From Hydrogenophaga sp. BPS33 (lineage in GTDB: Bacteria > Pseudomonadota > Gammaproteobacteria > Burkholderiales > Burkholderiaceae_C): 64,000 nt of DNA. This document shows, piece after piece, positions 1 to 64,000 of this stretch (position 1 is the stretch's first letter; each line of letters begins with the position of its first letter). A program made the position numbers and the translations under genes. Location of the stretch: contig NZ_CP044549.1 in assembly GCF_009859475.1 (NCBI RefSeq), positions 1,736,001 to 1,800,000 of the forward strand, written 5' to 3'. The notes under the pieces were generated by a model. That model was not told the origin of the DNA and did not search any database. It saw only the letters and a program-made list of their open reading frames with translations.

Positions 1-152
1 ACGCCGCTGAGAATTTGCGCCAAGGTTGACTTGCCCGCTCCGTTGGGACCCAACAACGCACAGAACGAACCCTTTTCGATCGTCAATGACACACCGTCCA
101 CGGCCAAGACGCCGCTGTAGCGGTGCACGATGTGGCGAGCGTCGATCATCAT
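1..152 (-). CDS. livF: Branched-chain amino acid-type ABC transporter ATP-binding protein LivF (partial)
   Basis: This is the N-terminal ~50 residues of an ABC ATPase; the rest lies beyond the left edge. The visible protein reads MMIDARHIVHRYSG and then a complete Walker A motif, GPNGAGKST, near residue 40. It lies 70 bases downstream of the livM-livG fusion on the same strand, so it is the second ATPase of the same importer and would power uptake at the cytoplasmic face. Two in-frame ATG codons (152 and 149) are possible starts. The frame stays open upstream through a hexanucleotide repeat, so a longer N-terminus cannot be excluded. The LivF assignment rests on order (H, M-G, F) plus the P-loop. 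Confidence 0.85.
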   Translation of the reverse strand, partial: MMIDARHIVHRYSGVLAVDGVSLTIEKGSFCALLGPNGAGKSTLAQILSG

Positions 153-182
153 GGGCCGCGCATTCCCCGTTGTTTCCCTGGT

Positions 183-218
183 TGGCAATGGCAATGGCAA
201 TGGCAATGGCAATGGCAC
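183..218. repeat. TGGCAA hexanucleotide tandem repeat in the livG-livF spacer
   Basis: Five perfect TGGCAA units (183-212) are followed by one imperfect unit, TGGCAC (213-218). The tract fills half of the 70-base gap between the livM-livG stop and the livF start. On the minus strand it is an uninterrupted Leu-Pro frame in phase with livF, so unit gain or loss would change spacing by 6 bases without shifting that frame. Confidence 0.9.
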
Positions 219-222
219 GGCG

Positions 223-2082
223 TCAGGCACTCTGCACCTCATAAGTCGTTGATTCGACAGCTGCTGTCACCAGTGGGGCGGATCCAAAATACGCGCGCTG
301 CACCTCCGGATGGCTTTGGATCTCGCGCGGGCTGCCTGTGGCGATGACTTGACCGAAATCCAGTACCACCACATGGTCCGAAATGCTCAGAACTTCTTGC
401 ACCGCGTGATCGATGATCAGGATGGATACACCCGCGGATTTCATGCCGCGCAAGATGGCTCGAAGCTCGCGTGTCTCGTCTCCATCCAGACCAGAGAACG
501 GTTCATCCAACGCCACGACCGATGGCCCCATCGCAAGAATGCGACCGATGTCGGCCACTTTCTGAATACCGAAGGGCAGTGCCTCCGGAAACTGTTCCGC
601 CACGTCGAGAAGCCCCAGTTCTCCAAGAATGCGCTCGGTCAAAACAGAGGCTTCCACCGGCGACACATCGGTGCTTGACGCGCGCTTTCTCATGGTCGCG
701 GCGAGCAGGACCATTTCACGTATGGTCAGTTCGCCAAACAGCTCGGCATGTTGAAACGTGCGTCCGAATCCCAGTTGCAAACGCCGGTGCGCGGGATGTG
801 CGGTGAGCTCCTCGGTGCCCAGCTTCATGGCTCGGCAGCTGCTCGGCAACACGTACCCGCTCAATGCGTTCAAGAGCGTTGTCTTGCCTGCGCCATTGGG
901 TCCGATGAGTCCAACCGCAGAGCCAGGTTCAACGCGAAGCGACACGTCCTGCAGCGCCTTGAGACCGCCGAATTCCACACAGAGTCCGTCAATGGCGAGT
1001 GCGCTGGACGATCTGGGCATCAGTTCAGCGGCCAGTGCTGCGATGCGCCGCGATGTGGCTTCGTCCACATGGCGTGCGTGATCTGCACCGTTTGAACTGC
1101 CGCCCTGCGCCTGGGGGGACTTCGACTTTCCCGTGAGCAGTTGCAACAAGCTGGGCACAATGCCACGCGGCAGAAAGAGCAACACGATGATCATGCCCAG
1201 TCCCAGTGCAAAGGCGGATGCATCTCGCAGACCGCGGGCGAACTCGGGAACGAAGACCACGAAGCCTGCCCCGACGACCGCTCCGAGGAAACTTGAGATC
1301 CCGCCAATGACGGTGGCCGCGATCAGCATCACGCCATGGTCGAGGTTGTAGGTCTCAGGCTCAAGGTACCCAATGGTGACGGCACCCGCCACGCCAGCAA
1401 TCGCCGCAATGGCCGCACTGAAAGAAAAGGCCAGAGCGTTCTCTCGAGCCGGCACCAGACCCAGCGATGTGGAGGCCATGCGATGGCTCTTGACGGCCCG
1501 CCAACGGCGGCCAATGGCGCCCTTGATGACCACGTCAGAAGCGATGAATACGATGACCGCCAGCGCGAGCGTCAACCAAAGGGCATCCGAACTCCCGATC
1601 GAACGACCTAGGAGCCAGGAGTGCATGGGACCCATGGGCATACCTTGGTCGCCCCCTGTGAATGCCATGAGACGCCCCACCACCTCCAACCCCGTGAGTG
1701 CGACGGCCATCGTCAACAGGCCGAAATAGAGAATCGAAAACCGTCCCGCGCTCAGTCCAAGCAAATAGCCCACGGCGGCGGCGAGAACGGCGACCACTGG
1801 CACGATGACTTCCACCGGCACGTTCATCGCCGCGAGGTTGGCGCAGAAGTAGGCGCCAAGCGCGATGAAGGCGGTGTGCCCCAAGGACCATATGCCCGCC
1901 GTGCCCGCCAGGATCGAAATGGCGAGCACCGCGATGGCATTGAAACCCACGGTGGCCACCAGAATGCGTCCGTAGTCCGTGAGGCCCGTCGCCATGAGCG
2001 CGACAAGTCCTGCCGCACCCACGATCAGAAGCCGCCTACCCGTCGGGCCGTTCGCGGCATGTCGCAATGATGGTGTTCTCAC
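223..2082 (-). CDS. livM-livG: Fused LivM permease / LivG ATP-binding protein
   Basis: A 619-residue fusion of two subunits of an HAAT-family (branched-chain amino acid) ABC importer. Residues ~1-320 are a LivM-type permease with many hydrophobic helices. After a polar linker, residues ~345-610 form an ATPase with Walker A (GPNGAGKTT), Walker B (VVALDEPFSGLD) and an H-loop (IIDHAV). The start chosen is GTG at 2082, because its first base is the last base of the livH stop (TAGTG) and a GGAG sits 8-9 bases upstream; upstream in-frame sequence is not permease-like. Fusion of LivM and LivG is known in this family. Substrate is not readable from sequence; the nearby cupin and SDR suggest it may be an organic or aromatic acid rather than an amino acid (inference). 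Confidence 0.92.
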   Translation of the reverse strand: MRTPSLRHAANGPTGRRLLIVGAAGLVALMATGLTDYGRILVATVGFNAIAVLAISILAGTAGIWSLGHTAFIALGAYFCANLAAMNVPVEVIVPVVAVLAAAVGYLLGLSAGRFSILYFGLLTMAVALTGLEVVGRLMAFTGGDQGMPMGPMHSWLLGRSIGSSDALWLTLALAVIVFIASDVVIKGAIGRRWRAVKSHRMASTSLGLVPARENALAFSFSAAIAAIAGVAGAVTIGYLEPETYNLDHGVMLIAATVIGGISSFLGAVVGAGFVVFVPEFARGLRDASAFALGLGMIIVLLFLPRGIVPSLLQLLTGKSKSPQAQGGSSNGADHARHVDEATSRRIAALAAELMPRSSSALAIDGLCVEFGGLKALQDVSLRVEPGSAVGLIGPNGAGKTTLLNALSGYVLPSSCRAMKLGTEELTAHPAHRRLQLGFGRTFQHAELFGELTIREMVLLAATMRKRASSTDVSPVEASVLTERILGELGLLDVAEQFPEALPFGIQKVADIGRILAMGPSVVALDEPFSGLDGDETRELRAILRGMKSAGVSILIIDHAVQEVLSISDHVVVLDFGQVIATGSPREIQSHPEVQRAYFGSAPLVTAAVESTTYEVQSA

Positions 2083-2957
2083 TACACGCGCTCCTTCTTC
2101 AACGCCCCAAGAACGCCCGCTGGACGCAAGAACAGGATGACCACGATCACACCGAAAACGATGGTGTCCCGGAAGTTTGCAGACACGTATCGTCCGGCAA
2201 TGTTGTCGAGCATCCCGATCACGAAACCCCCGACCACCGCACCGGGCATGCTTGTAAGACCGCCGAGAAAAACGCCTGCAAACCCGCGAAACAAAGGATG
2301 GTGCGCCAGCGTCGGGCTCAACGCAGACTCGGCTGCGATGAAGAAAATTGCCAGGCACGCGAGAGAGCAACCCAGGAACCAGGCGAGCAGCGCCAGTCTT
2401 CCTGCATCCAGGCCGATCATTCGAGCCGCAAACGGATCCTCTGCGCCCGCACGCATGGCCGCGCCCAGCGCCGTGCGCGCGAAGAACCAGCCAACGACCC
2501 CCATAGCGGCCAGCGCAAGACCCGCAGCGACCAGCTTGTTCCAGCTGATGGCGACCCCCGCCAACACAAGCGAGCCTTCGATCAATGTCGGGAAACTAAT
2601 CGCCTGGTGCCCCCAGATGGCGCCCACCAGCGCTCGAATGACCAACCCCAGACCGATGGTGACCACCAATGCAATGAACACGATGTTCTTTCGGTGCCCC
2701 AGCGGTTGAATGAGGAGCTTTTGTGTTGCCATGCCGACCACCCCGGCCGTGAGCATGGCCATCACCAATGCAATCGTCATCGGTGCGCCTGCACCAATGG
2801 CGACTGCTGCGAGATAGACCGAAAGCGTGCCGGTGTCGCCGATGGCGAAATGCACCGTGTCGGTGGACCGGAAAATGATCACGATGCCCAATGCCAGCAA
2901 GGCATAGGCGGCGCCGCTGGCCAGACCCGAGATCAAGATGGGAACGATATCCAACAT
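2082..2957 (-). CDS. livH: Branched-chain amino acid-type ABC transporter permease LivH
   Basis: A 291-residue inner-membrane permease, the LivH half of the translocation pore. It starts MLDIVPILISGLASGAAYAL, typical of LivH proteins, and is hydrophobic throughout with about eight predicted helices. GAAGG lies 6 bases before the ATG. It begins 9 bases after the cupin stop and overlaps livM-livG by one base, so the genes are transcribed as a unit with translational coupling. No periplasmic binding protein is visible in this part of the operon; it may lie beyond the left edge. Confidence 0.92.
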   Translation of the reverse strand: MLDIVPILISGLASGAAYALLALGIVIIFRSTDTVHFAIGDTGTLSVYLAAVAIGAGAPMTIALVMAMLTAGVVGMATQKLLIQPLGHRKNIVFIALVVTIGLGLVIRALVGAIWGHQAISFPTLIEGSLVLAGVAISWNKLVAAGLALAAMGVVGWFFARTALGAAMRAGAEDPFAARMIGLDAGRLALLAWFLGCSLACLAIFFIAAESALSPTLAHHPLFRGFAGVFLGGLTSMPGAVVGGFVIGMLDNIAGRYVSANFRDTIVFGVIVVILFLRPAGVLGALKKERV

Positions 2958-2966
2958 CGATCGCCT

Positions 2967-3479
2967 TCAAAGAGCCGAAGCGCGCGCCAGGAGTTCTGTG
3001 TCGTCCTCAATGCCAAGATGAGCGACAGCATTGTTCTCTTTGGCACGTCGGTAGTAGTCCTCGGGGCCAATGCGCACTTCTTTGCCTTGGGCATCGAATC
3101 CCACCACGTGACCATGAATCACTGCGACGCCAACGAAGCCGTCTGGCGATGTGGGCTCATGCACAGTGCCTGGTGGCTCATAGAGGTAGCCACCGGCATA
3201 AATCATGTCGGCCGTACCGCTCTCGGCATCCTCGTAACCGAACGAGCCCGACATCAAGTACAGCTCCACAGGTTTCAGATGCTGGTGAATGGCGAGCTTG
3301 GTTCCCTTTTCTACTTTCACGAGAAGGGTGCAGCGTTCTCCTGCGAAGTCCAACAGCTTGTAATCCACGCCATTCAAGAAAAATGATGTCCAGGGGATGG
3401 TGTTCGTGTCGGTGAATCGGTTTCCCTTTTCCTTCTTCGCCTTGAGCGATCCAGATTTCGCGTCACTGATCATGTTCAT
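2967..3479 (-). CDS. Cupin-domain protein, 2,4'-dihydroxyacetophenone dioxygenase-like
   Basis: A ~170-residue single-cupin protein. The metal-binding motif is visible as HQHLKPVE (H65, H67, E72) and PPGTVH (H107), the HxH-x4-E ... PxGxxH pattern of cupins. The overall layout resembles the 2,4'-dihydroxyacetophenone dioxygenase / ChrR-type cupins, so oxygenative C-C cleavage or an isomerase role is possible, but the substrate is unknown. ATG codons at 3479 and 3473 both have AGGA-type ribosome sites; 3479 is used here. It is the first gene of the liv operon, which suggests that it acts on the imported compound (inference). Confidence 0.75.
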   Translation of the reverse strand: MNMISDAKSGSLKAKKEKGNRFTDTNTIPWTSFFLNGVDYKLLDFAGERCTLLVKVEKGTKLAIHQHLKPVELYLMSGSFGYEDAESGTADMIYAGGYLYEPPGTVHEPTSPDGFVGVAVIHGHVVGFDAQGKEVRIGPEDYYRRAKENNAVAHLGIEDDTELLARASAL

Positions 3480-3550
3480 ATCCTGTTCCTTTTGTTCCGT
3501 AGAGAGGCCGAAAACAAGGTCCGTCGTCCGCTGCAAAAAGAGCATTTGCT

Positions 3551-3590
3551 GACCCGGATATACCGTATAGTACCGTTGCTATACCGGTGG
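3551..3590. promoter_or_regulatory. Phased TACCG repeats / dyad in the divergent cupin-SDR promoter region
   Basis: TACCG occurs at 3561, 3571 and 3582, i.e. at 10- and 11-base steps on one face of the helix. GTATAG (3565-3570) and CTATAC (3579-3584) form a dyad across the middle copy. The block lies about 70 bases from the cupin start and 100 from the SDR start, where a shared operator would be expected. The AraC-type regulator at 4471-5511 is the obvious candidate ligand (inference). Confidence 0.4.
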
Positions 3591-3691
3591 GTAATAGGGG
3601 TTTGTACCACCGCTGCCCGACATCTGTTTTCTTCTGGGCGCGCCGATGTACGGCGTGGATAGTTGAATGCAATCACACGATCTGAGACGCC

Positions 3692-4498
3692 ATGCACATG
3701 CGTAAAGCCCTTGTCCATCACGATCAAAAAGGAGGGGTGCTGCTTGATGAGCAAGTGGCCATCGTCACGGGTGGCGCCTCTGGCATCGGAAAGGCCATCG
3801 CCGCACTGCTCTGTGCAGATGGCGCGAGCGTGCATGTGATCGACCGCGACGAGGACGCACTCGGTGCCGCCGTACGCGATCTGAAGAGGCTCGGTGGAAG
3901 CTGTACGGCACATGGCTTCGATCTGCGCAACCATTCGCAGATTGCGGATCTCATCACCCGGATCCACGCTCAGTCCGGCCGCGTGAATATCCTCGTCAAC
4001 TCCGCCGCTGTGATCGATTCCGGCCGGACGCTTCTTGACATTGACGTGGAAAGTTGGGATCTGGTCCACGACGTCAATCTGAAAGCACCGCTTCTGCTAA
4101 TGCAAGCGGCCGCCAAACGCATGGTGGCCGGGGGACAGGGCGGTCGCATCGTCAACGTGACGTCGAGTTCCGCGTTCCGTGCGGTCATGGCCTATCCTGG
4201 CTACGCGAGTTCGAAAGCCGCGTTGACACAACTCACAAGAACAGCGGCGAGCGAGCTGGGTCCCTACAACATCAACGTGAACTGCGTGGCACCAGGAATC
4301 ACCGTGACACCGCTCCTCGATGGAATCAATGGACTCGAGGGTGCGCAGCGGCTGTCAGAAAGTGGTCCGCTTGCCAATTTGCTGCAACGTCCGTCCATGC
4401 CGGACGATGTTGCCGAGGTTGTCCGGTTTTTGTGTTTGCCCGGTAGCCGGCAAATTACGGGGCAGACGATTCACACAAGCGCTGGTGCTGTGGTCTGA
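3692..4498 (+). CDS. SDR family NAD(P)-dependent oxidoreductase
   Basis: A 268-residue classical short-chain dehydrogenase. The Rossmann glycine motif TGGASGIG is at residues 26-33, the NNAG position reads NSAA (103-106), and the catalytic S-Y-K set is present as VTSSS ... YPGYASSK (Y171, K175). It likely oxidises or reduces an alcohol/ketone in the pathway served by the divergent cupin-liv operon. The ATG at 3692 has no convincing ribosome site, whereas a strong GGAGG at 3731-3735 lies just before an in-frame GTG (3737), so the N-terminus may be ~15 residues shorter. Its 3' end overlaps the convergent araC-type gene by 28 bases. Confidence 0.88.
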   Translation: MHMRKALVHHDQKGGVLLDEQVAIVTGGASGIGKAIAALLCADGASVHVIDRDEDALGAAVRDLKRLGGSCTAHGFDLRNHSQIADLITRIHAQSGRVNILVNSAAVIDSGRTLLDIDVESWDLVHDVNLKAPLLLMQAAAKRMVAGGQGGRIVNVTSSSAFRAVMAYPGYASSKAALTQLTRTAASELGPYNINVNCVAPGITVTPLLDGINGLEGAQRLSESGPLANLLQRPSMPDDVAEVVRFLCLPGSRQITGQTIHTSAGAVV

Positions 4499-5511
4499 GG
4501 TCTCCGGCGTCGCCGGTACTCACCCGGCTGAATGCCATTCCATCGCTTGAAGGCTCGGTGGAAGGCGCTGGCATCGTTGAATCCCAGAGACGCACCGATG
4601 TCGTCCACATTCACGTTGCTGTTGCAAAGCTGGTCGATGGCCAGATCATTGCGCAATTGATCCTTGATGGACCTGTAGCTGCATTTCTCGCTGTCCAGGC
4701 GTCGACGCAACGTGGTCGCTGAAATCCCGAACTCCCTCGCAAGGCTGTCGAAGACGGGCCACGTGTCGGGGCCCTCGGCACCCGAGCGCAGACGCTTCCT
4801 CACCCGAGCACCCCAGCTTTCTTCATTGCGGTATTTGAGGAATACGGACTGAGGCGCAGTGCGAAGAAATGTTTGCAAGCTTGCAGGCGTTTGCGCAACT
4901 GGGGACTCCAGGTCTGCAACGTGAAATCGCATGCACGTCTGCGTGGCATCAAAACGCACGTCGCTGCAGTACATGAGACGGTACTCCTGCGCGTGATCAG
5001 GCCTTCTGAACGCAAAATCCAGGCGCACGATTTCGACGCGGCGACCGACAAGCCAACACATCAGCCCGTGAATCAGAACGAGCATTGTTTCGTCGGCAAA
5101 GCGACGGTCTGCCTCGTCTGCGATGCCATTGGAGAGCCACACAGTGGCTTCGCCTTTCTCAAGCCGGAGTTGCCCTTTCATCTCGTCCAGGAAGAGAGAG
5201 AGGCCACGCAGAATCCGCCTCAGTGCTCGATCGAGATTGGGGCAGGCGAGCGCAGCTTGGGACAGCAAGGCAAAACTGCCCACTTTCATGCGGCGGCAGT
5301 CCAGACCAAAGAATTCATCATCGAGTGCTTGAGCGACCGCCAGCCAAAGCACAGAAAAACTGTTGGCGGGAACGCGGGCATTGCGTGCGCTCAGCAACCC
5401 CTCTGAAATGCCCGCCGTGCCCAGAACACGCGATCGGTCGTCCGCATTGAGGTGGCGGATGGCCGCGTTCACAAAATGGATGGAAATGGTGTGTTTTTCG
5501 ATGGTGTCCAT
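4471..5511 (-). CDS. AraC family transcriptional regulator
   Basis: A 346-residue regulator with an N-terminal Arabinose_bd-type ligand domain (~20-210) and a C-terminal double helix-turn-helix of the AraC family (~235-335; ends [28 protein letters not shown], the signature region). It resembles the OruR/ArgR-like group. It is convergent with and overlaps the SDR gene, and divergent from icmF across 129 bases. It could therefore control icmF, the SDR/cupin pair, or both; the sequence alone does not decide. Confidence 0.9.
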
Positions 5512-5640
5512 CTTGCAATTCGAATCTTCCGGGTCGTGAAATTATGCGGGGAACATGGCAAAAACCGCCACGCCCGTGAATGGGATTCACATGGCTCCGG
5601 GGCTTCAGGCGACATACAGTCAAGCAGGAGATTTCAGTTC

Positions 5641-8600
5641 ATGAGCAACCTGTCCGCCGAATACCAGGCCCTGGCCAACTACCGCCCCACGCACAAGGTG
5701 CGTTTCGTCACCGCCGCCAGCCTCTTTGACGGGCACGACGCGGCCATCAACATCATGCGGCGCATCCTGCAGGGCATGGGCGCCGAAGTGATCCACCTCG
5801 GCCACAACCGTTCGGTCGACGAGGTCGTCACCGCCGCGTTGCAGGAAGATGCACAAGGCATCGCCATCAGCTCGTACCAGGGTGGGCACGTCGAGTACTT
5901 CAAGTACATGGTGGATCTGCTCAAGAGCCGCGGCGGCGAACACATCCAGGTGTTCGGCGGTGGCGGCGGTGTGATCGTGCCGTCTGAGATCCGCGAGCTG
6001 CAAGACTATGGCGTGGCGCGCATCTACAGCCCGGAAGACGGTCAACGCATGGGCCTGGCCGGCATGATCGGCGAGATGGTGATGCGCTGCGACCGCGACC
6101 TCAGCCCTTATGCGCCCAAGGCATTGGCGGCAATCGTTGGCCAAGGCGAAATGAACTGGCGCGCGCTCGCCCAGCTCATCACGGTGCTGGAAAACGGCAG
6201 CGCCGACCAAGCGATCGTGAAGGCCTTGCGCGAACAGGCCCAGACGAAGAAGGTACCCGTGCTCGGCATCACCGGCACGGGCGGCGCAGGCAAGTCCTCG
6301 CTCACCGACGAACTCATCCGCCGCCTGCGCCTGGACCAGGACGACCGCCTGCGTGTGGCGGTGATCTCCATCGACCCCTCGCGCCGCAAGAGCGGTGGCG
6401 CCCTGCTCGGCGACCGCATCCGCATGAACGCGATCAACCCTTGGCGAGAGGGCCAACGCGTCTACATGCGCAGCCTGGCCACGCGCGACTTCGGCAGCGA
6501 GATCAGCGCGGCGCTGCCCGACGTGATCGCCGCTTGCAAATGCGCCGGCTTCGACCTCATCGTGGTCGAAACCTCGGGTATCGGCCAGGGCGATGCGGCG
6601 ATCGTGCCGCACGTCGACGTGCCCATGTACGTGATGACGCCCGAATTCGGCGCGGCCAGCCAATTGGAGAAGATCGACATGCTCGACTTCGCGGCCTTCG
6701 TCGCCATCAACAAGTTCGACCGCAAGGGCGCGCTCGATGCCTTGCGCGACGTGTCCAAGCAGGTGCAGCGCAACCAGGAAGCCTGGAGCACGCCGCCGGA
6801 CCAGATGCCGGTGTTCGGCACCATGGCCGCGCGCTTCAACGACGACGGTGTGACCGCGCTGTACCAGGCGCTCAAGACCAGGCTGGGCGAGCTCGGCCTG
6901 CCGCTGCAAGAGGGCCGCCTGCCCACCGTGGGCGTGCGCCACAGCACCAACCAGACGCCCATCGTGCCGCCGGCGCGCACGCGTTACCTGGCCGACATCA
7001 GCGACACGGTGCGCGGCTACAAGAAGAAGGCCATCGAACAATCGCGGCTGGCGCGCACGCTGCAGCAGCTCAGCGCCACGGCGCAGATGCTGCGCGCGGA
7101 CAAGCCCGACCGCGCGCGTGCCGCCGAGGCCGTGGACGATCTCGTGCAGGCCCGTTCGCTGGAGCAAGACCCGTCGGCCCGCAAGCTGCTCGGGCAATGG
7201 CCCGACATGCAGAAGGCCTACGCGGGCGACGAGTACGTGGTGAAGATCCGCGACAAGGAAATCCGCACCGCACTCACCACCCAAAGCCTTTCGGGCACGG
7301 TCATCCGCAAGGTCGCGCTGCCGAAGTACGAAGACCACGGCGAAATCTTGAAGTGGCTCATGCTCGACAACGTGCCCGGCAGCTTCCCCTACACCGCCGG
7401 CACCTTTGCATTCAAGCGCGAGGGCGAAGATCCCACGCGCATGTTCGCGGGTGAAGGCGATGCCTTCCGCACCAACCGCCGCTTCAAGCTGCTCTCCGAA
7501 GGCATGGCGGCCAAGCGCCTGTCCACCGCGTTCGACTCGGTCACGCTCTACGGCAACGACCCCGACCCGCGCCCGGACATCTACGGCAAGGTCGGCAACT
7601 CGGGCGTCTCCATTGCCACACTGGACGACATGAAGGTGCTGTACGGTGGCTTCGACCTGTGCCACCCCGCCACCTCGGTCTCCATGACCATCAACGGCCC
7701 GGCGCCGAGCATTCTCGCGATGTTCATGAACACCGCGATCGACCAGAACCTGGAGAAATTCAAAGCCGAGAACGGCCGCGAGCCCACCGACACCGAAGCC
7801 GCCAAGATCCGCGAGTGGGTGCTGGCCAATGTGCGCGGCACGGTCCAGGCCGACATCCTGAAGGAAGACCAGGGCCAGAACACCTGCATCTTCTCCACCG
7901 AGTTTTCGTTGAAGGTGATGGGTGACATCGCCGAGTACTTCGTGCACCACGACGTGCGCAACTTCTACTCGGTCTCCATCTCCGGGTACCACATCGCCGA
8001 AGCCGGCGCCAACCCGATCAGCCAGCTCGCCTTCACGCTCTCCAACGGCTTCACCTTCGTGGAGGCGTACCTGGCGCGCGGCATGCACATCGACGATTTC
8101 GCGCCCAACCTGAGCTTCTTCTTCAGCAACGGCATGGACCCGGAGTACACGGTGCTCGGCCGCGTGGCGCGGCGCATCTGGTCGGTGGCCATGCGCGATC
8201 GCTACGGCGCGAACGAGCGCAGCCAGAAGCTGAAGTACCACGTGCAGACCAGCGGCCGCTCATTGCACGCGCAGGAAATCCAGTTCAACGACATCCGCAC
8301 CACGCTGCAGGCGCTGATCGCGATCTACGACAACTGCAACAGCCTGCACACCAACGCCTTCGACGAGGCCATCACCACGCCGACCGAAGACAGCGTGCGC
8401 CGTGCCATGGCGATCCAGCTCATCATCAACCGCGAATGGGGACTGGCCAAGAACGAGAACCCGAACCAGGGCGCGTTCATCATCGACGAGCTCACCGAGC
8501 TGGTCGAAGAAGCCGTGCTGCAGGAGTTCGAAAAGATCGCCGAACGCGGTGGCGTGCTGGGCGCGATGGAAACCGGCTACCAGCGCGGCAAGATCCAGGA

Positions 8601-8934
8601 CGAGTCCATGCACTACGAGATGCTCAAGCACACGGGCGAATACCCGATCGTGGGCGTGAACACATTCCGCAACCCGCACGGCGATGCGATCCCCGAAACG
8701 CTGGAACTCGCGCGCTCGACCGATGACGAGAAGCAGAACCAGCTGCAGCGGCTGGCCGACTTCCACGCACGCCATGCGACCGAATCACCAGTCATGCTGC
8801 AGCGACTGCGCCAGGCGGTGATCGAGAACGGCAACGTGTTCGAGGTGCTGATGGACGCGGTGCGTGTGTGCTCGCTCGGTCAGATCACCAGCGCCTTGTT
8901 TGAGGTGGGCGGGCAGTACCGGCGCAACATGTGA
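5641..8934 (+). CDS. icmF: Fused isobutyryl-CoA mutase IcmF (adenosylcobalamin-dependent)
   Basis: A 1097-residue fusion in IcmF order: an N-terminal cobalamin-binding domain (FDGHDAA near residue 24), a G3E/MeaI chaperone GTPase with P-loop GTGGAGKSS (lysine 218), and a C-terminal TIM-barrel mutase domain. It interconverts isobutyryl-CoA and n-butyryl-CoA, and family members also act on isovaleryl/pivalyl-CoA. The position that is Tyr in methylmalonyl-CoA mutase is Phe here (TAGTFAFK, F589), as in isobutyryl-type enzymes. The start at 5641 is chosen for the AGGAG about 13 bases upstream and because the B12 domain begins right after it; in-frame sequence upstream runs into the divergent promoter. 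A thiolase and an enoyl-CoA hydratase follow, consistent with acyl-CoA breakdown. Confidence 0.95.
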
Positions 8935-9051
8935 AAACGCTGCGGCTCGCAGGTCGATGAAGCGACTCTCGCGCAGCCGCCGCTTTCGCCAGCCAGGAGC
9001 ATCTGTCGGCATGCTCTTGAGTCAAATCCCAGAAACTCTCCCTCATCCCTT

Positions 9052-10245
9052 ATGACAAGTACGAACACCCGCGATATTTTTGTCGTCGCAGCCGCACGAA
9101 CGGCCATTGGCACATTCGGAGGTTCACTCAAGGAGGTTCCTCTTTCGACGCTCGCCACGGTGGCGGTCCGTGCGGCGCTGCGACGCAGCGGTGCCGAGCC
9201 GGCGGCGGTGGGCCATGTCGTCATGGGCAACGTGATTCCGACCGAACCTCGTGACGCATACCTGGCGCGCGTTGCCGGGATGGATGCAGGCGTTCCGCAG
9301 GAGACACCCGCATTTAACGTCAATCGCCTGTGCGGCTCCGGCTTGCAAGCGATCATCTCGGCGGCGCAGGTGATTCGCCTTGGCGAAGCCGAGGTTGCCA
9401 TTGGCGGTGGCGCAGAGTCGATGAGCCGCGGGCCCTACATTCTGAACTCGGCCAGATGGGGCGCCCGGATGGGCGATGTGCAGACGACCGATTACATGTT
9501 GGGCATACTGCACGATCCTTTTCACCGAATCCACATGGGCATCACGGCCGAAAACGTCGCCCGGCGAGAAGGCATCACCCGCGACATGCAAGATGCGCTG
9601 GCTGTGGAAAGTCAGAAGCGCGCAGAGCATGCCATCAAGGTGGGTCGCTTCGAAGAGCAAATCGAACCGGTGGAGATCGAGAGTCGCAAAGGTATGGTGG
9701 TGTTCGACACGGACGAACATGTACGCGCCGGCGCCACGCTGGAGCAATTGGCCGGCATGAAGCCTGTCTTCGAGAAGCAAGGCACCGTCACCGCAGGCAA
9801 TTCTTCCGGCCTCAACGATGGCGCAGCGGCCGTTGTGCTGGCCAGCGACGCCGCGCTGAAGGGCGGACAGCTCAAGCCGATGGCGCGTTTGGTGAGTTAC
9901 GCTCACGCCGGCGTCGACCCCCAATTGATGGGGCTTGGTCCCGTACCCGCGAGCCAACTGGCGCTGCGGCGCGCAGGACTCAAAGTCGCTGACATGGATG
10001 TGATCGAATCCAACGAAGCCTTTGCCGCCCAGGCCTGCGCGGTGTCGCGTCTCTTGGACTTGGATCCGGCCAAAGTAAACCCGAACGGATCGGGCATTTC
10101 ACTCGGGCACCCCGTAGGCGCCACGGGTGCGATCATCGTCACCAAGGCGATCCATGAGTTGCAGCGCGTGGGCGGTCGCTATGCGCTCGTCACCATGTGC
10201 ATCGGGGGTGGTCAAGGGATTGCCGCTATTTTTGAACGAACATAA
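9052..10245 (+). CDS. Acetyl-CoA C-acyltransferase (thiolase)
   Basis: A 397-residue thiolase of the PhaA/BktB/AtoB type. The nucleophile C94 sits in NRLCGSG, the catalytic H353 in GHPVGATG and C383 in CIGGGQG, so all three active-site residues are present. It cleaves or condenses 3-ketoacyl-CoA with CoA. The gene lies 117 bases after icmF and 28 bases before an enoyl-CoA hydratase gene on the same strand, so the three probably work in one branched- or short-chain acyl-CoA route. Chain-length preference cannot be read from the sequence. Confidence 0.93.
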   Translation: MTSTNTRDIFVVAAARTAIGTFGGSLKEVPLSTLATVAVRAALRRSGAEPAAVGHVVMGNVIPTEPRDAYLARVAGMDAGVPQETPAFNVNRLCGSGLQAIISAAQVIRLGEAEVAIGGGAESMSRGPYILNSARWGARMGDVQTTDYMLGILHDPFHRIHMGITAENVARREGITRDMQDALAVESQKRAEHAIKVGRFEEQIEPVEIESRKGMVVFDTDEHVRAGATLEQLAGMKPVFEKQGTVTAGNSSGLNDGAAAVVLASDAALKGGQLKPMARLVSYAHAGVDPQLMGLGPVPASQLALRRAGLKVADMDVIESNEAFAAQACAVSRLLDLDPAKVNPNGSGISLGHPVGATGAIIVTKAIHELQRVGGRYALVTMCIGGGQGIAAIFERT

Positions 10246-10273
10246 AGCACCTTATCCAGAGACACACGAAACA

Positions 10274-11065
10274 ATGGCTTCCCCTCCACCGACTTCTTCC
10301 CTCGTCCTCGGCCGCGAAGGCGCGGTTGCCACCATCACATTCAACCGACCTCGATCGCTGAATGCCGTCGACGTGCCGATGGCGCAGGGCTTCTTGGCTG
10401 CGGCCCAAGAGATTGCCGCCGACAGAAGCGTGCGCGCGGTGCTGATGCGAGGTGCGGGCAAGGGCTTCATGGCCGGTGGCGATCTCGAGTTGCTGCGGGC
10501 CGACCCCAAGGGTGGCGCGGCAGCCCTCATTGGCCCATTGCACGCAGCGTTGAAAGTGCTCGCGGCCAACGATGCGCCAGTGGTCGCGCAAGTGCATGGT
10601 GTCGCGGCAGGGGCGGGGTTGAGCCTGATGCTGCAGGCCGACTTCGTGCTGGCGGCCGAGGGCACCCGCTTCAACCTGGCGTACGTGAATATTGGCACCA
10701 GCTGCGATGTCGGCGCGTCCTGGTCGTTGCCACGCCATGTGGGCTTGCGGCGCGCCCTGGAGATTGCGTTGCTGGGCGACACGGTGGATGCGGTGGCTGC
10801 CGAGCAGATGGGTCTGATCAACCGGGTGCTGCCTGTGGACGCGTTGCCGGGCGAAGCGATGGCGCTGGCGCAACGGCTTGCTGCTGGTCCTACCGTCGCG
10901 TTGAGCCAATTGCGCCGCCTCTTACGCAACAGTCTGGATCGCGACCTCGAAACGCAATTGGACCTGGAAGAGAAGGGATTCCAGGTATGCGCGGCGAGCT
11001 CAGATTTCTGCGCCGGTGTTGATGCATTTTTTGCTGGCGTGAGGCCGGTGTTCAGCGGCACCTGA
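10274..11065 (+). CDS. Enoyl-CoA hydratase/isomerase family protein
   Basis: A 263-residue crotonase-fold protein. The N-terminus ATITFNRPRSLNAV and the oxyanion-hole region GKGFMAGGDLELL plus a second glycine-rich loop (VHGVAAGAGLSLML) are typical. The ATG at 10274 is used because the crotonase fold begins ~15 residues later and the longer reading frame overlaps the thiolase 3' end. The usual catalytic glutamates of hydratases are not evident at the expected places, so an isomerase or other crotonase activity is possible. It is the last gene before the accessory region. Confidence 0.88.
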   Translation: MASPPPTSSLVLGREGAVATITFNRPRSLNAVDVPMAQGFLAAAQEIAADRSVRAVLMRGAGKGFMAGGDLELLRADPKGGAAALIGPLHAALKVLAANDAPVVAQVHGVAAGAGLSLMLQADFVLAAEGTRFNLAYVNIGTSCDVGASWSLPRHVGLRRALEIALLGDTVDAVAAEQMGLINRVLPVDALPGEAMALAQRLAAGPTVALSQLRRLLRNSLDRDLETQLDLEEKGFQVCAASSDFCAGVDAFFAGVRPVFSGT

Positions 11066-11214
11066 AATTTTTCAGTTCTCCTTTGTCTTGATGTTTTTTG
11101 CTTGGTCATCTCCTGTTCCAGTCATTTTGTGTTTTTAGGTAAAGCAATCATGACCATTCACCACGGGTACTCCAGATAGAACTTGAGCCGCCGGGCAGGT
11201 AGAGCGTTACTACC

Positions 11215-11235
11215 CCGGTGCCGCGTTGGCACCGG
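11215..11235 (+). promoter_or_regulatory. Hairpin overlapping the DUF3489 ribosome binding site
   Basis: CCGGTGCC (11215-11222) and GGCACCGG (11228-11235) form a perfect 8-bp inverted repeat with a 5-base loop. The right arm contains the first two bases of the GGAG (11234-11237) that serves the ATG at 11244. In RNA this would pair away the ribosome site; in DNA it could be an operator. Either would gate expression of the recombinase trio. Confidence 0.5.
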
Positions 11236-11243
11236 AGTCCAGA

Positions 11244-11660
11244 ATGAAACGCTCTTCCTCAAGCACAGCCAAATCCAAGTCAGTTCCCGCAAAGCGCCGC
11301 GCGCCGTCCAAGCCCAAGACTGCGAGCAGGCCGACCAAGGCCTTTGCTGCCAAGTTCTCTGCCAAGCCCCTGGTCAAGGCCGCTGCTAAGACTGCGCGCG
11401 CCTCGCAGAAGTCGGCTCCCGCAGCTGATCCTTCTGCCGTCCTCGATCCCTCGAAGTCGAAGCAATCCCAGCTGATCGCCCTGCTTGGCGCGGCATCGGG
11501 TGCTTCCATGGTCCAGATGACGTCGCTCACCGGGTGGTTGCCCCACACAGTGCGCGGCACCATCAGCGCGGCCTTGCGCAAGCGCCTGGGACTCAACGTC
11601 CAGTGTCAGATGGAGGAGGGCGTGCGCATCTACCGCATCGCTGGAGCAGTGACCCTATGA
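11244..11660 (+). CDS. DUF3489 domain-containing protein
   Basis: A 138-residue protein. Residues ~1-65 are a basic Lys/Ala/Ser/Pro-rich tail resembling histone H1-like sequences. Residues ~68-135 match the DUF3489 pattern, a small winged-helix-like unit (LIALLGAASGASMVQMTSLTGWLPHTVRG ... RKRLGLNVQ). The ATG at 11244 is chosen for its GGAG 6 bases upstream. Its stop overlaps the next start (ATGA), so it is translationally coupled to the DUF2924 gene and recombinase. DNA binding is likely from composition (inference); the precise role is unknown. Confidence 0.8.
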   Translation: MKRSSSSTAKSKSVPAKRRAPSKPKTASRPTKAFAAKFSAKPLVKAAAKTARASQKSAPAADPSAVLDPSKSKQSQLIALLGAASGASMVQMTSLTGWLPHTVRGTISAALRKRLGLNVQCQMEEGVRIYRIAGAVTL

Positions 11661-12102
11661 GCGAATCCATGAACGATGTGACGTCGCTTCAGTCCGCCGA
11701 CCGCGACAGCCTGGTCGAGCAGTGGAAACGCGCCTTCAAGTGCGAACCCCCTGCGCGATCGAACACGGGGTTGCTGCGCCGCGTGCTCGCCTGGCACGCC
11801 CAGTGCGAGGCCAACGGCCTGAAGCCCCTGGCATCCATTTCCTCAGTCCAAGGTTCTGCCGCGTCCGCTTCTTCCATCGCTCCCGCGTCCTCCACCGTCC
11901 CCATCTCAGCTCCCACTCCCACTCCTACCCTCAGCCCCGGCACACGCCTGCTGCGCGAGTGGCGAGGCAACACCCACGAAGTGCGCGTGGTGGCCCACGG
12001 CTTCGAATACGCCGGCCAGTCCTACAAGAGCCTGAGCCGCATCGCCCGCACCATCACCGGCACCCCCTGGTCCGGCCCCGCCTTCTTTGGACTCAAGAAC
12101 TG

Positions 12103-12103
<1 letters not shown>
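11657..12103 (+). CDS. DUF2924 domain-containing protein
   Basis: A 148-residue protein with a DUF2924-type end: TRLLREWRGNTHEVRVVAHG, then YKSLSRIARTITGTPWSGPAFFG. That C-terminal stretch has the look of a small DNA-associated module. The middle (~60-95) is a low-complexity Ser/Pro/Thr/Ala linker. It overlaps the gene before by 4 bases (ATGA) and the gene after by 1 base (TGATG), giving a tight three-gene operon. The family recurrently accompanies this type of recombinase; its function is not established. Confidence 0.85.
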
Positions 12104-13899
<1,796 letters not shown>

Positions 13900-13922
13900 A
13901 CTTCTTGTAGTTGCGCAGGGGT

Positions 13923-14231
13923 CTAGTCGTTATTGCCCTGCGCTCGCAATCCGTCTAACACCTTGCGGCGGGCTTCGGACGGTAGCCGGTGGTACAGGCG
14001 CAGCAATTCGGCCTCATCGTCTTTCGCGGCGTAGAAATAGGCTGCCGGTAGCTTCAGCACCTTGCCCAGGGCGACCATCAGATCGTAGTTCGGAGCGCGC
14101 GCACCAACCTCGTACCGGTTCATGCGGGCACTCGCAGACATCGGATCCAGGCCGGCCTCAATGCCCAGCGCCTCTTGCGAGAGTCCCGCCTCTGCACGCG
14201 CCGCCTTCAAGCGCTTTCCCAAAACCGACAT
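13923..14231 (-). CDS. XRE family helix-turn-helix regulator
   Basis: A 102-residue regulator with an N-terminal XRE/Cro-type HTH (RLKAARAEAGLSQEALGIEAGLD ... MNRYEVGARAPNYD) at ~5-65 and a short helical tail. It is clearly related to the XRE protein at 28496-28828 (shared SARM-RYE-G and AYFY-D/E signatures). It is convergent with the serine recombinase and divergent from a small exported-protein gene. The 17-base palindrome 55 bases upstream is a likely autoregulatory operator. Confidence 0.88.
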   Translation of the reverse strand: MSVLGKRLKAARAEAGLSQEALGIEAGLDPMSASARMNRYEVGARAPNYDLMVALGKVLKLPAAYFYAAKDDEAELLRLYHRLPSEARRKVLDGLRAQGNND

Positions 14232-14285
14232 TCAAGCCCCAAGCAACACAAAGGGCAAATCGTCTGGGTTAGCGTGAAAACATTT

Positions 14286-14302
14286 ACTACCGTATTGGTA
14301 GT
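14286..14302. promoter_or_regulatory. Palindromic candidate operator of the XRE gene at 13923-14231
   Basis: ACTACCGTATTGGTAGT is a perfect 6-bp inverted repeat around a 5-base centre, in the 120-base divergent region between the XRE gene and the exported-protein gene at 14352. Position and size fit an XRE dimer site. Confidence 0.5.
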
Positions 14303-14351
14303 CATCGAGTTAAGCTCGCGACTCTTTCAACCAAACAAGAACGCTTCCACC

Positions 14352-14729
14352 ATGAATTTGCTTTTGCTTAGCCGGACTCATCGAACTATTTCCTCGCTCT
14401 GCGCATCGCCTTCCGCCTCATTCCAGGCTGCACTTTTGACCCTGGTGGTCCTGAGCGGACCAGTTCTCGCCCAAGAGCGCGCGCGGCAATGGTTCTCGCC
14501 GAACAGGAGCTTTAGCGAGTGCTTCTCCTCGCGTTCGCCTGCGGAGCGGATCCGGATGATTCAGGACGAGGGCAGACATGCGCGCGTCAAAGAGCTGCCA
14601 AACGGATCTGTCGAAGTGGCGGTGAGGAGCTCGGCCTCGACCGAGGAAGTCTGGACCTACTACCCCGATGAGCGAACGTGCGTGGCGCAGCTGCCGCGCT
14701 CGCAAGCGGTCCCTTCGCGCTACGAATGA
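14352..14729 (+). CDS. Small exported protein of unknown function
   Basis: A 125-residue protein whose N-terminal ~48 residues read as a signal sequence (basic start, hydrophobic AALLTLVVLSGPVLA, cleavage expected before QERARQ). The mature part is ~80 residues, charged, with two cysteines (SECFSS and ERTCVA) that could form a disulfide in the periplasm. I do not recognise the family. The ATG at 14352 gives the signal peptide; an in-frame frame extends upstream but crosses the divergent operator. Confidence 0.55.
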   Translation: MNLLLLSRTHRTISSLCASPSASFQAALLTLVVLSGPVLAQERARQWFSPNRSFSECFSSRSPAERIRMIQDEGRHARVKELPNGSVEVAVRSSASTEEVWTYYPDERTCVAQLPRSQAVPSRYE

Positions 14730-14873
14730 CGCTTCATCTCAAACGAGCGTGGTTGGAGGGAGCGGCGCTGAAGGCGTTTCCTGGCTGCGCGTTCGTCTTG
14801 ATGCCTGTTGTCTGCGCCGATTTCCATGCATGCAGGCAAGTAGGTCTGTATTGAATTCTCTTTTGTGGTGGTG

Positions 14874-15677
14874 ATGAAAATGAAAAAACTGGTCGTCGTG
14901 ATGGTGGCGCTGCTGCTGCTGGCTGCATGCAGCGGTGAAGGTGTGGGTTTGAGCTGGGGCTTCGGCGCAGGCGCTTCTGAGTCGATTGAACGTGATGCCA
15001 AGGTGGTGGACGCCGCCGAGTACTTCAAAAACCTGCCTCAGTACGAGGGGCAGACGGTGTACCTCTATCTTCGTAAAGTGATGGGATCTCAGGTTGAAGA
15101 GTCGGTGAGGAGCATGGATCACCGCGACACGAGCGAATATGGCTTTCTCAAGCCCAGCAAGAAGATCTTGGCGAGCTGGCTGAGTGCGGGGTTCGAAGAT
15201 GAAGCCAGCTACACCGTGACGTTCAGGGTGACAGCGAGAGATGATTCCGCGGGGAAGAAGCTCTTCTACGCGATCGAGTTTGATCGATTCATCGTCAACT
15301 CTGAGGACGGCTGCATGTTCCTGGATGACGAGACCGCAGCGCCCCTGGAGCTGAAGAACGGTCTTCCCTCGGGACGGGCCAAGCGGCCGTTTGCGGCAAT
15401 TGTTCCGAACTTCGAAGCGGTGAGCCTCTACCCGGAGAAGTACGTGGGCAAGCGGATGTTCTCGTCGATCAGGGTGTTCAAGAAGGACTTCAGGACCTTC
15501 AACGACAAGTACTGGATCGTGAAGGAAGGCGACCTCAAGGTGCTTCTTCCCAAAGCCGTCATCGAGCGAAAGATGCCCGTGATCAACGACTTCTTCACCT
15601 CGCAGTTTGTCGGCAAGCTCGAATCTTCCAGCGATGGCTTCACGCTCACCATCGAAGATCTTTGGGTTCGATGGTGA
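14874..15677 (+). CDS. Putative lipoprotein of unknown function
   Basis: A ~267-residue lipoprotein: a short basic start (MKMKKL), a hydrophobic core and a lipobox LLAAC, so the mature N-terminal cysteine would be lipidated and the protein anchored at the membrane. The rest has no motif I recognise. ATG codons at 14874 and 14880 are both usable; there is no clear ribosome site. The last codons and stop lie inside a 19-bp inverted repeat (15638-15685). It precedes a glycosyltransferase on the same strand, which may point to envelope polysaccharide work (weak inference). Confidence 0.7.
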   Translation: MKMKKLVVVMVALLLLAACSGEGVGLSWGFGAGASESIERDAKVVDAAEYFKNLPQYEGQTVYLYLRKVMGSQVEESVRSMDHRDTSEYGFLKPSKKILASWLSAGFEDEASYTVTFRVTARDDSAGKKLFYAIEFDRFIVNSEDGCMFLDDETAAPLELKNGLPSGRAKRPFAAIVPNFEAVSLYPEKYVGKRMFSSIRVFKKDFRTFNDKYWIVKEGDLKVLLPKAVIERKMPVINDFFTSQFVGKLESSSDGFTLTIEDLWVRW

Positions 15678-15710
15678 GCGTGAAGTCATCGAAGACTTTT
15701 GGATTCGATG
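15638..15710. repeat. 19-bp perfect inverted repeat and adjacent direct copy of its apex
   Basis: CTTCACGCTCACCATCGAA (15638-15656) is exactly complementary to 15667-15685, with a 10-base loop. The apex sequence 15650-15673 recurs with a few differences at 15687-15710 and is itself dyad-symmetric (CATCGAA ... TTCGATG). There is no T-tract, so an intrinsic terminator is not obvious. The block spans the lipoprotein stop. Confidence 0.85.
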
Positions 15711-15775
15711 AGGTCTTCATCGCAAAGAGCTCAGAGCCCCTTGTCGCGCACCCGTTTGCAGATTCATTGAGAAGC

Positions 15776-16966
15776 ATGAAAGTCCTGACCTTCTCCACCC
15801 TGTTCCCCAACACCGAGAGACCCCACCATGGCATTTTCACGGAGACGGCTCTCAAGCAGATCAACCAGACAGGCCATGTGGAGTCCGTCGTTGTGGCCCC
15901 AGTGCCGTGGTTTCTGTTCAAAAACGCCAGGTTTGGAAAGTACGCCGCCTTTGCTCGTATCCCAAAGGAGGAAGTGCGCATTGGAACGCGGGTCCTGCAC
16001 CCCCGGTACCTTCTGCCACCCAAGGTCGGCATGCACATGGCGCCTTTCTCTATCGCTGCGAGCTGCCTCAGAACTCTGGAGGACTTGATCGATGGTGGTT
16101 TTGACTTCGATGTCATCGATGCGCACTACTTCTATCCCGACGGTGTTGCGGCGGCGCTCCTAGGCAAGTACTTTAAGAAACCCGTTGTCATCAGTGCGCT
16201 GGGCACGGACATCAACCTCATTCCTCAGTTCCCACTGGCTCGCAAGATGATCCTTTGGGCCGCTGAGAACGCGTTTTCCCTGGTCTCCGTGTGCGAGGCA
16301 CTGAAAACCGAGATGGTGAAGATTGGGGTGGCCGAGCCCAAGATCCAGGCGCTGCGCAATGGTGTCGACCTGGCGCTGTTTCGTCCGGTGGATCGGCAAG
16401 CGACTCGCCAGCGGTTGGGTATCGCTGGGTTCACCGCCATCTCGGTGGGTCACCTGGATCCACGCAAGGGCCACGACCACATCATCTCTGCACTGCCCCA
16501 CGTTCCCGACGTGAACCTGCTCATTGTCGGCAATGGCCCGGATGAGAAGAAGCTCAAAGCGCTGGCGGTAGTCGAGGGCGTGAATGATCGTGTGCGGTTC
16601 CTGGGTGCGTTGCCGCAGGAGAGGCTTCGGGAGTACTACGGCGCCTGTGATGCGCTGGTCCTGGCATCGAGCCGTGAGGGGTGGGCAAATGTCTTGCTCG
16701 AATCGATGGCCTGCGGCACGCCGGTGGTGGCCAGCAACGTCTGGGGCACCCCGGAGGTCGTGCGCGATAAGGCTTGCGGCGTCCTCATGCCCAGTTTGTC
16801 GCCGCTTGGCGTGGTGCGGGGGATTGAGGCCTTGAGGAGGAATTACCCGGACCGCGGAGCAACGCGCGCCTATGCGCAAGGGTTCAGCTGGGGAGAGACC
16901 GCGCAACGCAAGGTCGAATTGTTCAGGAAAGCCGTTCAGGTCGATGGGCGCCCTGCCCAGAGTTAG
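15776..16966 (+). CDS. Glycosyltransferase family 4 (GT-B fold)
   Basis: A 396-residue GT-B glycosyltransferase. The N-terminal acceptor half (MKVLTFSTLFPN ... RPHHGIFTE) and the C-terminal nucleotide-sugar half (ISVGHLDPRKGHD, LLIVGNGPDEKKL) are typical of family 4. The donor-binding E-x7-E motif is EGWANVLLE followed by SMACGTPVVAS. It would transfer a sugar in surface polysaccharide or glycolipid synthesis. The ATG at 15776 is chosen because the GT-B fold starts there and GAGAAG precedes it. The PhyH-like gene follows by 37 bases. Confidence 0.92.
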   Translation: MKVLTFSTLFPNTERPHHGIFTETALKQINQTGHVESVVVAPVPWFLFKNARFGKYAAFARIPKEEVRIGTRVLHPRYLLPPKVGMHMAPFSIAASCLRTLEDLIDGGFDFDVIDAHYFYPDGVAAALLGKYFKKPVVISALGTDINLIPQFPLARKMILWAAENAFSLVSVCEALKTEMVKIGVAEPKIQALRNGVDLALFRPVDRQATRQRLGIAGFTAISVGHLDPRKGHDHIISALPHVPDVNLLIVGNGPDEKKLKALAVVEGVNDRVRFLGALPQERLREYYGACDALVLASSREGWANVLLESMACGTPVVASNVWGTPEVVRDKACGVLMPSLSPLGVVRGIEALRRNYPDRGATRAYAQGFSWGETAQRKVELFRKAVQVDGRPAQS

Positions 16967-17003
16967 ATCAGAAAAAAATTGTTCTTTCTTTTGAGGAGAC
17001 CCC

Positions 17004-17876
17004 ATGTTTTCAGCAGCGAGAGTCGCGGAAGTGCGTCTGCAGTTCGAGACCCAAGGATTTGTTCATTTGAAGTCGGTCATTCCCCCTGACATGCTCAATC
17101 GCGCCAAAACCGCCTTTGATGTGGCGAGCGATAGACACTTTGAGGAATGGCGTCGTGGGGCGCAGGCGGGAACCGACGAGTCGCGGTTCTTTGATATCCC
17201 CGACATCCTGGATCAGGACGATGTGTTCATTGACCTGGTTGATCTGCCCACCACCTTCCCGCTGCTGGCGCACCTGGTCGGAGACGATATCCAGCTGAAC
17301 CACACCAGTGCAAGGCTGTTCTACCCTGGCCCCACGTTCACCAGCCCGTTTCACTCCGATCTGGACAACGTGCTGGGCTTCAGCCATGCGCACACGCTCA
17401 ACTTCCTGGTGAAGGTGCACTACTTCGTGGAGGATTTGAGTGCAGAGCGAGGGTGCCTGGCGTTCATACCGGGGAGCCATCGGTATCCAGGCAACTATCC
17501 AAAGCCCAAGCACCTGGATGAGACCTCACCTGCGGTGGTCAAGATCGTGCCGCGCGCGGGGGATGCGGTGATCTTCAACACGCACGTCATGCACATGGCG
17601 CTGGACAACAAGAGCGAGACGGTCAGGAAATCCATCATCTACGCGTACTCGCACTACTGGATGAAGCACTACAGCAGTGCCGTTCCCAGCAATCTGGAGC
17701 GGTTCTCCAACAACAAGCAGCGCAAGCAGCTCTTCGGGGTGGACGAGCCGGGTGTGCCGCATTTCGATCGCAGGCTGGGTTTGAACAAGGAGAGGCCGAC
17801 GTTCAGCACGCTTCTTTCTGCGAGCAAGCGCTTGATCAAGAGAGCATTGCCCAAGCGGTCGCATGTGCCTCAGTAG
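17004..17876 (+). CDS. Phytanoyl-CoA dioxygenase (PhyH) family protein
   Basis: A 290-residue Fe(II)/2-oxoglutarate dioxygenase-like protein. The iron facial triad is visible as HSD (H117, D119) and a distal histidine in the NTHVMHMAL segment near residue 195; an arginine/serine region for 2-oxoglutarate follows (SETVRKSIIYAYS). Family members hydroxylate diverse small molecules; the substrate here is unknown. A clear GAGGAG precedes the ATG. Placement right after a glycosyltransferase may mean modification of a lipid or sugar moiety (inference). Confidence 0.88.
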   Translation: MFSAARVAEVRLQFETQGFVHLKSVIPPDMLNRAKTAFDVASDRHFEEWRRGAQAGTDESRFFDIPDILDQDDVFIDLVDLPTTFPLLAHLVGDDIQLNHTSARLFYPGPTFTSPFHSDLDNVLGFSHAHTLNFLVKVHYFVEDLSAERGCLAFIPGSHRYPGNYPKPKHLDETSPAVVKIVPRAGDAVIFNTHVMHMALDNKSETVRKSIIYAYSHYWMKHYSSAVPSNLERFSNNKQRKQLFGVDEPGVPHFDRRLGLNKERPTFSTLLSASKRLIKRALPKRSHVPQ

Positions 17877-17933
17877 CCTCGGCCCCCAGTGGATAGAGTG
17901 AGGCGACTGGGATCTCGGTCCAATTACCCAGTC

Positions 17934-18010
17934 GATGCGGCCTGGGCTATGGCCGCGCGGTTGCCCAGCTTCATGGCCGATTGGGTACGGAGCAGGGCGC
18001 TCGCACGCGG
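17934..18010 (-). pseudogene. Decayed 3' fragment of an XRE gene
   Basis: Read on the minus strand this stretch gives PRASALLRTQSAMKLGNRAA and a short tail. That aligns residue for residue with the C-terminus of the intact XRE protein at 19241-19708 (PRAGALLRIQTAMKLGKRAA). Similarity stops abruptly on both sides. The copy lies just downstream of the macro-domain-like gene, while the intact copy lies just upstream of it, so the gene is bracketed by direct repeats. Confidence 0.75.
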
Positions 18011-18114
18011 TTGAGGGAATGCTCGTCGCTCCACCTTGCGAGCCCGTGTTCGACGAAAGGATGATTGTCTTCATGGTTCGAACGGGGGGCCGCCCGAGCA
18101 GACACGAGGTCGAG

Positions 18115-19128
18115 CTACCCGAGCGCCACTACGAGCTCCTGCAAGGCCATTGGTGGCGCGCCGTAGCTCACAAGCCGAACGTCTAGGTCGAAGTTCGCCA
18201 CCTTCTTTACCGCGCGCTGGATGGCCGAGTGGATCCAGCGCTCGTCGTTGCCGAAAGCACCACCACCCAGGAGCGTGAGCAGCACGATGTTCGACGCGCC
18301 GCGCCGGGCGTTGAGTACCGCCTGCAGCATCGTCGCCTCGTAGGCAGCGTCGAGCACCAACTTCGCGAAGGCCTGCCAGTGTTGTCGTGGCACCGAGCCG
18401 TAGGCCACGGGGAGCGCAGAGCAGAACGCCTGGCTTACAAGCGGGCCAGGCGTGGTCGCGACGTCGGTCACTTCGACGTCGAGATGTACGCCGATCCGCA
18501 GCTTGCCGGCGAGAGCGTCGGTCTGGTTGGCATGAGCGTCACGCAGGTGGCCGGCGATCAAGTCGAGGCCAGTTCGGGTGCACAGCGCGTAGCCGTTGCG
18601 CCAGGTCCAGAGGTCGCCGATTGGCCGGACCAGCCTCGCGCTCAGCTCGGCGCCGAGATCAGCGAGTCCGTCGATCTGGCGTTCGGCTGTCTGGCCGATC
18701 TGGTCTCCAACGGGAGCGAAATAGTTGCGAAAGATCGTCGCAGCGCCCGCTGCGATCGCACATGCTGGGCCTTGTGTGCGGTCGTGCTCGTACCGGGTCA
18801 CGCCATCTTCCGGCGTCACGCTGGGTCCGACCATCTCTAGGGTGTTGAATTGGCTGGCGACCTGAAAAAGTGCTCCCGCGTAGTCCGGCCCCCTGTGCAA
18901 TTGACGCACGTCGGCCTTGATGAGGCTAGCGCGCACCTTGCCCATGGCGCCTGAGCCAGCGGCAACCTGCTCGCGCAAGCCGGCCAGCGAAACCATCTCA
19001 AAGGTGCCGATGCCGAAGGTACGACCGTTACTCTTGGAGCGAAGGGTACTGCCGTCAAGCTCCAGCAGATTGCGGGTTTCGTGATAGTTGCTTTCCTCAA
19101 AGCCGGTAAGGCGCTCGAACCAGTTCAT
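18115..19128 (-). CDS. Conserved protein with macro-domain-like motifs
   Basis: A 337-residue cytoplasmic protein with no membrane segment. Two stretches resemble macro (ADP-ribose-binding) domains: VRQLHRGPDYAGALFQVASQFNTLE, which reads like the GDI ... VNAAN strand-loop, and LLTLLGGGAFGNDERWIHSAI, which reads like the C-terminal glycine-rich loop and helix. In between is a highly ordered stretch (GPSVTPEDG, EHDRTQGPACAIAAGA) that looks enzymatic. Macro-like function is inference; I cannot name the family. It lies 112 bases downstream of an XRE gene on the same strand and is flanked by copies of that gene's 3' end. Confidence 0.75.
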   Translation of the reverse strand: MNWFERLTGFEESNYHETRNLLELDGSTLRSKSNGRTFGIGTFEMVSLAGLREQVAAGSGAMGKVRASLIKADVRQLHRGPDYAGALFQVASQFNTLEMVGPSVTPEDGVTRYEHDRTQGPACAIAAGAATIFRNYFAPVGDQIGQTAERQIDGLADLGAELSARLVRPIGDLWTWRNGYALCTRTGLDLIAGHLRDAHANQTDALAGKLRIGVHLDVEVTDVATTPGPLVSQAFCSALPVAYGSVPRQHWQAFAKLVLDAAYEATMLQAVLNARRGASNIVLLTLLGGGAFGNDERWIHSAIQRAVKKVANFDLDVRLVSYGAPPMALQELVVALG

Positions 19129-19240
19129 TCTGCTTCAGTGGCGAATCCGTTGACGGGAGCAGTGTGCCCGGACGTTGTGCTGAAGTCGACAGCTTTTCAA
19201 AGCCCACGCTCGCGAGGGGCCGGTCCGACTCGCGATTCGT

Positions 19241-19708
19241 TCAGGCCGCAGCTCTTGCTTTGGCAATCGCGGCGCGCTTGCCCAGCTTCATGGCGGTCTG
19301 AATCCGAAGAAGGGCGCCTGCACGGGGTTGCGCTTTGCCTGTCTCCCATTTCCAGACGGAAAGCGTCGAGGCCTCGACCAGACGGCCCATTTCGTCTTGA
19401 GTGATGCCAAGTCCCTTTCGGAAGTTGGCGAAGGCCTCGTGATTGAAAGCACCGAGTGAGCCGACGGGCGAGCGCGTGGCTGGTGCCGTGGGTGGCGGGG
19501 CAGGGGGAAGCACGACGGCTGCGGTCTTGTGGGTCACTCGCTCTGCGCGGAATAGGCGACCCTGTAAGGACTTCACTTCTCGCTTGAGGCTAGCAATGTC
19601 CGAGCGCTGAGTCGTGCTGGTCTTGCGCAACGCGTCGAGTTCGCCCTTGAGCTCTTTTCGAGCGATGCGGGCGATTTCTCTTTTAAGGGATTCTGCAAAT
19701 GAGGTCAT
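19241..19708 (-). CDS. XRE-type regulator with N-terminal coiled coil
   Basis: A 155-residue protein. Residues ~1-60 are a heptad-like charged helix (likely dimerising coiled coil), ~63-85 a Pro/Ala linker, and ~88-140 an XRE helix-turn-helix (FRKGLGITQDEMGRLVEASTLSVWKWETGKAQPRAGAL). This architecture is common among small proteobacterial DNA-binding proteins. It is upstream of the macro-like gene on the same strand and divergent from the second serine recombinase, so it could regulate either. Its 3' end is duplicated at 17934-18010. Confidence 0.85.
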   Translation of the reverse strand: MTSFAESLKREIARIARKELKGELDALRKTSTTQRSDIASLKREVKSLQGRLFRAERVTHKTAAVVLPPAPPPTAPATRSPVGSLGAFNHEAFANFRKGLGITQDEMGRLVEASTLSVWKWETGKAQPRAGALLRIQTAMKLGKRAAIAKARAAA

Positions 19709-19906
19709 GACGCCATCCTACGGTCTAACTATGTCGACGGCAAACGGTGTGTTTTTTTGAACCACGTCAGCAGCTTCTGCTCTCGGATCAACTTCTCTGG
19801 GATCCAGCTCGCGACAAAAGCTCTTGCGCCCTTACGCTCCTCTGACACATGATCATTGCCAGCTGTCAGAACCTACTGCCAATTTGCTGCCCGAAGGATG
19901 GTGCCT

Positions 19907-21400
19907 ATGCTGGTCAATGCTGCCGCGTACGTTCGCATGTCCACCGACCAACAGGATCTGTCCATCGGGACCCAGCTTGATGCAATAGAAGCCTACGCGA
20001 GCGCGAATGCGCTCGAAGTGATGAGGCTTTACAAGGACGAGGGACGCAGCGGCCTCGCAATCTCCAAGCGCGAAGGCATGAAGCAGTTGCTTCGCGACGT
20101 GATGGACGAGCCGCGGCCATTCGATGTGATCTTGGTGTATGACGTCAGTCGGTGGGGCCGCTTTCAAGACGTGGACGCAGGGGCGTACTACGAATACACC
20201 TGCAAGCTGCACGGTGCCAAGGTTGTTTATGTCCAAGAGCGATTCGGTGCGGACGACGATCCGATGACGGCGCTCATGAAAGCCATGCAGAGGACGATGG
20301 CGGCGAAGTATTCCCGCGATCTTGGCGTGAAAACAAGAGCGGGTCAGGACCGTGCCGTCAAGCTCGGCTTCCAGATGGGAGGCCTGCCGTGTATCGGTTT
20401 GAGTCGCGTCGCAATCGATCGCGATGGAAACCGGAGGTCACTCGCACGCGGCCAGCACAAAGCCATGCAGAGTGAACATATTGCCTGGGTGCCAGGGCCT
20501 CAACACGAGGTCGACTTGGTCAATCGCATCTTTCGCTTGTACGCCGACACAAACACGACGATCGTTGGCCTGGCTCGCCAACTGCGCGCTGATGGGGTCA
20601 CAACGGCGATCGGACGAGCGTTTACCCCTTCCACCGTGGATCGACTGCTGCGAACGGAAGCGTTCGCGGGAAATTTTGTGTGGGGGAAAGATCGATTCTT
20701 CAAGGAGGCCAAAAACAAAAAGGCACCCCCGTCCCGGGCCACGGGCGTCATCGAGCCCATTGTTTCCGCTGAGCTTTGGGAGCGGGTGCAGAAGAAGCTC
20801 TGGGAGCGCAGAAAGATCACGTGGGAAAAGGAGGGGTTGTTGCAGCAGCTGCGAGAGATGCTCGCTGACAACCCAGGGCTCTGCCCCATGGATCTGGAGG
20901 CAATGGGGTATCCAAGAGCCGCATTGGCAAAAGCTTTTGGCTCGGTAGCACGAGCGTTTGCGCTCGCCGGGCGCGACCGGGCGCTGGTTCTGGCGCAGCA
21001 TCATGAGAGACGTAGGGACGCGATGAGGGTTGGCAAGCGCATGACCTGGGATATCTGCTCGCTGCTCGAGAGCCACGGTATTGGCTGCAAGATCTATCCG
21101 AAGAGCCGACTCTTGCTGTTGAGTGCCGGCCCGACGATCCGGTTGCAGCTGATGTGGCCGCGTATCAACCGGGGGGCGCTGCGGTGGAAGGTGCACAAAG
21201 CACGCGTACCCTTGTCTGACTGGGTGCTCTTGGCGCAAATGGATGAGACGGAATGCGCAATCCGATTCGTGCTGCTCAGCGCTGTCGAATACAGAAACAC
21301 GAACGCCTGGCTCGCGGCAGAAGCTCCCCGCAATCTCAATTGCATCACTACAAACGAAGGATTGCTACAGGAGACGCAGAGGAGGCTGTCAATTCACTAG
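19907..21400 (+). CDS. Serine recombinase family protein (second type)
   Basis: A ~497-residue recombinase with a resolvase catalytic domain at ~5-150: catalytic serine S12 (YVRMSTDQQ) and arginine motif YDVSRWGRFQD. A Recombinase domain follows (~180-300; TIVGLARQLRADGV). The C-terminal ~190 residues show no zinc ribbon and no family I recognise. ATG 19907 is used because GAAGGA lies 8 bases upstream. It differs strongly from the recombinase at 12103-13899, so the accessory region holds two independent recombination systems. It is divergent from the coiled-coil XRE gene. Confidence 0.9.
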   Translation: MLVNAAAYVRMSTDQQDLSIGTQLDAIEAYASANALEVMRLYKDEGRSGLAISKREGMKQLLRDVMDEPRPFDVILVYDVSRWGRFQDVDAGAYYEYTCKLHGAKVVYVQERFGADDDPMTALMKAMQRTMAAKYSRDLGVKTRAGQDRAVKLGFQMGGLPCIGLSRVAIDRDGNRRSLARGQHKAMQSEHIAWVPGPQHEVDLVNRIFRLYADTNTTIVGLARQLRADGVTTAIGRAFTPSTVDRLLRTEAFAGNFVWGKDRFFKEAKNKKAPPSRATGVIEPIVSAELWERVQKKLWERRKITWEKEGLLQQLREMLADNPGLCPMDLEAMGYPRAALAKAFGSVARAFALAGRDRALVLAQHHERRRDAMRVGKRMTWDICSLLESHGIGCKIYPKSRLLLLSAGPTIRLQLMWPRINRGALRWKVHKARVPLSDWVLLAQMDETECAIRFVLLSAVEYRNTNAWLAAEAPRNLNCITTNEGLLQETQRRLSIH

Positions 21401-21476
21401 AAAGTCTTTGCCACCTTGACCTTACCTCACCCTCGAACTGAAGTCTGCTTGCTTGCGGGAGCGATCGAAAAGATCA

Positions 21477-21767
21477 TCAAGATGACTGTGGCCTGCTTTT
21501 CTCGTTCTCGACCATGGCCAAGGCAACTCGAATCGCAATCTCGTGAGCTGCCTGCTTCCACGACCAATTCGCTGGCATGGCGGAAAAGTCCGTTTCGGTC
21601 AGTGCGAGCAGCACCCTTTGCTCCAGCGTGTCACGATTGGTGGTGATCTTGCCGACGTCGTACGTGCCATCGTGGGCTATGCGGTGAGCGGTGATGAAGT
21701 CGAGAGCGAGCCGCAGGCAAACGCGCAGCTCTGATGTGTCGATTTCATCTTGGTGCATGTCGGACAT
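21477..21767 (-). CDS. Small hypothetical protein
   Basis: A ~96-residue soluble protein starting MSDMHQDEIDTSELR, acidic at the N-terminus and helical after that. No family recognised. Two further in-frame ATG codons (21788, 21758) are possible starts. It is convergent with the second recombinase and separated from it by ~75 bases. Confidence 0.5.
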   Translation of the reverse strand: MSDMHQDEIDTSELRVCLRLALDFITAHRIAHDGTYDVGKITTNRDTLEQRVLLALTETDFSAMPANWSWKQAAHEIAIRVALAMVENEKSRPQSS

Positions 21768-21812
21768 GCTACGCTGGAAATATCTCAAGCGCGCAATGGC
21801 GCCCAGCGCCGT

Positions 21813-21998
21813 TCAGATTGCCTTTGCCTGCGCCTTGGCCGAGGTCTTGACCAGCTCCAAAGCCAAGCGCTGGTACTCTGGCGTGAGCATCCTGAAGTGC
21901 TTGCGCATCTGCGTGGCCTCGCGTCCCATATCGGGTTCGAGCGCTTGCGTGCCGCAATATGGCCGCGACAACGCGGAGGCGATCGCCGTGACGGGCAA
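21813..21998 (-). CDS. Possible small protein or gene remnant
   Basis: A 61-residue reading frame whose second half, MRKHFRMLTPEYQRLALELVKTSAKAQAKAI, looks like a genuine amphipathic helix, while the first half is low quality. It may be the 3' end of a decayed gene. The surrounding stretch 21789-22174 shows no other convincing gene. Confidence 0.25.
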   Translation of the reverse strand: MPVTAIASALSRPYCGTQALEPDMGREATQMRKHFRMLTPEYQRLALELVKTSAKAQAKAI

Positions 21999-22174
21999 GG
22001 CAGGGGATGGCGGGGATCCCGGCTGCGATCCGGGAGTTCCGCGGTGCTATGACCAGGAGTTTCAGCACAGGGTGTTCTTCACCACATCGACTTTCACAGT
22101 CATGTCCGCAAGCGCCAAGCCCAAGATGCGCCCATGTATACGTCCGCTGCTCATGGCACCCCTGCCCGGCTTGG

Positions 22175-22987
22175 TCACAGCTTGGGCGTGGCTCCCTGCC
22201 CCTGCCGCTTGCGAGCAGCATCAGCCTCGAGCTGCTTGACCCACTGCATGGACTGGCGGTTCTTCGCGACCATGCCACCTTGGTCGACGAGCCAAACGTA
22301 GAACTCGGGAATTGGGAACGTCGGGTTGTTCTCCGGGCCGCCCCATACATAGCGCAGCACAACCCCACAGCGCGCCACATCGACAGAGGCCCCCATCGTT
22401 TTGCGGAGGTTTGGATGCTGAGCGCGACCCAGGCCTTCCAGTACCTCCACGGCTCTCGGGGGCAACAGGGTATCAGGACTGCTATCCACAACAACGCGTG
22501 CATTGGTGCTGACTGCGCACTCGGGCTTGCCTTGTTCACTCCACTGCATGACGTTGCTGCCTGTATTCGCCAGATAGTGACTTTGACCAGGCCCGTACTT
22601 GGAGGTGAGTGCCGCCGAAAACTGTTCGCGCGTGGGCGGCGTCTTGTTGCCCGTCGAGTAGCGATGGATGGCATAGGAGCGCGGCTCCGCTGGCGGTGCC
22701 GCAAACCAGACGCGGAACTTGGAATCCCCCGCGCGGTACTCCACCTCGTCGAGAAACGCGGGCGTTTGAAACCCATTGACGCCATCGGAGTACGGAAAGT
22801 GCGCCATGCGCCTGCTCACCTGCTTGGCGCCCGCATCGAACGCCTTGATGGCGGATGTCACTTCAGCTTCGGTCATGCCGAGCTTGACGCCCACAATGTC
22901 CAACTTGTTGGCTGAAATCGTCTGCGCACTTGCGGTAGCGACGCTTCCCATCAGTGCGGCAAAGACCAATACTCCGAATGCTTTCAT
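22175..22987 (-). CDS. Exported protein of unknown function, paralogue A
   Basis: A 270-residue protein with a signal peptide (MKAFGVLVFAALMGSVATASA, cleavage before QTISA). The mature start DIVGVKLGMTEAEVTSAIKAF is a motif shared with paralogue B just upstream (DVVGVRPGMTEAEAMSALTAH). Two cysteines (PECAVS, ARCGVV) match positions in paralogue B and may pair. GGAAAGGAG precedes the ATG. The family is not known to me; periplasmic location is inferred from the signal peptide. Confidence 0.75.
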   Translation of the reverse strand: MKAFGVLVFAALMGSVATASAQTISANKLDIVGVKLGMTEAEVTSAIKAFDAGAKQVSRRMAHFPYSDGVNGFQTPAFLDEVEYRAGDSKFRVWFAAPPAEPRSYAIHRYSTGNKTPPTREQFSAALTSKYGPGQSHYLANTGSNVMQWSEQGKPECAVSTNARVVVDSSPDTLLPPRAVEVLEGLGRAQHPNLRKTMGASVDVARCGVVLRYVWGGPENNPTFPIPEFYVWLVDQGGMVAKNRQSMQWVKQLEADAARKRQGQGATPKL

Positions 22988-23138
22988 GGTTTCTCCTTTC
23001 CAGTGAACTTGACTTGGCCCGGCCATGCGTGAGCATACAGGGCCGGCAAAATGGCTATTGCCGGTCAGCGGCATCTGGCTTGCGCGCGGGCGCGGCATAG
23101 CGACGAAGTCGGGCGTGGGCGGGGCACCGCCGCCTGTC

Positions 23139-23927
23139 TTACAACTTTGGCCCGTCACCCTTGGAAAGGCGAGCTTTGACGGCGTCCTGCCTCTGCTGTT
23201 CCACCCAATCCTTCGCTTTTTGCTGAGTTGCCGCCCAGGCGCCGTAGTCGGTGATACGCACAACTAGTTGTCGAACTGGCTCTCCGACCAGATTGGCAGC
23301 GAGGGCCACCCCGCATTGCGAGAAATCAGCAGGAACCCTCCCTTTGGCCTGCTCTTTTCTCAAGTAGTCTGTAATATCACCTTGACCGTCGCCGATAACC
23401 GTTGCTTTGGGGTTTGAGCGCCAGCACATGGGTTTGCCTGATTCTCCCCAAGTCATATTGAGATCAGCGTAGTTCTTCCCGGTCACCGTGGGCGCGCCGT
23501 ACTTTTGTGTCAATTGCGAACTCAGCTGAGCCTGGGTTGGCGGCGCTTTCAAGGTCACGTTCCGGTAAACGCTCACCACCCGCGAAGCACTCGGCAGGGG
23601 AGAGAAATACAGCCTGAACTCCTCTCGGCCCTGCGCGTCGTCGTAGATCACCCAAACCTCGTGCAGAAATGACTCCGTATTGATTTGTTGCACGCCGTCT
23701 CTGAAGTTGTAGTTCATGCTGCGTTTTTGAACTCGCATGCCCGGCCGGTGCGCGGTGAGGGCCGACATCGCCTCAGCTTCTGTCATGCCGGGGCGCACGC
23801 CAACAACATCGAACGCAGATTGGGCAGTAGCTGGAAGAATACTGGCGCCAGCCGCAGCGACGGCTGTCAAACACAAGGTGCGCCAGCTGCCAATGCGTTG
23901 AGCGCACGTGCGAATGGCATTTTTCAT
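23139..23927 (-). CDS. Exported protein of unknown function, paralogue B
   Basis: A 262-residue protein with a long signal peptide ending AATAQSA-like before FDVVGV (mature ~225 residues). It is homologous along its length to the protein encoded at 22175-22987, including the GMTEAE opening, a ...KYG segment, a cysteine in a GKPMC/GKPEC motif and a second C-G-V motif. AGGAG precedes the ATG. The two genes are a tandem duplication, 151 bases apart on the same strand. Confidence 0.75.
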   Translation of the reverse strand: MKNAIRTCAQRIGSWRTLCLTAVAAAGASILPATAQSAFDVVGVRPGMTEAEAMSALTAHRPGMRVQKRSMNYNFRDGVQQINTESFLHEVWVIYDDAQGREEFRLYFSPLPSASRVVSVYRNVTLKAPPTQAQLSSQLTQKYGAPTVTGKNYADLNMTWGESGKPMCWRSNPKATVIGDGQGDITDYLRKEQAKGRVPADFSQCGVALAANLVGEPVRQLVVRITDYGAWAATQQKAKDWVEQQRQDAVKARLSKGDGPKL

Positions 23928-23979
23928 GTGATAGCTCCTATTCGGACAAGCTGATGATGGGCTGTGGCGGATCGTCCGC

Positions 23980-24477
23980 CTACCGTCGACCCCTCACCGC
24001 GAACACCAGAGCCGCCGCTGCCAGCGGCATGAGTCCTTTGGGCACCAACGCCCCGCTCATGATCCAGAGCCACGGAGACAGCCACCACGCGGCCAGCGCT
24101 GCGAAGGCGGCAAAGAGCAGGCTGCGCCAGCCGCTCGCAGAGCCAAGGCCCCTGATGCAGCTCACGGCAAGACCGCCGCTGCCGATGAGTAGAACGAAGC
24201 CACTGACGAAGGCAACCAGCAACCCTGTTATCGCCGCCCCTTCGCGGAAATTGTCCGCGAGGTACGTGCCCACGACAAACAGTGCGATACCGACCAAGAT
24301 GATGATGGCGGAAATACGCACGCCAAAGTCGATGCTGCCGCCGCCCGCCGACGTGCTTGGCGACTGCGCGTCGATATGAGATTGCGCTGCAGATTCCGCC
24401 GCGTTCGTCGGCGGCCCCTGCATCCACGATGAACTTCCGGCCGTCATGCGTCGGTTGAAGTCGTCCAGATCGCTCAT
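23980..24477 (-). CDS. Small integral membrane protein of unknown function
   Basis: A 165-residue protein with a ~50-residue polar N-terminus and four hydrophobic helices (starting around ISAIIILVGIALFVVGTYL, ITGLLVAFVSGFVLLIGSG, SLLFAAFAALAAWWLSPWL and LMPLAAAALVFAV). No family recognised. It overlaps the upstream exported-protein gene by 4 bases (ATGA), so the two are translationally coupled, and it precedes the two paralogous exported genes on the same strand. Confidence 0.7.
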   Translation of the reverse strand: MSDLDDFNRRMTAGSSSWMQGPPTNAAESAAQSHIDAQSPSTSAGGGSIDFGVRISAIIILVGIALFVVGTYLADNFREGAAITGLLVAFVSGFVLLIGSGGLAVSCIRGLGSASGWRSLLFAAFAALAAWWLSPWLWIMSGALVPKGLMPLAAAALVFAVRGRR

Positions 24478-24974
24478 CGTTTGTTATCTTCCTCCGTACG
24501 GCACAGACGGAAGCGGCCAGTCTGGGCGACGCTGGCGAGCGGGCCGTCGAGTGCGACCGGGCGCTCCTTGCCTGGGTTCTCCCGCTCGGCAGTCAACGCG
24601 CCGCGCTTTTCGTCCGCGTTGAACGTCAGGATGACAGGCGTGTTGTCGTCGCCCCACCGGTTCTTGCCGCCATGCTTGACCAACGCCCAAATCTGGATGC
24701 CGCTGTAGCGTGCACCACCTACGAAGGTGTAGCTGACCATGATCGGCAACGGGCCGCGCTTGCCCGCCGCCGTGTCAAGATGAACTCCGACCTTGTTCAC
24801 GATGATGCGCGGCTGCTTCGCGCAGTCGCCACCTGGGGCATAGTTGCCGTATACGTCAGGCGGCAGTTCCAAGTCGGCCGCCAGCGCGACCGAGGAAACC
24901 ACCCATCCGAATATCGCGGCTGCGAGTTGCATAAGCCTGATAGGAGTATCGTGGCCTGAATGAGTGATTCTCAT
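24474..24974 (-). CDS. Small exported protein of unknown function
   Basis: A protein of up to 166 residues. A good signal peptide starts at an internal ATG (24932, MQLAAAIFGWVVSSVALA), so the shorter start may be the true one. The mature part has two cysteines (GGDCAKQ, FRLCRTEE) and a beta-rich pattern (VSYTFVGGARYSGIQIWALV). No family recognised. It is the first gene of a four-gene minus-strand set with the membrane protein and the two exported paralogues. Confidence 0.65.
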   Translation of the reverse strand: MRITHSGHDTPIRLMQLAAAIFGWVVSSVALAADLELPPDVYGNYAPGGDCAKQPRIIVNKVGVHLDTAAGKRGPLPIMVSYTFVGGARYSGIQIWALVKHGGKNRWGDDNTPVILTFNADEKRGALTAERENPGKERPVALDGPLASVAQTGRFRLCRTEEDNKR

Positions 24975-25062
24975 CTTCGCATCTTCAAAATAGAAGTCCT
25001 TGGTAATTACGCTATCACCTTACGAATCGCAAATCGTCTCCCAAATAGGATAGAAATCGGTC

Positions 25063-26208
25063 ATGGAGTCCTTGCCTGCCCAAGAAGCAGCTGACCTGCC
25101 GACGCTCATCGCGCATCTCTACGACGCGGCGATGGACGCAGCCTTGTGGCCCGGCACCGCATCGCGGATCGCGCAAACGCTGAACTCGACCAGCACCGTG
25201 GTCAAGCTGCACGGGGACAGCGGCCAGGTGAGCCTGCTGGAGTGCACCAGCAATCTGCTGGTGTCCACGCGCGATCAGGCTTGGGCCGACGAATGGCACC
25301 GCCGTGACCTATGGGTGGAGCGGTCGCTGGCCTATGGCATGTCCCGCATCATTACGGACGAGGACCTGGTGAAACCTGAGGAACAAACGCACAGCGGCTT
25401 CTATCAGGAGTGGCTTCCGCATCTGGGCATCCACCACATGATCGGTGCTGTATTCCCCACCACGCGAGACGCGGTCGGTGTGCTGGGCATCCACCGCCCG
25501 CGTGACGCCGGGGCCTACACCGACCAGGAGCGCCGTCAGGCCGCGCTGATATTTCCACACCTGCAGCGCGCGCTGCGACTTGGGCAACGCTTTGCAGGAC
25601 TCTCATGCCAGCACGAGTTGACCCTGCAGGCGCTCGACCGGTTCGATACCGGCGCTCTGATCGTGGATGGTGTTTGTCGCATTCTCCATGCGAGTGCCAT
25701 GGCAGAGACCATGATGCGTGATTGTCCGGAACTGGCCGTGATTCGTGGGCGCTTGTCACTTCGACGTCCCATGTTGCACGACAAGCTGTTGACTCTGGTG
25801 CATGCCGCACTGGAGACGGCGCATGGCAGGACTGGCAAGCCCGGCTCGGCCCTCCTGATTCCTCGACATCAACGGATGCCGTTGACGCTAGAGGTGGCGC
25901 CACTGCGACCAACCATTGACGCCTTCGGTGAGGCGCGTCCTTCCGTACTGGTCTTCATCCGCGATCCAGAAGCTCCACTTGCGGTGGTGCGGCTACGGGA
26001 GCTGTTTGGGTTCACGCGCACGGAAGCAGCCGTCGCTGCCGCCCTGGGACGGGGGCGGTCGCTGGAAGACATCGGGACGGACATGGGCATCGGCCTGGGG
26101 ACAGTGCGTACACACCTCAAGCGCATCCTGGCTAAGACCGGAACGCACCGGCAAGCGCAAGTAGTGGCTCTGCTAGCACGAAGCATTGGTACTTCGACTG
26201 CCCTCTGA
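25063..26208 (+). CDS. LuxR family transcriptional regulator
   Basis: A 381-residue regulator: N-terminal and central sensory region without a recognisable receiver or autoinducer motif, and a C-terminal LuxR/GerE HTH at ~310-375 (FTRTEAAVAAALGRGRSLEDIGTDMGIGLGTVRTHLKRILAKTGTHRQAQ). The helix TEAAVAAAL and GTVRTHLKRI residues are the family signature. It is divergent from the small exported-protein gene at 24974 with an ~90-base gap, and could control that four-gene set (inference). Confidence 0.9.
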   Translation: MESLPAQEAADLPTLIAHLYDAAMDAALWPGTASRIAQTLNSTSTVVKLHGDSGQVSLLECTSNLLVSTRDQAWADEWHRRDLWVERSLAYGMSRIITDEDLVKPEEQTHSGFYQEWLPHLGIHHMIGAVFPTTRDAVGVLGIHRPRDAGAYTDQERRQAALIFPHLQRALRLGQRFAGLSCQHELTLQALDRFDTGALIVDGVCRILHASAMAETMMRDCPELAVIRGRLSLRRPMLHDKLLTLVHAALETAHGRTGKPGSALLIPRHQRMPLTLEVAPLRPTIDAFGEARPSVLVFIRDPEAPLAVVRLRELFGFTRTEAAVAAALGRGRSLEDIGTDMGIGLGTVRTHLKRILAKTGTHRQAQVVALLARSIGTSTAL

Positions 26209-26296
26209 ACACCGACCGTGGCGGCAAGAAGCTCGCCAACGTTGATAGACAGCTTCACCTGGAAGCTGGTGGTCGAGATGCAGCTGAAATCGCTGG

Positions 26297-27046
26297 CTAG
26301 CCCCAAACGCTACAAGGCCTATGAAGGCGCTGCTTCCGAGACGGCCCCGGACCGCTTGGAGTTGCAATTTTGAGCTCGAGTGAGCGTACCACCAAGATAT
26401 CCGGCCTCGCGAGATGCAACGCTGCAATTTCCGAGTGAGGCGCGAGCATCACGCACTGACTCTCCCAACCCATGGCTGATGGCGTTCCGCCAACACGCTC
26501 GGCCAAGTAGTAGCGCGTGTAGGTCTGGGTGCGTTTGACATCGATCAGATGCCGCAGCAACCGGACCCGACGTCCGGATTCTTCAATAGCTTCGGTCAGC
26601 GCCGCGGCTTGCAAGCTTTTTCCGTCGGTACGGCCTTTGGGAAACGTTACCGCATAGCCTGCGAACTGATTGGTCGGACATACCATCCAGATCCGGCCAT
26701 CGCTCTCCTGGATCACGACCCCGGCCGCAGCCGTCAGTCCCTTGGGAGCGGCAAAGGCCGGCTCGGCCACGAGGGATCTTTGGGCCAATGCTTCCCAACC
26801 GTTCGCATCGGTCGGTGGATCCGACCAGGCCTGAAACGCGATGCCGTTCAATGCGGGAGGCATGCTGCCTCCAGGAACCACTGCAGCGATGCAACTCAGG
26901 TCCATCCAGGCAGAAAGCGCAGAGGGCGTGCTCGGCCGACGGATGTTGACGGGTTTGCCGTGCTCATCGGGCTGAGGATGCGTCTGGAGGTGCGGCGCTT
27001 GGCCGACCAGCTCGGCATGGCCTGGGATTGACGATGCGCGCGTCAT
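26297..27046 (-). CDS. Nudix hydrolase-like protein with degenerate Nudix box
   Basis: A 249-residue protein with a Nudix fold in its second half (GVVIQESDGRIWMV ... VTFPKGRTDG). The Nudix box reads PKGRTDGKSLQAAALTEAI and then EESG: compared with the consensus it lacks one residue, the first Glu is replaced by Lys, and the Arg of REUxEE is Thr, although the two metal-ligand Glu of EExG remain. Activity may be altered. The first ~100 residues are of unknown type and the last ~25 look unrelated to the fold. The ATG at 27046 overlaps the preceding stop (ATGA), so it is coupled to the 114-residue protein upstream. Confidence 0.75.
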   Translation of the reverse strand: MTRASSIPGHAELVGQAPHLQTHPQPDEHGKPVNIRRPSTPSALSAWMDLSCIAAVVPGGSMPPALNGIAFQAWSDPPTDANGWEALAQRSLVAEPAFAAPKGLTAAAGVVIQESDGRIWMVCPTNQFAGYAVTFPKGRTDGKSLQAAALTEAIEESGRRVRLLRHLIDVKRTQTYTRYYLAERVGGTPSAMGWESQCVMLAPHSEIAALHLARPDILVVRSLELKIATPSGPGPSRKQRLHRPCSVWG

Positions 27047-27387
27047 GGCTGCTTCTTCTGGAGTCGGCACAGCACAGACCAGACGTCGTGGTACAGGTCC
27101 GAGCGAGACCGCCCCTGGCGCCTGGCCACCTCATCCTTGAAATTCGAATAGTCCAAGTCCTGTACCAGGCGAGCCACGGCCTGCGCCACCGCAGCCTGGG
27201 GCGCCACCGCCCTAAACCGGTAGTCGTTCGCGGTGCTCTCCTGAATCTCTCCCAGCTCGGGAAGGTACTGGGTCTTGAGCGCGTCCAGATCCGAGCGCAC
27301 CCGCGCGCGTACGGTTAGCGTCTGGTTCTTGGTGTCGGTGGGCTTGCGCACCACGCTGAAAAATCCCACGGGCGTGATCAACCACAT
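27043..27387 (-). CDS. Conserved small protein paired with the Nudix gene
   Basis: A 114-residue soluble protein starting MWLITPVGFFSVVRKP and containing DLDYSNFKDEVARRQG near the end. I believe this is a conserved family in proteobacteria and actinobacteria, sometimes beside Nudix genes, but its function is not known to me. It overlaps the Nudix start by 4 bases. Nothing suggests membrane attachment or catalysis. Confidence 0.75.
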   Translation of the reverse strand: MWLITPVGFFSVVRKPTDTKNQTLTVRARVRSDLDALKTQYLPELGEIQESTANDYRFRAVAPQAAVAQAVARLVQDLDYSNFKDEVARRQGRSRSDLYHDVWSVLCRLQKKQP

Positions 27388-27475
27388 TGCTTCTTCTTCC
27401 TTCTGTCTCGCTTGTCCTCGTCTTCCCCTCTTGCCGCTTCTTCTTCAGCTCTTCCTCCCTGGGGAGACCACGATG

Positions 27476-28384
27476 TCACAGATCCGCGACCACGTGTTGA
27501 GGGATATCCCACTCCTTGAGGCTCGTGCTCTTGGTGTCGTAGAAATGGGCGGTGAGCTGGATGAACTTCAGGAAATCTTTGTTCTCGGTCGCAATCCGGT
27601 TGCAGGTGCCCCAATCCACCTCCAGCCGCTCCCGAGCCGGGATCTCGATGGCGCTGTCGTCCGCCGGGTTGTCCGGATCGAGCCGGATCACCCCAATACC
27701 GTGCAGCTCATTGAGCAGCCGCAGCTCGGTCATCGCGTCGTCCTTGATGTTCACCGCGACCAGGTATCCGTAGTTCGCCCAGCTGGAGTTGGAGACAGCC
27801 TGGAAGTAGTACTCCCGGACCTTGCCGCGGGGAACGTCCACCTTGACCTCAAAAGACCACAGCTTGGCCTGGCGAGCCCCGGACTTGGCACTGAGGCTTT
27901 TCATCTCGTAGCTCCAGCCAGCGGCCAGCTCCTCCAGGCCGACCATGTCCGGGTGCAGCCACCGGTTGCCTTCCTTGCCCTGGGTGTTGGACGATTTCTT
28001 CTCGTCGATGCGCTTGGGAAAGATCTTGCGGTGCCGGGAGATCAGGAAGGTCGCCAGAAGGGGGTAGAGCGCGTGTTCGCTCTGAACCGAGGGCTCAACA
28101 GGCGATAGCACAGCACCGGACTCCTGCAGCGGGGCCTCAGGTGCCCACCAATACCGCCGAGGTGCTTCCTCGGATCGGTGCAGGGAAGGGCACTTCAGCA
28201 GCCATTGAGGGCCACCGGCACCGATCTCGGCAGCCAGCTGGGCGGGCTCCTTGCCAGCGAAGCGATCGGGGAAGGCGAGCTTCAGCCCATCGGCCAGCTC
28301 GCGAGACTTGAACTCCTGGCCTGGGTGGGACTGAAGAAACTGCAGGGCAGCGTCTCGAAGGGATAGGGGCTTGAGGGTGATCAC
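27476..28384 (-). CDS. HrgA / COG2958-like PD-(D/E)XK family protein
   Basis: A 302-residue protein. Residues ~8-80 look like a HARE-type winged helix (LRDAALQFLQSHPGQEFKSRELADGL). The C-terminal half has a nuclease-like signature: LHPDMVG (D146) and SFEVKVDV (E179, K181), i.e. D ... ExK, followed by a helix. This matches HrgA/COG2958 proteins, which have been found at restriction loci. No methyltransferase gene is present here. The start is GTG at 28384, with no ribosome site visible. It is divergent from an XRE gene across a twin operator. Confidence 0.8.
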   Translation of the reverse strand: MITLKPLSLRDAALQFLQSHPGQEFKSRELADGLKLAFPDRFAGKEPAQLAAEIGAGGPQWLLKCPSLHRSEEAPRRYWWAPEAPLQESGAVLSPVEPSVQSEHALYPLLATFLISRHRKIFPKRIDEKKSSNTQGKEGNRWLHPDMVGLEELAAGWSYEMKSLSAKSGARQAKLWSFEVKVDVPRGKVREYYFQAVSNSSWANYGYLVAVNIKDDAMTELRLLNELHGIGVIRLDPDNPADDSAIEIPARERLEVDWGTCNRIATENKDFLKFIQLTAHFYDTKSTSLKEWDIPQHVVADL

Positions 28385-28413
28385 GCGCGGAAGGAGTAAA
28401 AGCGGAAGGAGGC

Positions 28414-28444
28414 TAAGGTGATGGAAGCGATGTAGATCACCTTA
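28414..28444. promoter_or_regulatory. 9-bp inverted repeat between the HrgA-like and XRE genes
   Basis: TAAGGTGAT (28414-28422) and ATCACCTTA (28436-28444) are perfectly complementary around 13 bases. It abuts the first XRE operator and lies 30-60 bases upstream of the HrgA-like start. It may be a second regulator's site or an RNA hairpin in the HrgA-like leader. Confidence 0.5.
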
Positions 28445-28445
28445 T

Positions 28446-28495
28446 TCTACGAATATCGTAGAGAAAGAAATCAGGCGTTCTACGAATATCGATGG
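28446..28495. promoter_or_regulatory. Twin operator of the XRE gene, second copy abutting the start codon
   Basis: TCTACGAATATCGTAGA (28446-28462) is a perfect 7-bp palindrome around ATA. A second copy, TCTACGAATATCGATGG (28479-28495), keeps one half-site and the centre and ends one base before the XRE ATG. The copies are 33 bases apart, three helical turns. Bound XRE protein would block its own ribosome-site region and the divergent HrgA-like promoter. Confidence 0.7.
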
Positions 28496-28828
28496 ATGCC
28501 TCGGTTGTCCGATCCTTCCACGCTCTTTGGGCGGCGCTTGCGAGAAGCGCGCAGCCGGGCGGGGATCCCTCAGGACAAGCTGGGCGTGGCGATCGGTTTG
28601 GATGAGAGTTCGAGCAGCGCCCGGATGAGCCGGTACGAGACTGGGGTGCATGAGCCGCCGTTTGCGACGGCGCAAGCCTTGGCCAAGGTGCTCAAGGTGC
28701 CTGTGGCGTATTTCTATTGTGATGAAGATCGGCTGGCTGAATTCTTGATCCAGTACGGCGGATTCGACGTGCGTGGGCGAAGGAAGGTGTTGGCCTTCGC
28801 TGCCGAGCTGAGCGCAGGCACTGCATAA
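28496..28828 (+). CDS. XRE family helix-turn-helix regulator
   Basis: A 110-residue repressor-like protein with an XRE HTH at ~10-68 (RRLREARSRAGIPQDKLGVAIGLDES ... MSRYETGVHEPPF) and a short C-terminal helical part. It is a homologue of the XRE protein at 13923-14231. The gene has no ordinary ribosome site: an operator copy occupies the 17 bases before the ATG, so translation may be leaderless or weak. Probably a C-protein-like autoregulator controlling the divergent HrgA-like gene (inference). Confidence 0.88.
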   Translation: MPRLSDPSTLFGRRLREARSRAGIPQDKLGVAIGLDESSSSARMSRYETGVHEPPFATAQALAKVLKVPVAYFYCDEDRLAEFLIQYGGFDVRGRRKVLAFAAELSAGTA

Positions 28829-29036
28829 GCTTAAGGATCGCAGTCGAACAGAATCGCCCCGAGGACTCGAAAGGCAGCTGACTGGGTGCAGTCGGTAAAT
28901 GTCTCTCTTTCGTGTGACTGCTGGTGCCAGAAGCAGACTTGGACGGCCGTCAGTACAAGACTAATTTGGCACAGCCGCAATCGGAACGAAGGGCCGGGCA
29001 ACGTCTTCCGCAGAGAGGTCGTCGCGCTCAAGGGGA

Positions 29037-30116
29037 CTACGTCGCCGCGATCTTCAAGACGGGGTACGCACGAGGCGCGCCGCCACCAGCATAAGGAGAG
29101 AACAAGACGCGATCACCGACAACAAGCTTAGGAGGAGTGCCGAAGACGCTGTCCATGTGAAAGAAGACGCGGCCAATATCCGACGTGATGAAGCCGTATG
29201 ACTGGTAGTCAACGCGGGCAACCACCCCCTCAACACGGGGAGCGACGGTATAGCAAAGAGCACCGCAGCGGGCGACTAGATCGTCTGCGCTGGGGCGAGC
29301 CTTCGGATCCTTCTGCATACAGGCGTAGGTCATGTCTAGTAGCTCGGCTGCCAGCGGCGAGAACTGCGGGTTGCGCAGCACGAACGCAGGAGCGACGGGC
29401 CTCTCTGCCGCCATGATCTTCTGCACAGCGCGGAGACCGGCTCCGAAAGGTTGCTGTCCGGTGAGGAGGTGGAAGATCATCGCACCGAGTGACCAAATGT
29501 CCGCCGCCTGCGTAACCTGCTTAGGCGTGTCGATCGCCTCGGGGGCCATGTAGGGCAGCGCGCCGACGGCGGTCTGCGAGGTGGTCAAAGTCTGCTCACC
29601 ACCTTCGGCGGCTTCGGCGAGCTCCTCCTCCGCCATCTTCGCGATGCCGAAGTCCGTGATCTTCAACTCAGATAGCGAATAGCCGCCGACCACCATCAGG
29701 TTGGTAGGCTTCAAGTCCCTGTGGATCACGCCGGCGTGGTGGGCCGCCGCGAGCCCTTTAGCCATGTGATGGGATACCTTGGCCACGAGGTAAGGATCGA
29801 GGAACATAGTCTTGCGCAGCAGCGCCTTGCTCAGATCCTGACCGACGATTAATTCCTCGATCAGATAGCGGTTGTCGCTTTCCTTGATGTAGTCGAGGGT
29901 CTTCGCCACATTTGGGTGGTTCACCTTTGCTGCGACGATGGCGCTGCGGCGGAACCGCTTGGTTGCCGACTTATTCTTCGGAGTCTTCAACGCAACGAAG
30001 CGGTCGGCGAGCCGGTCTTTAGCTGCGTACACGAACTGCATGCCGCCTTCGTCAATGTAACGTTCGATTTCGTAGCGGCCGCCGACGACGTCGCCGGCCT
30101 TAAGAGGCCCGCTCAC
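29037..30116 (-). CDS. Serine/threonine protein kinase with C-terminal cold-shock-like domain
   Basis: A 359-residue Hanks-type kinase without membrane helix. Visible residues: VALK lysine K44, catalytic HRDLKPTN (D134), DFG (D155), and MAPE (190-193); the glycine loop is reduced (DEGGMQFV). The C-terminal ~60 residues (296-356) read GVVARVDYQSYGFI ... GRVFFHMDSVFG ... LVVGDRVLF, the strand pattern of a cold-shock/OB domain. The start is GTG at 30116, overlapping the stop of the FHA-like remnant by 4 bases (GTGA); the longer frame upstream lies inside that remnant. It was probably the last gene of a PP2C-FHA-kinase operon, now cut off by the IS. Confidence 0.88.
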   Translation of the reverse strand: MSGPLKAGDVVGGRYEIERYIDEGGMQFVYAAKDRLADRFVALKTPKNKSATKRFRRSAIVAAKVNHPNVAKTLDYIKESDNRYLIEELIVGQDLSKALLRKTMFLDPYLVAKVSHHMAKGLAAAHHAGVIHRDLKPTNLMVVGGYSLSELKITDFGIAKMAEEELAEAAEGGEQTLTTSQTAVGALPYMAPEAIDTPKQVTQAADIWSLGAMIFHLLTGQQPFGAGLRAVQKIMAAERPVAPAFVLRNPQFSPLAAELLDMTYACMQKDPKARPSADDLVARCGALCYTVAPRVEGVVARVDYQSYGFITSDIGRVFFHMDSVFGTPPKLVVGDRVLFSPYAGGGAPRAYPVLKIAAT

Positions 30117-30399
30117 AAAACGATCTCCGGGTGCGAAATGTCGAAGGTGATGAATCGCCGCTCGTTGGCGCGTCGTTGCGCGGCTCCCAGGGCGACAACG
30201 CACGCACCGGGCAAGACGGATCCCGCAGCGACGGTCTGATTGTTGATGGCTACTTCGCCGCTGGCACTGTCGACCAGGAATGTCAGTCCGTCATAGCGAA
30301 TCGACAGTGCGCCGATAGCGCCGAAGGCTAGATTCACGGATCTGTTGGCGGCGCTCAGCACGGAGGCACGTGATTGGTAGACGACCAGCGCCCGGTGCT
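30113..30399 (-). pseudogene. FHA-like protein, 5' truncated by the IS3 element
   Basis: From the IS junction the frame encodes ~95 residues ending ...FITFDISHPEIVL. The part IRYDGLTFLVDSASGEVAIN ... TVAAGSVLPGACVVALG fits the second half of an FHA (phosphothreonine-binding) domain: F-V-D, G-x-V-x-IN, L-x-x-G-x-x-V-x-LG. The beginning of the gene is missing; a reading frame continues into IS sequence but is not native. The stop overlaps the kinase start. FHA assignment is tentative. Confidence 0.6.
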
Positions 30400-30440
30400 T
30401 GGAGTTGACCCGGTTCGGTGGACGGTTTCCAGTTTGATTC

Positions 30441-31343
30441 TCAAACCGTCTGGGATGCTTTGTCTGCATGTTGTTGGTCATGCTCGCGGGCATTGAATCG
30501 GGACTGCTGGCTCCTTTCAAAGTTCAGGGGTGAGAGGTAGCCTAGGCCGCTGTGGCGGCGCCTGGGGTTGTACCAACCTTCAATCCAGGTGAAGACAGCC
30601 ATGCGGGCCTGGGCCTTGGACTCGAAGCTGTGGCGCTCGATGAGTTCGACCTCAAGGCTGGCGAAGAAGCTCTCGGCCATCGCGTTGTCGTAGGCATCGC
30701 CCACCGTTCCCATGGAGGGGCGAACGCCCATCTGCCTGCATCGCTCGCCGAAGGCCAGGCTGGTGTACTGGCTGCCCTGGTCGCTGTGGTGGATGACGTC
30801 TTGCGGCTTGCGCTGGGTCAACGCCATGTTGAGTGCCGAGAGCACCAGGTCGGCCGTCATGCGCTCGCCCATGGACCAACCCACCACACGACGACTCCAC
30901 ACATCGATGACCACCGCCAGGTACAGGAACCCTGTCCAGGTGGGCACGTAGGTCATGTCGGCCACCCAGAGCTGATTGGGGCCGCTGGCCCTGAACTGAC
31001 GCTTGACCAGGTCGTTGGCTGGCGAGTTGCGTTTGTCACGGCGCGTGGTCACCGTGAAGCCACGGCGGCGGCTGATGCCCCGGATGTGGGCCAAACGCAT
31101 GAGACGCGCCACGCGCTGGCGGCTGATGCACACACCTTGCTCGATGAGCTCGGCCCTCACGCGCGGCATACCGTAGGACTCGTAGGAGTCCTTGTGAATC
31201 TGGCGTATCCGTTCGGTCATCACCGCGTTGGTGATGCTGCGCTGGGAGGGCGCGCGCTCCCGCCAGGCATAGAAGCCGCTGGCGGACACACCCAGGACGC
31301 GGCACATGGTGCGCACAGGGAAGTCGGCCTGGTTCGCCATCAC
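30441..31343 (-). CDS. IS3-family transposase OrfB (DDE integrase domain)
   Basis: A 300-residue rve-type integrase. The catalytic triad is visible as WVADMTYV, HHSDQGSQY and NAMAESFF, and the N-terminal part holds the HTH_21-like region (SYESYGMPRVRAELIEQG). OrfB lies in the -1 frame relative to OrfA; upstream of its first start the frame continues as CDFNEVFGLV, typical of IS3 elements that make an OrfAB fusion by -1 frameshifting. GTG 31343 and ATG 31340 are the possible independent starts. The frame appears intact, so the element may be active. Confidence 0.93.
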   Translation of the reverse strand: MMANQADFPVRTMCRVLGVSASGFYAWRERAPSQRSITNAVMTERIRQIHKDSYESYGMPRVRAELIEQGVCISRQRVARLMRLAHIRGISRRRGFTVTTRRDKRNSPANDLVKRQFRASGPNQLWVADMTYVPTWTGFLYLAVVIDVWSRRVVGWSMGERMTADLVLSALNMALTQRKPQDVIHHSDQGSQYTSLAFGERCRQMGVRPSMGTVGDAYDNAMAESFFASLEVELIERHSFESKAQARMAVFTWIEGWYNPRRRHSGLGYLSPLNFERSQQSRFNAREHDQQHADKASQTV

Positions 31344-31663
31344 GAGTCCGAAGACTTCGTTGAAGTCGCATCGCTGCGACCGGCAAACCAGGCCGTAGCC
31401 TTTGCCAGGATGTCGCGCTCCTGCTGAACCTGACGCAGTTGACGACGCAGCCGTACCAACTCCTCGCGCTCGGCGCTGGTCAAGCCCTCCTTGCCGGGCA
31501 ACGGCTTGCCGCTGTCAATGGCGGCTTGGCCGACCCAGTTGGTGATGGACTGCGCGGTGACATTGAACTCGCGCGAGAGCTCCGTTGGTGAGCGACCCGC
31601 TCGAACGAGCTCGACCATTTGCTGACGGAACTCCGCCGGGTACGGCGGTCTGACTTTGGACAT
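31340..31663 (-). CDS. IS3-family transposase OrfA (HTH)
   Basis: A 107-residue protein with an HTH_Tnp_1 motif (YPAEFRQQMVELVRAGRSPTELSREFNVTAQSITNWV) and a C-terminal leucine-zipper-like helix (SAEREELVRLRRQLRQVQQERDILAKA). It binds the IS ends and multimerises with OrfAB. The ATG at 31663 follows AAGGAGT. Its TGA overlaps the OrfB start (GTGATGG). Confidence 0.92.
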   Translation of the reverse strand: MSKVRPPYPAEFRQQMVELVRAGRSPTELSREFNVTAQSITNWVGQAAIDSGKPLPGKEGLTSAEREELVRLRRQLRQVQQERDILAKATAWFAGRSDATSTKSSDS

Positions 31664-31717
31664 TTGCGACTCCTTGAACACAAAGAATGATGTGTCCACG
31701 GACTCGGGTCAACTCCA

Positions 31718-32053
31718 CATTGACGCCCTCCAGAGCCACTCCCGAGGCTCGCACATGTGTTGCGCCTCGCCCACCATTGCTTCGAGAAAGGTGCCGAGGG
31801 TCAAGGAAGCGCATTCCGCCCCGTTCTTCATGCCGCCTATGCCGTCTGCAAGCGCGGCGACGACAAAGATGCTGCCGGCACCATCACAGCCGCGCACGAT
31901 TGCCACCCGATCCTGATTCTCATCGCGCACCACGCCGACGTCGCTCGCCACAGCAGCCTTGAGCGGCGCCACGCGGCGCACGCCGCTCGGGGCGGTGCGT
32001 CGCATGAACCAAGCGGCGAGCCGCGCGTCCGTCGATGGCGAGCCGTATGTCAT
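31718..32053 (-). pseudogene. PP2C-type protein phosphatase, N-terminal remnant cut by the IS
   Basis: The first ~112 residues of a PPM/PP2C phosphatase survive: ASDVGVVRDENQDRVAI and VVAALADGIGGMKNGAECAS are motifs I and II, with the metal-binding aspartates (ENQD, ADGIGG). The frame then enters the IS right end after WLWRAS. The expected later motifs (GGTT, GDSR, DN) are absent on the other side of the IS, so sequence was lost as well as interrupted. With the FHA-like remnant and kinase this made a phosphatase-FHA-kinase set. Confidence 0.8.
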
Positions 32054-32788
32054 CAAGGCAAAGGGTTCTCAATTGAGCGCATGTCGCAATGGTAGCGTCT
32101 TGCCGAGGACAACGCGGTCGTTGCAGCCGCGATCCCTTCCAAGGCGGGCTGATGATCGGCTCGAGGGTCAGTATCTCAAAGACAAGGAGTGCCGTAGTCC
32201 CTGTGATCGAGTCGTGGCCGGGCCTGCGAGTTGGTCTTGTGCGTCCGAGCGTCTGCAGCCACGCGGGGAAGTTCGTCAGCCTACACGCGTGCGAAGCGGT
32301 CCGACTGGTGCGTGTGTACTGAAAGATGGTGAGCCGTTTAGCTGCCTTGTCGGAGGCGTCGCCCATATTCGACCCTTCCTCAACTTCTGGCGTGCAGTCG
32401 TGTCGCCAGCTCGCCGCTGGACTCCGACTGACCAGTCGGACTCAATGGCCGAAACTCGCTTCTGCCCACACAAGCTTGTAAATTCCAGTCGGCCTGCGCC
32501 GAAGAATGACTTCAATGAGGCCGACATCGTGAGCTCACCAATTGGCACCGAGCTACCGCTCCCGCTGCTTCTCGGCCCTTCGAAAGAGCCTGAGCCGAGT
32601 TAGACGCTAGAAGCTTCAGCCGCCCCGTTTGGATTGATGAATTTCTCACGCAACTTCGGGCCCAGTTGGCTCCCAACGCCTGTTCTGCAACGACCCGACC
32701 GTAGGCTGATGTTATCTTTGGTTACAAACTTGGCCCGCGCTGGTCGCCGAGTGACGGAATACACAGTAACCCCCGGGGGACGAACGCC
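32054..32788. other. Gene-poor stretch between PP2C remnant and kinase
   Basis: About 735 bases with no convincing gene on either strand. Frames present are short, lack ribosome sites and show no family pattern. It should contain the promoters for the plus-strand kinase set and for the minus-strand PP2C operon; no clear consensus was identified. Confidence 0.5.
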
Positions 32789-33766
32789 TTGCCAACTGAT
32801 TCGCCGCGACTGCGCTCTGAACTTCGCGACTGTCTTCCGAGCCTCGTTATAGATCGCCCTCTGGCCCCGTCGGGGCAACGCGTGGTGTACCTGGCGCGGT
32901 TTGACGATTCCCTGATTCCTGGCGACGTGGAGAAGCCTACTGGCGACGATCCAGACGAAAAGCCTTTCCTCTATGGCTGGGAGGGCTGGGGCAATGTCGT
33001 GGTCAAGGTCGTGTCCGGTGCTGACCCCGACACCATCGCTCGGCTGCAAGCCGAGGTAGACATCCTTGCTGCTGTGCGTCCAGCCAACTTCCCAAGGCTG
33101 CTTTACGCAAACCTGTTCATTGACAACCCAGTTACCGATGAGCGGCTCGCTGAGCGGCTCTATGTGACTGTGGAGGAGTTCATTGACGGCCCTCCTTTAG
33201 CCGACATCTGCGACCAATACCTAGGCCAGGAGAAATACATCGCAAAACTGGGACTGGGAATTGCCAACGCGTTGATGCCATTGTGGGTGCATGCCCAGCG
33301 CTATGTTCACCGCGACATTAAACCGGCCAATGTGCTCATCCGCAGCACCGGTGAGGTGGTTGTTATCGACCTTGGGATTGTGCGAGAGACCGGCGCGGCC
33401 GGGCTAACACAGACCGGCTACATCGCCCCGCACACCCCTGGCTACGCCGCACCGGAGCAGCTTGGCACGGATAAGGCGTTGATCTGCTTCAAGGCTGACT
33501 TCTTCGCCATTGGCGTTGTGATGTATCAGCTGATGTCGGGCATTCGGCCCTTCCATGCGGACCCCGACATGGACGTGTTCGATGTGCACTTGGCTACTCA
33601 CAAACACCATCCACAATCGTTGGCGCATGCGTCATCGGCTTCGCAGGCGTTCTCTGATTTTGTGGAGAAATCGATGCAGAAGGAACAGTTCAAGCGTCAA
33701 CGCACGCCCGACATCTTCGTAGCGGAATTGCAGGCTTTGTGCGAAGAAGCGAACGACAAAAATTAG
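32789..33766 (+). CDS. Serine/threonine protein kinase (cytoplasmic)
   Basis: A 325-residue Hanks-type kinase with no membrane helix. Catalytic residues: VVVKVV lysine K73, HRDIKPAN (H174-D176), DLG (D194, replacing DFG) and GYAAPEQ. The N-terminal lobe carries an insert (~38-66) and no canonical GxGxxG loop. The start is TTG at 32789, preceded by GGGGGA at 8 bases; no upstream ATG fits. It lies 13 bases before the next gene, which has GGAGGA before its start, so the two are co-expressed. Its target is unknown; the downstream neighbours are the obvious candidates. Confidence 0.88.
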   Translation: MPTDSPRLRSELRDCLPSLVIDRPLAPSGQRVVYLARFDDSLIPGDVEKPTGDDPDEKPFLYGWEGWGNVVVKVVSGADPDTIARLQAEVDILAAVRPANFPRLLYANLFIDNPVTDERLAERLYVTVEEFIDGPPLADICDQYLGQEKYIAKLGLGIANALMPLWVHAQRYVHRDIKPANVLIRSTGEVVVIDLGIVRETGAAGLTQTGYIAPHTPGYAAPEQLGTDKALICFKADFFAIGVVMYQLMSGIRPFHADPDMDVFDVHLATHKHHPQSLAHASSASQAFSDFVEKSMQKEQFKRQRTPDIFVAELQALCEEANDKN

Positions 33767-33779
33767 TAGGAGGACGACC

Positions 33780-34928
33780 ATGCCATTAGGACTTCATCAT
33801 CAAGTTGGACACAACGCCGTCTGGAACATGGAGTCATTTCAGCGGGAGCACTGCGGGGACGGGCTCATTCTTAGTCCGTTGCATCAGGCGCTGCCGACCG
33901 TCAAGAACATGGACTTGGCAACTCGAGCCGCTTCACTTTTTGACCCGCAGTTCTACCTGCCCACTTCTAGGAAGCGCAAGCTCCTCTCGTACCCCTTCTT
34001 TCCCGAGCAAGTAGAAGGAGGCTTCCAGACGGGGACATTTCCTGTGCATGCCCCGGAGGTCGCGCGCTCTTGCGTCGATTTCCAAATCGAACAAGGCTTC
34101 AGGAAAGTCGTGGTTCCAACCCGTTTCTTGAATGAGATGTACCCTGAATACTTCGAGATGCAGGGCGAGTTTTCAGTGAATGCGTTTATCGAAGCTGCAG
34201 GGAGCCGGCCGCTCTGCTTGTCGCTCGCCGTCAAGGCATCCATGATGACTACCGCCAGTTGGCGCAGAATGCTCCTTGACTGGATTACTTCGTTTCACCA
34301 AGTGGATGAGCTGTACCTCATGTATGAGCACGTTCGTGACACGAAGCAGATTCAAGATTCCGAATTTCTCCGAGAGGCTTTGCGGTTTTTTCGCGAGGTC
34401 ATGGCTACCGGCTTAAAGCTGACCATCGGCTACACCAACACAGAAGGGTTGCTGTTTTCGACGATTGGAGATCCCAACATCACTATGGGAACTTTCGAGA
34501 ACACTCGCATTTTCTCAGTGGACAAGTTCGTCGAGTCCGACAGTGAGCGTCGCGGTCCCAGGGCCCGCATCTACCTCGCAGGCTTGATGAACTGGGTTCA
34601 GTTTGAAGATGCGAAGCGGATTCGTGATCTCGCACCGGAAGTGTGGAGGCAGGTGTATTTCCCGACGGATTGGGCAGAACAAGCACTTGCTCAACCTATT
34701 GACCCCACGTTCAATCAGCCGGCGCTCTACAAGCATTACTTCTTGAACATGCAGGAGCATGTCAACGAGTTGCGCAGCATGACACCTAGTGAGCGACGCC
34801 ACCTGCTGCAGGAACGTGTGGCTGGTGCGTTGCGAATGTATCGGGCGCTGGAGCCCCGAGTTCAGCTAGAGCGGCATGGCCAGGCTGGTCACTTGGCCGC
34901 TTGGCAGCAGGCGTTACAGACTTTCTGA
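33780..34928 (+). CDS. Unrecognised 382-residue protein in the kinase operon
   Basis: A soluble protein with regular alternation of strand-like and helix-like segments (LILSPLHQ, KVVVPTRF, PLCLSLAVKASMM, DELYLMYEHV, LKLTIGYTNTEGLLFSTIG, RARIYLAGLMN), suggestive of a beta/alpha barrel. No family or catalytic motif is known to me. A strong AGGAGGA precedes the ATG, 13 bases after the kinase stop. Its 3' end overlaps the convergent PD-(D/E)XK gene by 15 bases, which argues that the three genes belong together. Confidence 0.75.
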   Translation: MPLGLHHQVGHNAVWNMESFQREHCGDGLILSPLHQALPTVKNMDLATRAASLFDPQFYLPTSRKRKLLSYPFFPEQVEGGFQTGTFPVHAPEVARSCVDFQIEQGFRKVVVPTRFLNEMYPEYFEMQGEFSVNAFIEAAGSRPLCLSLAVKASMMTTASWRRMLLDWITSFHQVDELYLMYEHVRDTKQIQDSEFLREALRFFREVMATGLKLTIGYTNTEGLLFSTIGDPNITMGTFENTRIFSVDKFVESDSERRGPRARIYLAGLMNWVQFEDAKRIRDLAPEVWRQVYFPTDWAEQALAQPIDPTFNQPALYKHYFLNMQEHVNELRSMTPSERRHLLQERVAGALRMYRALEPRVQLERHGQAGHLAAWQQALQTF

Positions 34929-35642
34929 GAGTGGGCGCCTAGCAACGGCCCGTGCAGCAAGCACCGCCTGGGCTTGCCAACGCTTCGTCGTGCTCATGGG
35001 ACCGACTGAAGCCGCAGGTAGGTGAATGAAAAGCCCGAGATTTCGGTCCATCGATGCAAGCCCAACTCCGGCAGCCTGGAATCGTTCGGACTGTGCGAGA
35101 GCTGGACGGACGCACGCGTGGTCAAGGACAACCCAAGACTCGTCGGCGAATTGCAGGTTCCTGTACGCCTGCACCAGGACACGCCGCCACTCGCTGAGTT
35201 TGGCTTCGACGGCAATGACCTTCTCGAAGGGAAGTGTGGAGATGGCCGTCAAAGAAATAGCTTTGCGGGTGCCGAGTGCTAGCCCGGCGGCGGCAAGTTG
35301 CGCGAGCACTCGCTGGGCTCCGAGTTCGGATGTTCCGAGGGAATTTGCCAAGCTTGCTCGGGAAGTGACTGTAGCTGCAACGTCGTGGCTCAGTAGAGCA
35401 GCCAGGCGGGGCGTGATGCTCGCCAGTGCCCGGAGCGCTTTGGTGCTGCGCGGTGCTCTCTTTGCAAGGACCAGGTCGGCAATGCCGACGCCGGCGTCCA
35501 CTTCCAGTTCGGTCCGGTATTCCCGCCTGCGCGCCCGCTTGGTGCAAGCTGCAATGGCCTCAACCAGTTGTAATTCGGATTCGAAACCAACGCTCTTCAA
35601 GATGCCAGTTCTTTCTGCTTCTAGCGAATGGCGGCGAGGCAT
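34914..35642 (-). CDS. PD-(D/E)XK nuclease-like protein with inserted winged helix
   Basis: A 242-residue protein. TELEVDAGVGIADLVLAK supplies D56 and VIAVEAKLSEW supplies E146 and K148, the D ... ExK active site of PD-(D/E)XK nucleases, followed by the usual helix and strand (VLVQAYRNLQFADESWVVL). Between the two halves (~70-135) is a winged-helix-like segment (SLGTSELGAQRVLAQLAAAGL). ATG 35642 is chosen because the fold starts soon after; upstream sequence runs towards the tRNA. It is convergent with, and overlaps, the kinase-operon gene. DNA cleavage is inferred, not shown. Confidence 0.75.
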   Translation of the reverse strand: MPRRHSLEAERTGILKSVGFESELQLVEAIAACTKRARRREYRTELEVDAGVGIADLVLAKRAPRSTKALRALASITPRLAALLSHDVAATVTSRASLANSLGTSELGAQRVLAQLAAAGLALGTRKAISLTAISTLPFEKVIAVEAKLSEWRRVLVQAYRNLQFADESWVVLDHACVRPALAQSERFQAAGVGLASMDRNLGLFIHLPAASVGPMSTTKRWQAQAVLAARAVARRPLSESL

Positions 35643-35779
35643 AGCGTATCGCCGTGGCTCGGTCTTAAAGAGAAAATAGAGAGAAATGGCGGCCTGTAGC
35701 CGAGAGAAAGCCGCCAGAGACTCTCCACAGAGAGAAGCCGATCGCCCCGGAGCCCGCATGAAACGGGGCTTTGCGCCAG

Positions 35780-35805
35780 AAAAAAAGCCTCAGTGAGACT
35801 GAGGC
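35780..35805 (-). terminator. Rho-independent terminator of tRNA-Ser
   Basis: On the minus strand GCCTCAG-TCTCA-CTGAGGC forms a 7-bp stem with a 5-base loop, followed by seven T. It lies 12 bases past the tRNA 3' end. Confidence 0.85.
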
Positions 35806-35815
35806 TCCAGACATG

Positions 35816-35907
<92 letters not shown>

Positions 35908-36012
35908 GTGTTCGAAGCCTGCGATTCTAGCAGGAGGCGGGTGGCGCTTTGCTGCCCGTGCATCCAAGTCGGTGAGTGAGACAATGCGTCACCGCTTGTT
36001 ACCGGCCTTCTC

Positions 36013-37449
36013 ATGCTCGTCGACACCCAGCCTGCTACCTATCAGCATGTGCCCGCTTCGCCCGAAGTGCGAGGCCAATGGATCAGCTCGCAACTTATCG
36101 GTGTCTTGATGGACAACATGGGGCCGTCGTTGCTGGCGGGAGCGATTTCACTGCCCGTGTTGGTCTATCTCATGGCGGGGCAGGCGAATACGATCGCATT
36201 GACTGTCTGGGCGGTTTTGACGCTCTCCACATTGGTGCTGCGCTATCGGTTGATCGGCATCTACCGACTGCGGCACGACAGCCTGGAAGGCCCTCAGCGC
36301 TTGAACTTCATTCAGCGCTACAAGTGGTCCTGGACCATCATGGCGCTGCTTTGGGGTGCGCCGGTGTTCCTGACGTATCAGACGACTTCTCAGGTCACGC
36401 AGTTCATCTGCGGGGTCGTGGTATTGGGCCACGGGTTGTTGGCACTGACGACGCTCAGCGCATACCTCCCCGTCTTTCGCCGGTACACCAATGCCTTGGT
36501 CCTTGCCATGCTGGCCGGCCTGGTCTGGGGAACGGCGCGCTCTTTGACTGAAAAACCCGATGCCTTGCAAAGTGGCGCCATGCTGCTGGTGCTCCTGCTG
36601 GTGTTCTGGGGGTTGCTCATTTTTGCCGGAAAACGTCTGCACGAGGTGTATCGCGCAAGCTTCGAACTGCAGTTTTCCAACCAGGAGCTGATCGACTCAT
36701 TGACCTTGCAAACCCGCGCGTCCTTGCGCGCCGTCGCGACCAAGAACCGCTTTCTGGCGTCGGCCGCCCACGATTTGCGCCAGCCCGTGCATGCGCTGAG
36801 TTTGTACGCGGATTGGTTGGCAACCGAGCCGGAAATGGCGCGCGACATTTCTCCTCGCATCCTGCAGTCCACCCGCGCGATCAACGAGCTGTTCGACTCG
36901 CTCTTCGATTTGACGCGCATCGATGCGGGCAATTACAAGGTCCGGTTGCAGCACGTCGATGTGCGCAGGCTGCTGGACGATCTGTCGCTCCAGTTCGAAC
37001 CGGTGGCCGTGGGCAAATCGCTGCGCCTGCGAACCCACACCCGTCCGACCTTGATCTGGTCCGATCCTGTTGTGCTGCGCCGCATTCTGGGCAATCTGAT
37101 TTCGAACGCGTTGCGCCATACACACCAGGGCGGTGTCCTGGTGGGGCTCAGGCACCGCGACGACGTGTTGATGTTCGAGGTGTGGGACACCGGCGTTGGC
37201 ATCGCCCGCGAACACCAGCAGGCCATCTTTCAGGAGTTCTTTCGCGTGTCACAGCACCAGGGCACGGAGGACAGCCTGGGCTTGGGTCTGACCATCGTGT
37301 CCAAGCTCACTTCGCTGATGGGATACCAACTGTCCTTGAACTCGGTGGCCCAGCAGGGCAGCGTATTCCGCGTGTTGATGCCCGCGTTCACGCAACGCGA
37401 GCCAGCGCCGGAAATTCAACGCGGTGTTGAAGACAACTCGGTTTTTTGA
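36013..37449 (+). CDS. Membrane-bound sensor histidine kinase
   Basis: A 478-residue inner-membrane kinase: about six transmembrane helices in residues ~35-215, then a HisKA dimerisation helix with the phospho-acceptor H253 (SAAHDLRQP) and a HATPase_c domain (N box LISNALRHT, G1 WDTGVGI, G2 DSLGLGLTI). The H-D-L-R-Q-P variant is typical of kinases paired with NarL-type regulators and of hybrid kinases. A response regulator gene lies convergently 46 bases downstream and is the probable partner. Signal unknown. Confidence 0.92.
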   Translation: MLVDTQPATYQHVPASPEVRGQWISSQLIGVLMDNMGPSLLAGAISLPVLVYLMAGQANTIALTVWAVLTLSTLVLRYRLIGIYRLRHDSLEGPQRLNFIQRYKWSWTIMALLWGAPVFLTYQTTSQVTQFICGVVVLGHGLLALTTLSAYLPVFRRYTNALVLAMLAGLVWGTARSLTEKPDALQSGAMLLVLLLVFWGLLIFAGKRLHEVYRASFELQFSNQELIDSLTLQTRASLRAVATKNRFLASAAHDLRQPVHALSLYADWLATEPEMARDISPRILQSTRAINELFDSLFDLTRIDAGNYKVRLQHVDVRRLLDDLSLQFEPVAVGKSLRLRTHTRPTLIWSDPVVLRRILGNLISNALRHTHQGGVLVGLRHRDDVLMFEVWDTGVGIAREHQQAIFQEFFRVSQHQGTEDSLGLGLTIVSKLTSLMGYQLSLNSVAQQGSVFRVLMPAFTQREPAPEIQRGVEDNSVF

Positions 37450-37495
37450 GCGAGAGGTGTGACGCAAAGGCGCGTGGCGCGCCCTGGTTCTTCGC

Positions 37496-38089
37496 TCAGA
37501 GGTCCAGCAGGCCCGCCGTGCGCGCGAGGTGGCTCGCTTGCGAGCGGCTCTTCACATTGAGGCGGCGGAACAGGCGCCAAAGGTGCACCTTGACGGTGTG
37601 CTCGCTGATTTGCAATTGCTCGGCAATATCGCGGTTGCTCAAGCCACGGTCCAGCATCACCAGCAACTGTTTTTGGCGCTTGGAGAGCTTTTCGGGGATG
37701 GTGGGCGCGTTTTCGTCTTCGGGTTCTTCTGCCAGAAATTCGCGCAAGACTTTGGCGATCTGGGCCGCGCCGGCCGATTTCTCGACATAGGCGTCGGCAC
37801 CGGCTTCGCGCGCCAAGTCTTCGTAATCGGAAGCGGGCGAGGCGGAGAGCACGATCAACGAGGTGTCGGGCAGCATCTGCCGCACTTCGCGCACACCCGA
37901 AACACCATTGGTGTCGGGCAACTTCAGGTCCAGGCAGACCAATTCGGGGTCACCGTGCTCGGTGATCGCTTTGCTCACTGCCGCCAGACGTTCGAGTTCA
38001 ACCACTTGGGTGGAGGCGCGCAGGCGCCGAAGCAGCATCACGACTGCTTCGCGCATCAGCGGGTGATCGTCGATTACAAAAATGCTCAT
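37496..38089 (-). CDS. NarL/FixJ family response regulator
   Basis: A 197-residue two-domain regulator: receiver domain (IDDHP, phospho-acceptor D54 in VCLDLKLPD, and the conserved lysine in YVEKSAG) and a C-terminal LuxR-type HTH (LSKRQKQLLVMLDRGLSNRDIAEQLQISEHTVKVHLWRLFRRLNVKSRSQA). The ATG at 38089 is used since MSIFVIDDHP is the standard receiver start. It is convergent with the histidine kinase at 36013-37449, its likely partner. Confidence 0.93.
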   Translation of the reverse strand: MSIFVIDDHPLMREAVVMLLRRLRASTQVVELERLAAVSKAITEHGDPELVCLDLKLPDTNGVSGVREVRQMLPDTSLIVLSASPASDYEDLAREAGADAYVEKSAGAAQIAKVLREFLAEEPEDENAPTIPEKLSKRQKQLLVMLDRGLSNRDIAEQLQISEHTVKVHLWRLFRRLNVKSRSQASHLARTAGLLDL

Positions 38090-38339
38090 GTCTGGCGTGC
38101 TATTTATTAAGGGTTTCAATGCGACAGCATATCGAGATTGTTCGTCTTTGGCGATAGCCGATCGAACCGGAATGCAATCGTTCTTTTTACTTTTTAATCC
38201 AAATGCCCGGGAGTGTTCATACGGATGGTTTTAGGTCGGGCGCCCAAGGAGGTCAAAGGGTATTTGGCTCGTGGGCTATGGATAGGCTTCATTGTGTATC
38301 AAAGGGCGCATGGACGTAAATTTCGAGTTCGATCCGGCT

Positions 38340-39635
38340 TCAGATCTCGTTTTGGCGGAAATACAGAAGCGCCTCCTCCAGGCTATTCGCGTCGGCTGGG
38401 GCGGTTGGTTGTACTTTCAGCGTGGCCAGCGCGGCAAGGCCTTCCCGTTGCAAGCGCGCGATGGCTTGCGCGGCGTCCTTGCCCGAAGGGAAGCCGGCGC
38501 TTTGCAGCAGGAGTTGGCCTGCAGCGTCGATCAGCTTGAAATAGAACTGCCCGTCTTTTTCACGGTATTGTTTGAAAACAGGTGCGGCCACCTTGCTCAC
38601 CTTGCCCGGCGTTGAGGCCGTGGTGCGGTCCAGGCGGCGCAGTCCCACGGCTTCGCGCAGCCGTGCGGTGAAAGGCGTGGCGATGGCACGGGCCTTGTCG
38701 GCGCCCGCTTTGAGGATGTGCTCGATTTGGGCGGGGTCCTGCATCAGCCGGTCATAGACCTCGCGCAAGGGCGCGATCTCCTGGTCCACGCGTTCGAACA
38801 GCATCTGTTTGGCGTCGCCCCAGGCGATGCCCTCGGCATAGGCTTGGGCCAGCGCGGCGGTTTCGTCGAAGGTGGCGAAGGCCTGGTAGAGCTGGAACAG
38901 GGCCGAACCTTCGGTGTCCTTGGGCTCGCCGGGTGCGCGCGAGTCGGTCAGGATGCCCATGATGAGCTTGCGCAACTGCTCACGCGGCACGAACAGGGGA
39001 ATGGTGTTGTCGTAGCTCTTGCTCATCTTGCGGCCGTCCAGACCGGGCAAGGTCGCCACGTGCTCTTCGATGGCGGCTTCGGGCAGCGTGAAATGCTCGC
39101 CGTACAGGTGGTTGAAGCTGGAGGCGATGTCGCGCGCCATTTCGATGTGCTGGATCTGGTCGCGACCCACGGGCACTTTGTGCGCGTTGAACATCAGGAT
39201 GTCGGCCGCCATCAGCACTGGGTACATGAAGAGGCCCGCGGTCACGCCGGCGTCGGGGTCAACGCCTGCGGCGTTGTTCTTGTCGACCGAGGCCTTGTAG
39301 GCGTGCGCGCGGTTGAGCACGCCTTTGCCGGTGACGCAGGTGAGCAACCAGGTGAGCTCGGGAATTTCGGGGATGTCGGACTGGCGGTAGAAGGTCACGC
39401 GCGCCGGGTCGAGCCCGCAGGCGAGCCAGGTGGCGGCGATCTCCAGGGTGGAGCGCTGCACGCGCGCCGGATCGCCGCTGGTCTTGATGAGAGCGTGGTA
39501 GTCGGCCAGGAAGTAGAAGCTCTGCACTTCGGCCAGCCGGCTGGCGCGCACGGTCGGGCGGATGGCGCCGACGTAGTTGCCCAGATGGGGGGTGCCGGAG
39601 GTGGTGATGCCCGTGAGGACGCGTTGGGTTTTCAT
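38340..39635 (-). CDS. trpS: Tryptophan-tRNA ligase, long form
   Basis: A 431-residue class I aminoacyl-tRNA synthetase charging tRNA-Trp. The HIGH-type motif is TSGTPHLGN and the KMSKS loop is GRKMSKSYD. The catalytic core ends near residue 345. The last ~85 residues are an extra domain (QFYFKLIDAAGQLLLQSAGFPSGKDAAQAIARL) resembling DUF1508/YegP repeats, which are absent from the usual ~335-residue TrpS. It is 7 bases downstream of the M50 protease gene and ends a minus-strand housekeeping run. Confidence 0.95.
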   Translation of the reverse strand: MKTQRVLTGITTSGTPHLGNYVGAIRPTVRASRLAEVQSFYFLADYHALIKTSGDPARVQRSTLEIAATWLACGLDPARVTFYRQSDIPEIPELTWLLTCVTGKGVLNRAHAYKASVDKNNAAGVDPDAGVTAGLFMYPVLMAADILMFNAHKVPVGRDQIQHIEMARDIASSFNHLYGEHFTLPEAAIEEHVATLPGLDGRKMSKSYDNTIPLFVPREQLRKLIMGILTDSRAPGEPKDTEGSALFQLYQAFATFDETAALAQAYAEGIAWGDAKQMLFERVDQEIAPLREVYDRLMQDPAQIEHILKAGADKARAIATPFTARLREAVGLRRLDRTTASTPGKVSKVAAPVFKQYREKDGQFYFKLIDAAGQLLLQSAGFPSGKDAAQAIARLQREGLAALATLKVQPTAPADANSLEEALLYFRQNEI

Positions 39636-39642
39636 GGGTCAG

Positions 39643-40311
39643 TCAGAACAGCAGCATGCGAAGAGGGGAGAGCAGCAGCTCGATGGCATTGCCGGAGAGC
39701 ATCATGAGCGGGCGCAGCCAGAGTGTGCCGACCACGCCGGTGATGACCAGGGCCATGACGATGAAAAAGCCCCAGGGTTCCACGCGAGAGACCAGCTCGG
39801 CCTGTTTCCAGGGCAGCAGGCCAACCAGAATGCGGCCACCGTCCAGCGGGGGCAGAGGGAACAGGTTGAAGGCGAACATGACGAGGTTGACCAGCATGCC
39901 GGCGCGGCACATGCGCAGGAAGAACTCTTCTTCCACGCCGAGCGCCACCAGCACGTACAGCAACACGGTCCAGGCGATGGCCTGCAGGAAGTTGGAACCC
40001 GGGCCGGCCAATGCGACCCAGACCATGTCGCGCTTGGGGTTGCGCAGGCGCCCGAAGTTCACCGGGACGGGTTTGGCGTAGCCGAACAGGAAGGCGCCCG
40101 ACGTGGCGAAGTAGAGCAGCAGCGGCATCGCGATCGTGCCCAGGGGGTCGATGTGCTTGAGCGGGTTGAGCGTGATGCGCCCCAGCATCTCGGCGGTGTT
40201 GTCGCCAAACCGCTTCGCGGCATAGCCGTGCGCCGCCTCGTGCAGCGTGATGGCGAACAGCACCGGAATGGCGTAGATGGCGACGGTTTGAACGATGAGG
40301 GCGAAATCCAT
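39643..40311 (-). CDS. Site-2 protease family (M50) membrane metalloprotease
   Basis: A 222-residue integral membrane protein. The zinc motif HEAAH (H24, E25, H28) lies in the first helix and the third ligand motif NLFPLPPLDGGR near residue 160. About six hydrophobic helices. There is no PDZ domain, so it belongs to the small FtsH-like S2P group rather than RseP. The ATG at 40311 is preferred to an upstream in-frame ATG (40332). It sits between the Sua5/YciO gene and trpS, an order common in Burkholderiales. Confidence 0.92.
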   Translation of the reverse strand: MDFALIVQTVAIYAIPVLFAITLHEAAHGYAAKRFGDNTAEMLGRITLNPLKHIDPLGTIAMPLLLYFATSGAFLFGYAKPVPVNFGRLRNPKRDMVWVALAGPGSNFLQAIAWTVLLYVLVALGVEEEFFLRMCRAGMLVNLVMFAFNLFPLPPLDGGRILVGLLPWKQAELVSRVEPWGFFIVMALVITGVVGTLWLRPLMMLSGNAIELLLSPLRMLLF

Positions 40312-40373
40312 GTCGGGCGAACGCAGAGGCAAACCGCTATTGTCCCAGACTGGGTCGGGCGCGCAGCCAGGGC

Positions 40374-41009
40374 TCAGAGGCCCAGGCGTGCAAGGTCGCC
40401 GCGCCCGGCGCGCAGCACCTCTGGTTCCCCACCGGTCCCCATGGGGGTAAGGTCGATCACGGTGGTGGGTTCCAGCGCGCAGGCGCCGGCACCGATGACG
40501 CCGGCCAGTTCGTGCTCCAGGCGCTCGCGGATGTCGTGCGCGTCGTTCAGTGGATCGGTTTCACCCGGCAGGATCAGCGTGGTGGCCAGCAGCGGCGCGT
40601 TGTGGACCTCCAGCAGCGCTTGCAGCGTCTTGTGCTCGGGCACACGCAGGCCGATGGTTTTGCGCGAGGGGTGGCTCAAGCGGCGCGGCACTTCCTTGCT
40701 GGCTTCGAGGATGAAGGCGTACGGGCCTGGCGTGGCGAGCTTGAGCAGGCGGTACTGCCGGTTGTCCACCTTGGCGTAGCTGGCGAGTTCGCTCAGGTCG
40801 CGGCACAGCAGGGACAGGTGTTGCTTGTCGTCGAGCTGGCGGATGCGGCGCAGTTGGTCGGCAGCGGCCTTGTCGTCGAGATGGCAGACCAGGGCGTAGC
40901 TGGAGTCGGTGGGCACGGCCAACACGCCGCCGCGCTCCAGCAACTGCACGGCTTGCTTGAGCAGGCGGGGCTGCGGGTTCTCGGGGTGAACGTCAAAGAA
41001 CTGGGACAT
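40374..41009 (-). CDS. L-threonylcarbamoyladenylate synthase family protein (Sua5/YciO)
   Basis: A 211-residue YrdC/Sua5-fold protein: GGVLAVPTDSSYALVCHLDDKAA is the nucleotide-binding start and PRRLSHPSRKTIGLRVPEH the signature loop. Members make threonylcarbamoyl-AMP for t6A modification of tRNAs reading ANN codons. The sequence is closest in feel to the YciO subgroup, whose exact activity is less certain, so TsaC function is not assured. It lies 31 bases after the DMT transporter gene. Confidence 0.88.
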   Translation of the reverse strand: MSQFFDVHPENPQPRLLKQAVQLLERGGVLAVPTDSSYALVCHLDDKAAADQLRRIRQLDDKQHLSLLCRDLSELASYAKVDNRQYRLLKLATPGPYAFILEASKEVPRRLSHPSRKTIGLRVPEHKTLQALLEVHNAPLLATTLILPGETDPLNDAHDIRERLEHELAGVIGAGACALEPTTVIDLTPMGTGGEPEVLRAGRGDLARLGL

Positions 41010-41040
41010 CGTGCGATTGTGATCGTCTCAACACACCTTC

Positions 41041-41949
41041 TCAGGCCTCGGGCTGTTCCACCGGCAGGCGTTGGTCGCGCGCGGTGATCCAACTGGCGCT
41101 GGCACCGCACAACACGATCAGCGCGATGCCGAGCAGTTCGAGCTGCCCGGGCACATGGCCAAACACCAGCCAGCCGCAGAACATGGCGAATCCGATCTGG
41201 CCATAGAGATAGGGGGTCAGGGTGGACGCTGGCGTACGCGCGAACGCCAGGATCAGCAGGAAGTGACCTACCGTGCCCATGCACCCGACCAGGCACAGCA
41301 GCGCGAAGGTGGTGGCGTCGGGACTGGACTGCCACACCAGCGGCAGCACCAGGCTGGCCGCCAGCGCGCCCACCCAGCCGGTGTAGAAGTGCATGGTCAT
41401 CGGGTCTTCGGTGCGGGCCATCTTGCTGGTGAGAATCTGAAACCAGGCGTAGGTGAACACCATCACCAGCGGCAGCAGGCTGGCCCAGCCGATCAGGTCG
41501 CCACCCGGGCGCACGACCATCAAGGCGCCCGTGAACCCCCCGGCCACCAGCACCCAGCGCAGCGCCGTCACGCGCTCGCGCAGGAAAAGGGCGGCCAGCA
41601 AGGTAACGACCAAGGGCGTGATCATCACGATGGCGGTGAATTCGCCCACCGGCATGTACTGCAGCGCCACGAACGACAGCGCGCTGACCGTCAGCAACAG
41701 CAGGCCGCGCAACAGCTGGAAGCGGGGGTGCGCCGTGCGCACCAGGCTGCGCCCGCGCAAGGGCAGCATGATGGCGGTGACCACCACGGCGTGGAAGGCG
41801 TAGCGGAACCACACGGCCAACAGCACCGGCACGAACGCGCCGACGTATTTCACCGTGGTGTCGAGCACTGCAAAGCAGGCGGTGGCGACCACCAGGAAGC
41901 CAATGCCCAGCGCGGCTTGCGCGGGCTTGTAGTGTGCCGGGCCGGCCAT
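41041..41949 (-). CDS. DMT-superfamily (EamA) transporter
   Basis: A 302-residue inner-membrane protein with ten predicted helices in two EamA repeats (GFLVVATACFAVLDTTVKYVG ... and MHFYTGWVGALAASLVLPLV ...). Substrate unknown; the family exports small metabolites. The ATG at 41949 overlaps the stop of the PHP phosphatase gene (ATGA), giving translational coupling. Confidence 0.9.
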   Translation of the reverse strand: MAGPAHYKPAQAALGIGFLVVATACFAVLDTTVKYVGAFVPVLLAVWFRYAFHAVVVTAIMLPLRGRSLVRTAHPRFQLLRGLLLLTVSALSFVALQYMPVGEFTAIVMITPLVVTLLAALFLRERVTALRWVLVAGGFTGALMVVRPGGDLIGWASLLPLVMVFTYAWFQILTSKMARTEDPMTMHFYTGWVGALAASLVLPLVWQSSPDATTFALLCLVGCMGTVGHFLLILAFARTPASTLTPYLYGQIGFAMFCGWLVFGHVPGQLELLGIALIVLCGASASWITARDQRLPVEQPEA

Positions 41950-42806
41950 CACTGCAGGATGCGCGAGCGCAACAGGTCCCACACGGGTGTGACGGTGCCG
42001 GGCAGATCGGGCAACTGGCCCAGATCGGTGTGGCTTTCTTCGGGGCTGTGGAAGTCGCTGCCGCGCGAGGCCACGAGGTCGAATTCCTTGCAATAGCCCG
42101 CGTACTTGACGTAGTCGGCCTGACCATGGGCCCCGGTCATCACTTCCACGCCCTGGCCGCCGTGGGCCTTGAACTCGGTGAACAGCGCAAACTCTTCATT
42201 GGGTGTGAGCTTGTAGCGGCCGGGGTGGGCGACCACCGCCACGCCGCCGGATTGCGTGATCCAGCTCACCGCATGGCCCAGCGTGGCCCAGCGGTGTGGC
42301 ACGAAGCCGGGCTTGCCTTCGGTGATGTACTTGCGAAACACCTCGCTGATTTCCTTGCACACACCGATCTCGACCAAGTAGCGCGCGAAGTGCGAGCGCG
42401 AGATGAGTTCGGGGTTGCCCACGTACTTCAGCGCGCCTTCGTACACGCCCGGGATGCCCACGCGCGCCAGGTCGTCGCTCATTTCGCGGGCGCGTTGTTC
42501 GCGGCCGTTGCGCGTGTTGTGCAGGCCGCTCAACAGCGCCGGGTTTTTGTGGTCCATGCCCAGGCCGACGATGTGCACCGTGATGCCGGCAAAGGTGACG
42601 GAGATTTCGGTACCGGTGAGGTAGGGCAGCTCGAGCGCGCGCGCGGCGGCGATCGCCCGGTCCTGGCCACCGAGTTCGTCGTGATCGGTGAGGGCCCAGA
42701 GTTCGACGCCGTTGGCCTTGGCGCGTTGGGCAAGCACCTCGGGCGTGAGCGTGCCGTCCGAGATGACGGAATGGCAGTGCAGGTCGGCGTTGGTCAGGCT
42801 GTTCAC
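41949..42806 (-). CDS. PHP-domain phosphatase (3',5'-nucleoside bisphosphate phosphatase-like)
   Basis: A 285-residue PHP-superfamily metal phosphoesterase. Metal ligands are visible in DLHCHS, LTDHDE, GTEIS, HPGRY and GSDFHS. Relatives (YciV/RnmA, and the Chromobacterium enzyme) remove the 3' phosphate from 3',5'-bisphosphonucleotides and process RNA 5' ends. Coupled to the downstream transporter gene by a 4-base overlap and 71 bases downstream of ppc. Confidence 0.92.
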   Translation of the reverse strand: MNSLTNADLHCHSVISDGTLTPEVLAQRAKANGVELWALTDHDELGGQDRAIAAARALELPYLTGTEISVTFAGITVHIVGLGMDHKNPALLSGLHNTRNGREQRAREMSDDLARVGIPGVYEGALKYVGNPELISRSHFARYLVEIGVCKEISEVFRKYITEGKPGFVPHRWATLGHAVSWITQSGGVAVVAHPGRYKLTPNEEFALFTEFKAHGGQGVEVMTGAHGQADYVKYAGYCKEFDLVASRGSDFHSPEESHTDLGQLPDLPGTVTPVWDLLRSRILQ

Positions 42807-42877
42807 CGGTGCATTTTAGGATCTACCGGATTGCCGTGCTTGCGCGAGGTCCATGCCCCACAGGGCCGGCGCGGGGG

Positions 42878-45727
42878 TTACCCCGTATTTCTCAGACCAG
42901 CGGCGATGCCGTTGATGGAGATGTGGATGCCTCGGCGCACGCGTTCGTCGCGGTCGGCCTTGTTCTCGCCCGCCCGGTAGCGACGGACCAGCTCGACTTG
43001 CAGATGATGCAAGGGGTCGATATACGGGAAGCGGTGGCGCATGGAGCGCTGCAGCGCGGCGTTGTTTACCAGCCGCTGTTTTTCGCCGGTGATGAGCGCA
43101 AGCGCTGCGGCCGTGCGCTGCCATTCGGCCTCAATGGCCTTGAACACCTGGCCGCGCAAGCGCTTGTCGGGCACCAGCTCGGCATAACGCGAGGCCAGTG
43201 CCAGATCGCTCTTGGCCAGCACCATGTCCATGTTGGACAGCAGGGTGCTGAAGAACGGCCACTGCTTGACCATCTTCTGCAGGAGGGCCTTTTGCGCAGC
43301 AACACCCTTGGGACCGTCGCGGTGCAGGAAGGTGTGGACCGCCGAGCCAAAGCCGTACCAACCCGGCAGCGTGAGCCGGCACTGGCCCCAGCTGAAGCCC
43401 CAGGGAATGGCACGCAGGTCTTCGATTTTTTGCGAAGCTTTGCGCGAGGCCGGGCGCGAGCCGATGTTGAGTTCGGCGATTTCGCGGATGGGCGTGGCGG
43501 CGAAGAAGTACTCGGTGAAGCGGGGGGTGTCGTAGACCAGCGCGCGGTAGGCCGCCATGCTCTCGCGTGAGAGCTCGTCCGCCGCCGCGAGGAAGCTCTT
43601 CGGCGCGTTGCGCGTGGGTTGCAGCAGCGTGGCCTCGAGCGTGGCGGCGACCAGGGTTTCCAGGTTGCGCCGACCGATCTCGGGGTTGGCGTACTTCGAG
43701 CCGATCACCTCGCCCTGTTCGGTCAGGCGGATCTGGCCACGCACGGTGCCCGGGGGTTGCGCCAGGATGGCCTGGTAGCTCGGACCGCCGCCGCGGCCCA
43801 CCGTGCCGCCGCGGCCGTGGAACATGCGCATCTGGATCGGGCTTTCCATGCCCTGGTTCAGGCTGTCGAACAGCTCCACCAGGGCGGTCTCCGCGCGGTA
43901 CAGCTCCCAGTTGCTGGTGAAGATGCCGCCGTCCTTGTTGCTGTCGGAGTAGCCGAGCATGATGTCCTGCTCGCAGTAGCCGTCGGCCGCGCCCCGCTGC
44001 ACCATGGCCCGCAGGCCGGGCAGGGCGTAGTAGTCGCGCATGATGGGCGCGGCATTGCGCAGGTCTTCGATGGTCTCGAACAGCGGCACCACGATCAGGT
44101 CGCACACCGCGCCATCGTCCAGTGTGCCGTGCACCAGGCCGGCTTCCTTTTGCAGCAGCAGCACTTCGAGCAGGTCGCTTACCGTTTCGGTGTGGCTGAT
44201 GATGGCGTGGCGGATGGCCTGGGCGCCAAAGCGTTGGCGCCCCAGGCGAGCGGTCTCGAAGATGGCCAGCTCGCCCTGCGTGTGAGGGGAGTAGGCGACG
44301 CCGGGTACGCGCAGGGGCCGCGCGTCGTTCAACTGCCGCAGCAGCACGGCCTGCTTGCCGGCCTCGTCGAGTTGGCTGTACCGCGGCTCGATGCGTGCCT
44401 CGGCCAGCAGCTCGGCCACCACCTCTTCGTGCTTGTCCGAGCTTTGCCGCAGATCGACCGTGGCCAGGTGAAAGCCGAACACCTGAACCGCGCGCATCAG
44501 CGGCAGCAGGCGCGCGCGCGCCAGGGCTTCGCCATGGTGGGCCTTGAGGGAGGACTCGATGGTGCGCAAGTCGTTGAGCAATTCGCTGGCGCTGAGGTAG
44601 GGGTCTTGCGGTGCCACAGCGTGGCGCGCCGCTTCGCCGCCGGTGAGGTGTTTGAGCGTGGCCGCGAGGCGGGCGTACATGCCGGTGAGGGCGCGGCGGT
44701 AGGGCTCGTCCTGCCGGTGCGCGTTGGTGTCGGGCGAACGTTCGGCCAGGGCCTGCATCTCGGGGCTGACGCTGTTGAGCATGGCCGAGACCGACAACTC
44801 CGCGCCCAGGTGGTGCAATTGCGTGAGGTGGTGGCGCAGCACCATCTCGGCCTGGCTGTGCAGCGCGAGTTCGAGGGTCTGCGCCGTCACGTTGGGGTTG
44901 CCGTCGCGGTCACCGCCGATCCATTGGCCCATGCGCAGGAAGGGCGCGATCGCCGCGCCGTCGCCGCTGTGGCCCAGTCCATCCTCGAGTTCGCGGTAGA
45001 GGCGCGGAATCTGCGTGAGGAAGGTCGCTTCGTAGTAGCTCAGCGCGTTCTCGATTTCATCGGCCACGGTGAGTTTGGTAAAGCGCAGCAGGCGCGTCTG
45101 CCAGAGCTGCGTGACGCGGGCGCGGATCTGGGCCTCGATGTCGGCGCGCTCGCGCGGCAGGCGTTGTGGATCGTCGCGTTCTCCCAGCAGGCGCGCGATC
45201 GCGCGCTCGGCATCCAGAATGCTTTTGCGCTGCACTTCGGTGGGGTGCGCGGTGAGCACCGGCGAGATGTGGCTGCGCGCCAGCGTGCGCACCACCTCGG
45301 CGGGCGCCACACCGGCCTCGCGCAGGTGCTGCAGCGTGCGCGCCAGGCTACCGTCCTGCAGGTTGCCCGCGCGCTCGTGCACGGCGCGGCGGCGGATGTG
45401 GTGGCGGTCTTCGGCCAGATTGGCCAGGTGGCTGAAATAGGTGAAGGCGCGGATCACGCTCACCGCCTGGTCGCCGCTCAGGCCCTTGAGCAGCTTCTTC
45501 AAGGCCTTGTCGGCGGACTCGTCGGCATGGCGGCGAAAGGCCACCGAGAGCCGGCGGATCTGTTCGATCAATTCAAACGCGGCCTGGCCCTCTTGCTCAC
45601 GGATCACGTCGCCCAGAATGCGGCCGAGCAGCCGGATGTCGTCGATGAGGGGCTGGTCTTTGTCGGCCCGCTCGGCGGGTCGGGTTTTGCTCGAAGTGGT
45701 GGCGGAGCGGGCGGACGTTCGCGGCAT
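42878..45727 (-). CDS. ppc: Phosphoenolpyruvate carboxylase
   Basis: A 949-residue enzyme carboxylating PEP to oxaloacetate, replenishing the TCA cycle. Signature motifs are intact: [12 protein letters not shown] (catalytic His), [10 protein letters not shown] (catalytic Lys), [15 protein letters not shown] (glycine loop) and the C-terminal end IAAGLRNTG. The ATG at 45727 is chosen since [12 protein letters not shown] precedes the first conserved helix at a normal distance; upstream frame runs into the divergent hemC promoter. Divergent from the heme operon, as in many Burkholderiales. Confidence 0.96.
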
Positions 45728-45870
45728 GTGGGATGTGGTGTGAAGAGGGAGTTCGGGGCGCGGGCAAACGGGCCATGCTAGCATCCCGATCCCCTCTCCA
45801 GTTACCAGCCGGGTACCAAAAAAAGCGTGTGCTTTCAGGCTTGGCGGACCGCTCCTCACCCCGATCTCGA

Positions 45871-46833
45871 ATGTCCCCTTCTCCCCTCGCCCTGAACATC
45901 ACCATCGCCACGCGCGAGAGCCGCTTGGCGCTGTGGCAGGCCAACCATGTCAAGGCCTTGCTCGAAGGCCGGGGGCACCGTGTCACGCTGCTGGGCATGA
46001 CGACGCTGGGCGATCAGATCCTGGACCGCAGTCTCTCCAAGGTGGGTGGCAAGGGGCTGTTCGTCAAAGAGTTGGAACTGGCGCTGGAAGACGGTCGCGC
46101 CGACATCGCCGTGCATTCGCTCAAGGACGTGCCGATGGACCTGCCTGCGGGCTTTGCCCTGGCGTGCGTGATGGAGCGCGAAGACCCGCGCGATGCCTGG
46201 GTGTCGCCGCACTGCACCGGTCTGGCCGACCTGCCGCCCAACGCCGTCGTGGGCACCTCCAGCCTGCGCCGCCAGGTGCTGCTGCGCGCCGCCCTGCAAG
46301 CATTGCACCGCGACGACGTGCGCATCGAACCCTTGCGCGGCAACCTCGACACCCGATTGCGCAAGCTCGACGAAGGCCAGTACCACGCCATCGTGCTGGC
46401 CGCCGCGGGCCTCAAGCGCCTGGGCCTGGAGCCGCGCATCCGCCACATCTTCGAAGCGGCGGAATCGCTGCCGGCCGCGGGGCAGGGCGCGTTGGGCATC
46501 GAGGTCCGTGCCGACCGCACCGATCTGCTGGAGGCCCTCGCGCCACTGGCGCACCAGCCCACCTGGCTGCGCGTGGCGGCCGAGCGCACGGTGTCGCGCG
46601 CCATGGGGGGCAGTTGCTCGATGCCCTTGGCCGCGTTCGCCGATTGGACGCCGGATGGCGACCTCACGCTCGACACCGCCTGGGGCGACACGGATGGGGT
46701 GCACGCCCTGGTGCGTGCCAACGGCCGGGCCGCGGTTCGCACATTGGCCGAGGCCGAAGCCCTCGGCCAGCGCGTGAGCGCAGCGCTGCGCGCCGCAGGT
46801 GCGGTGCCGCATGCACCACTGGCGGAGGGCTGA
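45871..46833 (+). CDS. hemC: Hydroxymethylbilane synthase
   Basis: A 320-residue porphobilinogen deaminase making hydroxymethylbilane in tetrapyrrole synthesis. The start [15 protein letters not shown] is classical, and the cysteine that carries the dipyrromethane cofactor is C249 in GGSCSMPLA. First gene of hemC-hemD-hemX-hemY. The ATG at 45871 is used because the conserved fold begins ~10 residues later. Confidence 0.96.
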
Positions 46834-46864
46834 GCTGGTGGGGCTTGGCACGCTACAGGCCAGC

Positions 46865-47713
46865 ATGACCCCTCTGACGCAACTCGTGGTCACGCGGCCC
46901 GAACCCGAGGCGCAGGCGTGGGTACAGGCCTTGCGCGCCGAGGGATGGCCGGCCTGTGCGCGACCTCTCATCGAGATCGCCGCGCCGCAGTCGGCCGAGG
47001 ACCTGGCCACGCTGCAGCACTGGCGCCGCCATTGGATGCAAGCCGACGCCATGCTGTTCGTCAGCTCGGCGGCAGTACAGCACTTCTTCGCGCATGGCGT
47101 GGCACCCGCATTGGCCTCCACCCGCACACGGTTCTGGGCGCCTGGTCCTGGCACGGCGCGTCGCCTGGCGCAGGCCCTGGCGCTGTTGGACATGCCCGAG
47201 AGCCGGATCGACGCGCCCGCCGCCCATGCGGCGCAATACGATTCCGAACACCTGTGGCCCCTGGTGTCGTCCCAGGTGGTGCCGGGCAGCCTGGTGCTGA
47301 TCGTGCGCGGCACGTCTTCGCACGGCGCACCACCCGACGCCATCACCCATGACCCTGCCCCGGTGGCGGGTCGCGGCCGCCAGTGGCTCATCGAACAATG
47401 CGTCGCTGCGGGCGCGACCGTGAGAGGCTGCGTGGCCTATGCACGCGGCGCTCCGCCGTTCTCGGCCGAGGACCAAGCCTGGATACAGGCTGCCACGGGC
47501 GAAGGCCATGTGTGGTTGTTCAGCAGTTCGGAAGCCCTGCACGCCTTGGAGGCGCTGCGTCCACCCCTGGAATGGTCGAAGGCGGGTGCGCTCGCCACGC
47601 ATCCCCGCATCGCCGCTGCGGCACAGCGGGTGGGGTTTGGCCGCGTGGTGCAAACCCGTCCCACCGTGGCCGACGTGGTGCGCGCTCTAGAATCGGGTTG
47701 GACCCGACCATGA
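46865..47713 (+). CDS. hemD: Uroporphyrinogen-III synthase
   Basis: A 282-residue HemD, which closes and inverts ring D of hydroxymethylbilane. Sequence conservation in this family is weak, but VVTRPEPEAQAWVQALRAEGW at the start, LFVSSAAVQHFF and WLFSSSEALHAL are characteristic. It lies 31 bases after hemC and overlaps hemX by 4 bases (ATGA). Confidence 0.93.
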   Translation: MTPLTQLVVTRPEPEAQAWVQALRAEGWPACARPLIEIAAPQSAEDLATLQHWRRHWMQADAMLFVSSAAVQHFFAHGVAPALASTRTRFWAPGPGTARRLAQALALLDMPESRIDAPAAHAAQYDSEHLWPLVSSQVVPGSLVLIVRGTSSHGAPPDAITHDPAPVAGRGRQWLIEQCVAAGATVRGCVAYARGAPPFSAEDQAWIQAATGEGHVWLFSSSEALHALEALRPPLEWSKAGALATHPRIAAAAQRVGFGRVVQTRPTVADVVRALESGWTRP

Positions 47714-48885
47714 GCACCGACACCTCCGATCTCACTCCCCCTGCCGTGCCGGCAGCAGCGCCCGCCACACCGCCCGCGCCGCCCGTGCGCCGTGCGGGCA
47801 TGGGCTTTACCTGGTTGGCGCTGCTCATCGCGGCGATCGCGCTGCTGATCACCGGCCTGCTGTGGCAGCGGCTCAGCTTCACACAGCAGGAGTTGGCGCG
47901 CCGCAGCCAGGACACCATGGCACAGACGGTGGAAGCGCGCACGCTGGCGGCGCAGGCCGAAGCCCTCACGCAGGAGTTGCAGGCGCGCCTCGCGGTGGCC
48001 GAGCTGCGCCTGTCCGAAGTCAGCCTGCAGCGCAGCCAGCTCGAAGAGCTCATGCTCTCGCTCTCGCGGTCGCGCGACGACAACCTGGTGCAGGACCTGG
48101 AATCCGCCTTGCGGCTGGCGCAGCAGCAGGCGCAGCTTACCGGCAGCGCGCAGCCGCTGGTGTCTGCCTTGCAGGCGGCCGACCGGCGCATCGCGCGCGC
48201 CGCGCAGCCGCGCCTGAACCCGGTCCAGCGGGCCATCGGGCGCGACATCCAACGCATCCAGGGCCTGGCGTTGACCGACATTCCCGCGCTGGTGCTGCAA
48301 CTCGATGAATTGGCCCGCCAGGTCGACGATTGGCCCTTGCTCAACCAGGTGGGTCAGCCGGTGCCTGCAGCCTCCGCCAAGGCAGCGGCGGCCAAGGCAC
48401 GCAAGGGTGTCGTGGCCGCGAAACCTGTGCCCGAAGCGGATTCCGTCGAACCGGCGTCCGAAGGCCCAACGCCCATGGGCGGTTGGGACCAGAGTTGGAA
48501 CAACGTGGCGAACTGGTGGTCGTCGGCGTGGGAGCGCATCTGGAGCGACCTCACGCGCAGTGGCCGCGAACTGGTGCGCGTGAGCCGCATCGACCGGCCC
48601 GAAGCGATCCTGATCGCGCCCGATCAGGCCCTGTTCATGCGCGAGAACCTCAAACTCAAACTGCTCAACGCGCGCCTGGGCCTGCTGGCGCGCCACATGC
48701 AGGCCAGCCAGGCCGATCTGCTGGCCGTGGAGACCGCCCTGGCCCGCTACTTCGACACCGGCGCACCGCGGGTCACGGCCGCCCAGGCCGCGGTGGCGCG
48801 CCTGCGCAAAGACCTTGTCGACAGCGATCTGCCCAGGCCGGAGGAGACCCTCACGGCACTGGCCGCAGCCGCTGGAGGGCGCTGA
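47710..48885 (+). CDS. hemX: HemX-like membrane protein
   Basis: A 391-residue inner-membrane protein of the HemX family, often annotated as uroporphyrinogen-III C-methyltransferase although it lacks the SAM-binding fold. A Pro/Ala-rich N-terminus, one transmembrane helix (~37-58, GFTWLALLIAAIALLITGLLW) and a long periplasmic coiled coil are visible. It probably supports the heme pathway at the membrane. Coupled to hemD by a 4-base overlap and to hemY by one base (TGATG). Confidence 0.92.
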   Translation: MSTDTSDLTPPAVPAAAPATPPAPPVRRAGMGFTWLALLIAAIALLITGLLWQRLSFTQQELARRSQDTMAQTVEARTLAAQAEALTQELQARLAVAELRLSEVSLQRSQLEELMLSLSRSRDDNLVQDLESALRLAQQQAQLTGSAQPLVSALQAADRRIARAAQPRLNPVQRAIGRDIQRIQGLALTDIPALVLQLDELARQVDDWPLLNQVGQPVPAASAKAAAAKARKGVVAAKPVPEADSVEPASEGPTPMGGWDQSWNNVANWWSSAWERIWSDLTRSGRELVRVSRIDRPEAILIAPDQALFMRENLKLKLLNARLGLLARHMQASQADLLAVETALARYFDTGAPRVTAAQAAVARLRKDLVDSDLPRPEETLTALAAAAGGR

Positions 48886-50180
48886 TGTCCGCCCGATTTG
48901 GTGGCGCCATGCGCAGCGTGTTCTGGTTGCTCGCGTTGGCCGCGCTGGCCGTGGCGCTGGCCTTGCTAGTGGGGCACAACGAGTCCACGCTCACTTTGTT
49001 CTGGCCACCTTACCGGTTCGACGTTTCCTTCAATTTCGTGGTCTTCTGCCTGATCGTGGGCTTCGTGGTCCTGCACGCCGCGTTGCGCGCGCTGTCGCTC
49101 CTGCGCGACCTGCCCGCGCAAGCCCAGCGCTGGCGCAACCTGCAGATCGAACGCTCGGTGGTGGCCATGGTCATGGACGCGTTGTCGCTCCAATTGGCGG
49201 GCCGCTTCGTGCGCGCGCAGGCGTCGGCCCAGCAGGCCCTGGACCAGCTCAAGAGCGTGCCCTCGGGCCAATGGCCACGGCGCGACCAGCTCCAGCTGCT
49301 GGCCCATCTGCTGCTCGCCGAAAGCGCCCAGTCTCTGCAGAACCGCGAGCGGCGCGACGAGAACCTGCAGGCCGCCTTGAATCCCAGGCTCTCGAAATAC
49401 GCTCCAGAAGCCCATGAAGGCGCTTTGCTGCGCGCGGTGCGCTGGTCGGTGGAAGACCGGGACGCGGACGCCGCGCGCGCGCGCCTGGCCGATTTGCCGC
49501 AGGGCGCGAGCCGGCGCATCCAGGCGCTGCGCTTGAAGTTGCGCATTGCCCGGATGGGGGGCGCCACGACCGAGGCCTTGGAAACCGCGCGTCTGTTGGC
49601 CAAGCACCGGGCCTTTTCGCCCGAAGCCTCGCGCAGCATCGTGCGCGGCCTCGCGCTCGATGCCTTGCGCGAAGCGCACGACCTGGCGCAGTTGGTGGGG
49701 GTCTGGAACGGCCTGGACGAGGCCGAACGCGCCATGCCCGATCTGTCGCTGGCCGCCGCACGCCGAGCCAACCAGTTGGCCGTGAACGAGTCCGAGCACG
49801 CACAAGCACACGCGCATGTGCGAGCCTGGCTGGAACCCCTGTGGGACGGGCTCACCCAGCTGGAGCCGGCGCAGCAGCGTTGGTTGGTGCTGGCGGCGGA
49901 GCCGGGTCTGGTCGAGATCGATGCCGCGGGACTCGCACGCCTGGAGCATCTGCAGCGCCAGGCACCGCAGAACGGATTTCTGCAATACCTCACCGGACAG
50001 GCCTGCATGCAGCGCCAGCTGTGGGGCAAGGCCTCGCAGATGTTGACCATGGCCAGCCACAGCCTGTCCGATCCCGCGCTGTTGCGCCGCACCTGGCGCG
50101 GGCTGGCGCTGCTGGCCGAGGAGCGCGAAGACCCGGCAGCGGCGCAGGCGGCCTGGAAGCGCGCCGCGCTGCTGGACTGA
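48885..50180 (+). CDS. hemY: HemY-type membrane protein with TPR-like repeats
   Basis: A 431-residue protein with the HemY N-terminal domain: two transmembrane helices (FWLLALAALAVALALLVGH and VVFCLIVGFVVLHAAL) and alpha-helical TPR-like repeats to the end. It is the proteobacterial HemY of heme operons, not the Bacillus protoporphyrinogen oxidase of the same name. Last gene before a bidirectional terminator. Confidence 0.93.
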   Translation: MSARFGGAMRSVFWLLALAALAVALALLVGHNESTLTLFWPPYRFDVSFNFVVFCLIVGFVVLHAALRALSLLRDLPAQAQRWRNLQIERSVVAMVMDALSLQLAGRFVRAQASAQQALDQLKSVPSGQWPRRDQLQLLAHLLLAESAQSLQNRERRDENLQAALNPRLSKYAPEAHEGALLRAVRWSVEDRDADAARARLADLPQGASRRIQALRLKLRIARMGGATTEALETARLLAKHRAFSPEASRSIVRGLALDALREAHDLAQLVGVWNGLDEAERAMPDLSLAAARRANQLAVNESEHAQAHAHVRAWLEPLWDGLTQLEPAQQRWLVLAAEPGLVEIDAAGLARLEHLQRQAPQNGFLQYLTGQACMQRQLWGKASQMLTMASHSLSDPALLRRTWRGLALLAEEREDPAAAQAAWKRAALLD

Positions 50181-50236
50181 ACGCGTTAGCGCAATAGCGC
50201 GAACGCACCTCATCGCGGCATCGCATTGCATTGCCG

Positions 50237-50277
50237 AAAAAAAACCGGTCGGGCTCTCAGGCCCGGCCGGTTTTTTT
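50237..50277. terminator. Bidirectional intrinsic terminator between hemY and rne
   Basis: An A-run, a GC-rich near-perfect stem (ACCGGTCGGGC ... GCCCGGCCGGT) with a CTCTCAG-type loop, and a T7 run. It would end both the plus-strand heme operon and minus-strand rne transcripts. Confidence 0.92.
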
Positions 50278-50345
50278 GAGGGTTGCCGATCGGCGCCGCT
50301 GGCGGCGCAACGATCACCGGCCCAGCGGACCGGTGCAGGTGTGCA

Positions 50346-53300
50346 TCAGGCGTTCTCGAACGGCAGCTTGATGTCGCGCAGATCCTTGCGCGTTTCCACC
50401 AGCACCAGCGGACCTTCGTCCAGCATCACCGCCGGCTTGGGTTCGCGCGGCACATGGATCGGCTTGGGTTCGGCGGCGATGGCGGCTTGCGCCTGGGCCA
50501 CCTTCTCGGCATTGGAGTTCACCCACTCGAGACCGCTGGACTGGGCGATCTGGTTCATCTCCTCGATCGACAAGGCATACGCTGGCACTTTGGGCAGGCC
50601 ACGAACGGGGACTGGGGCCGCGACCGGTGCCGCGACCGGTGCCGCCACTGGGGCCGGCGCGCGCGGCGCGGTCGGTGCGGGTGCGGGTGCGGGAGCCGGG
50701 GTTGGCTCGGCCATTGCTGCTGGCGCTGCGGGCTCGCTGGCTACGCTGGCCGGTGCTTCGTTCACCAGGGGTGACGTGGGCACGCTGAAGTAGCTGCGCA
50801 CAGGGGCCTCGTAGGCGGTCGTGTCGGCAGCGGGCTCGACCACTGCTGCGGCGGGCGCATCGGCCTGCGGCGCGCCAGCGCTTTCTTCGCTCTCGGCCAC
50901 ATCTTCGCGTGGGCCGCGCTCGCGGCGGTCGCGGCCATAGCGATCGCGGCTGCGGCGCTCGCGGTTGCCGCGCGGTGCGCCGTTTTCCGTGGCCTCACCC
51001 TCGCGCGGTGCATCGGTGGCGACACCGGCGTTGCCGTCGTTGTCGTTGTCCTGCGCTGCGGCTGGTACAGCGGCGACTTCGCCTTCTTCCGGGCGGCGGC
51101 GGTTCTCGCCCCGCTCGCCACGGGGGCGGCGTTCGCGCTCACGGCGCGGCTGGCCTTCCGCGGCCTCGGGCGCGTGCTCGCCCTGAGCCGTTGCGGCCAA
51201 GGGCAGGGCGTTGGCGACGTTGTCCGTGGCGGCGGCTTCGCGGCGGCCGCCGTCGCGGCGGTTGTCGTTGCGCTGGCGGCCTTCACCGCGTGGCTCGTTG
51301 CGGTTCTCGCTTCGCTCGCCGCGCTCACCGCGTGCTTCGCTGCGGTTGTCACCACGGCCTTCACCGCCCCGGCGGCCTTCACCGCGTTGTTCGTTGCGGC
51401 CTTCCACCCGGCCACCGTCGGCGCGGGCCTCGCCACCACGGCCACCGTTGCGGCCGGCGCCTTCACGGCCTTCTCGCGAACCACGGCCGTCGCGGTCACG
51501 GCTACCGCGGTTGCGGCTGCCTTCGCGTCGGCCACCTTCGGTGCGTTCCTCGCGCGCAGGCTTGCTCGGTGCGGGTGCTTCTGTCGCGGCGGACTTGACC
51601 GGCGCGGGTTCCGCACTGAACAGGCTCTTGAGCCAGCCGAAGAAGCCTTTCTCGGCAGGGGCTGGCGCGGGGGCCACGGGCGCGCGCTGGGCCGCCGGCA
51701 CGGCTGCGGGTGCGGCCGCAGGCGTTTCCGGTCGCGGCGCGGCCACGGGTGCGGGGCCATCGGGCAGCACGCCCTTGATCACGGGTTCCTGCTTGTTGGT
51801 GCGCTCCTGGCTGCGGCGCGTGAAGCTGGCCACATCCTCTTCCTCCTCGGCCAGCTTGTAGCTGGCTTCGAGGTTGTCCAGGCGCGGGTCGTCGTGCTTC
51901 AGCCGCTCCAGCTTGTAGTTGGGTGTATCGAGCGACTTGTTGGGCACCAGCATCACATTGACGCGCTGCTTGAGTTCGATCTTGGTGATCTCGGTGCGCT
52001 TCTCATTGAGCAGGAAACTGGCCACTTCGACCGGCACCTGCACCAGAACGGCGGCCGTGCTGTCCTTGAGCGACTCTTCCTGGATCACGCGCAGGATCTG
52101 CAGCGCCGAGCTTTCGGTGTCGCGGATGTGGCCCGAGCCACCGCAACGCGGGCAAGGAATGGAGGCGCCTTCGTTGAGCGCGGGCTTGAGCCGCTGGCGG
52201 CTCATTTCGAGCAGGCCGAACTTGCTGATGGAGCCGAACTGCACACGCGCGCGGTCCTGGCGCAGCGCGTCGCGCAGGCGGTTTTCGACCTCGCGGCGGT
52301 TCTTCGACTCTTCCATGTCGATGAAGTCGATCACCACCAGGCCGCCCAGGTCGCGCAGGCGCGCCTGGCGTGCCACTTCGTCGGCAGCTTCGAGGTTGGT
52401 GCGGGTCGCGGTTTCCTCGATGTCACCGCCCTTGATGGCGCGCGCCGAGTTCACGTCCACCGCCACCAGCGCTTCGGTCTGGTCGATCACGATGGCGCCG
52501 CCGCTGGGCAACTGCACGATGCGGCTGTAGGCGGTCTCGATCTGGTGCTCGATCTGGAAGCGCGAGAACAGCGGCGCGTCGTCGCGGTAGCGCTTCACGC
52601 GGTGCCCGTGCTCGGGCATCACGTGGCTCATGAACTGGTGCGCCTGTTCGAAGATGTCGTCGGTGTCGATCAGGATCTCGCCGATGTCGCTGTTGAAATA
52701 GTCGCGGATCGCGCGGATGACCAGGCTCGATTCCTGGTAGATCAGGTACGCGCCCTTGCCGCCCTTGGCCGCGCCGTCGATGGCGTTCCACAGCTTGAGC
52801 AGGTAGTTCAGGTCCCACTGCAGCTCGGGCGCATCGCGGCCGATGCCGGCGGTGCGGGCGATGATGCTCATGCCATTGGGGTACTCCAGCTGGTCTAGCG
52901 CCTGCTTGAGTTCCTGGCGGTCTTCGCCTTCGATACGCCGGCTCACGCCGCCGCCGCGCGGGTTGTTGGGCATCAGCACCACGTAGCGGCCGGCCAGGCT
53001 CACGAAGGTGGTGAGGGCCGCACCCTTGTTGCCGCGTTCTTCCTTTTCAACCTGGACCAGCAGTTCCTGGCCTTCCTTGATCACGTCGTTGATGCGCGCC
53101 TGGTTCACCGGCACGCCCGCGGCGAAATACTGGCGCGAGATTTCCTTGAAAGGCAGGAAGCCGTGGCGGTCTTCGCCGTAGTCGACGAAGCAAGCCTCCA
53201 GGGACGGTTCGACGCGGGTGACGACCGCCTTGTAGATATTGCCTTTGCGCTGTTCGCGCCCTTCGATTTCGATTTCGTAGTCGAGCAGCTTTTGCCCATC

Positions 53301-53357
53301 GACGATGGCCAGGCGGCGCTCTTCGGCCTGCGTGGCATTGATCAGCATGCGTTTCAT
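50346..53357 (-). CDS. rne: Ribonuclease E
   Basis: A 1003-residue endoribonuclease of mRNA decay and rRNA/tRNA processing. Start [22 protein letters not shown]1 domain ~35-120, RNase H/DNase I-like catalytic core to ~400 ([19 protein letters not shown]), the zinc link CPRC (C402, C405), then a small domain to ~515. The C-terminal ~490 residues are disordered: Arg/Gly/Glu-rich RNA-binding blocks and an Ala/Pro-rich region, ending with conserved short motifs, the degradosome scaffold. ATG 53357 has GGAAA upstream. It is divergent from rluC over an unusually long spacer. Confidence 0.96.
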
Positions 53358-53949
53358 GATGCATTTCCTTCGTTCAAACACAAGGGCGTCCGGGCCAAAG
53401 GCACAGACGCCGACCTGCCGTGAACCAGCGGAAAGCGCGAACGAGGGGAGGAATTGCCGGAGAGCCGATGACCCGCGGTGCGGGAAAAGCGTTCAACACA
53501 GAAGCGGGCACCGAAGTGCCGCGTCGAACCGCCAAGTCAGGGCGTAGGCGCGTGGAGTTGGGTGATCAGGATGGGCCAGACGGCTGTCGTCGACATGGAT
53601 CTGGGGTGTCTCACTCTGGTGTCACTTTGTCCTCGTCCAGCCGGTCTGGTGGGCTAGACGATTGGGGTATTCCGTATTCGGGTTCGCGGGCTTTTAGCGG
53701 ATTCGCCTGCAGTGTCAACCGGTCTGTCGCCATGCCCGAATTCAAAATGGAAACCTTCGGGACGTCGGCGCCGGACCCAGGACCTGCGGGTTGGCAACCT
53801 ACCCGCTGTGGACGCCTTGCCGTGCAAGCTGCGGTCCCTGCCTTGGGTGACTGCCTTAAACTCAAGGCAAATCAATCACTTACGGCACACCACGGGTGTG
53901 GCGCATTATAGTCAGCTCCCCGCCACCCGTGGCGGTGCCATTCGCAGCC
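53358..53949. promoter_or_regulatory. 592-base divergent rne-rluC intergenic region
   Basis: No gene is seen. It should hold the long rne leader (RNase E autoregulation through its 5' UTR is known in E. coli; here it is inference) and the rluC promoter. A perfect palindrome CACACC-ACG-GGTGTG lies at 53886-53900, followed by TATAGT at 53907-53912, a candidate -10 for rluC. The overlapping divergent rne/rluC arrangement is typical of proteobacteria. Confidence 0.5.
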
Positions 53950-54933
53950 ATGTCCAGCCATCCGAATTCTGGGGAAGTCCGACACATCACGGTTGACGAA
54001 GAGTCGGCGGGTCAACGGTTGGACAACTTCCTCATCCGCACCCTCAAGGGAGTGCCCAAATCGCACATCTACCGCATCATTCGATCGGGTGAAGTGCGTC
54101 GCAACAAGGGGCGGGTTGGAGCAGATGACCGCGTGGCCATGGGCGACCTGTTGCGCATTCCCCCCATTCGACTGTCCGAACGGATTGAAGAAAAAGCGGC
54201 CCAGCCGGCACCGGCGCGTGAATTTCCGGTTGTTTTCGAGGACGACGCCTTTCTGGCGATCGATAAACCCGCCGGCGTGGCCGTCCATGGCGGCAGCGGC
54301 GTGAGTTTTGGTGTGATTGAGCAAATGCGACAAGCCCGTCCGCAAGCCAAACTCCTCGAATTGGTGCACCGTCTCGATCGTGAAACCAGCGGCCTGTTGC
54401 TGATTGCCAAAAAGAAGAGTGCGCTAAAGGCTTTGCAGGATCAATTCCGGGAGCGCGAAACCGGGAAAACCTATCTCGCGTTGGTCAAAGGCGTGTGGCC
54501 TGCGCGCTTGAAAGTGTTGGACCAGCCGCTGCACAAATACCTATTGCCCGATGGCGAGCGGCGGGTGAAGGTGACCCATGCCGACGATCCGGATGGCATG
54601 CGTTCGATCACGCTGGTCAAGGTCGCACGGCATCTGCCGGCCACGCACGGGCTGCAATCGAGCGCTCCCGACGGTTTCAGCCTGCTGGAGGTGACGATCA
54701 AGACGGGCCGTACGCACCAGATTCGTGTGCATCTGGCCAGTGCCGGGCATCCGATCGCTGGAGACGATAAATATGGGGATTTTGAACTCAATCGCCAATT
54801 GGGCAGGGCCGGGTTGAGGCGCATGTTTCTGCATGCCTGGCGCCTGAGATTGACACATCCTGTCACCAAAATGCCACTCGAATTTCAAGCCGAATTGCCA
54901 GCGGAGCTTCTGCGGTGGACAACGCTTGAATAG
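53950..54933 (+). CDS. rluC: 23S rRNA pseudouridine synthase, RluC type
   Basis: A 327-residue RluA-family synthase. An N-terminal S4 domain (ESAGQRLDNFLIRTLKGVPKSHIYRIIRSGEVRRNKGR) precedes the catalytic domain with HRLDRETSG (catalytic D143). E. coli RluC modifies 23S U955, U2504 and U2580. Divergent from rne, the conserved context of rluC, which supports the specific name. The ATG at 53950 fits the S4 domain start. Confidence 0.92.
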   Translation: MSSHPNSGEVRHITVDEESAGQRLDNFLIRTLKGVPKSHIYRIIRSGEVRRNKGRVGADDRVAMGDLLRIPPIRLSERIEEKAAQPAPAREFPVVFEDDAFLAIDKPAGVAVHGGSGVSFGVIEQMRQARPQAKLLELVHRLDRETSGLLLIAKKKSALKALQDQFRERETGKTYLALVKGVWPARLKVLDQPLHKYLLPDGERRVKVTHADDPDGMRSITLVKVARHLPATHGLQSSAPDGFSLLEVTIKTGRTHQIRVHLASAGHPIAGDDKYGDFELNRQLGRAGLRRMFLHAWRLRLTHPVTKMPLEFQAELPAELLRWTTLE

Positions 54934-54996
54934 AATGCACGCCTGGGTCCTATTTCCGATGGACCTGTAGGATCCCATACTTAAAAGGACATTTTG

Positions 54997-55302
54997 ATGG
55001 CAAGTTATTCCGAGCTGATGGAACAGGCCCAGAAGCTGATGGCGCAGGCCGAGCAGGCGCGCAAAGACGAACTCTCCGCCGTGATTGCCGACATCAAAGC
55101 CAAGATGAAGCAATTCGGCATTACTGCCGCCGATCTCGGCAGCAGCACGGGTGGCAAGAAGGTCGGCAAATCGAAATCCAATGCCGCCGCCAAGTACCGC
55201 GGCCCCAATGGCGAACTCTGGGCCGGTGGCCCTGGCCGCAAACCCGAATGGGTGCGCTCCGTGCTGGCCTCGGGCAAGAGTCTGGACGACTACCTGATCT
55301 GA
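54997..55302 (+). CDS. H-NS family nucleoid-associated protein
   Basis: A 101-residue H-NS/MvaT-like protein of the betaproteobacterial BpH3/HvrA type: an N-terminal oligomerisation coiled coil (~1-45), Gly/Lys-rich linker, and a C-terminal DNA-binding loop KYRGPNGELWAGGPGRKPEWV. It silences AT-rich, often horizontally acquired, DNA, so it is relevant to the accessory region in this window. AAGGA lies 7 bases before the ATG. A strong terminator follows, making it monocistronic. Confidence 0.93.
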   Translation: MASYSELMEQAQKLMAQAEQARKDELSAVIADIKAKMKQFGITAADLGSSTGGKKVGKSKSNAAAKYRGPNGELWAGGPGRKPEWVRSVLASGKSLDDYLI

Positions 55303-55323
55303 GCTTCACCACGCGTTGCGCAC

Positions 55324-55353
55324 AAAGCCCGCCGATCGGCGGGCTTTGTTTTT
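55324..55353 (+). terminator. Intrinsic terminator after the H-NS-like gene
   Basis: AAAGCCCGCC-GATC-GGCGGGCTTT is a perfect 10-bp stem, followed by GTTTTTG. The A-run before it could allow some bidirectional action. Confidence 0.93.
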
Positions 55354-55367
55354 GTTAGGCTCTCACG

Positions 55368-55844
55368 ATGTTTCGCATTCTTCTTGTCTGCATGGGCAAT
55401 ATCTGCCGCTCGCCCATGGCCTGTGCTGTCGTGCAGGAGCACATCGCGCGCCGCCAATGGGCCCACGGGATCGAGGTGGATTCGGCCGGGACGTATGCCG
55501 GCCACAAGGGCGAGAAGGCCGATCGCCGTGCCGTGGCGCTGGCCTTGCAGCGCGGATATCCGCACATCGAGCGCCTGCGTGCGCGGCGTGTGCAGGACCA
55601 GGACTTCGAGCGCTTCGACCTCGTCCTGGCCATGGACCGCGATAACTTGGCGCAACTTCAGCGCCAATGTCCTCCCGAGCAGCAATACAAACTGCACCTG
55701 TTCTTGGGCTATGCCGGCCTGGGAGACGACGCCGAGGTGCCCGATCCGTACTACGGCAATGCCCAGGGCTTCGAGGTGGTGCTGCGCCTGTGCGAGCAAG
55801 GCAGCGAAGGCGTGCTGGACCGGGTGGTCGCCACGATAGCTTGA
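55368..55844 (+). CDS. Low-molecular-weight protein-tyrosine phosphatase
   Basis: A 158-residue LMW-PTP. The P-loop CMGNICRS supplies the nucleophile C8 and R14, and the general acid is D126 in VPDPYYG. Such enzymes dephosphorylate bacterial tyrosine kinases that control polysaccharide export (Wzb/Etp type) or arginine/other targets. No tyrosine kinase gene is adjacent. Convergent with the epimerase gene 4 bases away. Confidence 0.93.
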   Translation: MFRILLVCMGNICRSPMACAVVQEHIARRQWAHGIEVDSAGTYAGHKGEKADRRAVALALQRGYPHIERLRARRVQDQDFERFDLVLAMDRDNLAQLQRQCPPEQQYKLHLFLGYAGLGDDAEVPDPYYGNAQGFEVVLRLCEQGSEGVLDRVVATIA

Positions 55845-55848
55845 GCGC

Positions 55849-56826
55849 TCAGACCCGGTGGTAGTCGCGGTACCAGCGCACGAAGCGCTCGATGCCGTCC
55901 TTCAGCGGGGTCGAGGGCGCGAAGCCGACCCATTGGTGCAAGGCGTCGGTGCTGGCATAGGTGGCGGGCACGTCACCGTCCTGCATGGGCAGGAATTCCT
56001 TGACCGCTTCCTGGCCCAGCGCGTTTTCGATGCAGCCGATGAAGTCCATCAGAGGCACCGGATCGTTGTTGCCGATGTTGAAGATGCGGTAGGGCGCTCC
56101 ACCGGGCACTTCGGGTGTGGCGGGTTTGTCGAGCACGCGCAGCACGCCTTCGACGATGTCGTCGATGTAGGTGAAGTCGCGCTTCATCTTGCCGTGGTTG
56201 AACACCTGGATCGGCCGGCCTTCGAGCACGGCTTTGGTGAAGCTGAAGTAGGCCATGTCGGGCCTGCCCCAGGGACCGTACACCGTGAAGAAGCGCAGGC
56301 CGGTGGTGGGCAGGTTGTAGAGGTGGCTGTAGGTGTGGGCCATCAGCTCGTTGGCCTTCTTGGTGGCGGCATACAGGCTCACCGGATGGTCCACCGCATC
56401 GGTCTCCTCGAACGGCATCTTGGTGTTGCCGCCGTACACGCTGGAGCTGGAGGCGTAGACCAGGTGCCGGGGCTTGTGTGCGCGGCAACCTTCGAGGATG
56501 TGGCCGAAGCCCGCGAGGTTGCTGTCGATGTAGGCCATGGGGTTGGTGATCGAGTAGCGCACACCGGCCTGTGCCGCCAGGTGCACGACCGCGTCGAAGC
56601 GGTGGCGCGCGAAGAGCTTTGCCATGGCCTCGCGGTCTGCCACGTCGACCTGCTCAAACGCAAAACCGGGCTGGCTCTGCAGGGGTTTCAGCCGGGCCTG
56701 CTTGAGCGCAACGTCGTAGTAGCCGTTGAGGTTGTCGATGCCAAGCACCGTGTCGCCGCGTGCGAGCAGGCGCTGGGCGGTGTGTGCGCCGATGAAGCCG
56801 GCCGCGCCGGTGAGGAGGATGTGCAT
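55849..56826 (-). CDS. NAD-dependent UDP-sugar epimerase (UDP-glucuronate 4-epimerase-like)
   Basis: A 325-residue extended SDR. The cofactor loop is TGAAGFIGAH (residues 6-15) and the active site SSSSVYG ... LYAATKKANE gives Y152 and K156. The motifs NGYYDVALKQARL, RFFTVYGPWGRPDMA and IQVFNHGKMKRDFTYIDDIVEG are those of UDP-glucuronate 4-epimerases, which make UDP-galacturonate for surface polysaccharides. Convergent with the LMW-PTP gene. Confidence 0.92.
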   Translation of the reverse strand: MHILLTGAAGFIGAHTAQRLLARGDTVLGIDNLNGYYDVALKQARLKPLQSQPGFAFEQVDVADREAMAKLFARHRFDAVVHLAAQAGVRYSITNPMAYIDSNLAGFGHILEGCRAHKPRHLVYASSSSVYGGNTKMPFEETDAVDHPVSLYAATKKANELMAHTYSHLYNLPTTGLRFFTVYGPWGRPDMAYFSFTKAVLEGRPIQVFNHGKMKRDFTYIDDIVEGVLRVLDKPATPEVPGGAPYRIFNIGNNDPVPLMDFIGCIENALGQEAVKEFLPMQDGDVPATYASTDALHQWVGFAPSTPLKDGIERFVRWYRDYHRV

Positions 56827-56941
56827 GGCCGCTATGTTAGCGGTCTGATTGAGAGACCCAGGTGTGCCTGAGAAGTCGCCGCAGCGCGTGGTACACGCTC
56901 CAGGGCACGCGAGGATCCGGCTTTGCCGGTCCCAGCGTGCG

Positions 56942-56976
56942 CCCCCTTGAGGGGGACGCGCGAAGCGCGGCGGGGG
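56942..56976. repeat. REP-like double palindrome
   Basis: CCCCCTTGAGGGGG (56942-56955) is followed at once by CGCGC-GAA-GCGCG (56957-56969) and GGCGGGGG. Two adjacent stem-loops lie 7 bases past the acyl-CoA synthetase stop. Similar elements are, to my knowledge, scattered in Comamonadaceae genomes; here one copy is seen. It could stabilise or terminate the upstream mRNA. Confidence 0.7.
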
Positions 56977-56982
56977 TGGGTC

Positions 56983-58674
<1,692 letters not shown>

Positions 58675-58771
58675 GGGCGGTGTCTCCGTGTGGTGCGTCT
58701 ACGAAGCGCGAATCTACCAAGCCACGTGGGCCCAGGTTAGAGGGTTTCACCTGTTCGGCGCCTGCGGCCCG

Positions 58772-59575
58772 TCATGCACCGAAGGTCACGGTCAGTGAAG
58801 GCAGGGGCGAGGAGAAGCGCGCGGACCAGCGCTCGCCGGGCGACACGGCCCAGGCATCGGTCCAGGTGCCGGTGGTGACCACATCGTCTTCGTGCAGTTC
58901 GGGTGCGCCCGGGCAGGCGCGCAGGGTCTGGACGAAGTGGCGCAGGGCGCGCAGCGGGCTGTCGAGCACGTTGCGGCCCTGGCCCTGTTCCACGTCCTGG
59001 CCGTGTTTGCAGAGCGTCACGCGCGCATCGGCCAGCAGTGCGTCCAGCGCTGCGCCATCGCGCGCGAGATCGCGCACGGGCACGCGCCGTCCTACCAGCA
59101 GGCGGGCGTGCAACGAGCCGTCGGCCACGGTGTCGGGCGGCAGGAACTTCCAGTCGGGCAGGTGCGACTGCACGATCTCGAACCCGGGCGCGATCCATTC
59201 AATGGCCTGGAACAGTTCTTCCAGAGTGGGATCGGGCGCCGGCGTGGCCCGCATGCCGAAGACCACCTCGGGCTCCAGCCGTGGTTGGCAGGTGCGCGCC
59301 AGCGAGAGCGTGCCCTCGTCGCCCTCGCACCGCGTGAGCGTGGTGTCCCACACACTGCCCCAGATCGGCGCGAACACGCTGTAGCGCGGCCAGATCGTGC
59401 GGTTGGTAAAGCCGACCTTGAAGCCGCGTGGTTGCTCACCTCGGGCGATGCGCAGTTGGCGCACGGCCAGGGCTTGCGCGTAGGCGGCGTCCATGTCGAA
59501 GCCGGCCTGGGCGCTGAGGGGCGCTGGCCAAAGCTGGCCGCCATCGGTGTGTTCGAGCAGTTGCAGCGGGGTCAT
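58772..59575 (-). CDS. 2-keto-4-pentenoate hydratase / fumarylacetoacetate hydrolase family protein
   Basis: A 267-residue protein of the MhpD/FAH fold: GFKVGFTNRTIWPRYSV near the start, RLEPEVVFGM (metal-binding Glu pair) and VTTGTWTDAWAVSPGERWSARF near the end. Such enzymes hydrate or decarboxylate 2-oxo acids in aromatic meta-cleavage and related routes. No other meta-cleavage gene is adjacent, so the substrate is open. ATG 59575 is used because the fold begins there. It is divergent from the carboxylesterase gene by 49 bases. Confidence 0.85.
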   Translation of the reverse strand: MTPLQLLEHTDGGQLWPAPLSAQAGFDMDAAYAQALAVRQLRIARGEQPRGFKVGFTNRTIWPRYSVFAPIWGSVWDTTLTRCEGDEGTLSLARTCQPRLEPEVVFGMRATPAPDPTLEELFQAIEWIAPGFEIVQSHLPDWKFLPPDTVADGSLHARLLVGRRVPVRDLARDGAALDALLADARVTLCKHGQDVEQGQGRNVLDSPLRALRHFVQTLRACPGAPELHEDDVVTTGTWTDAWAVSPGERWSARFSSPLPSLTVTFGA

Positions 59576-59624
59576 GCGCGAGATCATAGTGAAGGCGGTC
59601 GGGCACGCGCTATGCTGCCCGTCC

Positions 59625-60332
59625 ATGAACCAACCCTTTCTTGAAGTCCAGGAACTCATCAGCGATGGCAACGCCGCCGCCACGCCCGTCGCCTCCATCA
59701 TCGTGCTGCATGGCCTCGGTGCCGATGGGAGCGACTTCGTGCCGATCGCGCACGAGCTCGACCTGAGCGCCATCGGTCCGGTGCGCTTCGTGTTCCCGAG
59801 CGCACCGGTGCGCCCGGTCACGCTCAACAACGGCTACCCCATGCGCGCCTGGTACGACATCCACCCGCCCAGCACCAACCCCGCCGTGCCCAGGCGGGAA
59901 GACGCGGCCGGCCTGCGCGCCTCGCAAGACCTGGTGCAGGGCCTGATCGACCGCGAGATCACCCGTGGCGTGCCGGCGCACCGCATGGTGCTCATGGGCT
60001 TTTCGCAGGGCTGCGCCATGACGCTCATGACCGGCCTGCGCGCGCCGCAGCGCCTGGCCGGGCTGGTGGGCCTGTCGGGCTACCTGCCGATGGCCGAGAC
60101 CACCGCGGCCGAGCGCGGCGAGGCCAACCGCGCCACCCCCATTTTCCTGGCGCATGGCGAACACGATCCCATGGTCACCATCGACCGCGCCACCGCTTCG
60201 CGGGATGCCCTTCTGACCATGGGCTATTCCGTGGAATGGCACGCGTACCCGATGGAGCACTCCGTGTGCGGCGAAGAGGTGGACGACCTCAATGCCTGGC
60301 TGCTGAGGGTGCTGGGCGCTCGCCCGGCCTGA
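59625..60332 (+). CDS. Carboxylesterase / phospholipase family alpha/beta hydrolase
   Basis: A 235-residue hydrolase of the EstB/YpfH type. The triad is visible: S127 in GFSQG, D181 in HGEHDPMV, H212 in MEHSVC. The oxyanion region is LHGLGADG. It hydrolyses short acyl esters in the cytoplasm (or thioesters, as in acyl-protein thioesterases). The stop codon is at the centre of a GC hairpin. Confidence 0.92.
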   Translation: MNQPFLEVQELISDGNAAATPVASIIVLHGLGADGSDFVPIAHELDLSAIGPVRFVFPSAPVRPVTLNNGYPMRAWYDIHPPSTNPAVPRREDAAGLRASQDLVQGLIDREITRGVPAHRMVLMGFSQGCAMTLMTGLRAPQRLAGLVGLSGYLPMAETTAAERGEANRATPIFLAHGEHDPMVTIDRATASRDALLTMGYSVEWHAYPMEHSVCGEEVDDLNAWLLRVLGARPA

Positions 60333-60338
60333 GGCCGG
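60324..60338 (+). terminator. GC hairpin centred on the carboxylesterase stop codon
   Basis: CCGGCC-TGA-GGCCGG: a perfect 6-bp stem whose 3-base loop is the stop codon. No T-tract follows, so it is a weak or factor-dependent terminator at most. Confidence 0.35.
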
Positions 60339-60551
60339 CGCGACCGTGCGGCTGCGGCGGTCCGCTTGCCGCTCGGCACTCGGCACTCGGAAATGGCCGC
60401 CAAACGAAGGGACTTGCCGGGTATCAGTTTCGGGTATTGGCGGATGCGAACATCTGATTTGACGGTGCTGCGAGCGCGTCGATAAGCTGTCGGAACGGTT
60501 GGCGATGGCATTGCCGACCGATTCCAGATACACGTCAGCAAGAGGCCGTCC

Positions 60552-61532
60552 ATGCATTTCAGATTCGTCCGTCAACTGGTCCTCGCGGCCATCGGTGCCT
60601 TCCAGTTTTCCGCCGCGGTGCACGCCGCCGAATTCCCCGAAAGAGCGATCACCATCATCGTGCCGTATGCCAACGGTGGCCAGGGCGACATCATCGCGCG
60701 CGCCATCGCCGACAACCTCCCGGCGCGCATCGGGCAACCGGTGATCGTGGTGAACCGGCCTGGTGCCAACGGTGTGATCGGCACCACGGCGGTTGCACAG
60801 GCCAGGCCCGATGGGTACACCCTCGGTGTGGTCGTGGCGTCGCACGCGGTGTCGCCTGCCTTCAACGCCCATCTGCCCTTTGATTCGGTCCAGGATTTCG
60901 CACCGATCACGACCGCCGCCCTGACGGAGATGGTCGTGGTGGGCGCGCCGACCATGGCGCCCGAGAACCTGAAGGAGTTCATTGCCCTGGCGAAAAGCAA
61001 ACCCGGCGAGCTGGTCTACAAGTCGGCCGGCCCGGGCAGCAATTCGCATCTGTTCAGCGAGTGGCTGCAGGATGCAGCCGGCATCCGGCTGATCCACGCG
61101 CCCTACAAGGGCAGCGGCGACTCTTCACGCGATCTGGTGGCAGGGGTGATCCACATGGGCTTTGACACCCTGCCGGGCGTCAAGGGCTACATCGCCAACA
61201 AGCAGATGAAGCTCCTGGCGGTCGGCGGACCCAAGCGGTCCACCACCTTCCCCAACGTGCCCACCGTGGCCGAGTACGCCGCAATCCCCGACTTCCAGGC
61301 GAATACCTGGAGCATGGTGCTGGCACCCAAGGGCACGCCGAGCGATGTGGTGAACGAGCTCAACCGTGAAATCATCGCCGTCTTCCAGATCCCCGCGGTG
61401 CGCCAGAGGCTGGAGAACACCGGCGCACAGATCGTTGGCAACACGCCCGCGCAGGCTCGGGATATGCTGGCCCAGCAAGTGAAGTTCTACGGCGAGCTGG
61501 TGAAGCGCCTGGACCTCAAGGTCACCAACTGA
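60552..61532 (+). CDS. Bug-family (TctC-like) periplasmic substrate-binding protein
   Basis: A 326-residue exported receptor. The signal peptide is MHFRFVRQLVLAAIGAFQFS and cleavage is expected at HAA before EFPERAITIIVPYANGGQGD, the standard start of Bug proteins. NRPGANGVIGT and YKSAGPGSNSHL are the ligand-carboxylate-binding loops. Family members bind mono-, di- or tricarboxylates, amino acids or nicotinate. No TctAB transporter genes are adjacent, which is usual for Bug proteins. It precedes lysR by 29 bases. Confidence 0.92.
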   Translation: MHFRFVRQLVLAAIGAFQFSAAVHAAEFPERAITIIVPYANGGQGDIIARAIADNLPARIGQPVIVVNRPGANGVIGTTAVAQARPDGYTLGVVVASHAVSPAFNAHLPFDSVQDFAPITTAALTEMVVVGAPTMAPENLKEFIALAKSKPGELVYKSAGPGSNSHLFSEWLQDAAGIRLIHAPYKGSGDSSRDLVAGVIHMGFDTLPGVKGYIANKQMKLLAVGGPKRSTTFPNVPTVAEYAAIPDFQANTWSMVLAPKGTPSDVVNELNREIIAVFQIPAVRQRLENTGAQIVGNTPAQARDMLAQQVKFYGELVKRLDLKVTN

Positions 61533-61561
61533 ACGCCTCCTGCGGCCGTTCCGAACTCGGC

Positions 61562-62485
61562 ATGATCAAAACGACGCGCCCGCTCAATGCCAAGCAACTC
61601 GAGGCATTCCGTGCCGTCATGCTCACCGGGAGCATGACGGGCGCGGGGCGGTTCCTGTCGGTGTCGCAGCCGGCGATCACGCGGCTGATCCGTGACCTCG
61701 AGGAGGATCTGAAGCTCCAGCTCTTCAACCGCGATACGGGGCACATCGCGCCGACGCAGGAAGCGCGCGCACTGTACATGGAAGTCGAGCGCCACTACGC
61801 CGGTACCGAGCGGATCCGCGAGGCGGCGTTTGCGATCCGCGAGTTCAAGAGCGCCCGGCTGAAGATCGCGGCCAACCTATCGCTTACGCTGGCGTGTTTG
61901 CCCAAGGCCATCGAGCGGTTCGAGAAGCGTTTCCCCACCTCGATGCTGAGCGTGCAAAGCGGCGTTTCCGCGGAAATCATCGACCTGGTGTCCAGCGGCA
62001 GCGTGGACATCGGTTTCGCGGCCATCCACCCGGGCCGCCGCGATGTCGGCTCGGCGCCGCTGGCTGCGTCGCAATGGCTGTGCATGCTGCCCAAGGGCCA
62101 TCCGCTGGAAGCACGCACCGAGATCACACCCGCAGATCTCGATGGTGTGGACTTCATCGCGGTGGGGCCCAGCTCCATGTCCCGCTACGAGCTGACGGGC
62201 CTGAAGAGCTCGCCCAACATTTCTCCACGCATCCGCCTGGAGACGCGCTACTCGGTGTCGGCAGCCACCTTCGTCCGGCAAGGGCTTGGGGTGGCGATGG
62301 TGGACCCGTTGGCGGCGTCGATGAGCGTGGGCGATGGTGTCTCGCTCAGGCGCTTTGCTCCCACGGTGCCTTACGTGCTGTCGGTGGTGTATCCCGCACT
62401 GGCCAAGCCCAACAAGTTGCTGGATGAACTCATCAACGCGGTGCGCACCGTGTACGAGGAAACCATCCAGTCGCTTCCCATTTGA
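61562..62485 (+). CDS. LysR family transcriptional regulator
   Basis: A 307-residue LysR protein: N-terminal winged HTH (LNAKQLEAFRAVMLTGSMTGAGRFLSVSQPAITRLIRDLEEDLKLQLFNR) and a periplasmic-binding-like effector domain (~95-295). It lies between the Bug gene and an unknown gene on the same strand with gaps of 29 and 12 bases, so it is probably co-transcribed with them. It likely senses the Bug ligand or its product (inference). Confidence 0.93.
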   Translation: MIKTTRPLNAKQLEAFRAVMLTGSMTGAGRFLSVSQPAITRLIRDLEEDLKLQLFNRDTGHIAPTQEARALYMEVERHYAGTERIREAAFAIREFKSARLKIAANLSLTLACLPKAIERFEKRFPTSMLSVQSGVSAEIIDLVSSGSVDIGFAAIHPGRRDVGSAPLAASQWLCMLPKGHPLEARTEITPADLDGVDFIAVGPSSMSRYELTGLKSSPNISPRIRLETRYSVSAATFVRQGLGVAMVDPLAASMSVGDGVSLRRFAPTVPYVLSVVYPALAKPNKLLDELINAVRTVYEETIQSLPI

Positions 62486-62497
62486 ACCAAGAAAGTT

Positions 62498-63451
62498 TTG
62501 AAATTGAGCTATTTGGATCTGCTGGCAGACCTCCAGGCCGAGACTGCTGGAATCGCCCGTCAAGAGCCCGAGGGCTATCGAAAACTCCGAACCGGGACGC
62601 TGGAGAATCGGCCGGGGAGTGAAGGCGCCTACTTTGGCGCGCTGGATATCGCGCACGGCATGCTCCGTGACTTCGCGATGTACACCGTCTACCCGACATT
62701 GGCCTTGCACCGCGAGCAGCACGACGTCGGGGTGTCGCGCGCTGTGGTGCGTCAGATGTTTCCCACGGTCCTGAACTACCTGGGCTACAGCGGGTTTCCC
62801 GAGATGAAACGCCTGGGCCACCAGTTGCTCGAGGTGTCCGGCCATTGCGACTGGGCGCAGTTCGAGCAATTGCTCGTGGCATTCCTGCGCTACGTCAACA
62901 CCCTCTACGCCTGGTGCTACCACTGGTTTCCGTGGAATCTGGGCGATGCGATGCGCTACCCAGACGGCGACGCACACAAGGCACCACTGGCCGGCGGCGA
63001 CATCGTCGACACCCTGGTTCCCACCGATACGCTGATCCGTCTGCGCTGGGCGCCCTTGGGCATCGAGGTGCGCGCATTCCTGTGTGTCGATCGCAACCCC
63101 GAGCTCTGCCAGGAGCTGCTGGATGCTCTGCCTTTCACCTGTCTTCAGTCGCACCCCATGGTGTCGGGGGAATCCATCTTCGCCTGGACGCCGTTGACGA
63201 GCACGGCGCCCACGCCTTTCAAGGAAGAAATCCGCACGGCCCCGATCGGCCGACTGCGGTTCAGCCAGCGCACCGGCCAGAAACTGACCCTTCAGTACGG
63301 CGTGACGAGCGAGGACATCCTGTCCCCGGTGCTGGGTTCGGTGCTGCCAGAAGATCGGCATCTGCTGCGCGCCGTGGGGACCGCGGTCTGGGCGTCGACT
63401 TACGAAAGCAAGGTCGAAATCTGGCTGACGGTGGAGCGTTGTCCGGCGTGA
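62498..63451 (+). CDS. Unrecognised protein, possibly cucumopine-synthase/cyclophilin-like
   Basis: A 317-residue soluble protein. The first ~165 residues are helical with many aromatics (LYAWCYHWFPWNLGDAMRYP). The second part (~185-315; LIRLRWAPLGIEVRAFLCVDRN ... FTCLQSHPMVSGESIFAWTPL ... LTLQYG) reads as a beta-barrel of cyclophilin-like type, an arrangement I associate loosely with cucumopine-synthase-related proteins. That is tentative. The start is TTG at 62498 after AAGAAAG; no ATG fits. It follows lysR by 12 bases and may act on the Bug ligand. Confidence 0.7.
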   Translation: MKLSYLDLLADLQAETAGIARQEPEGYRKLRTGTLENRPGSEGAYFGALDIAHGMLRDFAMYTVYPTLALHREQHDVGVSRAVVRQMFPTVLNYLGYSGFPEMKRLGHQLLEVSGHCDWAQFEQLLVAFLRYVNTLYAWCYHWFPWNLGDAMRYPDGDAHKAPLAGGDIVDTLVPTDTLIRLRWAPLGIEVRAFLCVDRNPELCQELLDALPFTCLQSHPMVSGESIFAWTPLTSTAPTPFKEEIRTAPIGRLRFSQRTGQKLTLQYGVTSEDILSPVLGSVLPEDRHLLRAVGTAVWASTYESKVEIWLTVERCPA

Positions 63452-63579
63452 ACGCCGGCTGAATGGCCGGTTCTCCGTGGCGCGGGTATGGGCATACTGA
63501 CCTGCCCGCAGGGCTATGGCGCCGCGCGTGGCGCAGCACTGCGGGCGCCCAGGTCCGACAACCCACTGGAGAACCCCCG

Positions 63580-64000
63580 ATGTTCCAGCTTCCGCCCTCT
63601 CCCCGCGCGATCGCCGCCGCCCTCGCGGCACTGTTGCTGTGTGCCGCCACGCTGGCGCACGCCGACGACCGACCGCGCGAAGCCGTCGCACTCGGCCGCT
63701 ATCTGGTGCAGACCGCCGGCTGCAACGACTGCCACTCGCCGGGCTACACACAGAACGCGGGCAAGACGCCGGAGAACACCTGGCTCACCGGCGACAGCCT
63801 GGGCTGGCAGGGGCCCTGGGGCACCACTTACGCCAGCAACCTGCGCCTGGTCTTCGCCGGCTTGACCGAGAAACAATGGCTGGCGCACGCGCGCAAGATG
63901 GAGTCGCGCCCGCCGATGCCGTGGTTCAGCCTGCGCGCCATGACCGATGGCGATCTGAAGGCGATCTACCGCTACATCAAGGCCGCGGGCCCGGCGGGTC
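63580..64000 (+). CDS. c-type cytochrome (partial at right edge)
   Basis: The first ~140 residues are present. A signal peptide (AIAAALAALLLCAATLAHA, cleavage before DDRP) precedes a single heme site CNDCH (C48, C51, H52). Trp-rich segments (SLGWQGPWGTTYASNLRLVFAGLTEKQWLAHARK) and MPWFSLRAMTDGDLKAIYRYIK, with methionine candidates for the distal ligand, follow. This resembles monoheme cytochromes of dehydrogenase electron chains. The 3' end lies beyond the window, so length and partners are unknown. Confidence 0.88.
   Translation, partial: MFQLPPSPRAIAAALAALLLCAATLAHADDRPREAVALGRYLVQTAGCNDCHSPGYTQNAGKTPENTWLTGDSLGWQGPWGTTYASNLRLVFAGLTEKQWLAHARKMESRPPMPWFSLRAMTDGDLKAIYRYIKAAGPAG

Follow-up and report, generated by a model that had tools for sequence, protein, structure and literature searches.

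The window, a stretch of 64,000 nucleotides from Hydrogenophaga sp. BPS33, contains three adjoining protein genes beside a tRNA gene. We refer to the three genes as the trio and to the middle one as the barrel gene. Their features, in window positions, are as follows.

32789..33766, plus strand: Hanks-type Ser/Thr protein kinase, 325 aa, TTG start
33780..34928, plus strand: 382-aa predicted TIM-barrel protein, fold similar to tRNA-guanine transglycosylases (TGTs)
33942..33956, plus strand: candidate active-site motif D55-P-Q-F-Y59 (codons of the barrel gene), directly past barrel strand 3
34488..34514, plus strand: second candidate active-site motif G237-x3-N241-x-R243-x-F245 (codons of the barrel gene), past barrel strand 8
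34914..35642, minus strand: PD-(D/E)XK nuclease, 242 aa counted from the ATG at 35642
35238..35417, minus strand: winged-helix insert of the nuclease, residues ~76-135, between the D and ExK motifs
35817..35907, minus strand: tRNA-Ser(CGA) called by ARAGORN, 174 bases from the nuclease start, 3' end toward the trio

The kinase and barrel genes are separated by 13 bases, and the barrel ORF overlaps the convergent nuclease ORF by 15 bases. The coordinates, the TTG start and the neighboring tRNA-Ser are all as the original prediction gave them. A longer nuclease ORF covers 34914-35759 on the minus strand; since homology starts at about residue 45-59 of this longer ORF in most loci, the start at 35642 is plausible. 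The GC content of the trio (0.56-0.58) is among the lowest in the window, with comparable dips near 3-5 kb and 14-17 kb.

The product of the first gene matches Pfam Pkinase (E 9.3e-25) and carries a glycine-loop variant (SGQRVVY), K73, the HRD aspartate D176, N181, and D194-L-G, in which DLG replaces DFG. The Pfam match and the presence of K73, D176, and D194 bear out its earlier assignment as a kinase. Among 22 aligned trio kinases, H174, R175, D176, N181, D194, and G196 are kept in every one and K73 in 21, the exception being a shortened ORF in locus L025. With the VAIK lysine, the HRD aspartate, and the DFG aspartate in place, the trio kinase is predicted from its sequence to be an active Hanks-type kinase. 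Its PADLOC match to PD-T4-6 (E 1e-31) is generic, as any Hanks kinase yields one, and the second kinase of the window scores above it. This second kinase (29037-30203; Pfam) and a PP2C-like fragment (read by eye; no Pfam match) lie 0.7-3.8 kb off on the opposite strand. Kinases are common genes that also occur nearby by chance, another case being positions 475-3066 of L091, 1.9 kb away.

The nuclease has no Pfam family above cut-off and no PADLOC 2.0.0 or NCBIfam match at E 0.1. Its core fold with D...ExK and Q is that of the PD-(D/E)XK superfamily, and E23, D56, E146, K148, and Q158 are invariant in 35/35 homologues, among them the three catalytic residues proposed earlier (D56, E146, K148). 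The inserted winged helix is visible in the AlphaFold model, where residues ~74-135 match MarR, DtxR, and Zalpha winged helices; the insert is missing in 5 of the 35 homologues. The structural neighbors of the nuclease include DNA enzymes, namely PaqCI and a Pyrococcus repair endonuclease.

The middle protein had been described as belonging to no recognized family, and the scans agree. It has no Pfam or NCBIfam match at E 0.1 and no PADLOC 2.0.0 match. The family as a whole lacks a Pfam, NCBIfam, PADLOC, or PHROG model, and the best Pfam E-value among 28 scanned members (0.0067) is to an unrelated model. A search found 550 homologues; none of the 120 listed has a Pfam domain, and the named ones are called 'hypothetical protein'. 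No known enzyme family was matched in the Pfam, NCBIfam, and PADLOC scans, which argues against the middle protein being a known metabolic enzyme, an outcome that would have spoken against the proposed system.

The barrel-like shape suspected for this protein is reproduced by the predicted structure, a TIM barrel of the TGT type whose nearest folds are tRNA-guanine transglycosylases. The TGT likeness of the model is structural only. We rejected an assignment as TGT or DpdA by sequence, with hhalign probabilities of 0.1-0.4 against TGT and DpdA (95.7 in a control of two DpdA sequences against TGT) and no match to PF01702 or NF041059. The CxCxxC...H zinc site is absent from the window protein and was not seen in the family alignments; a CxCxxC is present in the divergent member L092.

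Across 27 aligned barrel homologues, Q8, G10, P33, D55, Q57, Y59, P113, G237, and F245 are found in all, P56 in 26, and N241 and R243 each in 25, with position 240 variable (mostly E; also D, L, Q, F, S). The conserved residues sit at or directly past barrel strands of the model, in which a strand at residues 53-54 precedes D55-P-Q-F-Y59. We propose this motif and G237-x3-N241-x-R243-x-F245 as candidate active-site motifs, the second being partly of low confidence in the model (pLDDT <50 at 239-242 and 246-257). The catalytic aspartates of TGTs are D102 and D280 (Zymomonas numbering). The second barrel motif offers N and R with no obvious Asp nucleophile, and any equivalence to the TGT residues would be one of topology. 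The conserved positions suggest a small-molecule or base pocket rather than a protein sensor.

The three genes stand together in 33 of 36 loci from several phyla; by profile, the barrel gene is accompanied by the kinase in 34 and by the nuclease in 35. The original prediction was to fall if homologues almost never co-occurred. These counts argue the opposite and support the combination of a kinase, an unfamiliar protein, and a PD-(D/E)XK nuclease as a genuine system. The kinase and nuclease profiles were built from earlier loci; all 11 regions outside profile building (L085-L092 and L098-L100) carry the nuclease, and 10 carry the kinase. The exceptions are L019, where the contig stops 154 bases beyond the barrel gene; L015, where no kinase was found and the barrel match starts at residue 105; and L092, with only a kinase C-lobe, located in the barrel ORF. 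The counts leave out L022 and L023, which seem to repeat loci L002 and L006, and L076 and L093, whose genes are those of L021 and L019. They also leave out G1133/L097/L101 (a 33-residue match; no barrel by hmmsearch) and G713/L102 (E 4e-4, 87 residues), and retain the near-duplicates L009/L010 and L011/L012.

As controls, the three profiles were run on ~1.5 kb flanks of 30 canonical TGT loci and on 207 kb of far flanks of trio loci, with 0 matches in either set. When up to nine candidates per genome were scored in 299 genomes of the family, nuclease matches at E <1e-87 appeared only in the three genomes that carry the barrel gene. The 11 other matches were weak and partial (E 2e-4 to 9e-4), and 10 of them were confined to the winged-helix part of the profile (positions 71-156). 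The genes are arranged convergently, as in the window, in 22 loci, as nuclease-kinase-barrel in 8, and as kinase-barrel-nuclease in 3. The order is thus shuffled with the gene set kept, and the trio is a conserved unit in bacteria and an archaeon.

The distribution of the trio is sparse. The barrel gene occurs in 1 of 274 genomes of the class and 3 of 299 of the family, tallies that, like those for the phyla below, count the centre genome itself (the window's own included). The contig scan gave 20 barrel loci, including Burkholderiales, Methylophilus, Dechloromonas, Oceanobacter, Vibrio, Aeromonas, Silvania, and Acerihabitans, as well as a Bacillota MAG and a Gemmataceae genome. With a deeper profile (A5), matches were found in 9 of 246 genomes of the Gemmataceae phylum (the Gemmataceae genome and eight new regions, L085-L092), in 5 of 249 of the phylum of the Bacillota MAG (the MAG, three new regions, L098-L100, and one 33-residue match), and in 2 of 299 of the window's phylum (the window itself and one weak partial match). 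The gene is also carried by two viral contigs and two plasmids, those of the haloarchaeon Natribaculum breve and of Polaromonas naphthalenivorans (L065). Neither a phage collection, queried with the barrel of L014, nor an E. coli collection, queried with the DNA of the L016 trio, gave a match.

A fourth gene accompanies the trio in 8 of the 36 loci. In L013, L014, L016, L017, L018, and L020, which are gammaproteobacterial, and in L024, a viral contig, a PPP-type metallophosphatase adjoins the nuclease gene and points away from it; in the haloarchaeal locus, a calcineurin-like phosphoesterase follows the barrel gene. Because a motif search saw no phosphatase in the remaining 28 loci, which include several short contigs, the phosphatase is not essential. 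The original prediction included neither this optional gene nor the TGT likeness of the barrel.

Some surroundings of the trio are those of mobile DNA. A tRNA gene lies within ~175 bases of the trio in three loci, namely the window and L002 and L005, which have a tRNA-Met within ~140 bases. The tRNA-Ser site is a possible integration hot spot; no att-like repeat of the tRNA-Ser 3' end of 14 bases or longer is present in the window. The short viral contig L024 carries a gene that, on visual reading, resembles a P4-type primase. Among 128 pooled neighbors from 21 loci, there were three matches to an integrase arm domain, two to Phage_integrase, and one to Psu.

That the trio is a candidate defense system, as originally proposed, holds in part. 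In distant lineages, it has BREX, type I restriction-modification (RM), CBASS, type III Res-like, and Mrr neighbors. The genes of L085 run on one strand in the order PglXI (1459 bits), nuclease, kinase, barrel, BrxH (1480 bits), and PglZ, with PglXI and the nuclease overlapping by 4 bases, 13 bases between the barrel gene and brxH, and, judged by eye, upstream ATPase genes of BrxC and BrxF size; BREX neighbors were seen in this locus only. In L089, HsdM and HsdS precede the kinase, and hsdS and the kinase gene overlap by 4 bases. Other neighbors are a CBASS cyclase (E 2e-124) with a phospholipase in L088, Mrr/PDC-S02 (E 1e-140) in L091, a ResIII fragment in L092 (Pfam; no PADLOC match), a short HsdM ORF in L098, and a DrmMI/type IIG-like methyltransferase 1.4 kb upstream in the haloarchaeal L064. 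No defense genes were recognized by eye in L086, L087, L090, L099, and L100, 5 of the 11 newly fetched distant regions.

The defense-island evidence for the Pseudomonadota loci is weak. Of 20 neighbors hand-chosen from the 128 and scanned singly, two had a PADLOC match, and the neighbor tallies, here and in the distant lineages, stand without a random-region baseline. The pooled scan covered 128 of 156 candidate ORFs, the 28 left out being phosphatases, L025 neighbors, spurious-looking ORFs, and a few long ones. Among the listed 25 of 62 matching PADLOC families, matches being assignable to the pool and not to a locus, were single matches to dCTPase, AbiEi, PDC-S05, and GajB models; two of the 128 neighbors match the DpdH model, likewise at unassignable loci.

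Because a fixed gene set recurs from soil bacteria to haloarchaea and sometimes lies inside defense operons, the trio is probably an undescribed immune module. It likely protects the host against phages or plasmids, either independently or as a backup to BREX or restriction-modification. On balance, we favor a mobile immune module of three genes, a Hanks-type kinase, a TGT-fold enzyme, and a PD-(D/E)XK nuclease, with a metallophosphatase as a fourth in some lineages. Within it, the kinase may be the sensor, the middle protein the recognizer, and the nuclease the cutter. A single mechanism joining these activities can be put forward only tentatively. The TGT-fold protein would recognize a base in the invader's DNA, for instance one that carries a phage modification or is damaged, and may also remove it or swap it for another. 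The kinase, countered by the phosphatase where present, would switch the complex on, and the nuclease would then cut, guided by the winged helix where there is one.

The same components could serve other ends. TGTs act on tRNA, and the fold of the barrel protein is nearest to theirs, as would suit a toxin module whose TGT-fold protein targets a base in tRNA and whose nuclease, upon a kinase-dependent signal, cleaves tRNA or other RNA. The DNA enzymes among the structural neighbors of the nuclease and its winged helix point away from RNA, and the tRNA genes beside three loci fit integration sites equally well, making a tRNA-directed toxin improbable. The trio might also be a cassette for the regulation or maintenance of mobile elements (excision, replication, or lysogeny control) with no part in defense. 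Plasmids, viral contigs, and the integrase and Psu matches agree with this, but a trio nested in a BREX operon or overlapping hsdS does not, and we think such a role very unlikely.

Abortive infection with a kinase as the effector, of which Stk2 is an example, would assign the other genes a restraining role: a toxic kinase would be held in check by the barrel protein and nuclease or by the phosphatase, and infection would free it. KKP is such a system (PMC11341870), and the metallophosphatase of eight loci is consistent with it. The nuclease catalytic residues, invariant in 35/35 homologues, are hard to explain for a mere antitoxin, and no phosphatase was seen in 28 loci; we consider this reading unlikely. 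A restriction guard resembling PARIS, whose barrel would respond to anti-restriction proteins or to a failure of host modification and whose nuclease would kill or cut once BREX or RM is blocked, would account for a trio placed between PglXI and BrxH, directly past hsdS, or beside further RM genes. Backup nucleases and PARIS modules within BREX are reported in PMC12839542. No adjoining RM was recognized at the window trio or in 18 of the 20 scanned Pseudomonadota neighbors, and the residues kept in the barrel are more suggestive of a small-molecule or base pocket than of a protein sensor; we think a guard of this type very unlikely.

In its most far-reaching form, still a doubtful one, the immune module would be a new class of prokaryotic immunity, a phosphorylation-gated restriction system in which a new TGT-fold family, too diverged to be recognized by sequence, licenses a dedicated nuclease through base recognition or exchange on the DNA of the invader, spread from Pseudomonadota to haloarchaea as a plug-in to BREX, RM, and CBASS islands. 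The trio joins protein phosphorylation, a nucleobase-enzyme fold, and DNA cleavage within one small cassette, and gives a family of 550 homologues a testable unit, which the clear candidate catalytic residues of its three enzymes make directly testable. If the barrel reads or exchanges bases, TGT-type folds would have a place in immunity beyond Dpd; if the trio backs up BREX or RM, it would help account for the immunity that persists once the main system has been blocked.

We found no description of a kinase/TGT-fold/nuclease trio among the open-access papers searched. The available part of the BREX survey PMC12839542 presents auxiliary nucleases and a TGT-containing BRC system and no such trio. 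Like Dpd (7-deazaguanine in DNA), the trio places a TGT-fold enzyme in a context resembling restriction. However, both DpdA sequences that were compared keep CxCxxC and detectable TGT homology (95.7, versus 0.1-0.4 for the trio barrel), and no DpdB, DpdC, or preQ0 genes were recognized beside the window trio by reading and PADLOC of six window proteins. GrwAB is described, in the accessible text of PMC12137116, as a modification-dependent restriction of DpdA-modified phages. The trio would act similarly if its barrel reads modified bases, although no common component was recognized when the two were compared by description rather than sequence. BRC systems, described in PMC12839542, combine a TGT and a GNAT with HerA and BREX-like parts. 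They resemble the trio in having a TGT-type domain near BREX-like components and differ in the partners, which in the trio are a kinase and a nuclease, with no HerA or GNAT seen among its genes.

KKP denotes kinase-kinase-phosphatase, and one KKP tested sits in a P4-like prophage (PMC11341870). The kinase opposed by an adjoining phosphatase in some versions of the trio recalls KKP by analogy, as does the mobility of the trio. We rejected the trio as a KKP itself: it has one kinase rather than two and a metallophosphatase where there is any phosphatase, with none seen in 28 of the 36 loci, and its constant partners are the TGT-fold protein and the nuclease. BREX type 2 PglW unites a NERD nuclease, kinases, and winged helices in a single protein (PMC12839542). 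The trio, in which no pseudokinase or STAND module was found, distributes its functions over separate genes and adds a barrel enzyme; what it shares with PglW is the association of a kinase, a nuclease of the PD-(D/E)XK clan, and a winged helix, together with a link to BREX.

The stretch of the window reaching as far as tRNA-Ser looks like a mosaic island; two serine-recombinase-like ORFs are placed between the core genes and the trio (Hanks-type kinase, TGT-fold barrel protein, and PD-(D/E)XK nuclease). Features recognized in the window are as follows.

5452–8934, large ORF, isobutyryl-CoA mutase fused to its own G-protein chaperone (IcmF type; by eye)
11722–13899, large serine-recombinase-like ORF (by eye)
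19856–21400, large serine-recombinase-like ORF (by eye)
27476–28828, 302-residue protein and adjoining HTH gene (by eye and model match)
29037–30203, minus strand, second Hanks-type kinase (Pfam)
30441–31699, minus strand, IS3-like element (by eye)
31709–32056, minus strand, putative PP2C phosphatase fragment (by eye)

The 302-residue protein matched no family; by eye, it carries a PD...EVK pattern resembling that of PD-(D/E)XK enzymes. The adjoining HTH gene matched the RM Control_protein model (E 2e-22), and we regard the two as a candidate orphan restriction pair. The second kinase ends in a C-terminal cold-shock-type domain, which scored slightly below the Pfam cut-off, and the PP2C fragment gave no match in the Pfam search. 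The IS3-like element sits between these two genes, and the region (29037–32056) is apparently a kinase/phosphatase pair split by an insertion.

In one trio copy found elsewhere, locus L006 (2316–3467; also L023), the barrel gene contains an in-frame stop, and the reading frames of the kinase and nuclease are uninterrupted. In L092 (2054–3595), a single ORF comprises the kinase C-lobe and the barrel, the latter with a TGT-like CxCxxC motif; this copy may represent a fusion branch or be a missing link with TGT. The kinase ORF of L025 (5444–7834) begins downstream of the N-lobe, and the region of the catalytic K73 is absent. This trio is carried by a large viral contig (157 kb, IMG/VR).

Another copy (L085; G978:C2:302255–318814) lies within an operon of the phage-defence system BREX, with a PIN-like gene, noted by eye, also upstream. 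The operon contains PglXI, BrxH, and PglZ, together with genes of BrxF and BrxC size (by eye), and PglXI and BrxH flank the trio.
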